Assembly (NCBI RefSeq): GCF_002795845.1
Contig: NZ_CP011797.1
Span: forward strand, 124,001 to 188,000
Direction of reading: 5' to 3'
Source of the DNA: Reinekea forsetii
Lineage (GTDB): Bacteria > Pseudomonadota > Gammaproteobacteria > Pseudomonadales > Natronospirillaceae
DNA length: 64,000 nt
This document shows, piece after piece, positions 1 through 64,000 of the stretch (position 1 is its first letter; every line of letters starts with the position of its first letter). The position numbers were made by a program, and so were the translations under genes. Under the pieces are notes generated by a model. That model had not been told where the DNA came from and did not search any database. It worked only from the letters and a program-made list of their open reading frames with translations.

Positions 1-1
1 C

Positions 2-2245
2 GGTCATCGAAACTTTGTCGGTGACCTGCGGGAGCAATATGCTGGCACATTGGTTGAGCGCCAAGACGCGTTCTTAAACATCAATATCTTTTATCGCCTG
101 CAGACGGTGATTAACGCCCTGGATGGTCGTATCTGGTTTCCCTGGATCACCCACAATCGTTTCGTTGCAGACGTGAAGATGAACTTCGTCAGTCGCAGTG
201 ACGTGGCATTGCTGGTTCGGTTGGAAAGCGATCTGAAGATCAAGGCGACCGAGGAGCTGCTCGTCGGTCGTGATATCAAGCTAATGGGTCAGTTTGTTAA
301 TACGCTGATCGATCAGATTAATTGGCTTGAGGCCTACACCAGCGGGACGCGCGGCAAGGAACTGACGGCTCTGGCGCCGCCCTATTCGCTGACGTTCCCA
401 ACTCTGCCGGACTTTGTCGATCAGGAGCAGGTCGATCGATTAAATAGCGTGTACCGTGCCCACCTTGACTGGAGTGGTGACGGCGAGCTGGTGACCCAAG
501 ATCTCGAAGCCAAGCGCGAACTGTTGGAGCAAATCTTGGTGGAATTCCCCGGGCAGTTCTCGTGGATGATCGAATGGGCCAACAAGGTCGCCTATGGCGA
601 CCGGGTGCAGCTCAAGAATTATTGGCGCGGAGGCGCAACCCTGGTAAAAAAGCATGAAGTCCCGGGCGCCTATACTGTCGGTGGCAAAGCAGCCATTGAC
701 GCGCTCTTGGACAGCATGGAACAGATCAGTGGCATTGGCTTCGACGACTTAGGCGACCGCGTTGCCTTGCCTGAGGATGCACCGGCTTACCTGGTTGAAT
801 TGCGCCTGTTTCGCGAGGACTATTACAGTGAGTATTTAAAGCAGTGGGAAGACTTCCTGATCAACTTTGGCGACGGGGCTCAGGTGCTGGCTAACCAGGA
901 TGATTGGCAGGGTTTTGTCGAAAATTTACGCAATGCTAAGAACCCGTTCTTTTTAGTGCTGACCGAGGCCAACAATCAACTGATCGATTTCATCGGCACC
1001 GAGCGCGAGCCGGACTGGTTGTATCTGATCGACTATTACAATCAGGTGCTGGCCCTGCTGGGCCAAACGGCTCCGGGGGGTGGCGCCGACAACAAGGCCG
1101 CGACCAAAACCGCGATCAAGCTGATCAGTAAGCTGGGCTCGGGCGGCAAGGCCATCGCTAAGATGGCGAAAACCGTGCAGAAAACCCAGAAATCACTCGA
1201 CAGCGGCGGTGGCGCGGGCCCTTCACCGACCGAGATGCAATTGGCCATGGCTGACGTGTCCGATATGGTTCTGCTCTATCAGCAAGGCCTGAGCGATATT
1301 GTCGCCAATTCCTCAAAGCGCTTGGTGTCTCTGGCGGCCATGCGGGAAAATTTTCTCGCGCCGCGCAACCCCGGTGGTGGCACTACCGCCTATGCTCAGG
1401 CCTGGAAAGCGGTCTCGGCCATTGAAACCCAGCTCGGGCGGGAAAAGGCCAGCACCAAAGCTTTTTGGCGAATTTTTAAAGGATCGGTGGTTGCCAGTCA
1501 GCGTTATCTGATGCAAGAAGCGACCTGTGCTGTGCAGGAACAATGGCAGAATCAATACTTGGCCAACCTCGATGGCGTGCCGCTTACCAGCGTGCCCAAT
1601 CTAGCCTATGTCGAGGAGGGCCTATTGTGGGCATTTCACGATGCGGTCTTGGCGCCCTTTGTAAAAAAAGGCAATGGCGTATTCAGCGCCAAGAAGCTTG
1701 AAAATGCCTCGTTGGCACTCACCCCAACGCTCTATCAGTATCTCAACAATGGTTCGGCCTATCGATTTAATAATAAGCCGTTTTATCAAGTCTTTATCGA
1801 TGCTAAGCCGATCTCGGTCAATATCAACGCGACCCTGTTGCCGCATGAAAGCAAATTGACGCTGGTGTGCCCGGAACGCGAGTATTTGCTGCGTAACAAT
1901 AACTTCCCAATCAGTCAGATGATGCAGTGGAGCGATACCTGTCAGAGCTTTGAATTGAGTATCGCCGTGGGCCGTTATGTGGTGAAGAAACAATACCCCG
2001 GCGCGCTTGGCTTTGCGCGCTTTGTGCAAGAATTTAAAGATGGCACCACGCGCCTACCCATAGCGCAGTTTCCAGAATTTGAAGATCGGCTCGCGGCCTT
2101 AGGTATCCGATATTTCGACCTCAATTTCCGCTTTAAGCAACATATGCCGATGCTCAATCGGTTGGCCACCAGTCAGCTGGCCACGCCGCCGATCGTCGCT
2201 GACTGTTGGGATCTAAGTACCACCACCCTAGCCATGGAGCTCTAA
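2..2245 (+). CDS. tssM: TssM (IcmF-family) T6SS membrane-complex protein, 3' part
   Basis: The frame is open through the left edge, so this is the C-terminal ~748 residues of a protein whose family is usually over 1100 aa. TssM is the inner-membrane/periplasmic protein that joins TssL and TssJ into the T6SS trans-envelope complex. The transmembrane and NTPase-like part lies outside the window. What is visible is the periplasmic IcmF-related region, including the family-like stretch around positions 1460-1580 (FWRIFKGSVV...EATCAVQEQWQNQYL), where TssM proteins carry an 'EaaC.lq.qWe' motif, and a beta-rich C-terminal domain. A Gly/Lys-rich linker (about 1070-1230) is unusual. The next gene starts 4 nt after the stop. 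Family assignment rests on remembered family patterns plus the T6SS neighbours. Confidence 0.8.
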   Translation, partial: GHRNFVGDLREQYAGTLVERQDAFLNINIFYRLQTVINALDGRIWFPWITHNRFVADVKMNFVSRSDVALLVRLESDLKIKATEELLVGRDIKLMGQFVNTLIDQINWLEAYTSGTRGKELTALAPPYSLTFPTLPDFVDQEQVDRLNSVYRAHLDWSGDGELVTQDLEAKRELLEQILVEFPGQFSWMIEWANKVAYGDRVQLKNYWRGGATLVKKHEVPGAYTVGGKAAIDALLDSMEQISGIGFDDLGDRVALPEDAPAYLVELRLFREDYYSEYLKQWEDFLINFGDGAQVLANQDDWQGFVENLRNAKNPFFLVLTEANNQLIDFIGTEREPDWLYLIDYYNQVLALLGQTAPGGGADNKAATKTAIKLISKLGSGGKAIAKMAKTVQKTQKSLDSGGGAGPSPTEMQLAMADVSDMVLLYQQGLSDIVANSSKRLVSLAAMRENFLAPRNPGGGTTAYAQAWKAVSAIETQLGREKASTKAFWRIFKGSVVASQRYLMQEATCAVQEQWQNQYLANLDGVPLTSVPNLAYVEEGLLWAFHDAVLAPFVKKGNGVFSAKKLENASLALTPTLYQYLNNGSAYRFNNKPFYQVFIDAKPISVNINATLLPHESKLTLVCPEREYLLRNNNFPISQMMQWSDTCQSFELSIAVGRYVVKKQYPGALGFARFVQEFKDGTTRLPIAQFPEFEDRLAALGIRYFDLNFRFKQHMPMLNRLATSQLATPPIVADCWDLSTTTLAMEL

Positions 2246-2248
2246 GCC

Positions 2249-3838
2249 ATGGCCCTAACGCCGCTGTTTAAAAGTGCCAATATGCCGACTGGGATGAGCG
2301 CGGTACGTGCCCTGGTGGTGGGCCAATTGGGTCATCGGCTGTGGCAAAAGATGGATATCGACATTGCCAATTTTGATCAGGTTATTGAGCGCATGGCGCC
2401 GCAAGTGGATCTGCGTCTCGCCGATGGTGATCGAGTTGAGCTGCGCTTCAAGCGCTTGGTGGATTTTCAACCGACTCAATTGCTGACCTGCAGCGCATAC
2501 TTCATCGCCCTGCAAGCGGCGATGCAGGCCCTGCGCCAACAGGCGAGCGGAACGACCGAGTTCGCTGATTTCGCCAGCCTAGCGCCCTGGGTCAGTTGGC
2601 ACGAGCAGGACCGGCCCAACAGCGAGCAACTGTGGCTGCGCTACAACGAGTTGCGTGCCCTGCTGGAACAGAGCGTGGCCGAGGTGCTAGCGCATCCTGA
2701 CTATCAGCTGTTGGAACGCAATTGGACCCTAGTGCATCAGCTTGTCAGTAATCTCAAGGCCGATCAGGTTCAGGCCGACCGCAGTGAGCCCCACTATCGC
2801 ATCACCTTGCTTAACCTGAGCAAGGCCGAGCTGGTTGAAGATCAGAGCAGCGTGTCCAATCCGCGGGACAGCCAATTCTATGCCCTAGTTTACGGCGATG
2901 AACTTGGGCAGTTCGGCGGCGTCCCCTATCATCTAGCCAGCTTTCAATTTGACCTTAGCGACCGTCCCGCAGACCTGGAATTGTTGGCCGCACTCGCCGT
3001 GACCGCGGCCGCAGCGCAATGTGTGCTGAGTGTCGCCATAGCGCCAAGGCTCTATCTGGACGCGACGCTAGCCGATGAGCCTTTGAGTCAACCGCGCTTT
3101 TACGCATGGCGGGCGTTGATGGAGTCACCCCACAGCCGCTATCTGCTCTTATCGGCCGGGCAGTATGCCTACCGCGCCGCGCACCGTTATCAAACGCTTG
3201 CCTCGGGTATCGGTTTTGCCGAGTCCTTGCCGACGACCCATTGGGCTCACCTGCACATCTGGCATATCTACGAGTTTGCCCGTTCGCAACTGCGGGTCGG
3301 TACCGCCTTGGCCAGTGCCGAGCCGTGCGACCTGCGGCCGTTGCAAATGCGCTCTTGGCCTGCCGATGCCAGTCGGCGCGTGGATGAACGACTGAGCCCA
3401 GAGCGGCAACAGATTCTCGCCGATCTGGGCATTAACAGTTGTCTGAGTAACCAACAACGTATGGCCTTCGCGCCCCGTTTCCAAATGCGCGCCGGGCTGG
3501 CATCGCTCGGCCCAGAATACTCCGTGGCCCAGCAGGATTTACACAGCGAGCTGCTGCTGCTGCAAAACCAGTTTGCCCGCCACCTCAAGGTGCTAATCCG
3601 GGAAGGGTTGGGCCACGGCAGTCCGGATGAAATAAAACAGATGGCCCAGAAATGGCTGCAGCCCTTCGTGCAGAGTCCGGGCTTGGTTAGTCGCTCGCAG
3701 TGGCAACGGCAACCGCTTGAATCGGTCCAGCTGGACTGGCACAGCGACGCTCAGGGTGGGCAGTTATTGAATATTGCGCTGCGCGCCCGCTTACCCGATT
3801 ACGACCGGGCAGTCGATTTGGTGCTGCAATGGAACTGA
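2249..3838 (+). CDS. T6SS contractile sheath protein, TssB-TssC-like fusion
   Basis: The 529-aa product reads as both sheath subunits in one chain. Residues ~15-95 resemble TssB: a conserved hydrophobic strand (ALVVGQLG), then NFDQVIERMAPQVDLRL and the strand ending in FKRLVDFQP. Residues ~120-529 resemble TssC: the HPDYQLLERNW helix, ITLLNLSKAEL, an FDLSDRPADLELLAALA segment (TssC-like 'D...DIELL..IA'), and the C-terminal LSPERQQILADLGI and FARHLKVLIRE motifs. Canonical TssB (~165 aa) and TssC (~490 aa) are separate; this chain is shorter than their sum. The sheath wraps the Hcp tube and contracts to fire it. The gene sits directly before hcp, the usual tssC position. No second tssB or tssC is visible here, but one could lie upstream. 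The fusion is seen in the sequence; that it is the working sheath is inference. Confidence 0.78.
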   Translation: MALTPLFKSANMPTGMSAVRALVVGQLGHRLWQKMDIDIANFDQVIERMAPQVDLRLADGDRVELRFKRLVDFQPTQLLTCSAYFIALQAAMQALRQQASGTTEFADFASLAPWVSWHEQDRPNSEQLWLRYNELRALLEQSVAEVLAHPDYQLLERNWTLVHQLVSNLKADQVQADRSEPHYRITLLNLSKAELVEDQSSVSNPRDSQFYALVYGDELGQFGGVPYHLASFQFDLSDRPADLELLAALAVTAAAAQCVLSVAIAPRLYLDATLADEPLSQPRFYAWRALMESPHSRYLLLSAGQYAYRAAHRYQTLASGIGFAESLPTTHWAHLHIWHIYEFARSQLRVGTALASAEPCDLRPLQMRSWPADASRRVDERLSPERQQILADLGINSCLSNQQRMAFAPRFQMRAGLASLGPEYSVAQQDLHSELLLLQNQFARHLKVLIREGLGHGSPDEIKQMAQKWLQPFVQSPGLVSRSQWQRQPLESVQLDWHSDAQGGQLLNIALRARLPDYDRAVDLVLQWN

Positions 3839-3875
3839 ATAAAATCCATGACCCTATTTGTATAAGGACGTCGAG

Positions 3876-4361
3876 ATGGCAGGTTTATTAAACATCAGTT
3901 CGAGCAGTGGCCCGGTGGTCGAAAACAATGTGCTGTTCGATATGCGGCATGGTTTGGGTTTGGGTGGTATTCAGACCGACGCGCGTGGCTGGGTAACGGT
4001 CAATGATGCCTTCTCGGCGAGCAATCAGACTCTGCGTCATCAGACCTTACAGCTAGTGCGTGCCGTGGATGCTTTCACGCCCCGGCTGATGTCGGCCTTG
4101 ACCAACTATGAGTTGTTTCCCAAGGTCGAGGTGGTCTGGCACTGGGTTAATAAGGAAACCGACGCCGTTGAATACGATTATCGTATCGTGCTCGACGATG
4201 CCCAGCTGATCTATGCCGCCCCGTGGGACTTTATCTCCGACGATGGCATCTTGAAGGAATTGTTAACCTTCAGTTATCGAGAGATTTCCTGGAAATATCT
4301 CGGTCCAGAACCCGGAACTGGGGACTTTATCAGCGAAGCCAGTTCGGAAGGTTTCTTCTAA
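3876..4361 (+). CDS. hcp: Hcp, T6SS inner-tube protein
   Basis: The 161-aa product fits Hcp, the ring protein that stacks into the secreted T6SS tube. Recognisable motifs are the SPxLMxALT-like segment (PRLMSALTNYELFPKVEV), a central beta strand WHWVNKETD..EYDYRIVLDDA, and the C-terminal LLTFSYREISWKYLGP typical of the family. The ATG at 3876 is preceded by AAGGA at 3865-3869 with normal spacing, so it is preferred over an in-frame TTG at 3858. It follows the sheath gene by 37 nt and precedes tssE. Length matches the family. The tail after the last strand is Ser/Glu/Gly-rich and could face the tube end. Confidence 0.9.
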   Translation: MAGLLNISSSSGPVVENNVLFDMRHGLGLGGIQTDARGWVTVNDAFSASNQTLRHQTLQLVRAVDAFTPRLMSALTNYELFPKVEVVWHWVNKETDAVEYDYRIVLDDAQLIYAAPWDFISDDGILKELLTFSYREISWKYLGPEPGTGDFISEASSEGFF

Positions 4362-4444
4362 GATGGTCATTTACCTCGGTCATCGTGCGCGCTTGGCCAC
4401 ATTACTGCGCGGTGCATTGGCACCCATCATTAGGAGACGCTGCC

Positions 4445-4900
4445 GTGCGCCTGCTTGAACGCATGCTCCAAGCCAAACCGGCCAAGCTGGGTTTTCGCCA
4501 TAAGAGCCAAAGCCATGCCGAGCAACACCAGGCGTCGGTTCTAGAGTATCTTGAGCAGAGTCTGAACCACCGCCTGCAACCGGGTGCTGGCGAGTACGGT
4601 CGGGCATACCAACAGTGGTTTCCGGCGTTGAATCGCCTGACCGACGAACAAAGTTGGCCGGATCTATGCGCTTACTTAGCGCATATGGAACCGCGTATTC
4701 AGCACCTGTCGATTCGGGCCTTTCGGGACAGCGAAGGCAGCCAAGTAGTGCAGGACTTTGTGCGCAACCGGGAGCAGAATCGACAACCGGACTTGGTTTT
4801 TGTACTGCATTTTGAACTCATTGCCGACCCCGCAACGCCGCATGAGCGGGCGGTGTTAAAATTGAGCAATGGAAAAATTCACCTCGCCTTAATGGGGTAG
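4445..4900 (+). CDS. tssE: TssE, T6SS baseplate gp25-like protein
   Basis: The 151-aa product starts at a GTG with AGGAGA at 4432-4437. TssE is the gp25-like wedge protein that nucleates sheath polymerisation at the baseplate. Support comes from the N-terminal LLERM start, an RLT-type helix, the LSIRAFRD segment and the C-terminal beta strand PDLVFVLHFELIAD, plus its place between hcp and tssF. The upstream frame stays open to 4223 but that part overlaps hcp and is not family-like. The 83-nt hcp-tssE gap contains a 31-codon ATG ORF (4363-4458) running through the tssE start, possibly only chance. Confidence 0.82.
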   Translation: MRLLERMLQAKPAKLGFRHKSQSHAEQHQASVLEYLEQSLNHRLQPGAGEYGRAYQQWFPALNRLTDEQSWPDLCAYLAHMEPRIQHLSIRAFRDSEGSQVVQDFVRNREQNRQPDLVFVLHFELIADPATPHERAVLKLSNGKIHLALMG

Positions 4901-4911
4901 GTTATCAGTCC

Positions 4912-6564
4912 ATGTTGAAAGAGCATTACGAAAAAATATTGCAGCAGTTGCGGAACGATGCAGCCTATTTAGCGCAACGTTACCCGGATCTGGCCGTCAA
5001 TTTGCAGCGCGACAACACCGATCCCGATGTTGCCCGCCTGCTCGAAGGCGTCGCACTCGTGGCCGCCCGACAGGCCGAACAGATGGCCGAAGATCGGGAC
5101 GAGCAGGCTCAGGGCTGGTTGCAGGCCATCGCGCCGGAACTGCTCCTGCCGCTGCCGGCTATGGTCTTGGCACAAGCCGAGGTGGGTGCCGACACGCAGA
5201 CCGTTACCGCCGGTACCGCCTTCGTTTCGGGCAGCCAGGACGGATCTGTGCATTGGCAGGTCGCGCACGATTGTACTCTCCTGCCACTGGTGTTGACCGA
5301 CCTGGAGCAGACTGGGCAGGCATTGAGCCTTCAGTTCACCGTCCAGGGCGATCTTGCAGCGCCGATTCAACCGATTCGCGTTCAACTGGTGGGTGACCTG
5401 CACGACAGCCAGACCCTCGCCTATCATCTGGCTACTGGTGTCGATGGCTGGGAATTATCATACGCTGATCAGCGCCTGCCGCTGCCGGCCAGTGCCTGGC
5501 AACCGGCCTATCAGGTGGCCGACGGCAGTTGGCTGGCCGCGGTCGATAACCGGGTGCAAACGAGCCGACCGCGTTGGCTGCAAGAATGTTGGTGTTTACC
5601 CGAGCGCATCTTGGCGTTCGATCTTGATCTAAGCCCGGCCCTAGAACAACGTGCTCTGACGGCCGGCGAGACATTCCGGATTCATTTCAGCCTGCGCGAA
5701 ATACTGCCGCAACAGGTTGAGCTGAGCCAGCTGGCCCTTAACGTATTGCCATTGATTAACCTGCAGCCGAGTGCGCTGCTGCCCTTTACCCGCCAGCTAG
5801 AGCAAAGCCTATATCAGCTTGCACTGGCAGACGAACGCCTATCTGTGCAGCAGCTGGTCGCGATTGTCTCGGTCAATGAGCAGCTGGCCCAGGGTGAGCG
5901 TCATGATTATTATCCGATCGCCGAGGTGGCGCATCGAGGGGCTCAGGATGGCGTTTATCAGCTGCTGCGGCAGACGCGTCAACCCCAAGTCCAGATGCGA
6001 TTGGATCGACCGGCGTCGAGCGCTGGACTGGTGATGATCGAATGCTTAACACACCAGGGCGACGCGGCCAGTCGGTCCTCGACCGGCGCCACCCTGAGCG
6101 GGCCAATAAGTGGCCATCTGGTCTGTAGCCCGAGCCAATGGATCGCGGCACCGGATCAGCAACAGGCGCAGTGGCAAATGTTGCACGCGCAGCAGAGCGC
6201 GCAGCAACGCGGCGATTTGGCGGCCCTAGTCGATCAGTTGCGGGGTCTGTTGCCGCCCGAAGACAGTCACTTCGACGAACGCCGTCGGCTCATGCGTTCA
6301 GTCGATGCGCTGCTCAGCTTGAGCGTCAGCGCTACGACGATAACGCGCGGCACCAGTATTATTCTCGGCCAAGAAGTAACCCTGAGGTTAGAGCGCAGCG
6401 CGTTTCGAAGTGATGCCGATTGTTGGCAATTTTGCTTATTAATCTGGCAAATGCTGCGCGGGCGATTGGCCATTAACAGCGTTATGGCGTTGCGCGTACA
6501 GAATGAAAAACAGCAGGATCTACTCTATTGGCCAGCGGCCAGTGGCACCCGGGCGGTAATATGA
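4912..6564 (+). CDS. tssF: TssF, T6SS baseplate protein
   Basis: The 550-aa product has the TssF (VasA/ImpG) N-terminal signature: a helical start, LAQRYPDLA, then DPDVARLLEGVALVAAR, followed by APELLLPLPAM. The C-terminus carries the late domain including GTSIILGQEVTLRLE and the FCLLIWQMLRGRLAINS strand/helix. TssF forms baseplate wedges with TssE, TssG and TssK around VgrG. It is somewhat shorter than typical members (~590-630 aa). The start is 11 nt after tssE, and the stop overlaps the tssG start by ATGA, indicating translational coupling. Confidence 0.9.
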   Translation: MLKEHYEKILQQLRNDAAYLAQRYPDLAVNLQRDNTDPDVARLLEGVALVAARQAEQMAEDRDEQAQGWLQAIAPELLLPLPAMVLAQAEVGADTQTVTAGTAFVSGSQDGSVHWQVAHDCTLLPLVLTDLEQTGQALSLQFTVQGDLAAPIQPIRVQLVGDLHDSQTLAYHLATGVDGWELSYADQRLPLPASAWQPAYQVADGSWLAAVDNRVQTSRPRWLQECWCLPERILAFDLDLSPALEQRALTAGETFRIHFSLREILPQQVELSQLALNVLPLINLQPSALLPFTRQLEQSLYQLALADERLSVQQLVAIVSVNEQLAQGERHDYYPIAEVAHRGAQDGVYQLLRQTRQPQVQMRLDRPASSAGLVMIECLTHQGDAASRSSTGATLSGPISGHLVCSPSQWIAAPDQQQAQWQMLHAQQSAQQRGDLAALVDQLRGLLPPEDSHFDERRRLMRSVDALLSLSVSATTITRGTSIILGQEVTLRLERSAFRSDADCWQFCLLIWQMLRGRLAINSVMALRVQNEKQQDLLYWPAASGTRAVI

Positions 6565-7340
6565 TAACCGATACTCCGCTTCAGGCGGATGCGCTGATCC
6601 AGCGCAGCGCATCCGCCAGCGCCGAGTTTGGCCCACTGCTGCCTGGCTTCTATGGCGCGGCGGTCGAATCCGATGAGCAGGGGCCCATACCGGCCCTCTT
6701 GGCGTTATTGTTAATGCCCTTGCAAGCACAGGCCGTGGCGATGAGCGATCATTACCAGCCGGTACTGCAACAGGCCCGCCATGGCCACAACAGCTTTGCC
6801 AGCTTTCTGCATTCGGATGCCTTAGCCGATCTGACTGAGCCGAGTCGGGGCTTACTTAGCGCTAGCCAATGGGTGCAGGTCAAGCGTCTGTTTGGCGACG
6901 CCACCGGCAGTTGGCAGGGCGCGCTTGCGCTCCTGGCCTGTCTGTTTCCGGGTAAGACCATTAAGCTGATCGAGGGCGTGGTACTGGAGCGCTATCTGCC
7001 CAGTCAACAGATGACCGGTCTGCTCGGTGGCAATGCCTTAGGGGGCGACTCGGTGCTGGGTTATAAACTGCAAGACCGGATGAACGGTTGTCGCTTCACG
7101 CTCGCCACCTTCAGTGCCGAGGATCTGCAGCGCTATACCCATGACGACTATCTGACCCTGACCCGGATCCTGCTGAAGCGCTATATTGGCCAACCACTGG
7201 CCATCAAGCTGCATCTGCACCTGGCCCGCGATGCGCAAAAAAATACCGCGTTGGGTGAGCCAATGAAGGCCATGTTGGGTGTAAAAACCTGGCTCGCCGC
7301 GGCCGAACAGCACGACAAAGAAATTGTGATTGAACTATGA
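6561..7340 (+). CDS. tssG: TssG, T6SS baseplate protein
   Basis: The 259-aa product resembles TssG (VasB/ImpH), partner of TssF in the baseplate wedge. The clearest match is near residue 170-195, LGGDSVLGYKLQDRMNGCRF, equivalent to the family 'LG.dallG.rv.d...kfri' segment, followed by a helical C-terminus. It is shorter than usual (~330 aa). The ATG at 6561 overlaps the tssF TGA and is preferred over an upstream TTG/CTG inside tssF. The stop at 7338-7340 overlaps the ATG of a 30-codon ORF (7337-7429). Confidence 0.85.
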   Translation: MITDTPLQADALIQRSASASAEFGPLLPGFYGAAVESDEQGPIPALLALLLMPLQAQAVAMSDHYQPVLQQARHGHNSFASFLHSDALADLTEPSRGLLSASQWVQVKRLFGDATGSWQGALALLACLFPGKTIKLIEGVVLERYLPSQQMTGLLGGNALGGDSVLGYKLQDRMNGCRFTLATFSAEDLQRYTHDDYLTLTRILLKRYIGQPLAIKLHLHLARDAQKNTALGEPMKAMLGVKTWLAAAEQHDKEIVIEL

Positions 7341-7429
7341 CATTGACCGCGACACCGGGCGCAGTCCGAACCCCTTTTTCCACACGCCACTCAGTCCGCG
7401 AGTTGCGTTACACAGAGAACCGCCTATGA
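7337..7429 (+). CDS. possible 30-aa linker ORF between tssG and the TAXI gene
   Basis: An ATG at 7337 overlaps the tssG stop (ATGA), and this short frame ends in TGA at 7427-7429, which overlaps the ATG of the next gene (again ATGA). The 30-residue product is Arg/Thr-rich with no recognisable domain. The likeliest role, if any, is translational coupling across the 85-nt gap between tssG and the TAXI-type gene; a real small protein is possible but unsupported. No independent Shine-Dalgarno is evident. Confidence 0.25.
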   Translation: MTLTATPGAVRTPFSTRHSVRELRYTENRL

Positions 7430-8757
7430 ACTGGTATCGTTTTAAAGAAGCATTTAACTGGATTGTCATTGGCCTAATCGCGACGGCGATCTTGCTGTGG
7501 GCTTGGCAGCAGGAACAGGACAAGGAAACCATCGTGATCGCGACGGCATCCAAGGGCGGCTATTATTACGAATTTGGTAAACACCTTGAGTCGGAATTAA
7601 AGCGCATCGCCGGCGATCGGTATGTCATCGAAATTCTATCGACCAGCGGCTCAGTCAATAACAGCGAGCTGTTGCGCAAGGGTGCGGTTGATGTCGGCAT
7701 TTTAGCAATTGGTTCGGTCTCATTGCAGAACCTGAGCATCGTGGCCCCCTTGTGGAAAGACTATTCCCATATAGTGGTGCGCAAGGACAGCAACGCCAAC
7801 TCCGTGCAGGAATTCGAAGGTAAGCCCTTTATCCTCGGCGTGCAGGGCTCCGGCTACCGCACCCAGGCTAAGCAGCTGATGGAGTTTTTCAGCGTAGACG
7901 ATGAAACCATGGTCGGGAACGATCTCTATTTTAAGGAATTGTTAAACAATCCCGCTATCGAAGGGGCCATCGTGACTACCGGCCTATTGAATCCGGATCT
8001 ACGCGATGTTTTGTTTAGCGGCCAGTATAAGCTGATGCCGGTTACACCGGCAGAGGGCTTTGCCTTCAACCATATCTTTCACAGTAAGGACTTTATTCCG
8101 GCCGGAGTGTACCCCTCGATCAATGGCCCCTTACCCGCTCAAGCGGTGCCCACGATCAGCACCATGGCCGTGTTGGCCGCGAGTCGAAATATTAGCGATG
8201 ACAAGGTCGCTATCATTCTGGAGGCGCTCAATACCAGTGACTTACGCGCCAAGGCGCCGGTGCTGCTCGACGTCAACCCGACCAACGATCCAATCTTACG
8301 GCTGCTGAATCTGCATCCGATCAGTGCCAAATACTATGATCCAAACTTTGGCTTGAATATCTTTTCCGATGCGGTGACCGGGCTCGAGAGTCTGAAAGAA
8401 TTAATCTTGTTGATGCTGCTGCTGTCCCTCGCGCTGCTCTATAAACTGCGCGATAAGCGAATTAAAAAGGCGCTCAGCCAACAAAATCGCATTGCCAAGG
8501 AACTCTTTGCCACCTTTGAAGAACTGTTGAAAATCGAACGCACGCTGAAGGAAATCAGTGACGTTCGACTCTTAAAGCAATATGAATTCCAGGTACTTAA
8601 TCATAAGAAACGCACGGTAGAAATCGCCAAGGCGGGTGGCTTGGAAATTAACGATGTGTACATGAGTGTTATCAACGAATGCAATGAGCTTTCGGCCCAA
8701 ATCGGTCACCGTCTGCGCAGCCATCAACAGAAGACACAGAACCAGACCGACAGCTAG
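7426..8757 (+). CDS. membrane-anchored TAXI-type solute-binding protein in the T6SS operon
   Basis: The 443-aa product has a short cytoplasmic N-terminus and a transmembrane helix (residues ~11-27, WIVIGLIATAILLWAW). A periplasmic TAXI/NMT1-like solute-binding domain follows, with the typical IATASKGGYYYEFGK opening, then SGSVNNSELLRKGAVDVGIL and GVQGSGYRTQAKQLMEFF. A second transmembrane helix (around residues 324-341, LILLMLLLSLALLY) leads to a charged, probably coiled-coil cytoplasmic tail of about 100 residues. TAXI proteins normally bind ligands for TRAP transporters, but no TRAP permease is adjacent. Membrane anchoring plus a cytoplasmic helix suggests a sensor or adaptor rather than uptake. 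It lies inside the T6SS operon. ATG 7426 is chosen because upstream codons overlap tssG. Confidence 0.78.
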   Translation: MNWYRFKEAFNWIVIGLIATAILLWAWQQEQDKETIVIATASKGGYYYEFGKHLESELKRIAGDRYVIEILSTSGSVNNSELLRKGAVDVGILAIGSVSLQNLSIVAPLWKDYSHIVVRKDSNANSVQEFEGKPFILGVQGSGYRTQAKQLMEFFSVDDETMVGNDLYFKELLNNPAIEGAIVTTGLLNPDLRDVLFSGQYKLMPVTPAEGFAFNHIFHSKDFIPAGVYPSINGPLPAQAVPTISTMAVLAASRNISDDKVAIILEALNTSDLRAKAPVLLDVNPTNDPILRLLNLHPISAKYYDPNFGLNIFSDAVTGLESLKELILLMLLLSLALLYKLRDKRIKKALSQQNRIAKELFATFEELLKIERTLKEISDVRLLKQYEFQVLNHKKRTVEIAKAGGLEINDVYMSVINECNELSAQIGHRLRSHQQKTQNQTDS

Positions 8758-8812
8758 CTAACGGTGGCCCGGGCCGCCCAACCGTCTACCGTGAGCGAGG
8801 GCCAATTAAGCC

Positions 8813-10630
8813 ATGCGTGTTATTAAGCCTTTAGAACTGAGTGTGCAGATTCGGCCGTTCGAGTTCAGCCGGCAGAAGATGTTGGCTATCGGCGTGCATT
8901 TGGCGCAGCCCTTCGATGCTCGACGGGCACTGTTTAGCGAACAGGATCTGTGGACCTTGGCGGCGCAATATCTGAGCGAATGGGATGTCTATGATGAGGG
9001 CATGCCTAAGCCCGTCGGTGAGTATCTGGTCTATGGCAGCTATTATGGCTCGGTCCCGATGGCGGCCGACCACGTTCAGGTTCAGGTCGGTTCGCTGAGC
9101 AAAACCCTCAAGGTGATTGGCCGTCGGCAGTGGCGCATCAGTATCGGCAGTACCAATGCGGAGGCCTTGAGTACCTTGCCGATCCGTTACGATGTCGCCT
9201 ATGGCGGAGCGCAGATTAAAGCCAACCCAGTCGGCATCGGCGCCGATGCACTTTTATTGCCGCAGATTGAGCACCCGGATGATCCCTTCAGTCATCCGAA
9301 CCAGCCGATTGTGTCGGCCGGTTTCACCGCGCGCAATATTCTCTGGTCGCCCCGGCAGGAGAAATGGGGCACCTACAGCGGCCGCTGGCAAGAAACCGAT
9401 GCGCCGGGTTTTGCCAAGGATATCGATTGGACGATCTTTAACTTGGCGCCGGAAGATCAATGGCTTAAGGCCGGCTTCTGGCAGGGCGGTGAGCCCTTTA
9501 AAGTGCGCAACATGCATCCGCAGCAGCCTATACTCGAAGGCCAACTGGGACAGTGGCGGATACGGTTGTTCGTGTTAAAAGCCGAACAGCTGTTTGAGTT
9601 GACGGCTAAATTTGAAACCTGTTGGTTGTTCCCCACCGAACAGGTGCAAACCGGCTGCTATCGCGCTCAATGTACGACGGACACCTTCGATGGATCGGAA
9701 ATCAACGCCCTGCTGGTGGCCTATGAAGACCCCTTGGGGCCTGAGAAAACGGTTCAACACTATGCCGACGCCCTCACCCGCCGTCTGGCACCAGAGGGCG
9801 ATATAGAGGATCCGGATGACCTAGCCCTGCGGCCCAATGGCGAGCCGCTGAGCGTCTTGCATCCACCGGAACCGAGTCGCGTGCCCGAGGTGGTCTTACC
9901 GGGCGCGGGCGCCGGCATCGGCTTGGGTGCCTTGGCGGCGTTGGCTAAAATGAAAGGCGGTAAGAGTGGCGCTGAGGCCGAAGCGGCGGTGGCCGCGGAG
10001 GCCAAGGTGGATGACGCGTCAGCGACCGAACTGAGTGTCGGCACCGCGGCGCCAGCCGACGGGGCTGTCCCGGCCAATGTTGAAAACAATGCCCAGGCGC
10101 CGGCAAGCGAAACCGACGCGGCGCCGGAGTCGCGCCCGGAAGACCCGGCCGTCGCCGAAGCCATGGCCGACCTGGATGCCTTGATGGAATTGATGGCCGA
10201 CCAGATCGCCAGTGCTAATGCGCTGATGATGAAAAACCGCCATGCAATGGGTCTAACGGATGAACTGATGGCCGGCCTGAGCGACGAGGGTGGCATCGAT
10301 GCATTGCTAAAAGAAGTCTTGCCGGCCGGCTCGCCGACGGCCGACGTGATCAACGACCCCTCGGCCCTGCAGGAACTGCTCGCCGAGCCGGCGCGGATGA
10401 TGGAGGCAGCCCAGGAGGCCGGTCTAAATGCCGGCGCCCTGGCTGAGCACAAGGAACTGATTGAAGCCATCTTACAGGGCACAGCGACACCCGAGGATGT
10501 CGAAGCGTTGCTGGAAAAAATACCACTGGAAACGGCGGCCAAGATGATGGCTGAGGCGAACCTCGAAAGTGGACTCGATCCGGCCATCTTAACGGCCATT
10601 AAAAAAGCCACCGGATATAAATCGAATTAG
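8813..10630 (+). CDS. DUF2169 T6SS spike-module protein with long C-terminal extension
   Basis: The 605-aa product has a DUF2169 domain in residues ~1-325. Visible motifs are RYDVAYGG, NPVGIGAD, LLPQIEHPDD, an SPRQEKWGTYSGRW block and NLAPEDQWLKAGFWQGGEP, all typical of the family. DUF2169 genes travel with VgrG, pentapeptide, PAAR-like DUF4150 and DUF3540 genes, as here, and are thought to help load or adapt spike cargo. Residues ~360-383 form a Gly/Ala-rich hydrophobic stretch (PGAGAGIGLGALAALAKMKG). An acidic Ala/Glu-rich low-complexity linker and a helical Met/Leu/Glu-rich tail follow. The function of the extension is unknown; it could be a chaperone arm or an uncharacterised effector domain. 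A 54-nt gap separates it from the TAXI gene. Confidence 0.82.
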   Translation: MRVIKPLELSVQIRPFEFSRQKMLAIGVHLAQPFDARRALFSEQDLWTLAAQYLSEWDVYDEGMPKPVGEYLVYGSYYGSVPMAADHVQVQVGSLSKTLKVIGRRQWRISIGSTNAEALSTLPIRYDVAYGGAQIKANPVGIGADALLLPQIEHPDDPFSHPNQPIVSAGFTARNILWSPRQEKWGTYSGRWQETDAPGFAKDIDWTIFNLAPEDQWLKAGFWQGGEPFKVRNMHPQQPILEGQLGQWRIRLFVLKAEQLFELTAKFETCWLFPTEQVQTGCYRAQCTTDTFDGSEINALLVAYEDPLGPEKTVQHYADALTRRLAPEGDIEDPDDLALRPNGEPLSVLHPPEPSRVPEVVLPGAGAGIGLGALAALAKMKGGKSGAEAEAAVAAEAKVDDASATELSVGTAAPADGAVPANVENNAQAPASETDAAPESRPEDPAVAEAMADLDALMELMADQIASANALMMKNRHAMGLTDELMAGLSDEGGIDALLKEVLPAGSPTADVINDPSALQELLAEPARMMEAAQEAGLNAGALAEHKELIEAILQGTATPEDVEALLEKIPLETAAKMMAEANLESGLDPAILTAIKKATGYKSN

Positions 10631-10682
10631 TCAGCCCGGAAAATGAAATAGACTAATTTACCTGAGTACAGGAAGCTTATAG

Positions 10683-11990
10683 ATGAGTGTTGATGTTACC
10701 TTTACCGTTGCCGGCGAAGCCTATTACGTGATTGCGATCACCAATAGCCGCGATGCGGTGAACGAGTTTTTTGCCTTCGATATCGATATCCGTCATGCCG
10801 ACGAACTCAAGCTGTTGGCCTGTCAGGTAAGGAATGCCGCGACCCTATTGATCGGTGACCTTACCTACGAATGTGAAATAGTTGCCCGGCATTACACCCT
10901 CATTACCGATGTCCAGGCCGGCGGTGAATCGGGTCGGCAGCTGAAACTGGCCTTGCGCCCCTGGGGCTGGTCGCGCTTGAGCCACCAAGCGATGCGCGTC
11001 TTTGAAGTCGGTGATGCCCAAGACCCTCTCAATATCGGTTTTGCGGCGGTGCCGACCCTGGCAGAACTGACCCGCTTGCTCAACCAAAGTGCCATTGGTG
11101 AAGACAGCGGTTTTGTCGATTCGGCGGCCGATACCAAGCTGGGCGTGTTTCGCATCGACTGGTGGCAGAACCAGCTTCTGGTGCAAATTCAGGAAACCAA
11201 TGGCGAAGCTTTTACGCGTTTGGTCTGGAAGATGGGCGCATCATTTTTCTACCATGCCTCGCAGAGCGACCATATTTGGCTAACCGTGCCCGACCTGTTG
11301 CCGGTGCCGGTGCAACGTATTGTATTGACCGAAGATGACTTGTCCCAGCTGTCCAGCCACACTTACAGTGTGAATCGTTTTGCGCGCTGGTATCGAGATC
11401 AGTTTAGCCAAATCAATCATATGGCGAACGCCAGCGATACCATTGGTGTCAACCAAGCCAACCAACAAACCGCCTACCAGCAGGTTAAGCTGCAGTCTCA
11501 TAAACCGTTGAGTTGTGACCAGGTATACGAATACACCCCAACTCGGCGCGGACATGAGAAAATGGTCTTTATTCCGCTGGAGGTCAGCCACAGCTACCAT
11601 CATCGTACCGGCTATCATTGCACCGTCCTGGCACAAAGTACCTTGACCGATGACTATTTCGATCTGTCGGTGTTGGATGAAACACCGCCGCCCTTTTTAA
11701 CGCCATTGATCGCCACCATTCACAGTGACAGCGATCAGCTGTCCGGCGATCGCGACAGTCAGATGCGCTATCGGGTGCGCTTTGATTTTGCCCTAACTAT
11801 TGAACAAAAAATAGCTCACCCGAAAGCCTGGTTGTTTCGCTTGCGCCCGAGCTCGTCAAATAATGGCGCAGGTGCCTATGAGCCGATGCCAGTGGGCACC
11901 AAGGTAGTGATCCAGATGATCAATGGCGACCGTGAGCAAGCTGTGATTGCCAGTACCTTCTTAACCAAACATGGCAGGAGAACCGAATGA
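10683..11990 (+). CDS. VgrG-like spike head (gp27 + OB fold), lacking the beta-helix
   Basis: The 435-aa product looks like the head of VgrG without its spike. The N-terminal half has the gp27-type pattern: a small barrel, then CEIVARHYTLITDVQ and LKLALRPWGWSRLSHQAMRVFE, equivalent to the VgrG 'l.l.P.lw.L....s.riFq' segment. The C-terminal ~90 residues resemble the gp5 OB fold: LIATIHSDSD.., YRVRFDFAL, MPVGTKVVIQMINGDREQAVIASTF (VgrG: 'p.vGqeVvv.fldGDpd.Pii.g'). It ends just where the beta-helical needle normally begins. The stop overlaps the next ATG (ATGA). SD AGGAAG precedes ATG 10683. It probably forms the trimeric hub on the Hcp tube. Confidence 0.75.
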   Translation: MSVDVTFTVAGEAYYVIAITNSRDAVNEFFAFDIDIRHADELKLLACQVRNAATLLIGDLTYECEIVARHYTLITDVQAGGESGRQLKLALRPWGWSRLSHQAMRVFEVGDAQDPLNIGFAAVPTLAELTRLLNQSAIGEDSGFVDSAADTKLGVFRIDWWQNQLLVQIQETNGEAFTRLVWKMGASFFYHASQSDHIWLTVPDLLPVPVQRIVLTEDDLSQLSSHTYSVNRFARWYRDQFSQINHMANASDTIGVNQANQQTAYQQVKLQSHKPLSCDQVYEYTPTRRGHEKMVFIPLEVSHSYHHRTGYHCTVLAQSTLTDDYFDLSVLDETPPPFLTPLIATIHSDSDQLSGDRDSQMRYRVRFDFALTIEQKIAHPKAWLFRLRPSSSNNGAGAYEPMPVGTKVVIQMINGDREQAVIASTFLTKHGRRTE

Positions 11991-14182
11991 CAACACTCAC
12001 AGACGTTCAGGAGGCAGAACGAAAGGCCGACGCTGCAGAAGAGAACCTCTCTACCAGTGCGGCAGATCATGCCAGTCAAACCTATATTGCCCTAGGACAG
12101 ACGGCGATTGATCTGCGTTTAGAGGCCAATACCTTAAGGACACAGTATCATACAGCCGCCGGCAATCTGTTCGATCTCGACGTAGAGGAAGCGTTTTACA
12201 TTTCGTCCACATACGGAGACCTGCAACCTAGGCAGAGGGTATCAAAAACAAATTTGAGCAGTGTTGCATTGGCTGAAGCGCACTTTAACACCCAGGAGGG
12301 CGATCGTTACTATTGGTCCAGCGGCAACACCTACACCTTCGGCGGTGGCCATGACTATGCCTTCTGCAACAGTTATAGCGTAACCATGAGTGCCAAAACG
12401 ACAGAAGATAATTCTAACTTCAAATCATGGGACGGTAGCTTCCCCTATGATATTTATAGTCCAAAAAAAGACGAAAAACCGGCTCTTCGAATGTCCTCCT
12501 ACGAAACCGATTTTGCAGACCTACCGGACGCTTATAAGATTGATACTCCGATACCAGATTTTTTTATTCGTGAGCCTAACGATCAAGTTAATTTTGAGGA
12601 CAATGGCGTAGGCAAAAACATTGGCCATACCTACGGCTACCAGCTGGGGGATACCTATGGCATCCAGCTCAGCAAGAACACCCACAATGTCACAGCCGTC
12701 GACAGGGCGCACAGCTTCGAATCGGTTGGAATTAGCGAAAACCACTCCCATGTGGGTATTGATGCAAATTTCGCTGCACATGGGCTTGATGTCGAGTTGG
12801 GTGTTAAAGCCATGGGTTTTGACTTCGGCCTAACCGGAATGGCCTTTGATATTGGCTATACCGGTGCCAGTTTTAACTATAGTTACAAGCTTGTCGACAT
12901 CACTTATGAAAAATCAGTTAATTCGTACCAAATCCTCGATCGACCCGAGTTTCGCTTGTCAGATAAGAATATCCGTTTACTAACCACAACCAAGGCTGAA
13001 ACGATAGCGGGGGAGACGATTGTTTTACAGGTGGAAGACCCCAAGTCGACCCTGATGTTGAAGCCCGCGACCATTCTGGGGCAAGATTCAGAAAGTCTCG
13101 GTGATCTGGTTTTTTTTCAGCGTCTCTGGAAATCTATATTTGGTAGCGCAAAGCTTATCGAAAAGGCTTTTGAAGATGTTTTAAAGGATACCAATTTTAA
13201 TTCAGTCCGCGACGCGGATCATCTAGAAGGTCGATCAAGTAATTATAGTCGGCTCGATGTGGATTTGAATTCCGTTGGCGTAGCGTCCTACGACAGCCGC
13301 CCCGGCGGAACATTTGCAGAGTTGGTGGTGAATAGTGGGCGGTCGGTGATTGAGCTTAATATTCGCGATGCGTCATCAAAATTACGCCAAAATGTTAAAA
13401 ATACAACCCAGTTGTTTGATATAACTAAGGGTATCTGTTACGTCACACATTTCGAAAATATGGATGCCAATTTTATTGGCAAAATGTGGGTCGCCAAAAG
13501 TGCCACCCTCGGTGATGACGCAGGAAAAGGTATTCAAAAGAACAGTGGTGGCATCTACGTACAAAAGATCAAAGACCACTATGCAACTTTGAATCTCGAT
13601 GTCGAGGGTGATGTCATTGATCTGCGGATGCAAACAGGGCCTACTAAGTTTGCTGAACTTAAGTTGGATTCACAAGAGAATATAATTGATCTGCGCACGC
13701 AAGCAGGGTCTGATCATTTTTCCGAGCTCACATTAGATTCAAAAGAGAATATCATTGAGTTGTCTGCGCAAAAGGCCGCGAAAACCGGTGTTTTACAGCA
13801 GTTAGACGGAGCTAAAGGCACCTATAAGGTACTGATCAACGGCAACAGTTCGTCGTTCGAATTGGCCCAGAAAAAAGCAGCGTTAAAGGTGAAGGACGTT
13901 GATCTTAAATTTGCCAGCGGGAAGGCAGAGCTTACGGCTGCGAAAGGTATTGAGTTAGACAGCGCTAAAACCATTAAGCTTGCCGCGTCGACAAAAGTCG
14001 ATGTGAATGGCAGTACGTTCACAAAATCGTCGGTAAAAATACCCTCAGGCAGTGTCTCGATTGGCAGTGCTGCATCGAATGTGAAGATAAGCAGCTCCGG
14101 TCTCACTGTGACAGGTGCTAAGGTGGGCTTTACTGCCAAGGCCATGTTGCAGCTTTCAGGCGGAATTATAAAATTAGGGTAA
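11987..14182 (+). CDS. separately encoded VgrG-like beta-helical spike protein
   Basis: The 731-aa product follows the VgrG head with an ATGA overlap and an AGGAG Shine-Dalgarno inside the head gene. It begins with an Ala/Glu-rich helix (residues ~1-70). A Tyr/Gly/Asn/His-rich region (SSGNTYTFGGGHDY; GYQLGDTYGIQLSKNTHN) and short beta repeats of the LDSQENIIDLR type follow. The Ser/Val/Lys-rich end terminates in KAMLQLSGGIIKLG, close to the usual VgrG needle terminus (LSGG.IK). It most likely forms the trimeric beta-prism that carries the PAAR-like tip. The middle is visibly AT-richer than the flanks. No toxin domain is recognised, but the Tyr/Gly region and the ~400-470 helical part are uncharacterised and could hold activity. 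Confidence 0.68.
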   Translation: MTTLTDVQEAERKADAAEENLSTSAADHASQTYIALGQTAIDLRLEANTLRTQYHTAAGNLFDLDVEEAFYISSTYGDLQPRQRVSKTNLSSVALAEAHFNTQEGDRYYWSSGNTYTFGGGHDYAFCNSYSVTMSAKTTEDNSNFKSWDGSFPYDIYSPKKDEKPALRMSSYETDFADLPDAYKIDTPIPDFFIREPNDQVNFEDNGVGKNIGHTYGYQLGDTYGIQLSKNTHNVTAVDRAHSFESVGISENHSHVGIDANFAAHGLDVELGVKAMGFDFGLTGMAFDIGYTGASFNYSYKLVDITYEKSVNSYQILDRPEFRLSDKNIRLLTTTKAETIAGETIVLQVEDPKSTLMLKPATILGQDSESLGDLVFFQRLWKSIFGSAKLIEKAFEDVLKDTNFNSVRDADHLEGRSSNYSRLDVDLNSVGVASYDSRPGGTFAELVVNSGRSVIELNIRDASSKLRQNVKNTTQLFDITKGICYVTHFENMDANFIGKMWVAKSATLGDDAGKGIQKNSGGIYVQKIKDHYATLNLDVEGDVIDLRMQTGPTKFAELKLDSQENIIDLRTQAGSDHFSELTLDSKENIIELSAQKAAKTGVLQQLDGAKGTYKVLINGNSSSFELAQKKAALKVKDVDLKFASGKAELTAAKGIELDSAKTIKLAASTKVDVNGSTFTKSSVKIPSGSVSIGSAASNVKISSSGLTVTGAKVGFTAKAMLQLSGGIIKLG
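13594..13775 (+). repeat. tandem beta-strand repeats in the spike gene
   Basis: Three imperfect tandem units of about 22 residues each contain a core 'L.LD...N.IDLR.Q.G....ELxLDS'. The two clearest copies include the near-identical DNA around 13665-13695 and 13732-13758 (both encoding LDSxENII). They look like rungs of a VgrG-type triple-stranded beta-helix. Confidence 0.6.
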
Positions 14183-14192
14183 AACGAAATCT

Positions 14193-14759
14193 ATGAAAAA
14201 TTCAATTATTAGCACGCTATGGCTCCTGATCGGCACAATTAGCCTATCGGGCTGCGCCCTATTCGGCGGCGCCAGCCGAGTCCCGGTGAGTGACTACTTA
14301 CGGCAACAGTTCTCCCTGCAAGAGGCCGAACTGAAACAGTTGCAGGTCTATGTCTCGAGTACCATTGTGCTCGAGCGGGTCACCGACAGCAGCGGTGCCG
14401 ACATCGCCGCCGGTGAACTCAATGTGTTTGGCGAGCGACTCGAGCAGATTGTCATTAAACCCTCAACCCCGGGCATTATTTTGCAGGCCACCGAGACCTG
14501 GGCCAAGGTCAGTTTTTCCGAGGGTACCTGGCTGATCTTCGGCAGCTTTGCCGCCAGTCCGAACGACCCCTGGGGTGGCAAATACGCCCTCTATGCGCAG
14601 ACCTGGGCCGGCGGCGTGGGCGAGTTGGAATTTAATGGCCTCAGCTATCGGGCGATTAAAACCAGCGGCCAAGCGGTGCTGGAAATTCGCCAAAAAGATT
14701 TAAACAGACGCGTGATCGAAAAAACCAAGTTAAGCGGCGTGCCGTTGGCAGCAGAATAG
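14193..14759 (+). CDS. uncharacterised lipoprotein of the T6SS operon
   Basis: The 188-aa product has a lipoprotein signal peptide: a KN start, a hydrophobic core, and the lipobox LSGC with the acylated Cys at about residue 23. The mature part is predicted periplasmic and beta-rich (LIFGSFAASPNDPWGGKYALY) with no domain I recognise. It lies between the spike gene and the pentapeptide pair, 10 nt after the former and 4 nt before the latter. It could be a TssJ-like accessory, a periplasmic spike chaperone, or an immunity protein for cargo of this module. Its position among cargo genes favours the last two, but this is inference. Confidence 0.6.
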   Translation: MKNSIISTLWLLIGTISLSGCALFGGASRVPVSDYLRQQFSLQEAELKQLQVYVSSTIVLERVTDSSGADIAAGELNVFGERLEQIVIKPSTPGIILQATETWAKVSFSEGTWLIFGSFAASPNDPWGGKYALYAQTWAGGVGELEFNGLSYRAIKTSGQAVLEIRQKDLNRRVIEKTKLSGVPLAAE

Positions 14760-14763
14760 ACCT

Positions 14764-15735
14764 ATGGATATCGAAGCCCTATTGGCGTCCGGGCAGGTCG
14801 TCGGCTATCAATTGAACGAGCTCAGCTTGACCGGCGTGACACTCGACGGTGTCGACTTCAGCACCAGTCAATTGAGCCAGTGCCGCTTTAGCCAATGCAC
14901 GTTTCGCGCCTGCCGGTTTAACGAGCTGGTGCTGCAGTCGTCGGTCTGGCTCGACTGTGTCTTCGAGCAGTGCCAATTTAACAACAGTCAATTTATTGAG
15001 GTTGAGCTGAGCAACAATCGCTGGCTCGATTGTCAGTTGGATGCCAGCGTATGGCAGCAGGTCACGGCCAACAACCTGCAGTTGGCGCGTTGCCAGGGCG
15101 AGGCGGCCAGTTGGGTCGAGTGCCAGTTCGAGCAGCTGCAGGTGAGCGATTGCGAACTGCCCCAATCGATCTGGGAAAACTGTGCGCTGCTGTCCTCAGG
15201 CTGGACCGGCACCACCCTGACCGGTGCTGATTTCCAAGCCTGTTTGCTCAATAACAGTTGCTTCGAACGCTCACCTGCCCAAGGCCTGACGCTAACCGAA
15301 TGCACCCTGGACGACCTAGTGGTGAGCGACGCCAATTGGGCCAACCTGCGCTGCTACTGTTTTAGTCCGCAGCAGAACCTGCGCTTTGACACAGTGGATT
15401 TGAATTCTGCCAACTTTGCCGACACCGACCTGACCGCCTGCACCTTTTCCGCCTGTCTGTTCGAGGCGACTAACTTTATGGCGGCGACCCTGCTTAACTG
15501 CCAGCTAACTAAGTGCCAGGCAGCCAATGTCACCTGGCTCAATGCCCGACTGAGCAGCTGCGATCTGAGTAAGAACCTGCTGACGCAAAATATTTGGTTG
15601 GGCAGTCGGCTTGAACAGGTTAGCTTTCAAGGTAGCGATCTGTTCGAAAGCGACTTCCAGCACGCGACCTTTGTCGAATGCAACTTCAGTCGCGCGCACA
15701 CATTGAACACCCTATTCGAGGACTGGCAACCGTGA
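14764..15735 (+). CDS. pentapeptide-repeat protein 1 of the T6SS spike module
   Basis: The 323-aa product is built almost entirely of pentapeptide repeats with frequent Cys at strand ends (QCRFSQCTFRACRFNEL; FSACLFEATNFMAATL), predicting a right-handed quadrilateral beta-helix. Pentapeptide proteins accompany DUF2169, DUF4150 and DUF3540 in other T6SS loci. A structural or adaptor role at the spike is likelier than gyrase protection, which is the known role of some family members. There is no signal peptide. The end overlaps the next gene's GTG start (GTGA). Confidence 0.85.
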   Translation: MDIEALLASGQVVGYQLNELSLTGVTLDGVDFSTSQLSQCRFSQCTFRACRFNELVLQSSVWLDCVFEQCQFNNSQFIEVELSNNRWLDCQLDASVWQQVTANNLQLARCQGEAASWVECQFEQLQVSDCELPQSIWENCALLSSGWTGTTLTGADFQACLLNNSCFERSPAQGLTLTECTLDDLVVSDANWANLRCYCFSPQQNLRFDTVDLNSANFADTDLTACTFSACLFEATNFMAATLLNCQLTKCQAANVTWLNARLSSCDLSKNLLTQNIWLGSRLEQVSFQGSDLFESDFQHATFVECNFSRAHTLNTLFEDWQP

Positions 15736-16862
15736 CCACCGAGCCAACTAAGCCTGAATCATCCGGGCCAGAGCCAGAGGCGCCCAGCGCGAACGATACC
15801 GCGGTTGAGATTGAACCGGGTCACTGGCTGACCGCCTATGTAAAGGACGGCCGCGAGTTCGACCGGGCCAGTTTTAAGGGCGTCGATCTGAGTGGTGTCG
15901 ACCTGGCCGGCGGGATTTTTTTGGCCTGCGATTTTTCCGCTGCGCTGTTAGTGACCACCGACTGTCGGTATGCCAGCTTTGTTGACTGCGCTTTTCATCA
16001 CGCCGATCTGACAAGTTTTCTGGCCCAAGGCGCGACGTTCGAGCGTTGCCAATTCCTCAATGTGCTTGCCACGGGCGCCGATTTCAGCGACTGCAATTTC
16101 GATAACTGTAAATTTGAGATGTTTAAAAGTACCGACAGTCTGTGGCTGGGCTCAAGCTTTGGTCAGTCGGCGCTGAGCCGTATCGACTGGCAACGGGCCG
16201 ATCTGTCGCAGCAATCCTTTAGTCAATGCGCGTTGGCCGATTTAGATTGCGGCGCGGCCACCCTGATGCGCTGGACGATGAACGAGTCGACGCTCAGTCG
16301 CGTGCATGTGCAGGGCGCTTTCGGTCACGAGCAGTCATACTGGAAAAGCACCATCGACAGCATCAACTGGCATGAGGTGGCGATGATCGGCAGTCTGTTT
16401 ATCGAGTGCTCCTTTCATGCCGTGAGCTTTGCCGATGCCGTCTTGAGTAAAAGCACCTTTAAAGCCTGTGGCCTGTATCGGGCTGATTTTCAGCGGGTAG
16501 TGGCCGATAACAGCGGCTTTAGCGACTGCGATCTGATCGGGGCCGACTTCAGCCACGCGCATTTGCCGCAGACGGTGTGGCAGGGCGCCAATGTCGAGCT
16601 GGCGAGCTTTAAACAAGCCTATTTGGATATGGCGATTATGGCTAACCTGCAGGCCAAGGGCGCTGACTTTACCGAGGCGCATTTGGTTTACGCCGATCTG
16701 TCCTTCGCCAATCTACACGACGCCCTGTTCCTCGACGCCAAGCTGGACGGCGCTGATCTATTTGCGCTGATCGACCACCAGACCGTCTGGTTGGGCGCCA
16801 ATCGCGAAAAAGCCAAGGCGATCGATCCGAAGCGGGTTGCCGCACAAAAATTTAAACTTTAG
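15732..16862 (+). CDS. pentapeptide-repeat protein 2 of the T6SS spike module
   Basis: The 376-aa product has a Pro/Glu-rich N-terminus of about 30 residues. A long pentapeptide-repeat helix follows (FKGVDLSGVDLAGGIF; FSDCNFDNCKF; ADLSFANLHDALFLDAKLDGADL), with the classic A(D/N)LxX pattern strongest at the C-terminus. GTG 15732 is chosen because it overlaps the upstream stop; the open frame continues to 15678 inside the neighbour. It probably arose by duplication or co-evolved with the preceding gene, though the two are not close copies. Confidence 0.85.
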   Translation: MTTEPTKPESSGPEPEAPSANDTAVEIEPGHWLTAYVKDGREFDRASFKGVDLSGVDLAGGIFLACDFSAALLVTTDCRYASFVDCAFHHADLTSFLAQGATFERCQFLNVLATGADFSDCNFDNCKFEMFKSTDSLWLGSSFGQSALSRIDWQRADLSQQSFSQCALADLDCGAATLMRWTMNESTLSRVHVQGAFGHEQSYWKSTIDSINWHEVAMIGSLFIECSFHAVSFADAVLSKSTFKACGLYRADFQRVVADNSGFSDCDLIGADFSHAHLPQTVWQGANVELASFKQAYLDMAIMANLQAKGADFTEAHLVYADLSFANLHDALFLDAKLDGADLFALIDHQTVWLGANREKAKAIDPKRVAAQKFKL

Positions 16863-16902
16863 ATAGTACAAGGCGCCGTTTACGGCATCAAAGGAGAGGT
16901 CG

Positions 16903-17310
16903 ATGTTTTTAAATTCCCAGATGGGCGCCATGAATATGGCCATGCCCGATGTCTGCAAGACGCCGGTACCACCGGCTGGCCCGGTCCCGATGCCCTACCC
17001 CAACTCGGCGCAAAGCACCATGGCCAACCCGAGTACGGCCTCCAAGAAGGTGATGGTCGCCAACGCACCGGCCCATTCGCTTAAAACCGTGGTGACCTTG
17101 AGCATGGGCGATAATGCCGGGGTCGCCGGCGGGGTCATGTCGAGCAAGATGATGGGCGAGTGCCGTCACAGTAAAGGCAGCATGAAGGTGATGATCGAAG
17201 GCCAGCCGGCAACCCGCCTGACCGACATGACCATGCAGAACGCCATGCCTGGCAATGGCGTGGGTGCCACCATTAAACCGGCGCAGACCAAAGTATTGGC
17301 GCCCTCATGA
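16903..17310 (+). CDS. PAAR-like DUF4150 spike-tip protein
   Basis: The 135-aa product matches the DUF4150/PAAR-like family that caps the VgrG needle: MFLNSQMGAMNMAMPDVCKTP start, then TPVPPAGPVPMPYPN, GDNAGVAGGVMSSKMMGECR and KVMIEGQPATRLTDMT. Cys and His residues in these motifs fit metal binding at the tip. It has no C-terminal toxin extension, so cargo would have to attach through another protein. A good Shine-Dalgarno (AAAGGAGAG, ~16889-16897) precedes ATG 16903. Its stop is a few bases before the DUF3540 gene. Confidence 0.88.
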   Translation: MFLNSQMGAMNMAMPDVCKTPVPPAGPVPMPYPNSAQSTMANPSTASKKVMVANAPAHSLKTVVTLSMGDNAGVAGGVMSSKMMGECRHSKGSMKVMIEGQPATRLTDMTMQNAMPGNGVGATIKPAQTKVLAPS

Positions 17311-17321
17311 AGGAGTTGCAG

Positions 17322-17945
17322 ATGACCAATGTCCACGCACTGGCCAACCCTTGGCCAGCAGCCAACGGCCTTATTCTCGGTGAGGTCGTGCTGTTAACGC
17401 AGACCGGCTGCCGAGTGCGCACCGACCAAGGTCTGTTGAGCGCCGAACTGGCCGCGAGCTGTTTGCTGCAACCGGGGCTCGGCGATCGGGTCGCACTGCT
17501 GGTCGATGGTGCTCGGTTTTATCTGACCGCGGTATTGATCGCGCACGATAGCGGCAGCCAGCGTTTGCAAGTACCCGGGGAGCTAGTGATTGCCGCGGCG
17601 TCGATGCATTTTGATAGCACTGAATCCTTGAGCGTACAAACTCGGTCGTTAGAACTCAATGCCGCTGCGGCGCAGTTTCAGTTCGGCCGCTTTCGCCAGC
17701 TGGCGCTAAAAATGACGGTGATTGCCGAAAAACTGGACGTCACCGCTGAGAAAATTCATCGCAGTGCCAAGCAGGAATTCACCCTGTTCCACCAGCAGTT
17801 TGAACGCATCCTCGACAGCAAAAATACCCAGGCCGATCGCTGGTTTCAGCGTGTGCACAAGCAATGGGTGGCACGCAGCGAACGAACCACCATAACGGCA
17901 AAAAAAGAAGTGAAGATCGATGGTGAACGGATTGATCTAGGGTGA
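17322..17945 (+). CDS. DUF3540 T6SS spike-module protein
   Basis: The 207-aa product fits DUF3540, a family found with DUF2169 and DUF4150 in T6SS spike modules. The N-terminal ~85 residues look like a small OB-like barrel (GEVVLLTQTGCRVRTDQG; LGDRVALLV). They are followed by beta and helical stretches and a C-terminal KKEVKIDGERIDLG end that resembles VgrG needle termini. ATG 17322, with AAGGAG at 17310-17315, is preferred over ATG 17307, which overlaps the DUF4150 stop (ATGA). It is the last gene of the T6SS operon; its 3' end overlaps a GNAT relic on the other strand. Confidence 0.78.
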   Translation: MTNVHALANPWPAANGLILGEVVLLTQTGCRVRTDQGLLSAELAASCLLQPGLGDRVALLVDGARFYLTAVLIAHDSGSQRLQVPGELVIAAASMHFDSTESLSVQTRSLELNAAAAQFQFGRFRQLALKMTVIAEKLDVTAEKIHRSAKQEFTLFHQQFERILDSKNTQADRWFQRVHKQWVARSERTTITAKKEVKIDGERIDLG

Positions 17946-18108
17946 GCGCTGCAAAACGACAAAGTGTTCCTCTGTTGCCGTCGCCGTGAAGCCATTTTTA
18001 AGATAGAAAGCCACGGCGCGCGGGTTTATATGGAAGCAGCGTAATTTAAGCAGCTTGTCAGGTTGCATGGCTTGGATTGAATCCTGCACCACCGGTTGGT
18101 GGCGCTGG
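17937..18108 (-). pseudogene. 3' relic of a GNAT acetyltransferase
   Basis: On the minus strand a frame ending in TAG (17937-17939) encodes ~57 residues including LKLRCFHINPRAVAFYLKNGF. This is the classic C-terminal GNAT motif (N..A..FY.k.GF) that binds acetyl-CoA. No start or N-terminal domain is present; upstream the frame runs into the small membrane-protein gene. It is a truncated remnant, overlapping the DUF3540 end by 9 nt, and suggests a deletion or rearrangement at the T6SS border. Confidence 0.6.
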
Positions 18109-18109
18109 G

Positions 18110-18379
18110 CTATTTCACTTTGCCTAAAAGGTAGAAACCAAAGGTCGCGACCACGGCCCCGATCGCCGTTAAGGCGCCGCCGCGCTGAAAGGATTCAGAT
18201 ACATCGGCACCGATGGCGTGGCCGAGCTCCGTGATCAGTCCGCCAAGGGCGCTGTCCATTCGGTTAAATTGGGCATTGGCAGCCCAGGTGCTATAGAGGA
18301 TATAACCGCCCAGCACCAATACTGCCAAGCCCACGGCCAGCAATAGCAGCCCACCAACCCTAAACTGCATTTCGGACAT
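18110..18379 (-). CDS. small two-helix membrane protein, possibly DUF3185-like
   Basis: The 89-aa product has two hydrophobic helices (residues ~8-28, GGLLLLAVGLAVLVLGGYIL, and ~70-87, ALTAIGAVVATFGFYLLG). They flank a soluble segment containing ADVSESF, which recalls DUF3185-type small membrane proteins; this match is weak. The ATG at 18379 is chosen because AAGGA lies 8 nt upstream; an in-frame ATG at 18403 is the alternative. Function unknown. Confidence 0.6.
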   Translation of the reverse strand: MSEMQFRVGGLLLLAVGLAVLVLGGYILYSTWAANAQFNRMDSALGGLITELGHAIGADVSESFQRGGALTAIGAVVATFGFYLLGKVK

Positions 18380-18461
18380 AGTTCCGATCCTTGATTGACT
18401 CATTAGTTAGGCTTCTGCTCTGGATGCCGCCGATCGCGGTAGGTGACTGGGTAAGCCAATT

Positions 18462-18492
18462 TGCTTAAGTGTAGACCCTGGGGCGCTATAAT
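18462..18492 (+). promoter_or_regulatory. possible promoter for slyD
   Basis: A perfect TATAAT at 18487-18492 follows TTGCTT at 18462-18467 with a 19-nt spacer. It would give a 5' leader of roughly 170 nt before slyD. The rest of 18380-18671 holds no gene that I can support. Confidence 0.35.
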
Positions 18493-18671
18493 TCTGCCGA
18501 CTGGGTCCTTTTTTAGTCAGTGACTGGGCCCGTCCTGGGCCTTCTGCCTGGCCGTCGGTTTCAGATAAGAGCCCGTCGAGTGAGATGATCGCCGCTCGAT
18601 TTCCAGTTGCCACGGCCACTCTTAGCGGCGACAATCACTGCCATCCTTTATCCGAACTCTAGAGATGCCCT

Positions 18672-19154
18672 ATGTTAATTAGCAAAAATTCCGTAGTTGA
18701 ATTCCACTATGTTATGAGTGAAGCGGCCACCGAGATCGAGAGTAGCCACAGTGGCGAACCGATGACCATCCTGATCGGCCACAACAATATGCTCGCCGGG
18801 GTAGAATTGGCCCTTATGGGCAAGGCAGGGGGTGATAAGGTTGAGGTCAGTCTCACGCCGTTAGAGGCTTATGGCGAAGTTCAGGCCGATGCATTTCAGC
18901 GTATTCCAATTAAACATCTGCAGGGCGCACGGAAGTGGCTGCCGGGCATGACCGCGACGGTAGAATCCAACCAGGGTCGTAAGCAGGTCACGCTCGTGAA
19001 GGTGGGTCGCTTTAATGTCGACTGCGATATGAACCATCCATTGGCCGGCAAAACACTGTCTTTTGCCATCGAGATTGTGTCGGTCCGCGACGCGTCCAGC
19101 GATGAACTCGGTCATGGCCATGTGCACGGCAAGGGCGGTGTGCATCACGACTGA
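18672..19154 (+). CDS. slyD: SlyD-type FKBP peptidyl-prolyl isomerase
   Basis: The 160-aa product is a cytoplasmic FKBP with an inserted chaperone (IF) flap. Family features are the V.F.Y.m start, the EPMTILIGHNNMLAGVELAL segment (SlyD 'lhG...lipGlE.AL.G'), GDKVEVSLTPLEAYGE, and DMNHPLAGKTLSFAIEIVSVR at the end of the FKBP fold. The C-terminus is His-rich (GHGHVHGKGGVHHD), as in nickel-binding SlyD. The role is proline isomerisation/folding and probably metal delivery. It stands alone between the small membrane protein and the convergent tct genes. Confidence 0.9.
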   Translation: MLISKNSVVEFHYVMSEAATEIESSHSGEPMTILIGHNNMLAGVELALMGKAGGDKVEVSLTPLEAYGEVQADAFQRIPIKHLQGARKWLPGMTATVESNQGRKQVTLVKVGRFNVDCDMNHPLAGKTLSFAIEIVSVRDASSDELGHGHVHGKGGVHHD

Positions 19155-19210
19155 GGGTGACCCATAGCAACTCATTAGTGGGTTGGCGGTTAGATTAAGA
19201 AAGGGCAATT

Positions 19211-19234
19211 AAGCCGATGTCGGAACATCGGCTT
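19211..19234. terminator. stem-loop between convergent slyD and tctA
   Basis: A perfect 10-bp stem (19211-19220 with 19225-19234) closes a 4-nt loop CGGA between the slyD stop and the tctA stop. The T-run after it is poor, so termination strength is uncertain; it could serve both strands. Confidence 0.55.
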
Positions 19235-19263
19235 GCTTGTGCCGGCGAGGCTTCATTTCAGCG

Positions 19264-20796
19264 TCAGTCGGCGTCGCTATCCTTAGCCAGCGTCTTCTTA
19301 GCAACCATCTGATGGCGGATCCGGGCACCAAAGACATAGGGCAAGACCAGTCCGGCAAAGGCGATCGCCCAGATACCGATGGCCAGCGAACTGCCCCATA
19401 ATACGCCCCAGTTGCCGTCGGAGATAATCAACGCGTGGCTGAGGTTCTTTTCCATCTCTGGACCGAGCAGCAAGCCGAGAATGATCGGCACCAGCGGAAT
19501 ATCCAGCTTGCGCAACAGGTAGCCGAGAATCCCAAACACCACCATAAATTGCAGATCGAATGGACTGTGGCTGATCGAGTAAATCCCGACAAATGCGACC
19601 ATGGTGACCATGGGCAGTAAATAATGGGTCGGCACCGACAGCAGCTTGACGAAGATGCCAATCATCGGAATGTTTAACAACAAGAGGATAAAGTTGCCAA
19701 TCAAGAGGGCGGCAATGATGCCCCAGACCACGTCGGCATGCTGGGTAAACATCAGCGGGCCGGGCGTAACATTGAGCGATATCAGCATGGCCAGCAGCAC
19801 GGCGGTGGTGCCACTGCCGGGTACCCCGAGCGTCAGCATGGGCACCAGCGCACCAGAGGACGCGCCATTGTTGCCCGCTTCGGGGGCGGCGACACCGCGC
19901 GGGTCACCGCGACCAAAAAAGCCCTTTGCACCGATGATTCTTTTCTCCAAGGTATAGCTGATAAAGCTACCCAGCGATGCCCCAGCGCCCGGCAAAACCC
20001 CGGCAATAAAGCCGAGTAGACCGCCGCGTAGGGTGCTCGGTACCAACGCCATGATTTCCTTAAACGACAAGGATAACTTGCCGACCACGATTTTCGGCGC
20101 CGGACCCTTGACCCGATGTTCGACAAAAAACAGCAGTTCGGAAATGGCAAACAGACCGACGATCGCGAGAATAAAGTCGATACCCTCATAGAGCTTCAGA
20201 ATGCCGAAGGTATAGCGCTGGGTGCCGGTAGAGATATCCATTCCGACGGTCGAAATCATCAGGCCAAGAGCGGCCGCGATAATGGTCTTGCCGGTGTTTT
20301 TGCCGGTAATGCCGCCCAATGTGGCAAAGGCCAACATAAAGAGAGCAAAATATTCGGCCGGGCCAAAGCTGAGCGCAAAGCGCGCTAGAATCGGTGCCAA
20401 GAAGATCAACCCGATGGTGCCGAGTACGCCGCCGACAAAGGATGCGATGGCGGAAATGGCCAGGGCTTCAGCGGCCTTACCGTTTTTCGCCATCGGATAG
20501 CCGTCGAGGCAGGTCATCATGGCCGGCTCATCACCGGGGATGTTGAGTAAGATAGAGGAAATTCGGCCACCGTACATGGCACCGGCATAGACCGATGTCA
20601 GCAGGATCATCGCGGTTTCAACCGGCAGCGCCAGGGAAAAGGCGAGCGGAATCAGGATGGCTACACCATTGGCGGGGCCGAGGCCAGGTAAGGCGCCAAT
20701 AAGGGTGCCGACAAAGGCGCCAACAAAGGCAAAGAGCAGGTTTTGCGGGGTTAAGGCGACCGCAAAACCGTCCATAAGAAGACTAAAGGTTTCCAT
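19264..20796 (-). CDS. tctA: TctA-family tripartite tricarboxylate transporter large permease
   Basis: The 510-aa polytopic inner-membrane protein has the TctA signature GALPGLGPANGVAILIPLAF near the N-terminus, GISSILLNIPGDEPAMMTCLDG-like sequence after it, and the internal repeat (GVLPGAGASLGSFISYTLEK; LTLGVPGSGTTAVLLAML). It is the large subunit of a TTT system and imports a carboxylate using the ion gradient, with TctB and the periplasmic TctC. The start codon overlaps the tctB stop by one base. Substrate cannot be read from sequence; citrate or other di-/tricarboxylates are typical. Confidence 0.92.
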   Translation of the reverse strand: METFSLLMDGFAVALTPQNLLFAFVGAFVGTLIGALPGLGPANGVAILIPLAFSLALPVETAMILLTSVYAGAMYGGRISSILLNIPGDEPAMMTCLDGYPMAKNGKAAEALAISAIASFVGGVLGTIGLIFLAPILARFALSFGPAEYFALFMLAFATLGGITGKNTGKTIIAAALGLMISTVGMDISTGTQRYTFGILKLYEGIDFILAIVGLFAISELLFFVEHRVKGPAPKIVVGKLSLSFKEIMALVPSTLRGGLLGFIAGVLPGAGASLGSFISYTLEKRIIGAKGFFGRGDPRGVAAPEAGNNGASSGALVPMLTLGVPGSGTTAVLLAMLISLNVTPGPLMFTQHADVVWGIIAALLIGNFILLLLNIPMIGIFVKLLSVPTHYLLPMVTMVAFVGIYSISHSPFDLQFMVVFGILGYLLRKLDIPLVPIILGLLLGPEMEKNLSHALIISDGNWGVLWGSSLAIGIWAIAFAGLVLPYVFGARIRHQMVAKKTLAKDSDAD

Positions 20797-21242
20797 CAGT
20801 TAAACTCCAACAGGCCCAATGGCAACGGTAAATCTAGGAGGTTGTTAAATAACAGGTAAACGACAACCGCACCGACGGTGGCAATGATCAGCGCCGGCTT
20901 GAGTGCCGCGCCCATCCGCCAGGCCAAGAATGCAACACAGGCCAGGGTGGTCAAGATAAAGCCGACCGGTTCGATCAACAGCGCATAGATAAACAGCGCT
21001 AAGATCGCCATGGCCAGTTCGATTAAGGTTTTACGCGGCGGCCAGTCGGCATCCGGGTCCGGTTTGAACATCATATTGAGGCTGGCCAGCGCAAGTATGA
21101 TCGCCAGTAGGGTGGGAAAGGTTTCCGGTCCAACTGTCTCGCTGCCGCCAAAGGGTTCAGGCCACTGTTGAGCGCCCCAGCCATAGGCTAGGGCGAGAAT
21201 CAACAGGGAAAGACCCAAGAGTCGATCCCCAATTGATGTCAT
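20796..21242 (-). CDS. tctB: TctB-family small permease
   Basis: The 148-aa product has four predicted membrane helices: residues ~8-24, ~42-58, ~74-100 as two segments, and ~113-131. It contains the TctB-type GPETFPTLLAIILALASL region after the first helix. It is the small membrane subunit of the TTT transporter. It overlaps tctC by 4 nt (ATGA) and tctA by 1 nt, so the three are one operon in the order C-B-A. Confidence 0.88.
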   Translation of the reverse strand: MTSIGDRLLGLSLLILALAYGWGAQQWPEPFGGSETVGPETFPTLLAIILALASLNMMFKPDPDADWPPRKTLIELAMAILALFIYALLIEPVGFILTTLACVAFLAWRMGAALKPALIIATVGAVVVYLLFNNLLDLPLPLGLLEFN

Positions 21243-22225
21243 TTAAGCAGACCAATTTCACGTGAAAGTTGTTCGATATCGGCAACCTGCTGGGTTACAA
21301 AGGCTTCGAATTCGTCCGCTTTCGGATGGAAGGGGATTAGGCCATTCTTAGCCATAGTCGCTTTCCACTCTGGCGAGTCATACAGGGTTTCGATCGCCTG
21401 AACCCAGTATTGTTTCGCGTCGGCATCGGCACCTTTAGGCATATAAAAACCGCGCCAGTTTGGACCCAGAGCATCAATACCCTGTTCACGAGCGGTTGGG
21501 ATAGAGCCAAACTTGCCGGGCAGACGAGTTTCACTTAATACGGCGAGCAGGCGCAGATCGCCCGATTCCCAGAAACCAGCGGCTTCGGAGATGTCACCGG
21601 TGAAGGCATCAACGTGTCCGCCAACGACCTGAGTAATGGCTTCGCCGCCGTTGTTATACGACAGGTATGGGATGCTCGGCAAGCTGCCGACACCGGCCGC
21701 CTTGGCGGCAATCAGCACTTTCAAATGGTCCCAGCCGCCATTGGCTGAGCCGCCGGAAAACTTCACCGCACGCGGATCGGCTTTTATCGCCGCCATCAGC
21801 TGATTCAGGTTCTGGTATTTGGAGTCTTTGCCGACGGCAATAACGCCATAGTCCGCGCCTAAGGCACCGACCCACTTAACCATGCCGGCGTTCATGCCAG
21901 TGTACTGACCTTGGGCCAGACGGGTGGTGGTGGCGGTAGAGGCCGCAACGATCAGTTGGTTGTCGTCACCGCGTTTGCCAATAACATGGGCAAAGGCAAC
22001 ACCGCCGCCCGCGCCGGCCATATTGGTGGTCTGCATGGAGCCGGGGATCAGCTTTAGATCGGCCAGGGTTTTACCCACACTACGGCAGGTAAAGTCCCAA
22101 CCGCCGCCTGGGCCAGATGGTGAAATGCAATCGACCTTACCGGATGGCTCCCAAGCCATGGTCAGGCTGGCCGACAGGCTCAATGCCGTGGCCAGAACAG
22201 TTGTTAGGGTACGCTTTGAATTCAT
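21239..22225 (-). CDS. tctC: TctC (Bug) periplasmic solute-binding protein
   Basis: The 328-aa product has a signal peptide (MNSKRTLTTVLATALSLSAS, cleavage near ASLTMA-WEP). A Bug/TctC fold follows with a CISPSGPGGGWD motif, NMAGAGGGVAF and YNNGGEAITQVVGGHVDAFTGD. The two Cys near the mature N-terminus may form a disulfide. It captures the carboxylate for TctBA. It is first in the operon and divergent from the sensor kinase gene, which probably controls it. Confidence 0.92.
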   Translation of the reverse strand: MNSKRTLTTVLATALSLSASLTMAWEPSGKVDCISPSGPGGGWDFTCRSVGKTLADLKLIPGSMQTTNMAGAGGGVAFAHVIGKRGDDNQLIVAASTATTTRLAQGQYTGMNAGMVKWVGALGADYGVIAVGKDSKYQNLNQLMAAIKADPRAVKFSGGSANGGWDHLKVLIAAKAAGVGSLPSIPYLSYNNGGEAITQVVGGHVDAFTGDISEAAGFWESGDLRLLAVLSETRLPGKFGSIPTAREQGIDALGPNWRGFYMPKGADADAKQYWVQAIETLYDSPEWKATMAKNGLIPFHPKADEFEAFVTQQVADIEQLSREIGLLK

Positions 22226-22372
22226 GGTGGTTCCTTATTGGGTGCGTTGATTGTTGTTTTTATTTGAGCCGGTCGACTGCTGCTGAGTCAACCGGACCGG
22301 CCGAGCATAGGACGCTACTCTGATTGGCAACAGCTTAAGTGCGTTGATTGCATAAAGGTCTTTGTGATCATT

Positions 22373-22388
22373 TTGTTCATATTGTTCA
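22373..22388. promoter_or_regulatory. TTGTTCA direct repeats in the tctC/sensor-kinase intergenic region
   Basis: TTGTTCA occurs twice, at 22373-22379 and 22382-22388, 9 bp apart, between the divergent tctC and sensor-kinase genes. Tandem short repeats are typical sites for response-regulator dimers, so this is a candidate operator for the linked CitB/DcuR-type regulator. Confidence 0.4.
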
Positions 22389-22448
22389 CGCCGGCGAGCG
22401 GACCTTTTTGCTAGACTCAAGCTCCCCTTGAGCCGAACCTGGAACATT

Positions 22449-24077
22449 ATGAAGTCACCCAGCGGCAGCTATCGCAGTCTCAAACTCAATACCCGCTTGA
22501 TTATCGTGCTGTGTCTGCTCTCTGTCGCCCAGGCGATCCTGATCGGTGGCTTTGCCTGGCTCAATCTGGCCCGTTCGCTCGATCAGGAAATTGGTCAGCG
22601 CGCGCTCAATGTCGCGAAGACCGTGGCGTTGACGCCGACCATTATTGTGGGCATCGAACGGCGCGATATGGCCGGGCTGAACCGGTTCGCGAAAAATTTG
22701 GCGGCCACCAATGAGGCACTTTTTATTGTTGTAGGCGATCACAATGGCATTCGGTTAGCCCATCCCAATAGTGCCAAACTGGGTAAGTCGATGGCCGATG
22801 ATGATGGCGACGAGGGCACGCCGGCGCTGATTCAGGGCCGGGGCTATATCGACAAGGCAAAGGGTAGCCTGGGTTATTCCATGCGCGGTAAGGCGCCGGT
22901 CTACGATCTGAACGGGGAAAACATTATCGGCATTGTCTCGGTCGGCTATTCCTTGGACCAGGTCGACGCCACCATTGCCCGCTATTCGGTTTGGCTGGCC
23001 GGGGTGTTGCTGCTGGCCATGGGCGGCAGCGTGTTCTTCGCCATCACCATCGCTCGGCGCCTCAAGCGGGAAATTCTTGGGTTGGAACCGGAGCAGATCG
23101 CGCGTCTTTTTACCGAGCGCGATGCCACGCTGCAGTCGGTGCGCGAAGGCATTATTGCCATCAACCGCGCCGGCCAGATCACCACCTTTAACCGCAAGGC
23201 GATTGAAACGCTTGGCCTGTCTCCCGATACCCTGCTTGAAGGTGAACAGATCGACACCATCTTGCCCGATTCCGGCCTGATGACGATGTTGGAAACCGGT
23301 GCACCGCAGTTTGACCTGGAAGTCTGGCTGCGCGGCAAGCAGATGATTGTTAATCGGTTGCCGGTGATGCAGGGCGATGAAATCATCGGCGCCGTATCGA
23401 GTTTCAGACCCCGTAATGAGGTCGACCTGATCAGTCAGCAGCTAACCAAAATCGAACAATATGCCGAGACGTTACGCAGTCAGGCGCATGAATACTCCAA
23501 TAAGCTGCACACTATTTCTGGGTTGATTCAACTCGACGCTAAGCAGGAGGCCCTGGCCCTGATCGGGCGCGAGACCAGTGACCATCAGGCGCTCTTGGAA
23601 TTGCTGCTCAATGCCACGCCGGACCCGGTGATTGCCGGTTGCCTGCTGGGCAAGTTTAACCGCGCCAAGGAGTTGGGCCTGAATCTGGTGATCGATCCGG
23701 AAAGTCATCTGACCGACTTACCCCTGACCCTAACTCAGGATCAGCTGGCTTCGATCCTCGGCAACCTGATTGAAAATGCCTTCGAGGCCACACGCCAATT
23801 TACCGGTGTCGGGGGTCGGGTGTATGTCAGCTTGACCGATATGGGCAACGACGTAATAGTGGAAGTACAGGACCAGGGCGATGGCATCCCGGAGGCGATT
23901 CAGAGCAAGATATTTGCCAAGGGTTTCTCCAGCAAGGGCGGTAACGATCACGGTTATGGCCTGTACCTGATTCACAATCTCATGCACCAGTGTGGCGGCA
24001 CCATTCATCTGGAAAATGTTGATCCCATCGGCACCCGCTTTATCTTATATATACCTAAAAATAATAAAAAAGGTTAA
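22449..24077 (+). CDS. CitA/DcuS-type sensor histidine kinase
   Basis: The 542-aa product has a first TM helix (residues ~20-40) and a periplasmic sensor domain with the CitA/DcuS-like motifs TPTIIVGIERRDM and RLAHPNSAKLGKS. A second TM helix (~185-203), a cytoplasmic PAS domain (VREGIIAINRAGQITTFN) and the kinase core follow. The phosphoacceptor is His347 in AHEYSNKLHTISGL. The ATPase has an N box (LGNLIENAFEA) and G boxes (DQGDGIPEAI; NDHGYGLYLI). It probably senses an external carboxylate and drives tctCBA. ATG 22449 is preferred to an in-frame TTG at 22428. Confidence 0.88.
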   Translation: MKSPSGSYRSLKLNTRLIIVLCLLSVAQAILIGGFAWLNLARSLDQEIGQRALNVAKTVALTPTIIVGIERRDMAGLNRFAKNLAATNEALFIVVGDHNGIRLAHPNSAKLGKSMADDDGDEGTPALIQGRGYIDKAKGSLGYSMRGKAPVYDLNGENIIGIVSVGYSLDQVDATIARYSVWLAGVLLLAMGGSVFFAITIARRLKREILGLEPEQIARLFTERDATLQSVREGIIAINRAGQITTFNRKAIETLGLSPDTLLEGEQIDTILPDSGLMTMLETGAPQFDLEVWLRGKQMIVNRLPVMQGDEIIGAVSSFRPRNEVDLISQQLTKIEQYAETLRSQAHEYSNKLHTISGLIQLDAKQEALALIGRETSDHQALLELLLNATPDPVIAGCLLGKFNRAKELGLNLVIDPESHLTDLPLTLTQDQLASILGNLIENAFEATRQFTGVGGRVYVSLTDMGNDVIVEVQDQGDGIPEAIQSKIFAKGFSSKGGNDHGYGLYLIHNLMHQCGGTIHLENVDPIGTRFILYIPKNNKKG

Positions 24078-24086
24078 CCCAGTACC

Positions 24087-24770
24087 ATGGCCGAGCCACT
24101 CAGAATTGCGATCGTTGAAGACGATCCACAGAATGCCGAGATCCAACGCCGCTTCGTGCAGCGCATTGCCAATACCGAACTGTGCGGCATCGCGCATTCG
24201 GTGCAAGAGGCTCAGGATCTTATCGATGTTTTCCAGCCGCAACTGGTCTTACTCGATGTCCACCTGCCCGACGGCAATGGACTGGAACTGTTGCGCCAGT
24301 GGCGCATGGCCAATCAGCAGGTCGATATTATTCTGATCACCGCCGCCAAAGACGTGGAGACCTTGCGCACCGCCTTGCACGCGGGGGTGTTTGAATACAT
24401 CTTAAAACCTCTGGCGTTCGATCGGCTGGAGGATGCCATTCAGCGCTATTCCAAACACCTGACCCAGCTCAACCAATTGCAGCTGGTTCAGCAGGACCAG
24501 GTTGATGCGCTGATGCCGATCAATGATGTCTCAAGCCCGAGCAAGGCCACGCGGCCCCCCAAGGGCATCGATGCCTTGACCCTCGATAAGGTGCGCGACA
24601 CCATGCAACACACCCAACACCTCAATGCCGAAGAGTTGGGGCTTGAGATAGGCGCATCGCGCACCACCGCACGCCGCTATCTGGAGTATCTGGTCAGTAC
24701 CCAGGAAGTGGTCGCGGAAGTCAGCTACGGGCAGGTCGGTCGACCCGAACGGCGCTATCGTCGCTCTTGA
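24087..24770 (+). CDS. CitB/DcuR-type response regulator
   Basis: The 227-aa product has a receiver domain with the acidic pair E11-D12-D13, the phosphoacceptor D57 (LLDVHLPDG) and the conserved K in YILKPLAF. A linker and a C-terminal helix-turn-helix follow (LNAEELGLEIGASRTTARRYLEYLV), the CitB/DcuR pattern. It starts 9 nt after the kinase gene and is its partner. The likely target is the divergent tctCBA promoter. Confidence 0.9.
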   Translation: MAEPLRIAIVEDDPQNAEIQRRFVQRIANTELCGIAHSVQEAQDLIDVFQPQLVLLDVHLPDGNGLELLRQWRMANQQVDIILITAAKDVETLRTALHAGVFEYILKPLAFDRLEDAIQRYSKHLTQLNQLQLVQQDQVDALMPINDVSSPSKATRPPKGIDALTLDKVRDTMQHTQHLNAEELGLEIGASRTTARRYLEYLVSTQEVVAEVSYGQVGRPERRYRRS

Positions 24771-24865
24771 TCGAGAACGGTTGCGCCACTTGAATAGGTT
24801 GGCCCTAGGCGCGCAAGGGCGACATTTAACTGCGACTAAATTTTACTTTTTTCAGTCAAACCGGC

Positions 24866-24893
24866 CTTGAAATTCGGTCCGGAATCCTTAAAT
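24866..24893 (+). promoter_or_regulatory. sigma-32-like heat-shock promoter for ibpA
   Basis: CTTGAAA at 24866-24872 is a perfect sigma-32 -35 box. After 13 nt comes CCTTAAAT (24886-24893), a partial match to the -10 consensus CCCCATNT. Position upstream of an ibpA-type gene supports it. Confidence 0.5.
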
Positions 24894-24901
24894 TTATAAC
24901 T

Positions 24902-24976
24902 GTCACGGGTGGGTCTGTTGGGCCGCCTGGTGACGAATTGGTTTTATTTAGTATTGCTTCTCTTGGAGGATATATG
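24902..24976 (+). ncRNA. ROSE-like RNA thermometer in the ibpA leader
   Basis: The leader holds a 5' stem (GTCAC 24902-24906 with GTGAC 24930-24934). Just before the start is a TTGCT motif (24954-24958) facing the Shine-Dalgarno GGAGGA (24965-24970) across a pyrimidine-rich loop. This is the anti-SD hairpin arrangement of ROSE elements that control ibpA-type genes by melting at high temperature. Confidence 0.6.
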
Positions 24977-25480
24977 ATGAACTCAATTGACCTTAGCCCC
25001 CTGTACCGCAACAGCATCGGTTTCGACCGCCTCGCTGCCCTATTGGATTCAACCCTCAGCATGGACAGCAGCGCCGTGGGGTATCCGCCTTATAATATTG
25101 AAGTGCTGGATGACAATCGCTATGCCATCGGACTGGCCGTCGCCGGATTCGCACCGGATGAGTTGTCGATCAATGTTGAAAAGGGCGTGCTCAGCGTCTC
25201 GGGTAAAAAGCAGGACGACGCACAGCATCAGTACACCCATCATGGTATTGCCCACCGCACGTTCGAGCGCAAATTTAATTTGGCCGACTACGTTGAGGTC
25301 ACCGGGGCGACTCTTGAAAACGGGCTCCTGTCCATCAGTTTGGTAAAGGAAGTGCCCGAGGCGATGAAGCCCAAAACCATTGCGATCAACGCGTCTTCCG
25401 ACGCAGGCCAGTCGGTATTGGAACATGCCCAAACAGCGCAATCCGATGCGAAATCGGCGCGCGCGCAAAAAGACGCTTAG
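24977..25480 (+). CDS. ibpA: IbpA-type small heat-shock protein (Hsp20)
   Basis: The 167-aa product begins like IbpA (MNSIDLSPLYRNSIGFDRL). It has an alpha-crystallin domain (residues ~35-130; YNIEVLDDNRYAIGLAVAGF, ending ENGLLSISL) and a C-terminal Ala/Ser/Asp tail containing an IAI motif (KTIAINAS). It is an ATP-independent holdase for unfolding proteins. ATG 24977 is chosen for its 6-nt spacing from GGAGGA; ATG 24974 is too close. Regulation by heat is suggested by the promoter and leader listed separately. Confidence 0.93.
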   Translation: MNSIDLSPLYRNSIGFDRLAALLDSTLSMDSSAVGYPPYNIEVLDDNRYAIGLAVAGFAPDELSINVEKGVLSVSGKKQDDAQHQYTHHGIAHRTFERKFNLADYVEVTGATLENGLLSISLVKEVPEAMKPKTIAINASSDAGQSVLEHAQTAQSDAKSARAQKDA

Positions 25481-25533
25481 GCTAGCAACGGCTCGGCCGG
25501 CGAGCTGATACCGGCCAGCCTAGGCAACCTGGC

Positions 25534-25579
25534 AGACCGCGCTCTGTAGCCTTCTTGGGCCGCGAGCGCGGTCTTTTTA
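25534..25579 (+). terminator. rho-independent terminator after ibpA
   Basis: An 11-bp stem (25534-25544 AGACCGCGCTC with 25564-25574) is followed directly by a T-run. It lies 54 nt after the ibpA stop. Confidence 0.8.
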
Positions 25580-25692
25580 GTTTAGCCGAAGCCCTCGGCG
25601 CAGAGTTTGGCGGCAGGCCATACGACAAAAGATCGACACCGAGCTCGGCCAGCCTATGGTAGAGTGCGCCTCCCTCTGCACAGCGGTTCACT

Positions 25693-26847
25693 ATGCCTGC
25701 TTTTCCTTACCTGCGTTTGCAATTGATGGTATTCGCCTTAGTCTCGGCGGCCTTTACCAATATCTATCTGGCGCAACCGGTGTTGCCGATGGTGCAAGCC
25801 CAATTCGGTATCGATATTGCGGGCGTATCTTGGGCGGTATCGGCGGTTATTCTGGGTATGGCGTTGGCCAATCTGCCCTTTGGTTTGCTGGTCGATCGTT
25901 GGCCCATTCAGCCCATTATCCTGGTCGGTGGCCTGATGGTGGCCGGCGCAGGATTGGTCTGTGCCCTGACCGACAGCTTCCCGGTTTTAATCGCGGCGCG
26001 CTTCGTCCAGGGCCTGTTTATTCCAGCTCTAACCACCTCGATCGCCGCCTACCTAGGTAAGACACTGCCGATCGAGAAGCTCAGCGTGGTCATGGGCTCC
26101 TATGTCGCCGCGACGGTCTTGGGTGGCCTGGGCGGCCGGCTGATGGGCGGTTGGTTGTTCCCGGCCGATGACTGGCGCTATGCCTTTATGGCCACCGCCA
26201 TCTTAACCGTGCTGACTACGGTCATTGCGGTTGTCGGCTTGCCCAAGCCGAGCAACGCAGGCCCTCATGTAAAGAGCACGCTGAGCTATGGTCAGCTGTT
26301 GGCCCAGTGGCCGCTGGTACGTTACTTTATTTGCGCCGCGGGCAGCTTCGCGGTTTTCTCGTCGGTTTTTAATTACCTGCCCTTTCGCCTAGCAGACGCC
26401 CCCTTTGGCTGGTCGACCGAAGCGACTACAACGCTCTACCTGGTCTATATTATGGGCATCTTTATGGCCCCACTGGCCGGTCGCTGGAGCGTGCGCTTTG
26501 GCAGCCGGGCGACTCTGGTCGCCGGCAGCCTGGTGCTGTTGCTGGCCCTGTTATTGCTGCAGCTGGCGTCCTTGATCGCGGTGGTTGTCGGCCTCACCGC
26601 GGTCTGTGCCGGGTTTTTCTGTGTTCACGCCGCCGCTGTGGGCGCCCTCAATCGCAGCCTGACCAGCGGCCACGGCCGCGCCAATGCACTCTATGTGCTG
26701 TTCTATTATGTTGGCGGTTGGCTGGGCATCAGTTTGAATGGTCTGCTCTACCAGCATTGGGGCTGGACTGGGGTGATCGGCTTGTCGCTGTTACTGGTGC
26801 TGATTCCGTTGACCGTAGGTTTAACAGAGCGCCGGCATCCAGCCTGA
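25693..26847 (+). CDS. MFS exporter, YnfM-like
   Basis: The 384-aa product is a 12-helix major facilitator with the early NIYLAQPVLPMVQAQFGI segment and a motif A-like loop (PFGLLVDRWPIQP). An ARFVQGLFIPALTTSIAAYL helix follows; the overall pattern resembles the YnfM/AraJ drug-or-sugar efflux group. Substrate unknown. It is a single gene between the ibpA terminator and the convergent yghU-type gene. Confidence 0.8.
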   Translation: MPAFPYLRLQLMVFALVSAAFTNIYLAQPVLPMVQAQFGIDIAGVSWAVSAVILGMALANLPFGLLVDRWPIQPIILVGGLMVAGAGLVCALTDSFPVLIAARFVQGLFIPALTTSIAAYLGKTLPIEKLSVVMGSYVAATVLGGLGGRLMGGWLFPADDWRYAFMATAILTVLTTVIAVVGLPKPSNAGPHVKSTLSYGQLLAQWPLVRYFICAAGSFAVFSSVFNYLPFRLADAPFGWSTEATTTLYLVYIMGIFMAPLAGRWSVRFGSRATLVAGSLVLLLALLLLQLASLIAVVVGLTAVCAGFFCVHAAAVGALNRSLTSGHGRANALYVLFYYVGGWLGISLNGLLYQHWGWTGVIGLSLLLVLIPLTVGLTERRHPA

Positions 26848-26876
26848 TGAGGCTGGATGAGCATCTCAAATTCAAC

Positions 26877-27746
26877 TCATTTTTTGGTAATTTTATCCTG
26901 CGACCGTTCGGTAAAATCACTCGCATCATGACGTTCATGCAGTTGGCCCGACAACTCTCCCCAAGCCTTATTAACCATCACGCCACGCTTAACCGCAGGG
27001 CGTTGATCAATTTGTTTAGCCCAACGCATTAGGTGTTGGTATGAGGCCAAATCTAAAAATTCTGCCGCATCGTACAGTCGATTTAAGGCCAGCGCGCCAT
27101 ACCAAGGCCAGATGGCAATATCGGCAATGCTGTATTCATCTCCACAGATATAGTCGTTATGGGCTAAGTGCTTGTCCAGCACATCCAGTTGACGTTTTAC
27201 TTCCATAGAAAATCTATCGATACAATATTCAAATTTCTCCGGAGCATACGAATAGAAGTGACCAAAGCCACCGCCTAAATAGGGTGCACTGCCCATCTGC
27301 CAAAACAACCAGGACATGCATTGGGTGCGTTTATCGCCTGTAGGGATCAGGACTTGAAATTTTTCAGCTAAATAAAACAAAATCGATCCCGATTCAAATA
27401 TAGGAACGGTTTGTGTTTTGCTTTGATCGAGCAAGGCGGGGATCTTTGAATTGGGGTTAATATTAACAAAATCACTACCGAACTGATCACCCTCACCAAT
27501 ATTGATTAGATAGGCATCGTATTCCGCCTCTTTGATTCCCAAGGCGAGTAACTCTTCAAACATAATGGTTACCTTCACCCCATTGGGTGTAGCTAACGAA
27601 TACAATTGAAAAGGGTGTTGCCCTTTTTCTAATACCTTGTCGTGCGTTGCGCCGGAAATAGGCCGATTAATATTTGCCCAATTGCCGCCGCTTGGCGTAT
27701 GCCATTGCCATACCTTGGGTGGAATATATGAATCGTCAGCACTCAT
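26877..27746 (-). CDS. yghU: YghU-type glutathione transferase / disulfide-bond oxidoreductase
   Basis: The 289-aa product follows the E. coli YghU pattern along its length. An N-terminal extension (PPKVWQWHTPSGGNWANINR) leads to the thioredoxin-like GST domain with TPNGVKVTIMFEELLALG, NPNSKIPALLD and the glutathione-binding ESGSILFYLAEKF. The helical domain has GGGFGHFYSYAPEKFEY, and the ending is GQLHERHDASDFTERS. Family members use two glutathiones to reduce disulfides and hydroperoxides. AGGA precedes ATG 27746. The gene is visibly AT-richer than its neighbours, which may mean later acquisition. Confidence 0.93.
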   Translation of the reverse strand: MSADDSYIPPKVWQWHTPSGGNWANINRPISGATHDKVLEKGQHPFQLYSLATPNGVKVTIMFEELLALGIKEAEYDAYLINIGEGDQFGSDFVNINPNSKIPALLDQSKTQTVPIFESGSILFYLAEKFQVLIPTGDKRTQCMSWLFWQMGSAPYLGGGFGHFYSYAPEKFEYCIDRFSMEVKRQLDVLDKHLAHNDYICGDEYSIADIAIWPWYGALALNRLYDAAEFLDLASYQHLMRWAKQIDQRPAVKRGVMVNKAWGELSGQLHERHDASDFTERSQDKITKK

Positions 27747-28105
27747 GGTATTTTCCTGTGTTAGTTAATATGAATAAAATTTATCTATCGACAACGCGTT
27801 GGCAGGCCGTTCTCCGACTGCACTAATGCCGGTCTGTATCGACAGTTCGACAAGGTACCTGCAAGAGGGGGCAACAATCAATGGCCCTTACCCATATGGC
27901 TCTTGGCTTTAGATTGTTTTTAACAGCGTAAGAACAATCGACATGCACAGCCCACAACCGTCGAATGATTATACAGTTCACCGCGCCGATTACAGACACT
28001 CGGGTCCGCCCCACCTGGGGCCAGTGTCGCCTGGCCGCGCTTAGGAATAGGTCTGGTTTTTGCTTTATTGAATGTGCCATTCAACCAGCAAAAGGAATAT
28101 GCCCT
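27747..28105. other. 359-bp divergent intergenic region without a supported gene
   Basis: This separates the yghU-type gene and the PEP-CTERM gene. It must hold both promoters, but no convincing -35/-10 pair or operator was found. The PEP-CTERM frame is open back to 27965 but lacks family features before 28106. Confidence 0.5.
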
Positions 28106-28819
28106 ATGTTGTCTTACGCAAGAGGCTGGCTCGCCGCCGGCGCACTCATTGTTGCGGCCAGTGCCGCCCACGCCACGTTGATCGACTTCACCGACGCTAC
28201 TCAATGGTCTGCCGCTGGCACGCCACACACCGTTGCCTATGGTGATTTGGATGTAACCCTGATCGCCTATAACCGTTATGGCCAGCAGGTGCCCTTCACC
28301 AACACCCCCTATGACGGCCAGCAACCCTGCTTAGATGTTGGCGGCCAGGGCCTGCAATGTGAAACCGATGGTATCGGCATTGGCGATGACGAAGTCACCT
28401 ATGGTGTTGAGTTGTTGCAGGTGATGTTTTCATCGGCGGTCGATATTAAATCGGTTACTTTGCTCGACCTGTTCGCGGCCTCACCCACCGATCGAGTCGC
28501 CGAACATGCCTCAATTGGTAGCGACGTCGGCTATCTGAACTATGGTATCTGGGAAGGAACCGCCGACAATGATCACACCGGTTTTCTCACCGCGACGCTA
28601 GATAATGCCTTAGACCTGACCAGTGCCGGACTCTTTAGCGGGGTGACCAACCTCTACCTGGGCGCTCATCCGTACTTGGGCAATCCGTACAACAGTGACT
28701 TCGCGCTGGCCGCGATCGAGTTGGTGGATGTGCCCGAACCCGCTACCCTGTTGTTATTTGGCATGGGTCTGTTGTCGATTTTGGGTCTGCGGCGGATGGT
28801 TAAACATCGCCCTGAATAG
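28106..28819 (+). CDS. PEP-CTERM-sorted exported protein
   Basis: The 237-aa product has a signal peptide (residues ~1-24, ending AHA) and a beta-rich secreted domain of unknown function. The C-terminal PEP-CTERM signal is VPEPATLLLFGMGLLSILGL followed by basic RRMVKH. This signal is recognised by an EpsH-type exosortase and is typical of exopolysaccharide-producing Gram-negatives. No exosortase or polysaccharide genes lie nearby, so the sorting enzyme must be elsewhere. ATG 28106 with AAAAGGA upstream gives a clean signal peptide; the open frame extends to 27965 without one. Confidence 0.85.
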   Translation: MLSYARGWLAAGALIVAASAAHATLIDFTDATQWSAAGTPHTVAYGDLDVTLIAYNRYGQQVPFTNTPYDGQQPCLDVGGQGLQCETDGIGIGDDEVTYGVELLQVMFSSAVDIKSVTLLDLFAASPTDRVAEHASIGSDVGYLNYGIWEGTADNDHTGFLTATLDNALDLTSAGLFSGVTNLYLGAHPYLGNPYNSDFALAAIELVDVPEPATLLLFGMGLLSILGLRRMVKHRPE

Positions 28820-29011
28820 CCGACAGAAACAGTCCTGGAGCCCATTTTGAGGCGCTTGTGTCGGTTTTTTTTGCAGTCAAAGTGGGCAGAGCCTCGTGCC
28901 GGTTCGGCCTGCCCGCTCGCTGAGTCGGCACGGCGAGGCCTAAAATCGACCTTTCTCGTTGGGCCAGCGGTTTTCTTTGCCTTTGCGCCTGTTTAACCGG
29001 CCGGGAATCGT

Positions 29012-29017
29012 TATAAT
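29012..29017 (+). promoter_or_regulatory. -10 box TATAAT before glnS
   Basis: A perfect TATAAT lies 38 nt upstream of the glnS ATG. No good -35 was found at 16-18 nt, so the promoter call is tentative. Confidence 0.35.
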
Positions 29018-29054
29018 CGGCGGTTCCCACGCCCTGGAACAGAGAAGCGCCTAC

Positions 29055-30719
29055 ATGACTGAACAATCGTCCAACTTTTTGCGGACAATCATCGACAATG
29101 ATCTGAAAGCCGGCCTGCACACTAAAATCGTTACCCGTTTTCCGCCGGAACCCAATGGCTATTTGCATATCGGCCATGCCAAGGCGATCTGCGTCAATTT
29201 TGGTCTCGCGCAGGAATTCCAGGGCGAAACCAATCTGCGTTTCGATGACACCAACCCGGAAAAAGAAGAGCAGTCCTATATTGACGCGATCGAGGAAGAT
29301 ATCCGTTGGTTGGGCTTTACCTGGCAGGCGCCGGTTAAGTTCACCTCGGACTATTTCGATCAGTTACACGCCTGGGCGGTCCATTTGATCGAGCAGGGCA
29401 AAGCCTATGTCTGTGACCTAAACGCCGAGCAACTGCGCAGCGCGCGCGGTTCGCTCACCGAGCCGGGCCAAGACAGTCCATTCCGCAGCCGCAGCGTGGC
29501 CGAAAACCTCGAGCTGTTCGCGCAGATGAAAGACGGCGCGTTCGATGAGGGCCGCTGTTCGCTGCGTGCAAAAATCGATATGGCCTCACCCAATTTAAAT
29601 ATGCGCGATCCAATTATCTATCGCATTCGCAAGGTTGAGCACCACCAAACGGGTAACAAGTGGTGCATCTACCCGAGTTATGACTTTGCTCACGGTCAGG
29701 GTGATGCGCTCGAAGGCGTGACGCATTCGCTCTGCTCGTTGGAATTTGAAGACCATCGGCCGCTTTATAACTGGTTTCTCGATCAGTTGCCGGTGCCGTC
29801 TCGGCCGCGCCAGGTTGAATTCGCGCGTTTGAATTTGAACTACACCATTACCAGCAAACGTAAGTTGAAAAAACTGGTCGATGAACAGGTAGTCGACGGT
29901 TGGGACGATCCGCGGATGCCGACCATCAGCGGCATGCGTCGGCGTGGTGTGTCGCCCGCGGCCATTCGTCATTTTATCGATGCCTCGGGTATTTCTCGGG
30001 CCGTCGGCACGGTCGTCGACCTGGGCATGTTGGAAGCCTCAATTCGCGACGATCTCAACGACAATGCACCGCGCGCGATGGCGGTGATGAACCCGCTGCG
30101 GGTCGTGTTGACCAATCTGCCCGAGGGTCATCAAGAGATACTGAGCATGGCAGCCCATCCGAATAAGCCGGAACTGGGTGAGCGAGATGTGCCATTGAGT
30201 CGAGAATTGTGGATCGACCGGGATGACTTTAATCTGGACAGCAGCCTGTCGCGCAAGAAATTCAAACGCCTAGTGCCCGGCGATTACGTGCGCTTGCGCG
30301 GTGCCTATATCATCAAGGCGGAAAGTTTTAGCCAAGATGCCGACGGCCAGATCAGCGAAATTCAGGCGACGGTGGTAGCCGACTCGGTCGGCAATAACAT
30401 CGACGGCATCAAGCCGCGCGGCGTGATCCAATGGGTATCGGCCGAGCACGGCTTGCCGGCCACGGTGCGGGTCTACGATCGACTCTTTAATCATCCGACC
30501 CCGGATAAGGGCGACAATGATTTCATGAGCTTTATCAATCCCGATTCATTGTCGATTCTGACCGACTGTATTGTCGAACCCAGTCTCAAGACCGCCGCAC
30601 CGGAAGCCAGTTTTCAGTTTGAGCGTGAAGGCTACTTTGTCGTCGATCGATTCGATTCCACGGGCGATGCTCTAGTGTTTAATAAGACCATCGGTTTGCG
30701 CGATGTGTGGCAACGCTAA
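29055..30719 (+). CDS. glnS: glutaminyl-tRNA synthetase
   Basis: The 554-aa product charges tRNA-Gln with glutamine. It has the class I HIGH motif (PPEPNGYLHIGHAKAI), the RFDDTNPEKE substrate segment, LEFEDHRPLYNWF, and the KMSKS-equivalent TSKRKL. The C-terminal anticodon-binding beta-barrels follow. It matches family length (~554 in E. coli). ATG 29055 starts the conserved MTEQSSNFLRTIID; an earlier in-frame codon at 28959 adds non-family sequence. Single-gene unit ending in a terminator. Confidence 0.97.
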   Translation: MTEQSSNFLRTIIDNDLKAGLHTKIVTRFPPEPNGYLHIGHAKAICVNFGLAQEFQGETNLRFDDTNPEKEEQSYIDAIEEDIRWLGFTWQAPVKFTSDYFDQLHAWAVHLIEQGKAYVCDLNAEQLRSARGSLTEPGQDSPFRSRSVAENLELFAQMKDGAFDEGRCSLRAKIDMASPNLNMRDPIIYRIRKVEHHQTGNKWCIYPSYDFAHGQGDALEGVTHSLCSLEFEDHRPLYNWFLDQLPVPSRPRQVEFARLNLNYTITSKRKLKKLVDEQVVDGWDDPRMPTISGMRRRGVSPAAIRHFIDASGISRAVGTVVDLGMLEASIRDDLNDNAPRAMAVMNPLRVVLTNLPEGHQEILSMAAHPNKPELGERDVPLSRELWIDRDDFNLDSSLSRKKFKRLVPGDYVRLRGAYIIKAESFSQDADGQISEIQATVVADSVGNNIDGIKPRGVIQWVSAEHGLPATVRVYDRLFNHPTPDKGDNDFMSFINPDSLSILTDCIVEPSLKTAAPEASFQFEREGYFVVDRFDSTGDALVFNKTIGLRDVWQR

Positions 30720-30752
30720 GGCTCAAACAATCGGTCCACGCTAGTTGCTAAA

Positions 30753-30783
30753 ATAAAAAAACCGCGCTCGGCGGTTTTTTTAT
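30753..30783. terminator. bidirectional-looking terminator after glnS
   Basis: An A-run, a short GC stem (ACCGC 30761-30765 with GCGGT 30771-30775) and a T-run form a symmetric intrinsic terminator 34 nt after glnS. Confidence 0.8.
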
Positions 30784-30917
30784 ATCGACCTGTAAATGTT
30801 TGTTTGCAGGTTCGTCGCCGGCGGCTCGTTCAGGACCGGGTAAGGATGAACAAAAGCCTAGAGCCGGCCATCGGCTGTGCTAGACTGCGCGGCCGAAGTT
30901 CGCCCCGTAGGAACAAC

Positions 30918-32147
30918 ATGACCGCCTCGTCTCAAGCTCGAACCAAAGCCTCACCTCCGCTCGCCGAGTTTATTGCCTTGGTCGGGCTGATCAGCTCGTT
31001 GGTGGCGCTGAGTATCGATGCAATGTTGCCCGCCCTGCCGCAGATAGCCAGCGATTTGGGTGTTCAGGATATGCGTCAGACCCAATGGGTGATTACCTCG
31101 CTGATATTTGGCATGTCATTTGGACAGCTCTTTTTCGGGCCCCTGTCCGACTCCTATGGCCGAAAGTTCGGCATCCTCACCGGCATCCTATTATTTTGTC
31201 TCGGTTCCATGTTGGCCATGACGGCGACCAGTTTACCGATGTTACTGGTCGGTCGAGTGCTCCAGGGTATTGGTGTCGCCGGACCGCGTATCGCATCACT
31301 GGCATTGGTACGCGATATCTATGTTGGCGACGCCATGGCGCGGGTCATGTCCTTTGTTATGATGGTCTTTATCATGGTGCCGATGGTGGCCCCTCTGGTC
31401 GGTCAGGCAGTCCTGCTGGCGTTCAGTTGGCGCGCCATCTTTGGTTTGTTTATTGTCCTGTCGACCATTGCCGCACTCTGGTTGGTGATAAGACAGCCAG
31501 AAACCTTAGGCGTTGCCAATCGGCGGCCGTTTCGCGTGCAAGCCATCTGGCGCACCACCGTCGCGGTGGTGCATCACCCGAGGGTACTGGGTTTCTCGAT
31601 TACGGCAGGGCTGATTTTCGGGGCCCTGTTATCCTATGTAGCCTCCGCGCAGGCCATTTTCCAGGGTATATACCAACTCGGCGAGGCTTTCCCGTTCTAC
31701 TTCGGCGCCCTAGCCTTTGGCATCGGTGTTGCGTCCTTTGCAAACAGTGGCCTGGTGGTGCGCTTTGGCGCCGAGCGTCTGACGGTGACTGGCCTCTGGG
31801 GCCTGCTATTTTTTACCACGCTGCTGACTCTGATCGCCTTTGGGAATCAGGGTATTCCACCCTTGTGGGCCTTTATGGGCTTGGGTTTTCTGATGTTTTT
31901 TTGCGTCGGTATTCTGTTCGGCAATTTGAACGCCTTGGCGATGGTGCCACTGGGACGGATGGCCGGGATCGGCGCTGCGGTGGTGGGTTCGGTATCGAAT
32001 GTGGTCGCCGTGCTGGTGTCGGCTCTGGTGGGTTGGTTCTATAACGACACCCTGTTGCCTATACTGCTTGGCATCTGCGTTTGTTCCATAGCGGCGCTGT
32101 TGATTGTCGGGCAGATTCGTAATCTGCCCGACACGCCACTGGAATAA
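30918..32147 (+). CDS. Bcr/CflA-family MFS multidrug exporter
   Basis: The 409-aa product has 12 predicted helices and Bcr/CflA motifs: SIDAMLPALPQIASDLGV, the motif A loop FGPLSDSYGRK, and RVLQGIGVAGPRIASLALVRD. The family exports drugs (bicyclomycin, chloramphenicol) or natural metabolites by proton antiport. Substrate not deducible. ATG 30918 with an AGGA upstream is preferred over an in-frame start at 30804, which would add an Arg-rich leader. Confidence 0.9.
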   Translation: MTASSQARTKASPPLAEFIALVGLISSLVALSIDAMLPALPQIASDLGVQDMRQTQWVITSLIFGMSFGQLFFGPLSDSYGRKFGILTGILLFCLGSMLAMTATSLPMLLVGRVLQGIGVAGPRIASLALVRDIYVGDAMARVMSFVMMVFIMVPMVAPLVGQAVLLAFSWRAIFGLFIVLSTIAALWLVIRQPETLGVANRRPFRVQAIWRTTVAVVHHPRVLGFSITAGLIFGALLSYVASAQAIFQGIYQLGEAFPFYFGALAFGIGVASFANSGLVVRFGAERLTVTGLWGLLFFTTLLTLIAFGNQGIPPLWAFMGLGFLMFFCVGILFGNLNALAMVPLGRMAGIGAAVVGSVSNVVAVLVSALVGWFYNDTLLPILLGICVCSIAALLIVGQIRNLPDTPLE

Positions 32148-32162
32148 AGCCGGGCGGCGCAC

Positions 32163-32672
32163 TCAGTGGCGAATCTTGTCAAACACCACAAAGGAATAGT
32201 CATACGGATTGGGACCGTCCGCGCTGAAGTCCTCGCGGCCGATTTCTTGATAGGCCTGCCGATCCCACTCGGGGAAGCGCGCATCGCCATCGACATCGGC
32301 ATGCACTAGGGTCACGTAGAGGCGTTCCGCCAAGGGCAGACAGAGCTTATATATCTCGGCACCGCCGATCACGATGACTTCCTCGGCGCCGGCTATCAGC
32401 GTCTCGGCCGCCGCCAGCTCCAGTGCGGCTGGCAAACTATTGACCACCTTGATGCCCTCGGCGTGAAAATCCTTCGCACGCGTGATGACTATGTTGATCC
32501 GATTCGGCAACGGGCGGCCAATGCTTTCATAGGTCTTGCGGCCCATGATCACAGTTTTGCCGCTGGTCAGGCGCTTGAAGTATTTTAGGTCATTGGGCAG
32601 GTGCCAAGGCAACTTGTTCTGGCGCCCTATGACGCCGTTATTGGCCATTGCCCAGATCATGGCGATGCGCAT
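32163..32672 (-). CDS. folA: dihydrofolate reductase
   Basis: The 169-aa product reduces dihydrofolate with NADPH. It has IWAMANNGVIGRQNKLPW, the catalytic Asp in LPNDLKYFKRLT, the NADPH-binding GRKTYESIGRPLPNR, and VIGGAEIY. It ends 15 nt after the convergent exporter gene. It works with the thymidylate synthase encoded at 56389, which produces dihydrofolate. Confidence 0.97.
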   Translation of the reverse strand: MRIAMIWAMANNGVIGRQNKLPWHLPNDLKYFKRLTSGKTVIMGRKTYESIGRPLPNRINIVITRAKDFHAEGIKVVNSLPAALELAAAETLIAGAEEVIVIGGAEIYKLCLPLAERLYVTLVHADVDGDARFPEWDRQAYQEIGREDFSADGPNPYDYSFVVFDKIRH

Positions 32673-32878
32673 CTGTGTCTCCTATCGACGGGTTTTCGCG
32701 TCAGTATGGCCAAGGCGGGCGGGCAAGTCGATGGTTTTTGAGTACAGCAGGTCGCCCCGGGACGTCGGCTCGGGCGCGCTCTAAATCTCGGTGTTGGATG
32801 TGGAAAATCAGCGGATCAACAAGGCCAAAGCTGTTAAGCTGATTCCATTCCCCTTTTGTTCCTTCGAGGTTGAGTATT

Positions 32879-33784
32879 ATGCCGCACATTAAGCAGGTTG
32901 CCATTACCGGTGGCACCCATGGTAATGAATTGACCGGTGTTCATCTGTTAAAACATTGGCGCTCTGACCCCGCACAGGTGGCTCGCTCGAGCTTTACCAC
33001 CGAATTGCACCTAACCAACCCCAGGGCTAACGGGCTCAATCGACGTTATATCGATCAGGATCTAAACCGTCAGTTCAGTCTTGATGATCTCAACAATACC
33101 GCTCTCCTCGGTTATGAACACCAGCAGGCCAAGGCCCTCAACGCGTTGCTCGGCCCGAAGGAAGATCCCCGAGTCGACTTTGTTATCGATTTACACACCA
33201 CCACCGCCAATATGGGTACCTCATTGATCTTTAACAGTGAAGACCCGCTGGTGGTCGGCATGGCCTTCTATGTGCAGCAGCAACTGCCCCATGCGAAATT
33301 ATTTATGGACCCGGGTGAACGCCTGAGTGACACCTTTCTCACCTCAGTGGGGCGTTACAACGGGTTTTTGGTCGAGGTGGGGCCGGTCCCCCAGGGCTTA
33401 CTTCGGGCCGATGTATACAATGAAACCCAGGTGGTGGTGATGCATTGCCTGGACTATTTAGATGCCTTTAATCGAGGCACCTTGCCGAATTTAGCGGGGC
33501 AGCGCGAGGGCTTCTGCTTTGTCGAAAAGGTGGTCCTGCCGGAAAATGAGCAAGGTGAATTAACCGCGATGGTGCATCCGGACTTGCAGGACAGAGACTA
33601 CCAGCCGATTGCGCCGGGCGACCCGTTTTTTATGACGTTGGCCGGAGATACCCTAGCCTATACCGGTAGTAAAGTTGTCTACGGTGCCTTTATCAATGAG
33701 GCCGCCTACTACGATGCCCATGTCGGCCTCAGTCTGATGGACAAGATCCAGATAGAGCTTAAAAGCGAACCAACAGCTGACTGA
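32879..33784 (+). CDS. aspartoacylase / M14-type N-acyl amino acid amidohydrolase
   Basis: The 301-aa product has the zinc-binding set of the AspA/AstE family: HGNE in TGGTHGNELTGVHLL, the later HTTT in DLHTTTANMGTSL, the Arg-rich NPRANGLNRRYIDQDLNR, and EVGPVPQG (catalytic Glu region). It fits aspartoacylase (N-acetyl-aspartate to aspartate plus acetate), though other N-acyl amino acids are possible in bacteria. ATG 32879 is preferred over TTG 32870. Its 3' end overlaps the convergent DUF484 gene by 26 nt. Confidence 0.85.
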   Translation: MPHIKQVAITGGTHGNELTGVHLLKHWRSDPAQVARSSFTTELHLTNPRANGLNRRYIDQDLNRQFSLDDLNNTALLGYEHQQAKALNALLGPKEDPRVDFVIDLHTTTANMGTSLIFNSEDPLVVGMAFYVQQQLPHAKLFMDPGERLSDTFLTSVGRYNGFLVEVGPVPQGLLRADVYNETQVVVMHCLDYLDAFNRGTLPNLAGQREGFCFVEKVVLPENEQGELTAMVHPDLQDRDYQPIAPGDPFFMTLAGDTLAYTGSKVVYGAFINEAAYYDAHVGLSLMDKIQIELKSEPTAD

Positions 33785-34430
33785 CCACCATGGCCAGATA
33801 GCCCAGAAACAAAGTGTCGGTGCTCGACTTAAAGTGCAGCGCATCGCGACTGCCTAGGGCCAGTAGACCGATGGCCTGGCCATTGAGCGAAATGGCGGCA
33901 ACGGCCATGGATCGGACGGCGGCGTCGCCGAAGATAAACTGCCGTGCCGCCGAGTCGAATTCACCACATTGATTCCTTAAATGCGCCACCGTCTCTGGGA
34001 AATGCAGCTCTAAGGCGTTGGCATCGCAGGCGCGCCAAGAGTCGTCGGTGTCGCCGGGCAGGTGGTTGAAGACCAGTTGTGCTTCTTCAACCTCGAATCG
34101 GCCGGTCAAGCCCTGGGTCAGGGTATGGCTGATCTCGTTTAGGGTACGACAGGTAATCAGTTCTAGTGACAAGGCCTGCAAGTTTAAAAACAGCTGGTCG
34201 TTGCGCTGGGCGACACTAATAAACTGACTTATACGATCGATCATGGCGCTGTTTTCAGTGCGTAAAATGCTATTCTGACGCTCCATCAAGGAGATCGCCT
34301 GGCCACTGTCATGACGAATATGTAGCGTCTTGAGTAGATTCGGATGATCTTCAAAAAAAGTAGGATGCTGTTTTAAATAGCGTACGACGTCGGTCTCGGC
34401 CGAACCAAGCTGTTGAAACAACTTTTTCAC
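33759..34430 (-). CDS. DUF484 family protein
   Basis: The 223-aa product matches DUF484: a short helical N-terminus with [19 protein letters not shown], a coiled segment ([21 protein letters not shown] split by the motif), and a GAF-like domain. The function of the family is unknown; it sits between dapF and xerC in many gammaproteobacteria. Here it follows dapF with a GTGA overlap, but no xerC follows. GTG 34430 is chosen for the upstream AAGGAG. Confidence 0.88.
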
Positions 34431-35251
34431 GATAAAACTCCTTCGAACACCCGGCTGGCGGGACCGGTCATCATAACGTTGCCTTCGCCCGACCATTGAA
34501 TGGCTAAAACGCCACCTGGTAGTGTGACAGACACCTCATGGTCGAGCCAGCCATTGATGATCCCGGCCACAACGGCGGCGCACGCGCCGGTGCCACAAGC
34601 CAGGGTTTCACCGACGCCGCGTTCAAACACGCGCAAGCGGACCTGGCTGCGGTTAACCACTTCGAGGAAGCCAACATTGACGCGTTGCGGGAAGGCGAGA
34701 TGGCTTTCGATCTGTGGACCCAGTTGTTCTACATCGGCCCGCAGCACATCCTCAACTCGGATCACACAGTGTGGATTGCCCATATTAACGGCGCTGATTT
34801 GCAGGGTCTGTTGATTCACCTGCAAGTCATAGAGGTCGAGCCGGTCGGGGGCATTAAAGGGGATTTTTGCTGGGGCCAAGCGTGGCCGACCCATATCGAC
34901 GGTAACCTGGCCATCGTCCTGAATATGCAGCTCCAGATCACCACCGGCGGTTTCAACCCGGATCGAGGTTTGTTCGGTCAGGCGCTGATCGGTGACGAAA
35001 CGCGCAAAGCAGCGCGCGCCGTTGCCGCAATTTTCCACTTCGCTGCCATCGGCATTAAAGATTCGATAGCGAAAGTCGCGATCGGGCCGGGTGGGCGGCT
35101 CGACCAACAGCAGCTGATCAAAACCGATACCGAAGTGCCGATCGGACCACTGTTCAATTTCTGTCGCACTGAGTTCGACATTTTGGGTGACGCCGTCGAT
35201 CACCATAAAGTCATTGCCCAAACCGTGCATCTTTGTAAACTTTAACCGCAT
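34427..35251 (-). CDS. dapF: diaminopimelate epimerase
   Basis: The 274-aa product converts LL- to meso-diaminopimelate for lysine and peptidoglycan. The two catalytic Cys are visible in ENCGNGARC and ACGTGACAA. The start [16 protein letters not shown] is the family hallmark. It lies downstream of lysA and is coupled to DUF484. Confidence 0.97.
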
Positions 35252-35328
35252 GCTTGCCTCTGCTGCCTAATTTGGACGGTAGGGTCGTTACCCATACCGC
35301 GAATATTCCGCGTTCTAACGAAGCCTAT

Positions 35329-36582
35329 TCAGGCGTCGGCTGTGGCTTCTAATGACCATAAGGACTCCATGGTTTCTCGCTGACGCACCACCTGGACATG
35401 ACCCTGAGAGACCAAAATCTCGGCTGGGCGGCCACGACTGTTATAGTTGGACGCCATCACAAAACCATAGGCGCCGGCGGACATCACCGCCAGCAAGTCG
35501 CCGGCCTGCAGACTCAGGGCACGGCCCTTGCCGAAAAAATCACCGGTTTCACAGATCGGCCCGACCACATCCCAACTCGCCTGTTGTCCGACCGACGCCT
35601 TGTTGACCGGGACTATATCCATCCAGGCCTGATACAGAGAGGGCCTGATTAGGTCGTTCATGCCGGCATCGACAATGGCAAAGTGGTGCTCATCATTGCT
35701 CTTAAGGTATTCCACCTCGGTCACCAGAATACCCGCATTGGCGACGATGCTGCGGCCGGGCTCCAAAACCAAAGCCAGATCTCGGCCTTTAATGCGCTCT
35801 ACCAACAGGCCGACGTAGGCCCTGACATCGGGCTCCTGATCGTCCTCGGTGTACTGCACGCCGATGCCGCCGCCCATATCGATATGGTCCAGTTGAATGC
35901 CATCGGTCTTGAGTTCATCGACCAGGGCCAGCAGGCGATCGACGGCATCTTCGAAGGGTTTCGAGACCAGCAGCTGGGAGCCAATATGGCAATCCATGCC
36001 CACGATGCGAATGTGCGGTAGGGCGGCCGCCCGTTGATAGAAGGCCCGCGCCTGACGGAAATCGACACCAAACTTGTTTTCCTTCAGCCCAGTGGAGATA
36101 TAGGGATGGGTTTGGGCGTCAACATCGGGATTAACCCGCAAGGAAATGGGTGCCTGGACCTGCAGTTCACCGGCCACCTCATTAAGCCTTTCCAACTCGG
36201 CCGCGGATTCGACATTAAAACAGTGTATGCCAACTTCTAAGGCGCGGCGCATCTCGCTGGCCTTTTTCGCTACGCCGGAAAAAACCACTTTGGCTGGATC
36301 GCCGCCGGCCAATAAGACCCGTTCCAGCTCACCGATCGAGACGATATCAAAACCGGCACCGCGCTGCGCTAAACAGCTCAGCACACCCAAGTTCGAATTG
36401 GCCTTCACGGCATAACAGATTAGCCCCGGGTGGTCACCCAAACCCTCCTGATAGGCCGCAAGCTGTTGCTCGATGGCACTGCGAGAATAGACGTACAAGG
36501 GCGTGCCGTAAGTCTTGGCCAGCTCTGCCACAGAGACCTGTTCGATAAACAGTTGGTTCGCTTGGTAATGAAATGCAGCCAT
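35329..36582 (-). CDS. lysA: diaminopimelate decarboxylase
   Basis: The 417-aa product decarboxylates meso-DAP to lysine using PLP. It has the PLP lysine in ICYAVKANSN, HIGSQ, DMGGGIGVQY, EPGRSIVANAG and the CETGDFFGKGR substrate loop. ATG 36582 (MAAFHYQANQLFIEQ) gives the family N-terminus and leaves 22 nt after lptM; the open frame back to 36627 would overlap lptM. Operon order is lptM-lysA-dapF-DUF484. Confidence 0.96.
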   Translation of the reverse strand: MAAFHYQANQLFIEQVSVAELAKTYGTPLYVYSRSAIEQQLAAYQEGLGDHPGLICYAVKANSNLGVLSCLAQRGAGFDIVSIGELERVLLAGGDPAKVVFSGVAKKASEMRRALEVGIHCFNVESAAELERLNEVAGELQVQAPISLRVNPDVDAQTHPYISTGLKENKFGVDFRQARAFYQRAAALPHIRIVGMDCHIGSQLLVSKPFEDAVDRLLALVDELKTDGIQLDHIDMGGGIGVQYTEDDQEPDVRAYVGLLVERIKGRDLALVLEPGRSIVANAGILVTEVEYLKSNDEHHFAIVDAGMNDLIRPSLYQAWMDIVPVNKASVGQQASWDVVGPICETGDFFGKGRALSLQAGDLLAVMSAGAYGFVMASNYNSRGRPAEILVSQGHVQVVRQRETMESLWSLEATADA

Positions 36583-36604
36583 ATTAGGGTTGGGCCTTAA
36601 TGCT

Positions 36605-36754
36605 TTAGGGTTGAATGCGGTCAGCATTGCTCATGTTAGTGCGCTCAGCGCTCGGCAAGGTCAGCTCTGTCGGCCTATTGCCGCAGCCGGTCAGGGCCAG
36701 GGTGGTCATCAGCAGTAGACTGCTGAGCAAGACTCGAATAGACATTAGACTCAT
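36605..36754 (-). CDS. lptM: LptM (YifL)-type small lipoprotein
   Basis: A 49-aa ORF encodes a signal peptide with lipobox LTGC (ALTGCGNRPTELTLP) and a short polar tail. Its position directly upstream of lysA is the conserved place of lptM. LptM helps mature the LptD-LptE LPS translocon. ATG 36754 is used; an in-frame ATG at 36745 is also possible. It overlaps the 5' extension of the lysA frame, which is why it is easily missed. Confidence 0.82.
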   Translation of the reverse strand: MSLMSIRVLLSSLLLMTTLALTGCGNRPTELTLPSAERTNMSNADRIQP

Positions 36755-36894
36755 TCCGGCGCTAGTTAGGTGCCAGTATACCTAAGATTGGCCGCAGATC
36801 GAATGGCTCTTTGATCCGCGTTGTATGCCGCAATCGGCAAGGCTCGCGCCAGACAACGCTAAGCCCGGACCCGGACACCAAGGATTGTCACGCG

Positions 36895-37587
36895 TCAGCG
36901 CAAGGAGTTTGATGTGTCTTGGCGTCGACGCAGCCAAGTCAACGACTTTCGAGCCACCAGCGGGAACAGACCGAGCAGCACAAAAGACAACAGTAGGCTG
37001 GGTGAGGCGATGCCTGACAGGCTATCGATTTTTGCCAATTGGGTGCCGGCATTGGCGTACACGGCGGCACCGGCCAACATGCCGACCTGGCTGACCCAAT
37101 AGAAGGTCCATACCCTAATGGTGGTCAGGCCCATGACCACGTTGATGATAAAGAATGGGAACACCGGTACCAGGCGGAGCGAAAACAAGTAAAAGGCGCC
37201 ATCTTGCTCGATACCTCGGTTGAAGGGGGCAATGCGGTCGGCAAATTTGCTTTGCACCCAGCCACCGATCACGAAGCGAGCCATTAAAAATGCCAGGGTG
37301 GCGCCAATGCTGGCGCCAATGCTGGCCAGCACGGTGCCCTGAACCAGGCCAAAGACAGCGCCCCCGGTCAGGGTCATGAGCGCGGCACCGGGCAACGACA
37401 AAGCGGTTACGCCGATGTAGGTCAGCAAATAGAGCAGCGCTAGCCCGATCGGATGCTCGGCCCGATAGGCGGCCAGGGTGCTCTGCTGAGTCTTTAGTTG
37501 CGCTAAGGTAAACCAAGCGCCTAGATCCAAATAGAAAAACAAGCCGACAACAAGCAGTAATAGGGCTAAAAGCAATAATTTCTTCAT
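36895..37587 (-). CDS. TVP38/TMEM64 (DedA-like) membrane protein
   Basis: The 230-aa product is an inner-membrane protein of the SNARE-associated/TVP38 family. It has an N-terminal helix, the LTYIGVTALSLPGAALMTLTGGAVFG core, GASIGATLAFLMARF, and the C-terminal WVSQVGMLAGAAVYANAGTQ. The family includes lipid scramblase-like or flippase-like proteins; function here is unknown. It overlaps the DUF547 gene upstream by 4 nt (ATGA), forming a two-gene operon. Confidence 0.9.
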   Translation of the reverse strand: MKKLLLLALLLLVVGLFFYLDLGAWFTLAQLKTQQSTLAAYRAEHPIGLALLYLLTYIGVTALSLPGAALMTLTGGAVFGLVQGTVLASIGASIGATLAFLMARFVIGGWVQSKFADRIAPFNRGIEQDGAFYLFSLRLVPVFPFFIINVVMGLTTIRVWTFYWVSQVGMLAGAAVYANAGTQLAKIDSLSGIASPSLLLSFVLLGLFPLVARKSLTWLRRRQDTSNSLR

Positions 37588-38435
37588 AGTGATGGTGCTG
37601 CCTCATTGAGTGACCAATCGTATTCATAGCTGATGCGGCCGTTGTAGTCTGCCAGCTGGGCGCGCAGCATGGGTTCGGCAAAGGCAGCTAATAATATCGG
37701 CAAATCCCGTTCCTCGGCCACAAAGTCGGCCCGATACCAGTCGAAAATCTTGGACAGCGTCAAACTGCCGTCTTGCAGACGCACGCCCCGTGGGTGATTG
37801 ATAAAGGCCCGCGCCGCAGCATTGAGCTCTGCCTCCAGGGTGAGTCCGGTGAACGCCTGGGCCGCTAAGTTGGGACAGCCCTTGGCGCCACAATTAAAGG
37901 CAAAGTGAGCGCGATAGTCGTTAAACTTGGGGCGAAAGATGCCATGTTCAATATCATCCAGGCTGAGCATCTGGTTATTGACTCGAACCCGTTCAGCGCT
38001 CCAGGGGCCAGTCGGGACAAGGCCTCCAAATGCGCCACCAATAGCGCGAATGCTCTTGACCGGATAGTCGCCCAGCACCACCTCGACGGTCGCGGCATTA
38101 TAGAGATTAAGCCAATAGGCCTGCTGTTCGGCCCGGTTTAGGGTGAGCGGGTCAATGGCTTGCAGCTCAGTCAGATAGGCACCCAGCTGAGCTCGGTGGG
38201 ACGGGGTCACCCGAGCGTAGTCAAGGTAGGTCTGGCCGGCCGCGTCGGTGTGTAAAAAGGTATCGAGGAAGCGCTGCCAGGCGCCATGATCAACAACCTG
38301 GGTGCTCTGCCCGTCGCTCGAGGCCCAGCCCGGCAAGGCCTCGGCCAGGCCGCCGCTGGCGAGCAAGAGGCCGACGAGCAATACGCGCAGGATGTTTCCG
38401 ATCAACAATTGCCCGTTTCTTAATACACGCTGCAT
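37584..38435 (-). CDS. DUF547 secreted protein
   Basis: The 283-aa product has a signal peptide (hydrophobic residues ~10-32). A DUF547 domain follows, with the family motifs AYWLNLYNAATVEVVL, FNCGAKGCPNLAAQAF and FDWYRADF. Function unknown; it recurs next to TVP38-family genes, suggesting a shared envelope role. It is the first gene of the pair. Confidence 0.9.
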   Translation of the reverse strand: MQRVLRNGQLLIGNILRVLLVGLLLASGGLAEALPGWASSDGQSTQVVDHGAWQRFLDTFLHTDAAGQTYLDYARVTPSHRAQLGAYLTELQAIDPLTLNRAEQQAYWLNLYNAATVEVVLGDYPVKSIRAIGGAFGGLVPTGPWSAERVRVNNQMLSLDDIEHGIFRPKFNDYRAHFAFNCGAKGCPNLAAQAFTGLTLEAELNAAARAFINHPRGVRLQDGSLTLSKIFDWYRADFVAEERDLPILLAAFAEPMLRAQLADYNGRISYEYDWSLNEAAPSL

Positions 38436-38591
38436 CCAGGGATCTCCATGGAGGGGGATAAGTCAAAACGTTGCGCCGGCCTTGAGACCACGGCCACCTG
38501 CGCTCTGTCTGCGTAGCCTTGACCGATAGCGGCTCGGAGCAGTTTTGCCGACCGCTCGGATAGAGTCAGCCGGTGCCCGATACTCGTCTGC

Positions 38592-39278
38592 TCAGTCTAT
38601 GCCGTGCTCAGCTCGATAGGCGGCCATTTTTGGCAGATACTCGCTATAACGTGTGTCTTCAGCGATGTAGGCCATAATTTGGTCGAGGCGAATGGCCGGC
38701 AGTATCGATAAGCCATAGTCGCGTTCGAGCGCTTGAATCGCCGATAAGGCGGAACCCTGTAATTTTTCCTGACGATCGATTAACACCACCGCCGCAACCA
38801 GTTGCGCGTCGGGGTGGTTCTCTAAAATACTCAGAGTTTCGCGAATAGCGGTACCGGCGGTAATGACATCGTCGACCAGGATGACCCTGCCGCTCAATGG
38901 CGCGCCAACCAGTTGCCCGCCCTCGCCATGCGCCTTGGCTTCCTTACGGTTGAAGGTAAAGGGCACATTGCGGTGATGACCGCTGTTTAGCGCGATAACT
39001 GTCGAGGTGGCTAAGGGGATGCCCTTGTAGGCCGGCCCAAACAGGGAATCGAACTCAATGCCAGACTCGATCAGTGTGCGGGCATAGATCTCGCCCAGTA
39101 ATTGCTGCGATTGACCGTCATCGAACTTGCCAGCATTGAAAAAATAAGGGCTTTGGCGGCCGGATTTCAATGTGAAATCACCAAACTGCAGCACGTCTTT
39201 GTGGATCGCAAATTCAATAAATTCCTTTTGCCAGCGTTGGAGCGGCGCTGTACTTTGATGCGGATTTGGACTATTCAT
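38592..39278 (-). CDS. pyrE: orotate phosphoribosyltransferase
   Basis: The 228-aa product makes OMP from orotate and PRPP. It has the PRPP loop VILVDDVITAGTAIRE, FKSGRQSPYFFNAG and GPAYKGIPLA motifs. The N-terminus has an additional polar extension (NPHQSTAPLQ). It is divergent from crc, the arrangement known in Pseudomonas. Confidence 0.97.
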   Translation of the reverse strand: MNSPNPHQSTAPLQRWQKEFIEFAIHKDVLQFGDFTLKSGRQSPYFFNAGKFDDGQSQQLLGEIYARTLIESGIEFDSLFGPAYKGIPLATSTVIALNSGHHRNVPFTFNRKEAKAHGEGGQLVGAPLSGRVILVDDVITAGTAIRETLSILENHPDAQLVAAVVLIDRQEKLQGSALSAIQALERDYGLSILPAIRLDQIMAYIAEDTRYSEYLPKMAAYRAEHGID

Positions 39279-39345
39279 TAATTAGGTCCCTTTAAATAAA
39301 ACAACAACAGATTGTATCTGTGGATATATACACCGCATTATACCT

Positions 39346-39351
39346 TATAAT
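39346..39351 (+). promoter_or_regulatory. possible -10 box for crc
   Basis: TATAAT at 39346-39351 lies in the 160-bp AT-rich pyrE/crc divergent region, 88 nt upstream of the crc ATG. No strong -35 accompanies it. Confidence 0.3.
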
Positions 39352-39438
39352 CGGTTAAGATATGCACCTTGAAAAACTATGTCATTCGCGATAAAGGCGA
39401 CCAGCCCCTCGTGCGGAATTTTGGATTGGAAGGAACAG

Positions 39439-40203
39439 ATGAAGGTCATCACGCTAAATGTAAACGGAATCGTTAATGCTGTCGAACGAGGCCTGCTGGA
39501 ATGGTTTGCACAGCAGCAGGACGTGGATGTCGTTTGTCTTCAGGAAACCCGAGTCAAAGAGTATCAGCTCCCGACGAACCTACTTGAGATACCCGGTTTT
39601 TACGGTTTTTTCTTCGATGCTGAAAAAGACGGCTATGCCGGCACGGCGATCTATTCGCGCACCATGCCCAAGGCGATTATTCGCGGTTTTGGTCACCCCA
39701 CCTTTGATCTTGACGGGGGGTTTATTCAGGCCGATTTTGACAACGTCAGTGTCGCCTCGGTTTGGGTCCCCCCGGCTCAATATATTGAAGATATAGAACA
39801 TAAATTGGCCTATCTGGATGGGCTGCAACAGCATCTCAAACGCACCCGGCGCAAGCGCCGGGATTTTGTGTTTGCCGGTTGCTATCAGGTTGCACATCGC
39901 TCGGTCGACCTGGGCAATTGGGAAAGCCATCAGCGCGAGCCGGGTTTTCTGCCCGAAGAGCGTGCCTGGATGGATCAGGCACTGGGGCCCATCGGGTTTA
40001 TCGATGCCTTCCGCCTGGTTAATCGTCAAGATCGGCAGCATACCTTTTGGCCGTTCGATGAAGCCCAGGCCAATGGCGCCCGCATCGATTATCAACTGAT
40101 CACGCCAAATCTGGCCGATTACGTGCTCGATGCCAAAATCATCCGCGAACCGCGCTTGAGTCCTCATTGTGCCTTTATGGTCGAGTATGATATGGACCTC
40201 TAG
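39439..40203 (+). CDS. crc: Crc-type catabolite repression control protein
   Basis: The 254-aa product belongs to the exonuclease III/EEP fold, but active-site residues are replaced. The GDxN motif reads G147-C-Y-Q150 and the SDH motif reads S241-P-H243, while E36 is kept. Crc of pseudomonads likewise lost nuclease function and instead helps Hfq repress translation of catabolic mRNAs. Other Crc-like matches are NVNGI..AVERGLL, QRRRKRR-type basic segment (KRTRRKRRDFVF) and PGFLPEERAWMDQ. ATG 39439 has AAGGA upstream. Divergence from pyrE supports the Crc call over xthA. Confidence 0.88.
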   Translation: MKVITLNVNGIVNAVERGLLEWFAQQQDVDVVCLQETRVKEYQLPTNLLEIPGFYGFFFDAEKDGYAGTAIYSRTMPKAIIRGFGHPTFDLDGGFIQADFDNVSVASVWVPPAQYIEDIEHKLAYLDGLQQHLKRTRRKRRDFVFAGCYQVAHRSVDLGNWESHQREPGFLPEERAWMDQALGPIGFIDAFRLVNRQDRQHTFWPFDEAQANGARIDYQLITPNLADYVLDAKIIREPRLSPHCAFMVEYDMDL

Positions 40204-41705
40204 CCGCCGGCGCCGGTGAGCTTTTCCAGTTGCCGGCAATTGAGCGCCTCGATCAGGGCCTGCCGATCTATGCTGGGTTGGCCATTGAGATCGGCAACGG
40301 TTCGGGCCACCCTGAGTAAGCGGTGGTAGGCCCGGGCACTCAGGCCGAGCCGATCGATCGCCTTCTCGAGCAGTTGCTGTTCCGCCTGGCCCAGGGCGCA
40401 AAATCGGTCCAACTCCTGCCCTGCCAACTCACCATTAGCACAACCCTGCCGTGCCATCTGACGATCCCAGGCCTGCCCAACGCGCGCGCGCACCGTGGCC
40501 GAGGACTCCGGATGCTGGTGCGCCAGCAGTACCTCCTTCGCCAAGGTGGGCACCTCTATATGCAAATCGATGCGATCCAAAAAGGGCCCGGACAGCCGCG
40601 CAATGTACTTTTGAATTTGTTCCCGACTGTAACGCGCCGAACGTGGATCATTGGCCGCATAACCACCCGGCGTCGGATTCATGGCGGCAACGAGTTGAAA
40701 GTTGGCGGGAAATTGACAGTGTCGCGCAGCTCGGGCGATATTAACGCTCTGGCTTTCCATCGGTTCGCGCAGTACATCAAGCACGGCACGAGGGAATTCC
40801 GCCAGTTCGTCGAGAAAGAGCACACCCCGGTGGGCCAGCGTGACCTCGCCCGGCCGCGGCACACTGCCGCCGCCGATCAGGGCCGCGGCCGAGGCCGAAT
40901 GGTGCGGTGCCCGATAGGGCCGTTTGCGCCATTGCATGGCTTGTCCGGCAACAGATTGCACGGCTGCGACCTCGAGCGCTTCGGCGTCGGTCAACGGTGG
41001 CAAAATACCGGGCAGGCGCGAGGCGAGCAGGGTTTTGCCCGTGCCCGGTGGGCCAAAATAAAGCAGATTGTGGCGCCCGGCGGCGGCAATCTCGAGTGCG
41101 CGCCGTGCCGCATGCTGACCCTTTACATCGGCCAGATCGGGGTAATGGCTTGGGGCGGCCGCCAACAGACGATTTGGTCTGGGTAACGCGGCGGATGGAT
41201 CGCATAGCATGCGCGTGACCTGGAGCAGGTGGTCCGCGGCGAAGACCACCTGATTTTCGACCAGGCTGGCCTCTTGGGCGTTTTCAGGGTTGCACACCAG
41301 CACCCGGCCCGCCCGTTGGCAGGCGAGCGCGGCAGGCAAGGCACCCGGACCGCGGCGCAAATACCCGCCGAGCGATAGCTCTCCGAGCCACTCATAGCCG
41401 TCCAGGGCCTTGCCATCGATCTGCTCGCTGGCGGCAAGGATACCCAAGGCAATAGCCAGGTCGAATTGGCCGCCCTGCTTGGGCAGATCGGCCGGTGCCA
41501 TATTGACGGTGATGCGCGCATTGGGGAAGTCGAACTGACTATTGAGAATCGCCGAGCGAACCCGATCTTTCGCTTCTCGGACCGCCGCTTCGGCCAGGCC
41601 GACGATGGAAAAGGCGGGCAGACCACCGGACAGGTGAGCTTCAATAGTGACTTCTGGCGCGACCATGCCCAGATGGGCACGACTGTAAGTGATGGCAACG
41701 GTCAT
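40200..41705 (-). CDS. comM: ComM/YifB-type Mg-chelatase-like AAA+ protein
   Basis: The 501-aa product has an N-terminal Lon-like domain (IEAHLSGGLPAFSIVGLAE; APADLPKQGGQFDLAIALG), the Walker A GPPGTGKTLLASRLPG, Walker B LFLDELAEF and the C-terminal helical Mg_chelatase_C. ComM is a hexameric helicase for branch migration during natural transformation. ATG 41705 with AAGGA is preferred over upstream starts. It overlaps crc by 4 nt tail-to-tail. Confidence 0.95.
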   Translation of the reverse strand: MTVAITYSRAHLGMVAPEVTIEAHLSGGLPAFSIVGLAEAAVREAKDRVRSAILNSQFDFPNARITVNMAPADLPKQGGQFDLAIALGILAASEQIDGKALDGYEWLGELSLGGYLRRGPGALPAALACQRAGRVLVCNPENAQEASLVENQVVFAADHLLQVTRMLCDPSAALPRPNRLLAAAPSHYPDLADVKGQHAARRALEIAAAGRHNLLYFGPPGTGKTLLASRLPGILPPLTDAEALEVAAVQSVAGQAMQWRKRPYRAPHHSASAAALIGGGSVPRPGEVTLAHRGVLFLDELAEFPRAVLDVLREPMESQSVNIARAARHCQFPANFQLVAAMNPTPGGYAANDPRSARYSREQIQKYIARLSGPFLDRIDLHIEVPTLAKEVLLAHQHPESSATVRARVGQAWDRQMARQGCANGELAGQELDRFCALGQAEQQLLEKAIDRLGLSARAYHRLLRVARTVADLNGQPSIDRQALIEALNCRQLEKLTGAGG

Positions 41706-41819
41706 AAGCATCCTTGCGCAGACTGTGAATTTCTGACAACGTAGGACACAGAGATAATAAAAACAACCGTGGTGGCCCGGTCCTGTGATCCGCCGCCCAT
41801 TATAATAAGACATTTATAC

Positions 41820-42335
41820 GTGCCCATTTTGACTTCACTGCAGCAAAATCATCGCCCGTTAATGGCCCTCGCCCTGCTCGCCTCGGCGCTGCTATCTGGC
41901 GTGCTGTTTTACCGCTCCTTTCACCTCCATGTAACGCTGGTGGACGAGTTTCAACAGATCTTGGCCGAGGTTGCGGCGGGTGAGCAGGGTTTGAGCGCCA
42001 ATCAGTATCGACGGATGGCTTTGGCTGAGCAGGAAAGCGCGCGCACATTGATCAGCCTGCGCGCCGATTTGGCCGCCAGCAACTCGCCCGACAGCGACGC
42101 GCATGCCCTGCTGCTGTTAGCCGAAGCGACCGCCTTTCTGCACGATCCGGATCGCTTTCAGGCTTGGCTCGAAGCCCAACTGCAGGCCATCGAGACGCCC
42201 AGCTCGGACTGGACTCGAACGGTTTTGGCATCGGGTGCACAGGAGATTAAAACGGGGCGTTGGTGTCTGCAGATCGAACAGGTGGGAAGCGATTGGCTGT
42301 TAACCTCGCTCGCTGACTGCACCACCGAGCGCTAA
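41820..42335 (+). CDS. hypothetical membrane-anchored protein
   Basis: The predicted 171-aa product has one N-terminal TM helix (residues ~15-32, ALALLASALLSGVLFY) and a periplasmic helical domain with a short beta C-terminus (GRWCLQIEQVGSDWLL). No family recognised. GTG 41820 is a guess; there is no clear Shine-Dalgarno, and the frame is open to 41769. It is divergent from comM and overlaps the end of the LysR gene by 4 nt. Codon use and the coherent TM-plus-domain layout favour a real gene. Confidence 0.5.
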   Translation: MPILTSLQQNHRPLMALALLASALLSGVLFYRSFHLHVTLVDEFQQILAEVAAGEQGLSANQYRRMALAEQESARTLISLRADLAASNSPDSDAHALLLLAEATAFLHDPDRFQAWLEAQLQAIETPSSDWTRTVLASGAQEIKTGRWCLQIEQVGSDWLLTSLADCTTER

Positions 42336-43297
42336 GACGCTTCCGACTCGGCGGGCTGGCGCGGCCGCGTAAGTGGGCCACCAATAATGATTTCGTTGAT
42401 GTCGGAGTCGATGTAGTTGTTCGCCGTGCGCACCGCGAGCCGGGCCGAGCTTTCAACCAAGGAATTGTAAGGCGACGCCAGGTAGGTTGCGGTGAAGTTG
42501 AGTTCCGTTGGCGTCCAGGCGACATCCAGAGCCTTGACCACCTGGTGCGCCAGAGCCTGCTGCACCATGCTCTTGGGCAAGGTCGCCACGCCAACGTTAT
42601 CGACCGCCAAGCGGAAACAAGCGGCCAGTGAGCTGGAGGAAATAAAGCGCACAGACTTCGAACTCTCTTCGCGAAAACGATCTTTGATCTCTCGAAAGGG
42701 TTTGGTATTGCGCGCATAGGTGAGGATGGGCCATTGGGTTAGCTCGTCGAGTTCCAAGCGCCGATTGGGTATGTCTAGCCCGGCACCGGCGACCCAAACT
42801 AAGGGAAAGTTACACAGCGCTAAGTTGACGGTGGTCGGTTCTAATACCGGTCCCATTAAAAAGGCTAAATCGATGGTGCGCGCCGCCAACGCCTTGCTCA
42901 GCTCGGTGGTGACATCGACGGTCAGCTCAACTTCCAAATTCGGCATTTCAATATTGAGGGTTTGCAAAAAGGCCGGTAACCAGGAATGCACAATGGTTTC
43001 CGAGACACCGATGCGGATAATGCCCGAATCCTTGTTCTTGTTCATACCGCGCTGCTTTATTTCCTCTTGAAGCAGGAGGATCTTCTCGGCGAAGGGCAGC
43101 AGTTCGACCCCCTTGGCGGTGAGCGCTATGGGCGCAGGACCGGGTACCCGTTCAAAGAGGATCACGCCCAACTCGCTTTCTAAGCTCGCGATGCGGTTTG
43201 AGACCGCCGGTTGGGTGGTATGGAGAATTTCTGCTGCCTTGCGAAAACTGCCTAAGCTGGCGACCCAAACATAGGTTTTCAAATTATTTATATTCAT
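42332..43297 (-). CDS. LysR-family regulator of the 5-oxoproline operon
   Basis: The 321-aa product has the LysR winged helix (residues ~1-60; SFRKAAEILHTTQPAVSNRIASLE) and a periplasmic-binding-like effector domain from ~90. It is the last gene on the same strand as DUF1445-dctPQM-pxpABC, 48 nt after pxpC. It probably regulates that operon, with 5-oxoproline or a related acid as the likely co-inducer (inference). Confidence 0.88.
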   Translation of the reverse strand: MNINNLKTYVWVASLGSFRKAAEILHTTQPAVSNRIASLESELGVILFERVPGPAPIALTAKGVELLPFAEKILLLQEEIKQRGMNKNKDSGIIRIGVSETIVHSWLPAFLQTLNIEMPNLEVELTVDVTTELSKALAARTIDLAFLMGPVLEPTTVNLALCNFPLVWVAGAGLDIPNRRLELDELTQWPILTYARNTKPFREIKDRFREESSKSVRFISSSSLAACFRLAVDNVGVATLPKSMVQQALAHQVVKALDVAWTPTELNFTATYLASPYNSLVESSARLAVRTANNYIDSDINEIIIGGPLTRPRQPAESEAS

Positions 43298-43345
43298 CGG
43301 AAAACCTTAATAAGGGAGCTTCAACGGCACGGTACAAGGAGGCTT

Positions 43346-44263
43346 CTACGCGAAGTTGCGCTCAAACAACAGACGTCTATTTTCGGCATCGGCGACATCC
43401 ATTAGTTTAAAGCTCACCCAATCACCTGGCATGGCTTGCCCCAACAAGGCCAGATCCAACGAAAACACCGTACCAATCTTGGGATATCCGCCAATAGTTT
43501 GACGGTCGCGCATCAGCACTATGGGTTGCCCATCACTGGGGATTTGCACCGAACCCAAGGCAATGCCTTCTGAAACTATACCATTTATCCCGGTTTCAAT
43601 GGCATCCCCTTTCAAGCGATAGCCCATGCGATCAATCTTGTCCGTGACCCGATACTGGCCGGAGAAGAACAGCGCCCGCTGCAGCGCCGGAATGGCCGTA
43701 AACTGGTAACCGGGAATTAGCCCCAATTCGATGCTACGACGGTAAGTCGGTATGGCCCACTCTGGCATGGTGCGCTGCGGAGCCGGTCGGGATTGTTCTG
43801 CGGCGATCCGGTCGCCCACCTTGATAGCGGAGCCGTCGCCGAGCATACCGCCAACCTTTTCGCGTTTGACGGTACTGGCACTGCCGAAACTTTTCTTACA
43901 TTGGATACCACCGAGCAATGCCAGGCAGGCGCGCATACCCTGCACCGGCGTGGCAAAGCAGAGTCGGTCTCCGGGCCTTAGCTCAAGCCGTCGCCAAGGT
44001 TTGACCGGCAAGCCATTTAAGGTTGCGCCGAGGTCTGCGCCGGTGAGGGCAACCGAACAGGCCGCTTGGCATTCTAGGCCCAATTGGCCGTAGGTAATTT
44101 CCAGGCTGGCGCTGTCCAATGGATTATCCAACAACCAATTGGCCCAGCAATGGGCGACCTCATCCATCGGTCCGCTGTGGGTCAGCCCATGGGCGCCATA
44201 GCCATAGCGGCCGCGATCGTGAATTTGGGCCAGCAAACCGGTTTTAACGACGACTAACGACAT
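43346..44263 (-). CDS. pxpC: 5-oxoprolinase subunit C
   Basis: The 305-aa product is the KipA/biotin-dependent carboxyltransferase-like subunit. It has LLAQIHDRGRYGYGAHGL, SGPMDEVAHCWANWLLDN, GGYPKIGTVFSLDLALLGQ and the pxpC-type TGADLGATLNG. With PxpA and PxpB it hydrolyses 5-oxoproline to glutamate using ATP. Its start overlaps the pxpB stop by one base. Confidence 0.93.
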   Translation of the reverse strand: MSLVVVKTGLLAQIHDRGRYGYGAHGLTHSGPMDEVAHCWANWLLDNPLDSASLEITYGQLGLECQAACSVALTGADLGATLNGLPVKPWRRLELRPGDRLCFATPVQGMRACLALLGGIQCKKSFGSASTVKREKVGGMLGDGSAIKVGDRIAAEQSRPAPQRTMPEWAIPTYRRSIELGLIPGYQFTAIPALQRALFFSGQYRVTDKIDRMGYRLKGDAIETGINGIVSEGIALGSVQIPSDGQPIVLMRDRQTIGGYPKIGTVFSLDLALLGQAMPGDWVSFKLMDVADAENRRLLFERNFA

Positions 44264-44949
44264 TAGCGTTGCCCCCCCTTCGCCAGATAATCGGCCTCCG
44301 ATATGGGTTCAAAGCGCACCTTACAACCGGTTTTGAGGAAGGCGAACTCATCACTGTCCCAGTCGACCATCTTCTGCCAGGTACGGCCAATGACCTGCCA
44401 ACCGCCAGGCGACTCGCTCGGGTAGACGGCACTTTGGTTGTCGGCCAAGGAGACACTGCCGGCGGGTATTTTTAATCTCGGGGTTTTTCGTCGGGGCACA
44501 AAAAGACTCTTGTGGGTATTGCCCAAGAAGCCAAATCCCGGACTAAAGCCAATCGCATAGACTCGATACGACTGGCCGGCATGTAAATCGATGATTTGCT
44601 GCGTCGTGAGGCCGCAGTATTGCGCGACATACTCCAGATCGTTGACCGCACCAATGCCGTAACACACTTCGATGACAATGGTTTCCAAGGCTTGATCGAC
44701 CAGTTCAGTGCTTATAGTGCGCTGGTAAGCCTGACGCAATATGGCCGCCATCGCGAAGCGGTCGATCAGCCTTAGGTTAAAAGTTACCAGCACGGAGGTA
44801 TAGGACGGCACCGTATCGAGCACGACCTCGGCATGGCTAAGCCACAGCAAGTCGTTAAAGTGTTTAACCCGCATGGCAACTTGATCGGATATTATTTCGC
44901 CAAAATAGACAATCCACGTATTTTCATTGACGGGACTTATTTCGAGCAT
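44263..44949 (-). CDS. pxpB: 5-oxoprolinase subunit B
   Basis: The 228-aa product is the KipI-like subunit (CT_C_D). It has VLDTVPSYTSVLVTF, VCYGIGAVNDLEYVA, GFSPGFGFLGNTHKSL and the conserved RLKIPAGSVSLADNQSAVYP. It partners PxpC. It overlaps pxpA by 13 nt. Confidence 0.93.
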   Translation of the reverse strand: MLEISPVNENTWIVYFGEIISDQVAMRVKHFNDLLWLSHAEVVLDTVPSYTSVLVTFNLRLIDRFAMAAILRQAYQRTISTELVDQALETIVIEVCYGIGAVNDLEYVAQYCGLTTQQIIDLHAGQSYRVYAIGFSPGFGFLGNTHKSLFVPRRKTPRLKIPAGSVSLADNQSAVYPSESPGGWQVIGRTWQKMVDWDSDEFAFLKTGCKVRFEPISEADYLAKGGQR

Positions 44950-45677
44950 CCGGCAATGACCTCACGAATCACCTGCGCGGTTTGCACGGCATTGGGCTCG
45001 TCACCGTGAATACAGAGGGTATCGGCCTGAAAGCGAACCACCTTGCCGGAGATCGAGGTAACCGAGCCCTGAGTCATTATCTGCTCGGTTTGGGCCCTGA
45101 CTTGCTCGGCTGTCTTATAGACAGAACCGGCTATGCTGCGACTGAGCAAGGTGCCGTCGTCGGCGTAGGCACGATCGGAAAAGGCCTCAAACTGGACGCG
45201 TATCTTATGCGTATCGGCGAGCCGTCGGATCGCATCGGAATCGGGTGCGGCCAGCACCAGCAGCGACAACTGGTCGTTATAGTCGTGCAGCGCTTGCATC
45301 ACGACCGCCATCACCGCCCGATCGGCGAAGGCTCTATGGTAGAGCGCGCCATGCGGTTTGACATAGTCCACCCGGCTGTTGTTGGCTCGGCAAATCGCAT
45401 CGAGCGCGCCGACCTGGTAGAGAACCATGGCGCGTATGTCTGCCGTCGGAATGGCCATATCACGGCGGCCAAAACCCTGTAAATCAGGATAGCCCGGGTG
45501 AGCGCCGATGCTGGTACCCGATTGCACGGCAAGCTTTACCGTGCGTTCCATTATTTGTGGGTCCGAGGCGTGAAAGCCACAGGCGATATTTGCCATATCG
45601 ACCAACGGCATCAACTCGGCGTCGTTGCCCATTTCCCATGAGCCGAAGGCTTCACCCATATCGCAGTTTACGTTCAA
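44937..45677 (-). CDS. pxpA: 5-oxoprolinase subunit A
   Basis: The 246-aa product is the LamB/YcsF subunit. It begins NVNCDMGEAFGSWEMG, followed by ANIACGFHASDP and GAHPGYPDLQGFGRRDM, with VKPHGALYHRAF later. It completes the PxpABC enzyme. An 85-nt gap separates it from dctM. Confidence 0.95.
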   Translation of the reverse strand: MNVNCDMGEAFGSWEMGNDAELMPLVDMANIACGFHASDPQIMERTVKLAVQSGTSIGAHPGYPDLQGFGRRDMAIPTADIRAMVLYQVGALDAICRANNSRVDYVKPHGALYHRAFADRAVMAVVMQALHDYNDQLSLLVLAAPDSDAIRRLADTHKIRVQFEAFSDRAYADDGTLLSRSIAGSVYKTAEQVRAQTEQIMTQGSVTSISGKVVRFQADTLCIHGDEPNAVQTAQVIREVIAGCSK

Positions 45678-45762
45678 GCTATAACTCCTGATTATCGATT
45701 AACCCCAACGGTATCAATTTAGAGCGGCAAAGGCCGCAGGTTTATATCAAGTCAGTGGATCA

Positions 45763-47067
45763 TTATTGGTTCATTGAATAGGGCAGATAGGTGGCGATAC
45801 CCGGGAAAATATAGATCAGTATCAGGGCGAGAAATATCAGCAAGAAAAAGGGTAATGCCGCCCGCGCCACATAGAGAATATTCTTGCCCGTTAAGGACTG
45901 AATGACAAAGAGATTAAAACCAACCGGTGGTGTTATTTGCGACATCTCCACGACCAGCACGATAAAGATACCGAACCATAATAGATCGATACCCGCCTGC
46001 TCGATCATCGGCATGACCACCGATACGGTCAATACTACAACCGAAATGCCATCCAGAAAACAACCGAGAATAACGAACAGTAGCGTTAGTGCTGCGAGCA
46101 GTTGAAATACAGTGAGGTCGAGGCTGCCAATGCTTGCGGCCAATGAGCGGGGGATGCCGAGAAAACCCATAGCGAGACTTAAAAAATGCGCGCCGACGAG
46201 AATAAGGCCGATCATGCACGAGCTTTTTACCGCACCCAATAAACTCTCGTTAAAGGTGGTCATATTCAGCGTGCCGGTCACAAAGGCCAGTAACAGAGCA
46301 CCAAAGACGCCCAGGGCAGCCGCTTCCGTTGGGGTGGTAAAGCCGGCATAGATGGAACCGAGGACAAAGCCAATGAGGCCGAGAATGGGTAAGAGTTTTT
46401 TCAGCGCCTTGAGTTTCACCCTGAAGCTGAGGTCAGCCGCATCGTCCTGGGGTACCTGGTCTTTGTTCAGTAAGGCCCAAATAACGATATAGCCCATGAA
46501 CAAAAAAACCAACAATAACCCGGGCAACGCGCCGGCAATAAAGAGTCGGGAGATAGAGACTTCGGCGGCGACGCCATACACGATCAGGATGATCGATGGT
46601 GGAATCAATAGCCCCAAGGTACCGGAGCCGGCCAACGTACCGATAGACATACGATCGCTATAGCCGGCCTTCTTAAGCTCCGGCAAGGTCATGCGACCGA
46701 TGGTAGCCGCGGTTGCCGCGGACGAACCCGAGACCGCGGCAAATATGCCACAGCTGAGCACATTAACATGGAGCAACTTACCCGGCAGACGGTTGAGCCA
46801 GGGTGTTAAGCCTTCGAAGAGATCAGACGCTAAGCGAGTACGGAATAGCACTTCACCCATCCAGATAAACATCGGTAAGGCTGTCAATGTCCAGTTGGTA
46901 CTCGCTCCCCACGTTGTTGTGCCGAACAGTAAACCAATTTGCCCATTATCAACTAACATCAGGCCAATAATACCCACCCCGATAAGGGCCAAGGATACCC
47001 ATACACCAATCGCGAGCATCAATAGCATCGAGGCGACCAGCACGATTGAAATTACGACAAAATCCAT
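45763..47067 (-). CDS. dctM: TRAP transporter large permease DctM
   Basis: The 434-aa polytopic membrane protein has the DctM core: LTALPMFIWMGEVLFRT, SGSSAATAATIGRMTLPELK, LAGSGTLGLLIPPSIILIVYG and ITPPVGFNLFVIQSLTGK. It is the sodium/proton-driven channel of the TRAP system fed by DctP. Overlaps dctQ by one base. Confidence 0.94.
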   Translation of the reverse strand: MDFVVISIVLVASMLLMLAIGVWVSLALIGVGIIGLMLVDNGQIGLLFGTTTWGASTNWTLTALPMFIWMGEVLFRTRLASDLFEGLTPWLNRLPGKLLHVNVLSCGIFAAVSGSSAATAATIGRMTLPELKKAGYSDRMSIGTLAGSGTLGLLIPPSIILIVYGVAAEVSISRLFIAGALPGLLLVFLFMGYIVIWALLNKDQVPQDDAADLSFRVKLKALKKLLPILGLIGFVLGSIYAGFTTPTEAAALGVFGALLLAFVTGTLNMTTFNESLLGAVKSSCMIGLILVGAHFLSLAMGFLGIPRSLAASIGSLDLTVFQLLAALTLLFVILGCFLDGISVVVLTVSVVMPMIEQAGIDLLWFGIFIVLVVEMSQITPPVGFNLFVIQSLTGKNILYVARAALPFFLLIFLALILIYIFPGIATYLPYSMNQ

Positions 47068-47585
47068 TAGATCTCCTCCAGGTTAACTTCGCCTTCGTGC
47101 TGGGTATAGATCGGCAGCTTGCCACCGAGCATTGCGGCCAGCGCATCAAGGACTGCCAATAAGAGCCCGGTCGACCCCAGACCCACTGGTACCTGTACCG
47201 CCCAGAGTGGCATGGGGATATAGCCCTGTGTGAGCTCTTCAAAGAGGTAAGATTCCCAAATCATATACCAGCTATACCAGCAGACAAACGAGGCCAACAC
47301 CAGACCGATGATCAGGACAAAAAATTCTTGCGCAAAGCGCGCCTTGGGGGGGAGGTTTTGAAAGAGTAATGTTACACGAATATGACCACCATCCCTAAAA
47401 GTGTAGGCCAGGCCAAAAAAAATGGAGGCCGATAAACAGTAGCCGGATATATCTTCAGCAGAGGGGACGATAAAGCCCAATAGTCGGCCAATGATTTGAG
47501 CTAAAACCACCACCATAATAATGATGATGCACAGGCCCGATAGATAACCGGAAGCCAGATATAATCGATCTTTATAGGAATGCAT
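47067..47585 (-). CDS. dctQ: TRAP transporter small permease DctQ
   Basis: The 172-aa product has four helices and the DctQ-like signature GFIVPSAEDISGYCLSASIFFGLAYTF, with the later WAVQVPVGLG. ATG 47585 (MHSYKDR) is preferred over an in-frame start at 47615, because a strong hairpin lies between 47605 and 47630 and would overlap the longer start. Confidence 0.9.
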   Translation of the reverse strand: MHSYKDRLYLASGYLSGLCIIIIMVVVLAQIIGRLLGFIVPSAEDISGYCLSASIFFGLAYTFRDGGHIRVTLLFQNLPPKARFAQEFFVLIIGLVLASFVCWYSWYMIWESYLFEELTQGYIPMPLWAVQVPVGLGSTGLLLAVLDALAAMLGGKLPIYTQHEGEVNLEEI

Positions 47586-47604
47586 AAAATGTCCCACGCA
47601 AAAG

Positions 47605-47630
47605 GCCCCCGACAATAGCTTGCCGGGGGC
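47605..47630 (-). terminator. intercistronic hairpin between dctP and dctQ
   Basis: A 7-bp GC stem (GCCCCCG 47605-47611 with CGGGGGC 47624-47630) lies just after the dctP stop. On the minus strand it is followed by CCTTTTG. Such hairpins after binding-protein genes often partly terminate or protect the upstream mRNA, giving more DctP than DctQM. Confidence 0.6.
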
Positions 47631-47642
47631 GATAAAGCTTGA

Positions 47643-48608
47643 TTACTTGTTATAAGCTTTGAGAATTGCGCCTACTTCTTTTGGAGCTTCTGCCAACCAC
47701 TCGTCGGACATCACTGCACCGATCGCTTTGAGCTCAGTGATCAGTTGATCAGTTGGTGCCGTTACGATGATGCCGTTGTCAATCAGGGTCTGAGTATCCT
47801 TACGAGCCTGTTCAACCACGCCGGCCCAGCCGCTCTTCTCTGCATTTGCAGCCGCTTCCAGGATGATGGCTTGGGTTGCCTTGTCTAAACGCTTGAATGC
47901 GCGCGTATTGACAATAACCATGTTTTTAGGGATCCACGCGTCGATCGACGTGTAGTGAGTCAGATAATCCCAAGCCTGACCATTGGCGCCGGTTGATGGC
48001 GATGTCACCATTGAATCGATGATGCCGGTGCTGAAGGCTTGTGGGATATCCGGTACCTGAACCGTAGTAGGCGTCGTGCCCATCAGATCTGCTAAACGAG
48101 ACGTGGATGGGCTGTAGGCACGCATCTTGGAATCGGATAGGTCAGCCAACGATGCGACTGGGAATTTGGTATAGAGACTTTGCGCAGGCCAAGGCACTGC
48201 GTAGAGCAACATCAGGCCGTCTTTTTTGAGCAACTTCTCCATTTCTGGCTTAGCGGCCAACCACAACTTCTCGGAGTCGGCATAGCTGGTTGCTACGAAG
48301 GGCATGTTGTCGTGCTTAAACACCGGGTGTTCATTGCCGAGCGTGCCGATAAAAACTTCGCCCAACTGCACCTGGCCAGATTTTACGGCGCGTGGAATCT
48401 CGGGATGTTTAATTAACGAGGCACCGGAGTGAACGGTAATGACCAACTCGCCACCGGTTTTAGATTTAATTTCTTCAGCAAATTGATAGGCTATTTTAGT
48501 CGGCATATTCGCATCGCCATAAGGCGTTGGCATGTTCCATGTTTCAGCGGACGACTGCACACCTATTGTGCTGGCAAGAACGGCTAGGCCAATAACTTTT
48601 TTTATCAT
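47643..48608 (-). CDS. dctP: TRAP transporter solute-binding protein DctP
   Basis: The 321-aa product has a signal peptide (residues ~1-21, ending SSA). A TRAP-type DctP fold follows with GELVITVHSGASLIKHPEI, VFIGTLGNEHPVFKH and the conserved Arg region MRAYSPSTSRLADLMGTTPT. The ligand is probably a carboxylate such as 5-oxoproline, from the operon context (inference). The Shine-Dalgarno AAAGGTGA precedes the ATG. Confidence 0.92.
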   Translation of the reverse strand: MIKKVIGLAVLASTIGVQSSAETWNMPTPYGDANMPTKIAYQFAEEIKSKTGGELVITVHSGASLIKHPEIPRAVKSGQVQLGEVFIGTLGNEHPVFKHDNMPFVATSYADSEKLWLAAKPEMEKLLKKDGLMLLYAVPWPAQSLYTKFPVASLADLSDSKMRAYSPSTSRLADLMGTTPTTVQVPDIPQAFSTGIIDSMVTSPSTGANGQAWDYLTHYTSIDAWIPKNMVIVNTRAFKRLDKATQAIILEAAANAEKSGWAGVVEQARKDTQTLIDNGIIVTAPTDQLITELKAIGAVMSDEWLAEAPKEVGAILKAYNK

Positions 48609-48634
48609 TTTTTTTCACCTTTTTATTAAAATGG

Positions 48635-49438
48635 TTACAGAACGGCTAACTCGTCGTTCAATTTGTCCGTCACTAACATTTTGCCAGGGACATGTGTAAT
48701 GCACAGTGGTGGCTTGGCATTACGGATGGCGACCTGTGGCGTAACACCACAAGCCCAAAAAACGGGTATTTCATCATCGTTGACCGGCACACTGTCGCCA
48801 TATTCTGGCTTGGCCAAGTCTTCGATGCCGATCTTATTCGGCATGCCAATATGGATCGGCGCGCCATGCGCTTTAGGCAATCGAGTGGTTATTTGAATCG
48901 CACGGATGGCGTCTGCCGGCTTGAACGGCCGCATGGTAACGACCGTGTTACCGAAAAACTTCGCACTCGGTGCCGTGGCGATATTGGTTTCAAACATGGA
49001 CACATTCCGGTCCAGATCGATATTGCGTATCGACAAGCCGGCACGCAATAAGGCTTCTTCAAACGAGAACGAACAGCCTAGGACAAAACTGACCATGTCA
49101 TCAGACCAATACTGTTCAATGTCTGTGACCTGCTCGACCAGTTCCCCGTCCTTAAAGACATTGTACTGGGGAATGTCAGTGCGAATATCGATATCCGCAC
49201 CGAGCGCCGGCACCATGGCATCGCCAGGCTTAGACATGCTGATCAAAGGGCAGGACACCGGGTTTAAATAACAATAGAGCAAAAAATCTTCCGCCCAAAC
49301 CTTGGGCAGAATAACCACATTACCCTGCACCAAGCCCGGCACCAGACCACTGGTGTAGCCCGTAAAGGAACCATCACGAATGTCGTGGCGCAACAGACGG
49401 GCTTTGTCCAACAGTTCGGCGTTTTGATTGTTAGCCAT
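48635..49438 (-). CDS. DUF1445 enzyme, D-glutamate cyclase / putative hydro-lyase family
   Basis: The 267-aa product matches PF07286 (DUF1445, YcsI-like). It has IRDGSFTGYTSGLVPGLVQGN, DIPQYNVFKDG, FVLGCSFSFEEALLRAGL, MRPFKPADAIRAIQITTR and FWACGVTPQVAI. A eukaryotic relative acts as D-glutamate cyclase, forming 5-oxo-D-proline. B. subtilis ycsI likewise lies with pxp genes. In this operon it is first, so it may feed or accompany 5-oxoproline catabolism. The stereochemistry of its real substrate is not known from sequence. Confidence 0.85.
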   Translation of the reverse strand: MANNQNAELLDKARLLRHDIRDGSFTGYTSGLVPGLVQGNVVILPKVWAEDFLLYCYLNPVSCPLISMSKPGDAMVPALGADIDIRTDIPQYNVFKDGELVEQVTDIEQYWSDDMVSFVLGCSFSFEEALLRAGLSIRNIDLDRNVSMFETNIATAPSAKFFGNTVVTMRPFKPADAIRAIQITTRLPKAHGAPIHIGMPNKIGIEDLAKPEYGDSVPVNDDEIPVFWACGVTPQVAIRNAKPPLCITHVPGKMLVTDKLNDELAVL

Positions 49439-49503
49439 GGAGCAGTAACCTTGATTTGAACGATGCAGCCAATCTAGCTCGAATCGAAAAGCAAAGTCTA
49501 ATT

Positions 49504-49528
49504 GTTATTTATTGTCATTATTGATAAC
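49504..49528. promoter_or_regulatory. 25-bp dyad upstream of the 5-oxoproline operon
   Basis: GTTAT (49504-49508) and ATAAC (49524-49528) form a dyad separated by 15 nt, in the AT-rich region 66 nt upstream of the first gene. It is a candidate LysR-type operator. Confidence 0.35.
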
Positions 49529-49620
49529 TAAAGCTTATATAGGGGATGCTTCGGGTAAAAAACGCCGTCGCCGATTAGGGTTGCCTGCCGAATACCGTTC
49601 AAGGCGCGGTCGAATTGCGC

Positions 49621-50274
49621 CTAACTAACGGCGGCTATCAGTTGCTTCGACGGAATGCGCCGGCAGCCCAATTGGCCATCCAATGCGACGCGGATGAGCA
49701 CGGAGGCAACGTCCTCAGCGTGGACCGGTCGATAGGTGCGCAGCGGCCCGATAAAGACAAAGGATAAGCCGGAAAAAAGCACCTGTGCAATCCGTTCACC
49801 GAGCCGGAAGGTCGACCGTTTGCCGAGCAAGAGTGAGGGCTGGACGATGGTTAGCGAGTCGAACTGCAGGGCCACCAAGGCCGCTTCCATGCGGCCCTTG
49901 GTGGCCAGGTAAAAATTCCCGGCGTCGGCGTCGGCACCCAGGCTGGAAACTACGACAAAGCGCCGGTAGCCGGCCTGCTTTGCCGCTCTAGCCAGATCGA
50001 GCACCCGGCCAAAGTCTACCTCGGCAAAGGCTTCGCGTGAGCCGGCCTGTTTGATTGTGGTGCCCAGGGCACAGATAACGGCATCGGCGTTGTCGCTAAC
50101 CGGGGGTAAGGCCAGCGGCATAAAATCACTGACCCATTGATGATGGTGAGCGTGCAGTGGCGCAATGGGACGACGCACCAGCAAGAGCACCTCGTCGACC
50201 CGATCGGGCGCTAGCTGTTGCACCAGATGCGAGCCGATTAGACCGGTTGCGCCGGCAATGAGAATGTTAGCCAT
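49621..50274 (-). CDS. NAD(P)H-binding atypical SDR oxidoreductase
   Basis: The 217-aa product has the N-terminal Rossmann motif NILIAGATGLIGSHLV and CALGTTIKQAGSREAF. A SDR-type Ser-x-x-x-Tyr arrangement is weak (VVVSSLGADADAGNFYLATKGRME, with the Y-x-x-x-K in YLATK). It resembles the HTATIP2/TIP30-like group. Substrate unknown. It stands alone, with a 254-nt gap before the RND genes. Confidence 0.78.
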   Translation of the reverse strand: MANILIAGATGLIGSHLVQQLAPDRVDEVLLLVRRPIAPLHAHHHQWVSDFMPLALPPVSDNADAVICALGTTIKQAGSREAFAEVDFGRVLDLARAAKQAGYRRFVVVSSLGADADAGNFYLATKGRMEAALVALQFDSLTIVQPSLLLGKRSTFRLGERIAQVLFSGLSFVFIGPLRTYRPVHAEDVASVLIRVALDGQLGCRRIPSKQLIAAVS

Positions 50275-50441
50275 AATAGGGTTTCCGGTCGGTGTACTGC
50301 CCCAGATTAGGGGCTAGCGATACCAATGCATTGGGGTTGGCGTATAGGTGTTTGCGAATACCTACACGCGGAATGGAATGATATTGGTCGTATTCGATCG
50401 AAAAGGCCAGGCCTGCTTTCGCCCCAGGGCGCTCGACGGCC

Positions 50442-50468
50442 TGGGGTTGCTCCTTATTGAGGCAACCC
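50442..50468 (-). terminator. possible stem-loop after the RND operon
   Basis: GGGGTTGC (50442-50449) pairs with GCAACCCC (50461-50468) around an 11-nt loop, 60-90 nt past the end of the RND pump gene. No T-run follows on the minus strand, so termination is uncertain. The rest of 50275-50528 holds no gene. Confidence 0.4.
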
Positions 50469-50528
50469 CATTGCCGAGAATGGCCCGGTTCGTTCAGTGA
50501 CGGCAGGCGGTAGCAGGTTGGTGGTCGC

Positions 50529-53500
50529 TCACCCGGCGGGAGACCAACGGCGCTTCAGGCGGTTGACGCGCTCGATGACTTGTTCCAAGGTCAACAGCAT
50601 TGCCGGCACAAAAAGGAGGATCAGCACGGTCGCAAAGAGCAAGCCAAAGACCAGGCCGGCGGCGATTGGTTTGAGGAATTGGGCATCCAAGCTGGTTTCA
50701 AACAGGAATGGCGTCAGGCCGCCGACAGTGGTCAGAGTCGTCAGCAGAACAGGCCGCAAGCGACTGGCCACCGCCTCTTCTAGCGCGCCATAGAGAGGCA
50801 TGCCGTCTCGGCGTAGATCCCGATAGACACTGATCAGCACGATACTGTCGTTGATCACAATCCCCGAGAGGCCGAATAGACCGAGTACCGACAGAGACGA
50901 CAGCGGCAAGTCGATCAGCCAATGGCCATAGATGGCTCCGGTCAGGCCAAAGGGAATGGCGACCAGGATGGCCAATGGCCAGACCCAGCTTTCAAACACC
51001 CACGCCAGAATGCCGTAGATCAGAGCGAGTACGCCAATCAACACCAGGGTGGCGTCGGCAAAAAATTCGCGCTGGCCTCGGGCATCGCCACTCAAGCTCA
51101 CCTCTAAGGTGCCATAGTTGGCCCGAACGCCGGGTAACACGGTGTCATCCAGTAAGCTGTACATGCCATCGCTGGTCATCACACCGGCATCGAGGGTGGC
51201 ACTGACATTAACCGAGATCTCGCCATCCTCTGCGCGGATGCCATCGAGGCCCCGTTGATAGCGGCTGATCATCAGATCATCGAGGGGGATCAATTCATCA
51301 TTCAGGGCGAACGGCAGGCTCAAAATAGCCAAGATATCGCTGCGTTGCCGTTCCGGGAGCAGGACCCTCAAATTGAGAGTTTGCAAACCGGCGACCTGAT
51401 CGGCCGCGCTGACACCTTCGATCGCTTGACGTAAAAACCCAGCAATGCTCGCTTCAGAGATACCCAAATCCCGTGCCAGGGGCGTCAGTTCAAACTGCAG
51501 TTGCTCATCGCCATAGGGCAAGGAATCGATGGCATCGGACAACCCGGGAACCCCATTCAATTGACCCTGCAGGGCCATGGCCGCCGATTTTAGGGTGTCG
51601 ATGTTGTCGCCGGTCAGGGCGATCACGATATCGCCCGACTCCCCGCCCCAGCGGTTGCCGCGACCAAAACTGATATTGTCAATTTCAGAGGGCAAGGTGG
51701 TGGCCGCACGCCATTGATTGACCAGCTCTTGGTTGGTGTAGGGCCGGTCCTGATCGCTGATCAGCTCAACATCGATGCGCGCCCGATTGGCTTGGTCGCC
51801 CTGATTCCGGATAACCAGAGCCGTCTTGATAAAGTCGTAGCCGGTTTGGTCCTCAACCTCTTGCAAGGTCTGGGTCAGTTGATCGATAAAGGCGTCGACC
51901 TTGCCGGGCAAGACGCCTTCGGCGAAGGTCACACTGACCGATAAGGACGGTGATTCAACCGAGGGTTGAAACTGGAACGGCACAATTTTGCTGCTCACCA
52001 TGCCAAGGGCCATTATAAGATTGGCGAGGATAAAGGCCATCAAGATCGGCCGATGTGTCAGGCTCCAGCGAACAATCGGTCGGAACCAGTTGTCGCGCAA
52101 GCGATTGAAGGCAGCGTCAAGTTTTTGGCGCATCGGGCGGTCTTTTTTGTGGTGGCTGTGCGACAGATGGCCGGGCAGGATCAAAAAGCACTCGACCAGT
52201 GAGGCAACGATGGCCACGGAGACGATAATCGGGATGTCGCGCGCCAACTGTCCGATCGGCCCACCAATCAGCATCAGCGGCAAGAAGGCCGCCATGGTGG
52301 TTAAGCTCGAGGCGAGCACTGGCGGCCACATCTTTTTCGCCGCCTGCAATGAGGCGGCACTGGCCGACATGCCCTGTTGTTGATAAGCCCGGGCCTGTTC
52401 ACCGACCACGATGGCATCGTCGACAATGATGCCGAGTGCGATCATGAAGCCAAACAGGCTGATGGTATTCATGCTGACGCCGGCCTGAGCCATAAACAGG
52501 AAGGTGGCAAAAAAGCTGATCGGAATGCCCATGGCGACCCAAAAGGCGAGCCGGCTGTTGAGGAAGAAAAACAACATCACCAGCACTAAGCCCATGCCGA
52601 GAGCGCCATTTTTGAGCAACAGACGCAATTGCGCTGCGACGATTTGCCAAGTTTCATTGTAGACATGGATCTGCACGCTGGCCGGCAGGGTTGGCGTGAA
52701 GGTGCTCAGCCAGGTCTGCATGGTCTCGGCGTTGTCGAGTGTATCCTCACCCGGCGTGCGCATCAGCGACAGGCGAACGGCTGGTGTGCCTTCGAAATAG
52801 AGTGCATTGGAATTGCGATTGATGACCCGTTCGATCTGCGCGATATCGCCTAGGCGCAGCGCGCTGCCATCGTCTAGGGTGGTGACGATCAGATCGTACA
52901 GGCTGGCAAAATCGATGTTCGGCGTTTGCGATAGCAGCTGCAGGGTTAGAGCATCACCGGTCGAGGTGCCGGCCGGTTGCGCGGTATATTCGGCGCCAAT
53001 GGCGCTGGCAATCTGAGCCAAGGTCAGGCCAGTATCGAGCAGTCGCTCGGTGCTCACCGCAATCTGCACCTGTTGGCGCGGGATGCCTTGCAGATTGATT
53101 TGCGCAAAGCCGGCCTGCAACAGTTGGCTTTCCATCTTGTAGGCCAGATCGGCCAATTCGTCAGCCGGCACCTCGCCATAGATCAGCAGGTCGGCGACAT
53201 TTTCGCGCCGCTGTGGACTGCTGATGCGCAAATCGTCGACCGGTTCGGGCAAGTCGACGGCGTTTACCGCTGTTTCAATGATATCGCGCGCCGAACTGAG
53301 GCTCTCGGCCCGGTCGGACAGACTGATCCAGAGGCCGACTCGGCCAGAGTTGGCGCTGGTCGAGATCGAATCGATCTCGGGTAGGCCTACCAAGGCCTGT
53401 TGTAAGGGGATAGCGACGGTGCGATACATGTCTTCGGCACTGACGCCACCCCAGGTCGCTGAGACGCTGACGCGATCGAAGCCGAAGTCGGGAAAAAACT

Positions 53501-53606
53501 GATTATTGACCTGATTCAGACCCCAGATGCCTGAGGCGATAATCACAATCATGGCACCATTGGCGGCGATGCGGTGTTTGGCAAAGGTTTCTATCCAGCC
53601 CATCAC
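50529..53606 (-). CDS. RND-family (AcrB/MexB-like) inner-membrane efflux pump
   Basis: The 1025-aa product has the 12-helix RND pattern with two large periplasmic loops. The N-terminus resembles HAE-type pumps (NNQFFPDFGFDRVSVSATW). The proton-relay Asp pair is in ALGIIVDDAIVVGE, and the second half has LFGLSGIVINDSIVLISVY. It pairs with the adaptor upstream (4-nt overlap). There is no outer-membrane channel gene nearby, so it probably uses a TolC-type protein elsewhere. The N-terminal pore segment (about residues 40-130) suggests a broad-type pump; substrate unknown. Confidence 0.93.
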   Translation of the reverse strand: MMGWIETFAKHRIAANGAMIVIIASGIWGLNQVNNQFFPDFGFDRVSVSATWGGVSAEDMYRTVAIPLQQALVGLPEIDSISTSANSGRVGLWISLSDRAESLSSARDIIETAVNAVDLPEPVDDLRISSPQRRENVADLLIYGEVPADELADLAYKMESQLLQAGFAQINLQGIPRQQVQIAVSTERLLDTGLTLAQIASAIGAEYTAQPAGTSTGDALTLQLLSQTPNIDFASLYDLIVTTLDDGSALRLGDIAQIERVINRNSNALYFEGTPAVRLSLMRTPGEDTLDNAETMQTWLSTFTPTLPASVQIHVYNETWQIVAAQLRLLLKNGALGMGLVLVMLFFFLNSRLAFWVAMGIPISFFATFLFMAQAGVSMNTISLFGFMIALGIIVDDAIVVGEQARAYQQQGMSASAASLQAAKKMWPPVLASSLTTMAAFLPLMLIGGPIGQLARDIPIIVSVAIVASLVECFLILPGHLSHSHHKKDRPMRQKLDAAFNRLRDNWFRPIVRWSLTHRPILMAFILANLIMALGMVSSKIVPFQFQPSVESPSLSVSVTFAEGVLPGKVDAFIDQLTQTLQEVEDQTGYDFIKTALVIRNQGDQANRARIDVELISDQDRPYTNQELVNQWRAATTLPSEIDNISFGRGNRWGGESGDIVIALTGDNIDTLKSAAMALQGQLNGVPGLSDAIDSLPYGDEQLQFELTPLARDLGISEASIAGFLRQAIEGVSAADQVAGLQTLNLRVLLPERQRSDILAILSLPFALNDELIPLDDLMISRYQRGLDGIRAEDGEISVNVSATLDAGVMTSDGMYSLLDDTVLPGVRANYGTLEVSLSGDARGQREFFADATLVLIGVLALIYGILAWVFESWVWPLAILVAIPFGLTGAIYGHWLIDLPLSSLSVLGLFGLSGIVINDSIVLISVYRDLRRDGMPLYGALEEAVASRLRPVLLTTLTTVGGLTPFLFETSLDAQFLKPIAAGLVFGLLFATVLILLFVPAMLLTLEQVIERVNRLKRRWSPAG

Positions 53607-54982
53607 GGTCGCGCTCCGTCTTTAGACGTCACGATGGCCACGGCCATACCACTGACTGGCGTCTTCAGGCGAGTGGTCACCACGGACGCGCTATCGTTGA
53701 AATCTGGGCTGCGCACCAAGTAGCCACGCTGCGTGCGGCCCAATATCTCGATATCGGCCGCGTTGATTACGCCGTCCGCAAATAGATAGACCCGCTGTTG
53801 ATCGTAGACCGCGGTAACCGGCACCTCGACGGCGGGCTCGGCGATAGGGTAACTGATGGTCAGGGCGACGTGGCTGCCCGGCAAGAACGCCACCGGGTTC
53901 ACGCCACTGGGGACTAGGGTCAGCCGTTGGGCACCGGATTCATTGATCGGACGCAACGCCTCAACTTGCCAAGCGTAACCCTGACTGTCAACGGCGCTGA
54001 TCTGCGTGGCGTTGAGCTGATCCAAGCGGTAGCGCAGCGGTACGCGCACAAACAGCGCTAAGCTGGCTGGGTCGTAGAGTTCCACTAGGACATCGCCACT
54101 GCGCAGTTCCTGACCCTGAGTGACCGATACTTTGGCGACCAGGCCGGCGAATGGGGCCGTGACTTGAAGATCAGCAACCACTTGTTTGGCGAGGCGAATT
54201 TGACTGGCGAGGGCATCGCGTTGTGCCAACATCTGCGCCATCTGATCGGTATATTGCGCCAACGTGAGCTGTCGATTTTGCACCGACATCAGCTGCGTCT
54301 GATACGCCCGTAGGGCGGCCTCATAGTCGCTGCCGGAGGTGAGCTGCTGGGAATTTAGGCTGGTGAAGCGGTCGACGCTGTTTTTGGCGATGCGCAACAG
54401 CTCGCGGTCGATCGTTAAGGAGGCCTGGTCATTATCGTGTTTGAGTGTTTCATTGCGAATTCTCGCGGCCAGTTCCTGCTGTGCGGACCGGCGCTGTGTC
54501 AAGGCTTCCTGCGCCGAGTCGGCCGATAAGCTGAGCAGACCTTGACCCAGCTCGACCGTCTGGCCTTCACTGACATCGAGCGCCAGCACGCGTGCGTTGC
54601 TGGTGGCACTCAGGCGGGTGTGATGCTGAGCTTGAATTACCCCAAACAGGTCGAGCTGGGCCAGTGTCTTGTCGGCTAGGGCGGGCACGATTTCAACCGA
54701 GGTTGCGCCCTGTTTGCCGAGCTGACCGGCACCTCTAAAACCACGACCCCTTGAAGGGGCTGGCGCCTTTGCTTTCGCCTCGCCTGGTGCCGCTTGTGCT
54801 GCGTCGGTTTTGCGCGCGTCAGCGCCTGGCTTGGCCTTTGGCTCACTGGATTCTGGGCTCGGCGCGCTCACGGGGGTTGCCGGGCGACCCCCATACGAGT
54901 TTTCCTTGGGCGCGTTCATCATTCGATAGGCACCCAACGCGATGGCCAAGATAACCACCGGGATAATAATTTTCTTCAGCAT
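53603..54982 (-). CDS. RND efflux periplasmic adaptor (membrane-fusion protein)
   Basis: The 459-aa product has an N-terminal membrane anchor (residues ~5-21). A Pro/Ala/Lys-rich linker (~30-85) is longer than usual. The MFP core follows: a lipoyl-like half (LDVSEGQTVELGQGLL), a coiled-coil hairpin, the second lipoyl half (VTAPFAGLVAKVSVTQGQ) and beta-barrel domains. It bridges the pump to a TolC-type channel. It precedes the pump gene with a 4-nt overlap. Confidence 0.9.
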   Translation of the reverse strand: MLKKIIIPVVILAIALGAYRMMNAPKENSYGGRPATPVSAPSPESSEPKAKPGADARKTDAAQAAPGEAKAKAPAPSRGRGFRGAGQLGKQGATSVEIVPALADKTLAQLDLFGVIQAQHHTRLSATSNARVLALDVSEGQTVELGQGLLSLSADSAQEALTQRRSAQQELAARIRNETLKHDNDQASLTIDRELLRIAKNSVDRFTSLNSQQLTSGSDYEAALRAYQTQLMSVQNRQLTLAQYTDQMAQMLAQRDALASQIRLAKQVVADLQVTAPFAGLVAKVSVTQGQELRSGDVLVELYDPASLALFVRVPLRYRLDQLNATQISAVDSQGYAWQVEALRPINESGAQRLTLVPSGVNPVAFLPGSHVALTISYPIAEPAVEVPVTAVYDQQRVYLFADGVINAADIEILGRTQRGYLVRSPDFNDSASVVTTRLKTPVSGMAVAIVTSKDGARP

Positions 54983-55048
54983 GTGACGTCTACTTTGATT
55001 TTAGTTGTCCGATATTGATAGAGTGTGGCCGAACAATGTGCAAGAAAA

Positions 55049-55372
55049 ATGAATCAGATGACAACAATAACGCACTGGTGGGTCTATTTGCTGTCCTGCG
55101 CCGATGGCACCCTATACACCGGGATCACCACCGACCTGACTCGCCGCGTCGCGGAGCATAATGGCCTCCGACCGGGTGGTGCGCGCTATACCGCTGCGCG
55201 CAAACCGGTCCAGCTAGTATACGCGGAAGCCAGTGCGACCAGATCAACCGCCGGGCAGCGCGAATACCAACTCAGGCGACTGCCGCGCCCACACAAGTTA
55301 GCCCTGGTCGCCGCCTACCAAGCTGAAACGCTCGCCGACCGGGCGCCTATGCCAGTATCAACAGCAGACTAA
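55049..55372 (+). CDS. GIY-YIG nuclease-domain protein, UPF0213/YhbQ-like
   Basis: The 107-aa product has the GIY-YIG core: WWVYLLSCADGTLYTGITTDLTRRVAEHN, then GARYTAARKPVQLVYAE. YhbQ-type proteins are small single-domain GIY-YIG proteins, likely DNA-acting. ATG 55049 is used; ATG 55058 is equally plausible. Single gene, divergent from the RND operon. Confidence 0.9.
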   Translation: MNQMTTITHWWVYLLSCADGTLYTGITTDLTRRVAEHNGLRPGGARYTAARKPVQLVYAEASATRSTAGQREYQLRRLPRPHKLALVAAYQAETLADRAPMPVSTAD

Positions 55373-55519
55373 AACCTCTGCCCAGTGGCAGTGAAACCTA
55401 ACCAGACCGTTGCGTGGACACCGCGCCGATCCGGGGTCTGACGCTGCTCACCAGAGTCCCTAGGGCTTACAGTGGGGCCGGCTTTTGCTACACTGGCGAA
55501 AATTCTCCTAAGGATTGCC

Positions 55520-56392
55520 ATGTACATGGTGCACCCCCAATTTGACCCGGTTGCCTTTAGCCTTGGGCCCCTGTCTGTCCACTGGTACGGTATCATGTAT
55601 CTGCTCGGCTTCTTGGTCGGTCAGTATCTTGGTATTTGGCGCGCGGGGCGCGACGCTTGGCGTAACTTCAGCACCGAGGAGGTCAAGGATTTACTCTTCT
55701 ATATAGTGGTCGGCATCATCATCGGTGGTCGGGTCGGTTATGTGTTTTTTTACCATTTCGATCTGTTTATACAAAACCCGCTCTACCTAGTTAAAATTAA
55801 TCAGGGCGGCATGAGCTTCCACGGCGGATTTCTCGGGGTTGCCGCAGCAGTCATTCTGTTTGCCCGCAAGACCGGTAAGGCGATCTTCAGTGTTGGCGAT
55901 TTTGTTGCGCCCTTGGTTGCGCCGGGCATTCTGTTTGGTCGCTTTGGTAACTTTCTCAATGGCGAACTTTGGGGCCGACCAACCGACGTGCCTTGGGCGA
56001 TGATCTTCCCTCAGGCCGGTGATGCCATCGCTCGCCACCCGTCACAGCTCTATCAGATGGCGGGCGAAGGCTTCCTTCTGCTGGTCTTGCTCTGGTGGTG
56101 GAGTGCGCAGCCAAGGCCGCGCATGGCGGTCTCAGCGATGTTTATGATCGGCTATGGCGTGTTGCGTACCGCGGCCGAGTTTTTCCGCCAACCGGATCAA
56201 CATATTGGTTATCTGATGGGCGGCTATCTCACCCAGGGTATGTTGCTGAGTGTGCCATTGATCTTGGTCGGTGGCGCGATGATGGTGTTCGCCTATCGGC
56301 ATCCGGTGTTCGATGTCTTGCTGCCAGAGGGTAAAAAAGCCAGCGCCGGTCAAAAATCCTCCAAACGCAAAACACGGGCTAAGACAAAATGA
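55520..56392 (+). CDS. lgt: prolipoprotein diacylglyceryl transferase
   Basis: The 290-aa inner-membrane enzyme attaches diacylglycerol to the lipobox Cys. It has [39 protein letters not shown] and [17 protein letters not shown]. The lysine-rich tail is cytoplasmic. ATG 55520 has AAGGA upstream. The stop overlaps the thyA start (ATGA). The lipoproteins in this window are among its likely substrates. Confidence 0.97.
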
Positions 56393-57240
56393 AACAGTAT
56401 CTCGAGCTCTGCCGGCGGATCGTCGATGAAGGTCATTGGATCAGCAATCAGCGCACCGGTAAGCGTTGCCTGACGGTAATTAATGCCGACTTGGAATACA
56501 ATGTCGCGGCCAATGAACTGCCGTTGATTACCACCCGAAAAAGCTATTATCGTTCAGCCATCGCCGAGTTCCTCGGCTATATTCGCGGCTATGATAACGC
56601 CGCCGACTTTCGCGCCCTGGGCAGTAAAACTTGGGATGCCAACGCTAACGAGAACAGCGTTTGGCTGAACAATCCGGCGCGCAAAGGTCGCGACGATATG
56701 GGCCGGGTCTACGGGGTTCAAGGGCGAGCTTGGGCCACCCCCGATGGCGGCCAGGTCGACCAGCTGCGCAAGATCGTCGATGATCTGCGCCAGGGTATTG
56801 ATGACCGTGGCGAGATCCTCAGCTTTTATAATCCAGGCGAGTTTGATTTGGGCTGCTTACGACCCTGCATGCACAGCCACACCTTCTCCTTACTGGGCGA
56901 TACGCTCCACCTGACCAGTTATCAGCGCTCCTGTGACGTGCCACTCGGGTTGAATTTTAATCAGGTGCAGGTGTTCTTTTTTCTCGCCATTATGGCCCAA
57001 ATCACTGGCCACAAAGCGGGTATGGCCTATCATAAGATAGTCAACGCGCACATCTATGAAGACCAGTTGCCGCTGTTGCGCGACGTTCAGCTGCACCGAG
57101 CGCCCTTCGCGTCGCCCAAACTGATTATCAACCCAGCGATCCGCTCGCTCGAAGACCTGGAAACCTGGGTTACGTTGGACGACTTCTCGGTCGAGGGTTA
57201 TCAGCATCACGAGCCTATCGCGTACCCCTTTTCAGTCTAA
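56389..57240 (+). CDS. thyA: thymidylate synthase
   Basis: The 283-aa product makes dTMP from dUMP using methylene-THF. The catalytic Cys is in LRPCMHSH, followed by [16 protein letters not shown], with the family N-terminus [13 protein letters not shown] and VNAHIYEDQ. It is coupled to lgt by a 4-nt overlap. The catalytic-loop sequence (RPCMHSH) differs from the E. coli APCHAFF but occurs in other ThyA. Confidence 0.96.
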
Positions 57241-57366
57241 TCACGTTGGCTGGCAACTATTCGCTGGGTTCTAATGGGCGGATACCAGCCAGTACAGCAA
57301 CGTATTTAATGCCACATCGGTCCCGATCAGACGTCGGGGCTAATTGTTTATAAGGTTCTGTCGACT

Positions 57367-59757
57367 ATGTTTCCAAAGGTCCCAAGTTTGGCCGTTACTG
57401 ATCTAAGTGCCCATATCGACTTAAGTCATCTCAATATCGAATCGACGTCCGATCTAGTAGGCGTGTCCAACTTCCTCGGCCAGCCACGGGCGAAAAAATC
57501 GCTCGAGTTTGGCATTGCCATGCGTGGCAGTGGCTACAACCTCTATGTTATGGGCGATGCCGGCACCGGGCGGCAATCGTTGGTGTCCAAGTACGTGCGC
57601 GAACTGGCCGAGTCGCAGCCGGCGCCAAGCGAATGGGCCTATATCAATAACTTCGACACGCCGCGCGAACCAGAGGCGCTGGAATTGCCCGCCGGGCGCG
57701 GAGAAGAATTGAAGGCGCAGATTAGTCAGTTCGTAAACGACCTGCTCGATACCTTCCCCGCGACCTTTGAAAACCCAAGTTATCAGCGCAAACGCACGGC
57801 GATCGAACGCGATTTTAATCAGAAGTACGATGCCGCGATGAAGGTGGTCGAGCGCTTTGCCAATGACAAGGAGGTCGCCGTGGTCTCCGATGGCGGCTCG
57901 GTGTTGCTGTTGCCGATTGTCGACGGGCAGGCCTTAGATGACACCGAATTTGCCCAGTTGCCGGAAGAGCGGCGCAGTGAATTTCAGGATCGAATCAATG
58001 ATATCGAAGAGTATCTCAATGAACAGGTCCTGGAGCTGCCTACTTGGCGGCGCAAGAGTTCCGATGCGTTTCGGCAGCTGACGCTGGAAACGGTGCAGCA
58101 GGCGATCAAGCCGCTGCTCAAAGAGCTCGAGGTAAAAAATCAGAGTCTGCTGTCGGTTTTACGCTTTTTTCGTTCGGTGAAAACGAATCTGCCGCCCTTG
58201 ATTATCGATCTGTTTGCCGATGAGGCGACCGCCGAGAGTCGCACCGAACAGGAAAGCCGGCAAATGTTGGAACATTGGCTCAAGCCGAATCTGATGATGC
58301 ATCATGATATCAATAACGGCGCGCCGGTGGTCTACGAGATGTTGCCGACTTACCAGAATCTGTTTGGCCGGATCGAATATTCGACCCAGCAGGGCATGCC
58401 GATTACCAACTATCAGCTGATTCGCCCGGGCAGTCTGCTTAAGGCCAATGGCGGCTACCTGATCCTCGATGCGGAAAAACTGCTCCAGGAACCTTTCGCT
58501 TGGGATGCGCTCAAACTGGCCTTAAAAACCAAAGAGCTGAAGATGGAGTCACCCTTTATTGATGCGACCTTGATGCCGACGGTGACCCTCAGTCCGCAAT
58601 CGATCAAGTTAAATATCAAGGTGATTTTGCTCGGCCCGCGCGATATCTATTATCAGCTGCAGGAGTGGGACCCAGAATTTATGGAGCTGTTTCGTGTCCC
58701 GGTCGACTTCGACAGCTTTATCCCGCGCACGCGCGATAATATCGACAACCTTATTTTGCGCATCAAGGACTACGGTGAAGAAAAGGGCTTCCGCCCGCTA
58801 ACCAAGAGTGCCTTGGTGCGCCTAATCGAATTTAGTCTGCGTGAAGCCGAACACCAGCACCGTCTGTCGGCCCAGGTCGTCAAAGTATTCAAGGTGTTTG
58901 CCGAGGCCGACTTTATCTGCCGCCATCAGGACGATCGCCTGATCGATGCCCACCACATTACCGAGGCACTGGCCGCAGCCGAGTACCGCAACGGCCGGAT
59001 CGCCGATCAGATGTTGATGGAGATCGAAGAGGGCACCATCCTGATCGACACTACCGGCGAGCGAGTCGGCTGTGTCAACGGCCTCACGGTGATGGAGATC
59101 GGTGAGAGCCACTTCGGCTCGCCGGCGCGCATTACCGCGACGGTGCATGTCGGTGGCAAGGGTGTGGTCGATATCGAACGGGAAGTCGAGCTGGGTCAGT
59201 CGTTGCACAGCAAGGGCGTGATGATTCTAAGTGGCTTCCTCGGCCATGAGTTTGGCCGTACCTTCCCCTTGACCCTGTCATCCCATATTGCCATGGAGCA
59301 GAGTTATGGCTATATCGATGGCGACAGCGCCACCGTGGCGGAGTATTGCTCGCTGATGTCCGCCATTACCCGTCTGCCGGCACGGCAGAATTTGGCGATC
59401 ACTGGATCGATGAACCAGTTAGGCGAAGTACAGGCCATTGGTGGGGTGAACGAAAAAATTGAAGGCTTCTTTAAACTCTGTAGCTTGCGCGGTCTAACCG
59501 GAGAGCATGGTGTGATCGTGCCCCAAGACAATGTGAAGCACCTGATGCTGCAGCAGAGCGTGATCGATGCCGTAGCGGCCGGTCAATTCACCATCTATGC
59601 CGTTAAACATGTCTACGAGGCGCTGCATCTGTTGACCGATTGTGAACCGGGCGAGGCCGATCTGAAAGGCGACTTCCCGGCTGAGAGCTTGAATGGTAAA
59701 GCTCAGCTAGCACTTAAAACGCTCTATGAGTTGTATCAGGAAACCGACGAAGAGTAA
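57367..59757 (+). CDS. Lon-family ATP-dependent protease (LonB-like)
   Basis: The 796-aa product begins with a AAA_32-type AAA+ domain (GQPRAKKSLEFGIAM, a Walker A-like GDAGTGRQSLV) and a long helical insertion. The C-terminal Lon protease domain has the catalytic dyad Ser in GDSATVAEYCSLM and Lys in GVNEKIEGFF. It is a membrane-free member, unlike archaeal LonB. Likely role is quality control or regulated proteolysis. The WA motif lacks the canonical GKT/S and reads GTGRQS, a variant common in this family. Confidence 0.88.
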   Translation: MFPKVPSLAVTDLSAHIDLSHLNIESTSDLVGVSNFLGQPRAKKSLEFGIAMRGSGYNLYVMGDAGTGRQSLVSKYVRELAESQPAPSEWAYINNFDTPREPEALELPAGRGEELKAQISQFVNDLLDTFPATFENPSYQRKRTAIERDFNQKYDAAMKVVERFANDKEVAVVSDGGSVLLLPIVDGQALDDTEFAQLPEERRSEFQDRINDIEEYLNEQVLELPTWRRKSSDAFRQLTLETVQQAIKPLLKELEVKNQSLLSVLRFFRSVKTNLPPLIIDLFADEATAESRTEQESRQMLEHWLKPNLMMHHDINNGAPVVYEMLPTYQNLFGRIEYSTQQGMPITNYQLIRPGSLLKANGGYLILDAEKLLQEPFAWDALKLALKTKELKMESPFIDATLMPTVTLSPQSIKLNIKVILLGPRDIYYQLQEWDPEFMELFRVPVDFDSFIPRTRDNIDNLILRIKDYGEEKGFRPLTKSALVRLIEFSLREAEHQHRLSAQVVKVFKVFAEADFICRHQDDRLIDAHHITEALAAAEYRNGRIADQMLMEIEEGTILIDTTGERVGCVNGLTVMEIGESHFGSPARITATVHVGGKGVVDIEREVELGQSLHSKGVMILSGFLGHEFGRTFPLTLSSHIAMEQSYGYIDGDSATVAEYCSLMSAITRLPARQNLAITGSMNQLGEVQAIGGVNEKIEGFFKLCSLRGLTGEHGVIVPQDNVKHLMLQQSVIDAVAAGQFTIYAVKHVYEALHLLTDCEPGEADLKGDFPAESLNGKAQLALKTLYELYQETDEE

Positions 59758-59802
59758 CGCTAGGACGCGCGCGATGGGCGCGCCCCTTGAGGCGGTCTGT
59801 TG

Positions 59803-61170
59803 TTAGAACAGGCTGTCGAGCCCGATCTTCATGCTCAGACCGACGCTTAAACCGGAGGCGGTGGCATTGGCGTTGAGCAAATAACCGGCCTCGATCGCAA
59901 AGATGACATGCTTTGCTAGCACCGTTGGGATATTAGCGTCGGTATAGATGTAGGAACCAAAGCCGTCGGCCCCGTACATCAAATCCATGCCGTAACGAAA
60001 GCTTTCGGAATTATTCAGCGCCGAATTAGCACCGAGGCCTAGGTACCAGTTGGCACCATAGGCACCGCGCAGGCGAAATGCTAGATCTGTGCTCAGCCCA
60101 GACTCGACATTGATTCCAGCATTCCACAAGGAAACCGTCTCGCCCAGCACACCATAGTTGGTTTGGGCCAGCACCAGCTGGTTACGGTGTAAGTAACTGA
60201 TCTCTTCAATATAGTCGTTTTCGTTGACTAGGGCCTTGGCCAGATTGTAGTGGTCAGAGCGGGCTATCTCGCCGCGAGCACTGTTGCTTTGGGCTTCAGT
60301 GATACGAATCCGACCGACCACTTCACGGAATGACTCATTCGCATCGATCACCTTGATGTCTTTGTAAACTGCAAAATAGGCACCTGGCACGACGCCGGAC
60401 TTGCGACCGATATTCAGTGCGACCTTATTATCGAGCTTCGACAGCACCTGACCGCGCGTCTGAATACTTTGGTCGGCCAGCTCGACCCAGTCGTCATTGC
60501 GGATCGATGGGCGACCAAGGTGAATCTTAGCGATGGAATAGATCGCGCTGACTTCGATAATCTCGATGATACCGGTCTGGTCATCGACAAAGCCAAAACT
60601 CTCACCGGAACCGCTTTTGATCTCGGTGCCGCGGCGAAAGACGCGGAAGATCTGACCCACCTCGACATTGGCATTCTTGCCCAGGTCAAAATAAATTTGG
60701 TCGCTATTGACCTTGACCACCGAGCCTAGCTCGCGAAACTCTCGCTTGAGCATAAGCGGCAGTTCGTACTCTAACTGGGCCAATAGGGCCGTTAATTCTT
60801 TGTAGCGAAACTCAAGCGCGCGTTGGATAGTCAGGTCACCGGTGCCGACATTATAGAGCGACATCGTGACGGTGGCTCGATTCCGTTTGGGCGTGTACAG
60901 GGAGACCACGGCGAGGTTTTCGAGCTTGGCCCGACTGGCCGCTTCGAGCATCGCTTCGATGGCCGCTTCGCTATCGGGCCGCACGGACGTCTTAGCGTTA
61001 GACACTTGGTAGTCTTGCAGCCGGTTGATTGCGCTGGAAGCAATCAACCGCAGATCGGGGCGAGATGCCAGATTATCATCGGATAAATCGGTTACCAGCA
61101 AGACATTGCCAGCCGCCATCAAGGTGCCGGATAAAAATAGCGACACCAGTCCCAACCATTTAAAAGTCAT
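59803..61170 (-). CDS. uncharacterised envelope protein, possibly beta-barrel-ended
   Basis: The 455-aa product has a signal peptide (residues ~1-20, ending LMAAG) and an N-terminal Rossmann-like segment. A central beta-rich region includes NVEVGQIFRVFRRGTEI and KVALNIGRKSGVVPGAYFAVY, repeats reminiscent of FlgT C-terminal-like folds. A C-terminal ~110 residues of amphipathic strands end in KIGLDSLF, a terminal Phe typical of outer-membrane barrels. I do not recognise the family. ATG 61170 gives a clean signal peptide; an in-frame codon at 61197 precedes it. Confidence 0.7.
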   Translation of the reverse strand: MTFKWLGLVSLFLSGTLMAAGNVLLVTDLSDDNLASRPDLRLIASSAINRLQDYQVSNAKTSVRPDSEAAIEAMLEAASRAKLENLAVVSLYTPKRNRATVTMSLYNVGTGDLTIQRALEFRYKELTALLAQLEYELPLMLKREFRELGSVVKVNSDQIYFDLGKNANVEVGQIFRVFRRGTEIKSGSGESFGFVDDQTGIIEIIEVSAIYSIAKIHLGRPSIRNDDWVELADQSIQTRGQVLSKLDNKVALNIGRKSGVVPGAYFAVYKDIKVIDANESFREVVGRIRITEAQSNSARGEIARSDHYNLAKALVNENDYIEEISYLHRNQLVLAQTNYGVLGETVSLWNAGINVESGLSTDLAFRLRGAYGANWYLGLGANSALNNSESFRYGMDLMYGADGFGSYIYTDANIPTVLAKHVIFAIEAGYLLNANATASGLSVGLSMKIGLDSLF

Positions 61171-61379
61171 TTTGCACTCACCTAGTAATCGATTCAATTT
61201 TGCGAGTATATACTAGTGTCTAGCAATCGGATAATTTGATCACGGCAAACCAGCATGGTTACGGGGGTTTAGGGCCTTTTTCTGGGCGCCGTTGGCCGAC
61301 CAATGGCAACCTAAAGACATTTTTAAAGCGGTTTTCACAGCAAAGGCAAAAATCAGCTGTGCAATGAACCGGTTCAACG

Positions 61380-61385
61380 TATAAT
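61380..61385 (+). promoter_or_regulatory. -10 box for mnmG
   Basis: TATAAT at 61380-61385, 66 nt before mnmG, with a weak -35 (TGTGCA, 61358-61363) at a 16-nt spacer. Confidence 0.4.
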
Positions 61386-61451
61386 CTCGCACCCTTTTTA
61401 ATCTATTTTGGTTGAAAATCGGCCAATTATGGCAAGACGACTGAGGTGTGT

Positions 61452-63338
61452 GTGGATTTTCCTAAGCAATATGATGTGATCGTAATAGGTGGAGGCCATG
61501 CCGGCACCGAGGCGGCGTTAGCGGCGGCTCGTATGGGCAGCCAAACCCTATTGCTAACGCACAATATCGACACCATCGGGGTGATGTCCTGCAATCCGGC
61601 CATCGGTGGCATTGGCAAGAGCCACCTGGTTAAGGAAATAGATGCCTTGGGCGGCGCGATGGCGATGGCTACAGACCGTGCCGGCATCCAGTTTCGCATA
61701 CTCAATGGTCGCAAGGGTCCAGCTGTGCGCGCCACTCGTGCCCAGGCCGATCGCCAGTTGTATCGCGCGGCGATCCGCGAGATCGTCGAAAATCAGCCGA
61801 ATTTGGAAATATTTGCTCAGGCGGTCGACGATCTGATGCTCGCAGGCGACCGCATCGTGGGTGCGGTCACCCAAACCGGGATTCGCATTCGCGCCAAGAC
61901 CGTGGTGCTCACCGCCGGTACCTTCCTGGGCGGCAAGATTCACGTCGGCATGGACAACTACGCCGGTGGCCGCATGGGTGATGCCCCCAGCCTGTCGTTG
62001 GCGGCGCGCTTGCGCGAGTTGCCGCTGCGGGTTGGACGCCTTAAGACTGGCACCCCGGCGCGCATCGATTCACGCTCGGTCGATTTCAGCGTCTTGGCCG
62101 AGCAACCGGGCGACACGCCCTTGCCGGTAATGTCCTTTATGGGCTCGGTTAGTGACCATCCGCGCCAAGTTAGCTGTTATATCGGCCACACCAATGAGCA
62201 AACGCACGACATTATTCGCAATAACTTGCACCAATCACCGATGTACGCCGGCGAGATTGAAGGTACCGGGCCGCGCTATTGCCCATCGATTGAAGATAAG
62301 GTGGTGCGCTTTGCCGATAAGACCAGCCACCAAATCTTTGTCGAGCCCGAAGGTCTTAATACCTATGAGCTCTACCCCAATGGCATCTCGACCAGCCTGC
62401 CGTTTGATGTCCAGGTCGCCTTCATCCGTTCCATGAAGGGTTTTGAAAATGCGCATATAACGCGACCCGGTTACGCCATCGAGTACGACTATTTTAACCC
62501 GCAAGACCTGAAGCACTCGCTCGAGTCGAAGTTTATCGAGGGCCTGTTCTTTGCCGGACAGATCAACGGTACCACCGGTTATGAAGAGGCCGCTGCGCAA
62601 GGGTTGTTGGCCGGTATCAACGCGGCGCGCACCGCACAAGGTGAGGCTGTCTGGTCACCACGGCGCGATGAAGCCTATATAGGGGTGTTGGTCGACGATC
62701 TGATCACCATGGGCACCCTGGAGCCGTACCGCATGTTTACCAGTCGGGCCGAATATCGCCTGCTGTTGCGCGAAGACAACGCCGACGCTCGCTTGACCGC
62801 CATCGGCCATGATCTGGGGTTGGTTGGCGAAACCCGTTGGGCCGCGTTTAACCGCAAGCAAGACGCCATTGCCATTGAGCAGGAGCGGATGCGCACGACC
62901 TACGTCCAATCGTCATCCAACGCGGCGACCGCCTTGGCGAGCAAGCTGAAGTCGCCCCTATCGCGTGAATACAGCCTGGCCGATCTGTTGAAGCGACCCG
63001 AGTTAAGTTACCAAGACTTAGCGCAGGTTGCGCCACCGACCGCGGACCTGGCTCTGGACGAGCAGGAGCAGGTTGAAATTGCGGCCAAATACGAGGGCTA
63101 CATCCAGCGCCAACAGGACGATATCGATACCTTGCGCCGCCATGAAGACACCAAGTTGCCAGATAGCCTCGATATTGACCTAATCGGCGGCCTATCGAAC
63201 GAGGTGCGGCAAAAGCTCAAGGCACAGCGACCGGAAACCCTGGCGCAGGCTTCGCGCATATCGGGTGTAACACCGGCGGCCCTATCGATGCTTTTAGTGC
63301 ATATTAAAAAACACAAAGCGAGTCGACAAAGCGCATGA
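61452..63338 (+). CDS. mnmG: tRNA uridine-34 carboxymethylaminomethyl synthesis protein MnmG
   Basis: The 628-aa FAD protein works with MnmE to modify wobble uridine in tRNA. It has the FAD motif [47 protein letters not shown] and the Glu-rich C-terminal tRNA domain. GTG 61452 (MDFPKQYDV) has GAGG 5 nt upstream; GTG 61446 is the alternative. The stop overlaps rsmG (ATGA). Confidence 0.97.
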
Positions 63339-63979
63339 CTGACGCATATCGAAATAGGCTTGAGGGCGGCATCTTGACCCTCGGACTGACGCTACCGGCG
63401 GATGCCGTGACCCGTTTGCTCGAGTTCCACGCGCTGCTGGTAAAGTGGAATAAGACTTATAACCTGACCTCGGTGCGCAAGGCCGATGAGATGATCGATC
63501 GACATTTGCTCGACAGCTTAAGTATGCTGCCCTTTATCGGTTCCGGCGCGCTGCTCGATGTTGGCACCGGGGCTGGCCTGCCGGGCATGGTGCTGGCCTT
63601 AGTAAGGCCGGACCTGCCGGTTTGGCTGCTCGACAGTAACGGCAAAAAAACCCGGTTTCTGAGCCAGGTCAAGATGATGTTAGGCGTCGACAACGTTACC
63701 GTGGTTCAGCATCGACTCGAAAGCTGGCAACCGGAGCGAGAATTCGCCCAGATCACCTCTAGAGCATTCGCAACCCTTTCTGATATGGTAAGCTTCTCGC
63801 GACATCTGCTCGCCGATGACGGCCGTTTTTTAGCTATGAAGGGCCTCTCGCCCGATGCAGAGCTGGCTGAATTGCCGCCCGAAATCAAGCTGCTGGCCAT
63901 TTCGCCCCTTACAGTTCCCGGTACCGATGGTCAGCGCCATCTGGTGGAACTGGGGCTACAGACACCCTTGAAGGATTAA
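63335..63979 (+). CDS. rsmG: 16S rRNA m7G527 methyltransferase
   Basis: The 214-aa SAM-dependent enzyme has the SAM motif [31 protein letters not shown] and ITSRAFATL. It methylates G527 of 16S rRNA; loss gives low-level streptomycin resistance. It is coupled to mnmG by ATGA and followed by a likely parA. Confidence 0.97.
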
Positions 63980-63982
63980 ACC

Positions 63983-64000
63983 TTGAGTCAAATATTTGCG
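63983..64000 (+). CDS. parA: 5' start of a probable ParA chromosome-partition ATPase (partial)
   Basis: A TTG at 63983, with AAGGA 63971-63975, begins a frame of only six codons (MSQIFA). ParA proteins begin with a similar short strand (..IFAiaNQKGGVGKTT), and rsmG-parA-parB is a conserved order, but the key motif lies beyond the window. Call rests mainly on position. Confidence 0.45.

Follow-up and report, generated by a model that had tools for sequence, protein, structure and literature searches.

The head and spike genes of Reinekea forsetii likely encode, between them, a single VgrG (TssI) of a type VI secretion system (T6SS) with a loading apparatus of the Tvp class III type. The first gene would yield a hub with OB domains and the second a long needle in which a helical segment at the start stands in for the neck. 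Both genes lie in a stretch of 64,000 nucleotides, referred to below as the window; the relevant features are listed in Table 1.

Table 1. Features of the head–spike region and of the adjacent loading genes (window coordinates)
Feature	Position	Strand	Basis
TvpA-like protein (DUF2169), 605 aa, no Pfam pentapeptide match	8813..10630	+	PF09937, 3.5e-54
Head: VgrG hub (gp27-like) and OB, 435 aa	10683..11990	+	ORF, profile alignment
OB domain of the head, residues 337–428	11691..11966	+	blastp to fused VgrGs; PF04717 19.1 bits, sub-threshold
AGGAG, probable ribosome binding site of the spike gene	11976..11980	+	sequence; 6 nt before ATG
Spike: probable separate needle, 731 aa	11987..14182	+	position, needle motif, strands from residue 421 (low-confidence model)
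Predicted N-terminal helices of the spike, residues 4–61, possible coil	11996..12169	+	AF2 single sequence, block pLDDT 50–67
Motif common to the spike and the needles of fused VgrGs, residues 110–135	12314..12391	+	PSSM, 22.8 bits
Lipoprotein-like protein, 188 aa, 10 nt after the spike gene	14193..14759	+	LSGC by eye; no Pfam at E 0.5
Pentapeptide-repeat protein 1	14764..15735	+	PF13599, 8e-34
Pentapeptide-repeat protein 2	15678..16862	+	PF13599, 5.2e-27
PAAR-like tip protein	16903..17310	+	PF13665, 2.7e-34
TvpC-like protein (DUF3540)	17307..17945	+	PF12059, 2e-31

The head is a complete VgrG N-terminal module, a gp27-like hub followed by an OB domain. Residues 11–426 align with a profile of 12 VgrG heads (hhalign, 97.2%, E 4.1e-11), the control TssF reaching only 0.2% with the same profile, and fold matches also agree with the full N-terminal module. 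The OB part is 27.7–37.8% identical to five fused VgrG frames (blastp), and its PF04717 score is under the cut-off of 23.8 bits. Thus the gp27-like hub domain and the OB domain after it are as in canonical VgrG/TssI, but the needle is not on the same chain, the gene stopping where the OB domain ends, at 11990. The profile alignment bears out the preliminary description, in which the head ended after an OB-like fold. The head has no Phage_GPD match, being too divergent for this profile, and its tblastn matches in relatives span the OB domain alone. A plain protein search of genome contigs, plasmids and viral contigs confirmed no relatives, a sequence search of the PDB gave no match, and the PHROGs search produced a single weak one (E 0.16).

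The surroundings are those of a T6SS. Pfam matches upstream in the genome identify TssB, TssC, Hcp, TssJ, TssK, TssL and TssM. In the window, the order is a TssBC-like sheath paralogue, an Hcp-like protein, a weak TssE candidate, TssF, TssG, a TAXI protein, the DUF2169 protein, head and spike, followed by the lipoprotein-like protein, two pentapeptide proteins, the PAAR-like protein (PF13665, which we take to be DUF4150) and the DUF3540 protein. Hence the Tvp class III gene set (DUF2169, DUF3540 TvpC, pentapeptide protein, PAAR-like) is present together.

In Serratia marcescens Tvp class III, as described in the consulted sections of PMC13373197, TvpC, which has no hub domain, forms a pre-complex with TvpAB, TvpB and Paar1, and is replaced by VgrG1, which has a very long needle. 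A given cap holds either TvpC or VgrG1, the two complexes being mutually exclusive, and these sections state that the mechanism of the transition from one to the other is still to be determined. The vai1 gene after vgrG1 is an immunity gene against a VgrG1-linked activity (PMC13373197). The window is similar to the Serratia locus, as far as the latter is described there, in having DUF2169, pentapeptide, DUF3540 TvpC and PAAR-like genes around a long-needle VgrG, and in the presence of a gene directly after the needle gene, lipoprotein-like here and vai1 there. However, VgrG1 is one protein, whereas the window has two, and DUF2169 and pentapeptide repeats, fused as TvpAB in Serratia, are carried here by the 605-aa DUF2169 protein and two separate pentapeptide proteins.

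The 731-aa protein encoded by the spike gene is probably a needle, with a helical segment replacing the VgrG neck. Support for its being the needle is weak: its nature rests on weaker evidence than that of the head, because protein searches of genome contigs, plasmids and viral contigs confirmed no homologue. The PHROGs search of the spike was empty as well, and eight chains of a G-protein-signalling modulator matched in the PDB (E 0.026–0.11) were taken as chance. One argument for a needle is a motif at residues 110–135; three fused VgrG sequences, from genomes G386 and G121, have it in their needle part too. The PSSM derived from these three sequences gives the spike a score that 0/5000 shuffles reach (the best has 14.4 bits), although the figure is optimistic, since the seeds were picked after BLAST had revealed the likeness between the spike and the needles. 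The best other operon protein scores 0.6 bits. A second motif is weaker: its best site, reached by 18/5000 shuffles, overlaps the first motif, and its second site is reached by 44/5000.

Compared with six fused needles, the spike beats 1000/1000 shuffles by the summed BLAST score, 985/1000 by the best single match and 997/1000 by the collinear chain. On the other hand, the reversed spike outscores the real one in the chain score, the HMMER profile of the same six needles does not detect the spike, and hhalign gives 12.5%; together with the post hoc choice of motif seeds and the lack of a homologue, these results count against a two-gene VgrG. The preliminary description had seen a VgrG-type needle terminus in the second protein. 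Its end (...LQLSGGIIKLG) does resemble the ends of VgrG and TvpC by eye, but all family matches are sub-threshold, both in Pfam (xxxxx_C 14.1 bits, DUF4097 12.8, DUF3540 12.2) and with the NCBIfam Francisella TssI/VgrG model (14.6 of 100 bits).

The single-sequence AF2 model of the spike is poor (mean pLDDT 34.2). The two N-terminal helices are its best part, and strands appear at residues 421 to 723 of this low-confidence model. Pfam shows no OB domain in the spike, although the quality of the model leaves room for one. A heptad pattern at residues 26–53 is reached by 3/300 shuffles. Out of three fused needles, two have no such pattern (169 and 237 of 300 shuffles) and one has a weak one (44/300); that of TvpC is stronger than that of the spike (0/300). 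The separate needle of genome G078, considered below, lacks an N-terminal heptad pattern, a further point against the two-gene reading. In the needles of genus g107, the best heptads of L097 and L099 are near the C-terminus, and the N-terminal one of L102 is reached by 62/300 shuffles. Hence the N-terminal coil may not be general among split needles.

The GC3 of the spike gene is 0.487, compared with 0.564–0.785 in 13 other operon genes. In fused VgrGs, the GC3 of the needle part is lower than that of the head part in four cases out of five (in one by 0.012 only) and higher in the remaining one, and hence low GC3 proves little as a sign of a foreign needle. The spike also carries a repeat of about 25 aa near residues 540–595, seen by eye.

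The following order of events may be envisaged. The head would sit in the baseplate, while the DUF2169, pentapeptide and TvpC proteins would form a cap enclosing the PAAR tip, which sits on the short needle of TvpC. The free long needle, a separate trimer, would then take the place of TvpC under the cap and dock on the OB face of the head, perhaps via its N-terminal coil. We put forward only tentatively, as a possibility with the odds against it, that the head is a permanent hub on which the short TvpC, a placeholder with the chaperoned PAAR tip, and the long spike, which is fired, are exchanged at each assembly. Were this so, VgrG splitting would be a repeated solution to the problem of loading too long a needle while leaving the closed membrane complex undisturbed, and the N-terminal coil would be a detachable coupling. 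More generally, a two-piece spike might account in part for the loading of very long spikes, and with hub and needle as separate proteins the steps can be studied one at a time: the choice of the needle that binds the hub, and the order of binding.

The preliminary description saw needle exchange as a way to swap cargo. We found one head, one spike and no second cargo needle: the genome has no PF05954 match at E 0.001 and no paralogue of the head or the spike at E up to 10, and PF04717 matches the head and, with E 0.77, a 744-aa frame. Several needles serving as a cargo swap were therefore rejected, there being no spike paralogue. The same searches revealed no full-length VgrG elsewhere, the finding that would have spoken against the split, although a copy that has diverged as far as the head, itself not detected by PF05954, could have escaped them. 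Apart from the spike, TvpC is the one needle-like protein found. If exchange happens, what would agree with the Tvp literature is replacement of the placeholder TvpC by the firing spike.

The spike may, in addition, carry the harmful function, since the lipoprotein-like gene stands where Serratia has vai1; this is an argument from position only. An alternative, which we regard as rather unlikely, takes the harmful function further: TvpC is the permanent needle of the head, the 731-aa protein is cargo or a harmful fibre on the spike, and the lipoprotein gene provides immunity. TvpC is indeed a clear DUF3540 protein, the VgrG homology of the 731-aa protein is unproven (hhalign 12.5%, HMMER negative), and the gene following it has its counterpart in vai1 after vgrG1 (PMC13373197, sections consulted). 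However, in the same account TvpC lacks a hub domain and gives way to VgrG1; moreover, the spike gene overlaps the head gene and lies where fused VgrGs carry the needle, and 0/5000 shuffles reach its motif score. We therefore retain the 731-aa protein as the probable needle of a two-gene VgrG.

At E 1e-5, DUF3540 is found in 12/369 genomes of the class, that of the window included. Six of them show only fused VgrG in the regions inspected, five have a split one (in three lineages, counting the window), and G049 was placed in neither group: it has a 906-aa ORF beside the DUF3540 gene, hub-like by eye and with no Pfam match, and its genome has no PF04717 match. A fused VgrG directly precedes the loading genes in G121, G208, G084 and G052. 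In G296 the fused VgrG frame is at the contig end. In G362 a 1424-aa fused VgrG is on a small contig of its own, and the T6SS genes are in the same order as in the window (TssJ, K, L, M, TssBC-like, Hcp, TssF, TssG, TAXI). Finally, G386, from the same family as the window and outside the 12-genome sample, carries a fused VgrG of 1048 aa, encoded before the loading genes. Thus in G121, G208, G084, G052, G386 and G362 both parts are in one gene, in line with the premise of the preliminary description that VgrG normally runs on into its needle. Since these relatives have the same loading genes, the split is probably secondary.

The split holders are the window, G078, and G103, G220 and G320 of genus g107; the last three also have fused VgrGs. 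The G078 head (509 aa, Phage_GPD 138 bits) runs slightly past the OB domain and is followed, after a 41-nt gap, by a gene of 206 aa whose needle matches stay below the cut-off (xxxxx_C 15.9 bits, Gp5_C 12.2); the pair lies beside the Tvp genes. In genus g107, the head is followed by a separate gene of 249–256 aa, away from the Tvp genes. Both halves are under purifying selection there: dN/dS is 0.052, 0.131 and 0.171 for the needle and 0.143, 0.081 and 0.090 for the head, the deeper pairs being near saturation (dS 1.6–2.0). Two of the three g107 heads have no N-terminal part in frame, which weighs against the two-gene reading. Several g107 VgrG copies are in pieces (L101, L103 and L104 of G320). 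That three lineages have splits, both halves being under selection in one of them, suggests that a T6SS can do without a covalent link between hub and needle.

A head profile matched 60/312 class genomes at E 1e-15. Of 68 near-complete heads (alignment starting no later than profile position 62 and ending no earlier than 463, counted from the match table), three are in frames shorter than 530 aa, G078 (517), G220 (494) and G103 (454); as the profile includes the G078 head and misses that of the window at this E-value, the figure is rough and undercounts divergent splits. Other short VgrGs were rejected as splits: those of G016 and G166 are short fused proteins, that of G178 is cut by the contig end, and that of G092 is fused.

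The Francisella T6SS belongs to a different subtype, and the gp44/gp45 pair of phage Mu is a comparable two-chain hub and needle. As set out in the consulted parts of PMC5924787, phages have hub and needle as two chains, and so does the Francisella spike, formed by PdpA and VgrG (PDB 6u9e/6u9f/6u9g). The Francisella pair works alike, and we do not claim membership of the window pair: Francisella VgrG has 164 aa, the spike 731, and no sequence relation was found. The OB domain of the window is on the hub chain, as proposed for Francisella, whereas in T4 gp27/gp5 it is on the needle chain (PMC5924787). Split vgrG loci in some Acinetobacter strains are noted in one sentence of PMC6838775, the passage mentioning no Tvp context, and truncated VgrGs without C-terminal sequences are reported from Neisseria (PMC10210955, in the part consulted). 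Hence split VgrG is already in print for Acinetobacter, Francisella and phages, and the window is a variant in the Tvp context; our literature search, which covered the papers in part, yielded no account of VgrG being split in a Tvp system.

Given these precedents, the two-chain state might be an ancestral one, inherited from a phage-like tail. The divergence of the head, which Phage_GPD misses, and the tblastn matches restricted to the OB domain agree with this. Still, fused VgrGs occur in the systems closest in gene order and loading genes, and the OB domain is on the other chain than in T4, so we consider an ancestral state improbable compared with a secondary split.

At the junction, both ORFs have the coordinates initially reported. 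The stop of the head and the start of the spike share ATGA (spike ATG at 11987, head end at 11990), and the AGGAG preceding it fits the Shine–Dalgarno sequence of the preliminary description. The spike is read in frame -1 with respect to the head; its frame is open for 17 codons upstream of the ATG (748 vs 731 aa), with no earlier start in the ORF listing. By eye, no VgrG neck remnant is visible in the other two frames across the junction, and no canonical slippery heptamer is seen in the overlap. The absence of a neck remnant argues against a recent frameshift or a sequencing error, the latter having been thought unlikely from the outset. A formerly fused gene now in decay, or ribosomal frameshifting that yields a fused product, could draw on the -1 frame and the broken g107 copies, but was rejected as very improbable, given the missing remnant and heptamer, the spike's own ribosome binding site with the ATGA overlap, and two long open frames.

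Several features of the wider cluster deserve mention. A promoter and terminator scan gave no excess over shuffles. Neither TssH nor TssA was seen adjoining the T6SS cluster, and none of the proteins reaches the ClpV cut-off (TIGR03345, 884.95 bits); the highest-scoring one (831.7 bits, 866 aa, G000:C1:444251-446737, outside the window) may be ClpB. The second Hcp-like gene (3858–4361) overlaps the weak TssE candidate (4223–4900; TIGR03357, 13.9 of 53.2 bits) by 139 nt in the plain ORF call, and the latter probably starts later. The 529-aa sheath paralogue after TssM (2249–3838) has VipA and VipB matches in one protein, separate tssB and tssC being also present upstream of it (L001:10934-12936). 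G362 likewise has a fused 575-aa sheath after TssM (L020:6157-7881) and separate copies beside the Tvp genes (L069). Between TssG and DUF2169 there is a TAXI/NMT1 solute-binding protein with a C-terminal extension (7330–8757); G362 has a TAXI protein after TssG too (L020:11599-13023), with 27% identity over 429 aa (6e-63).
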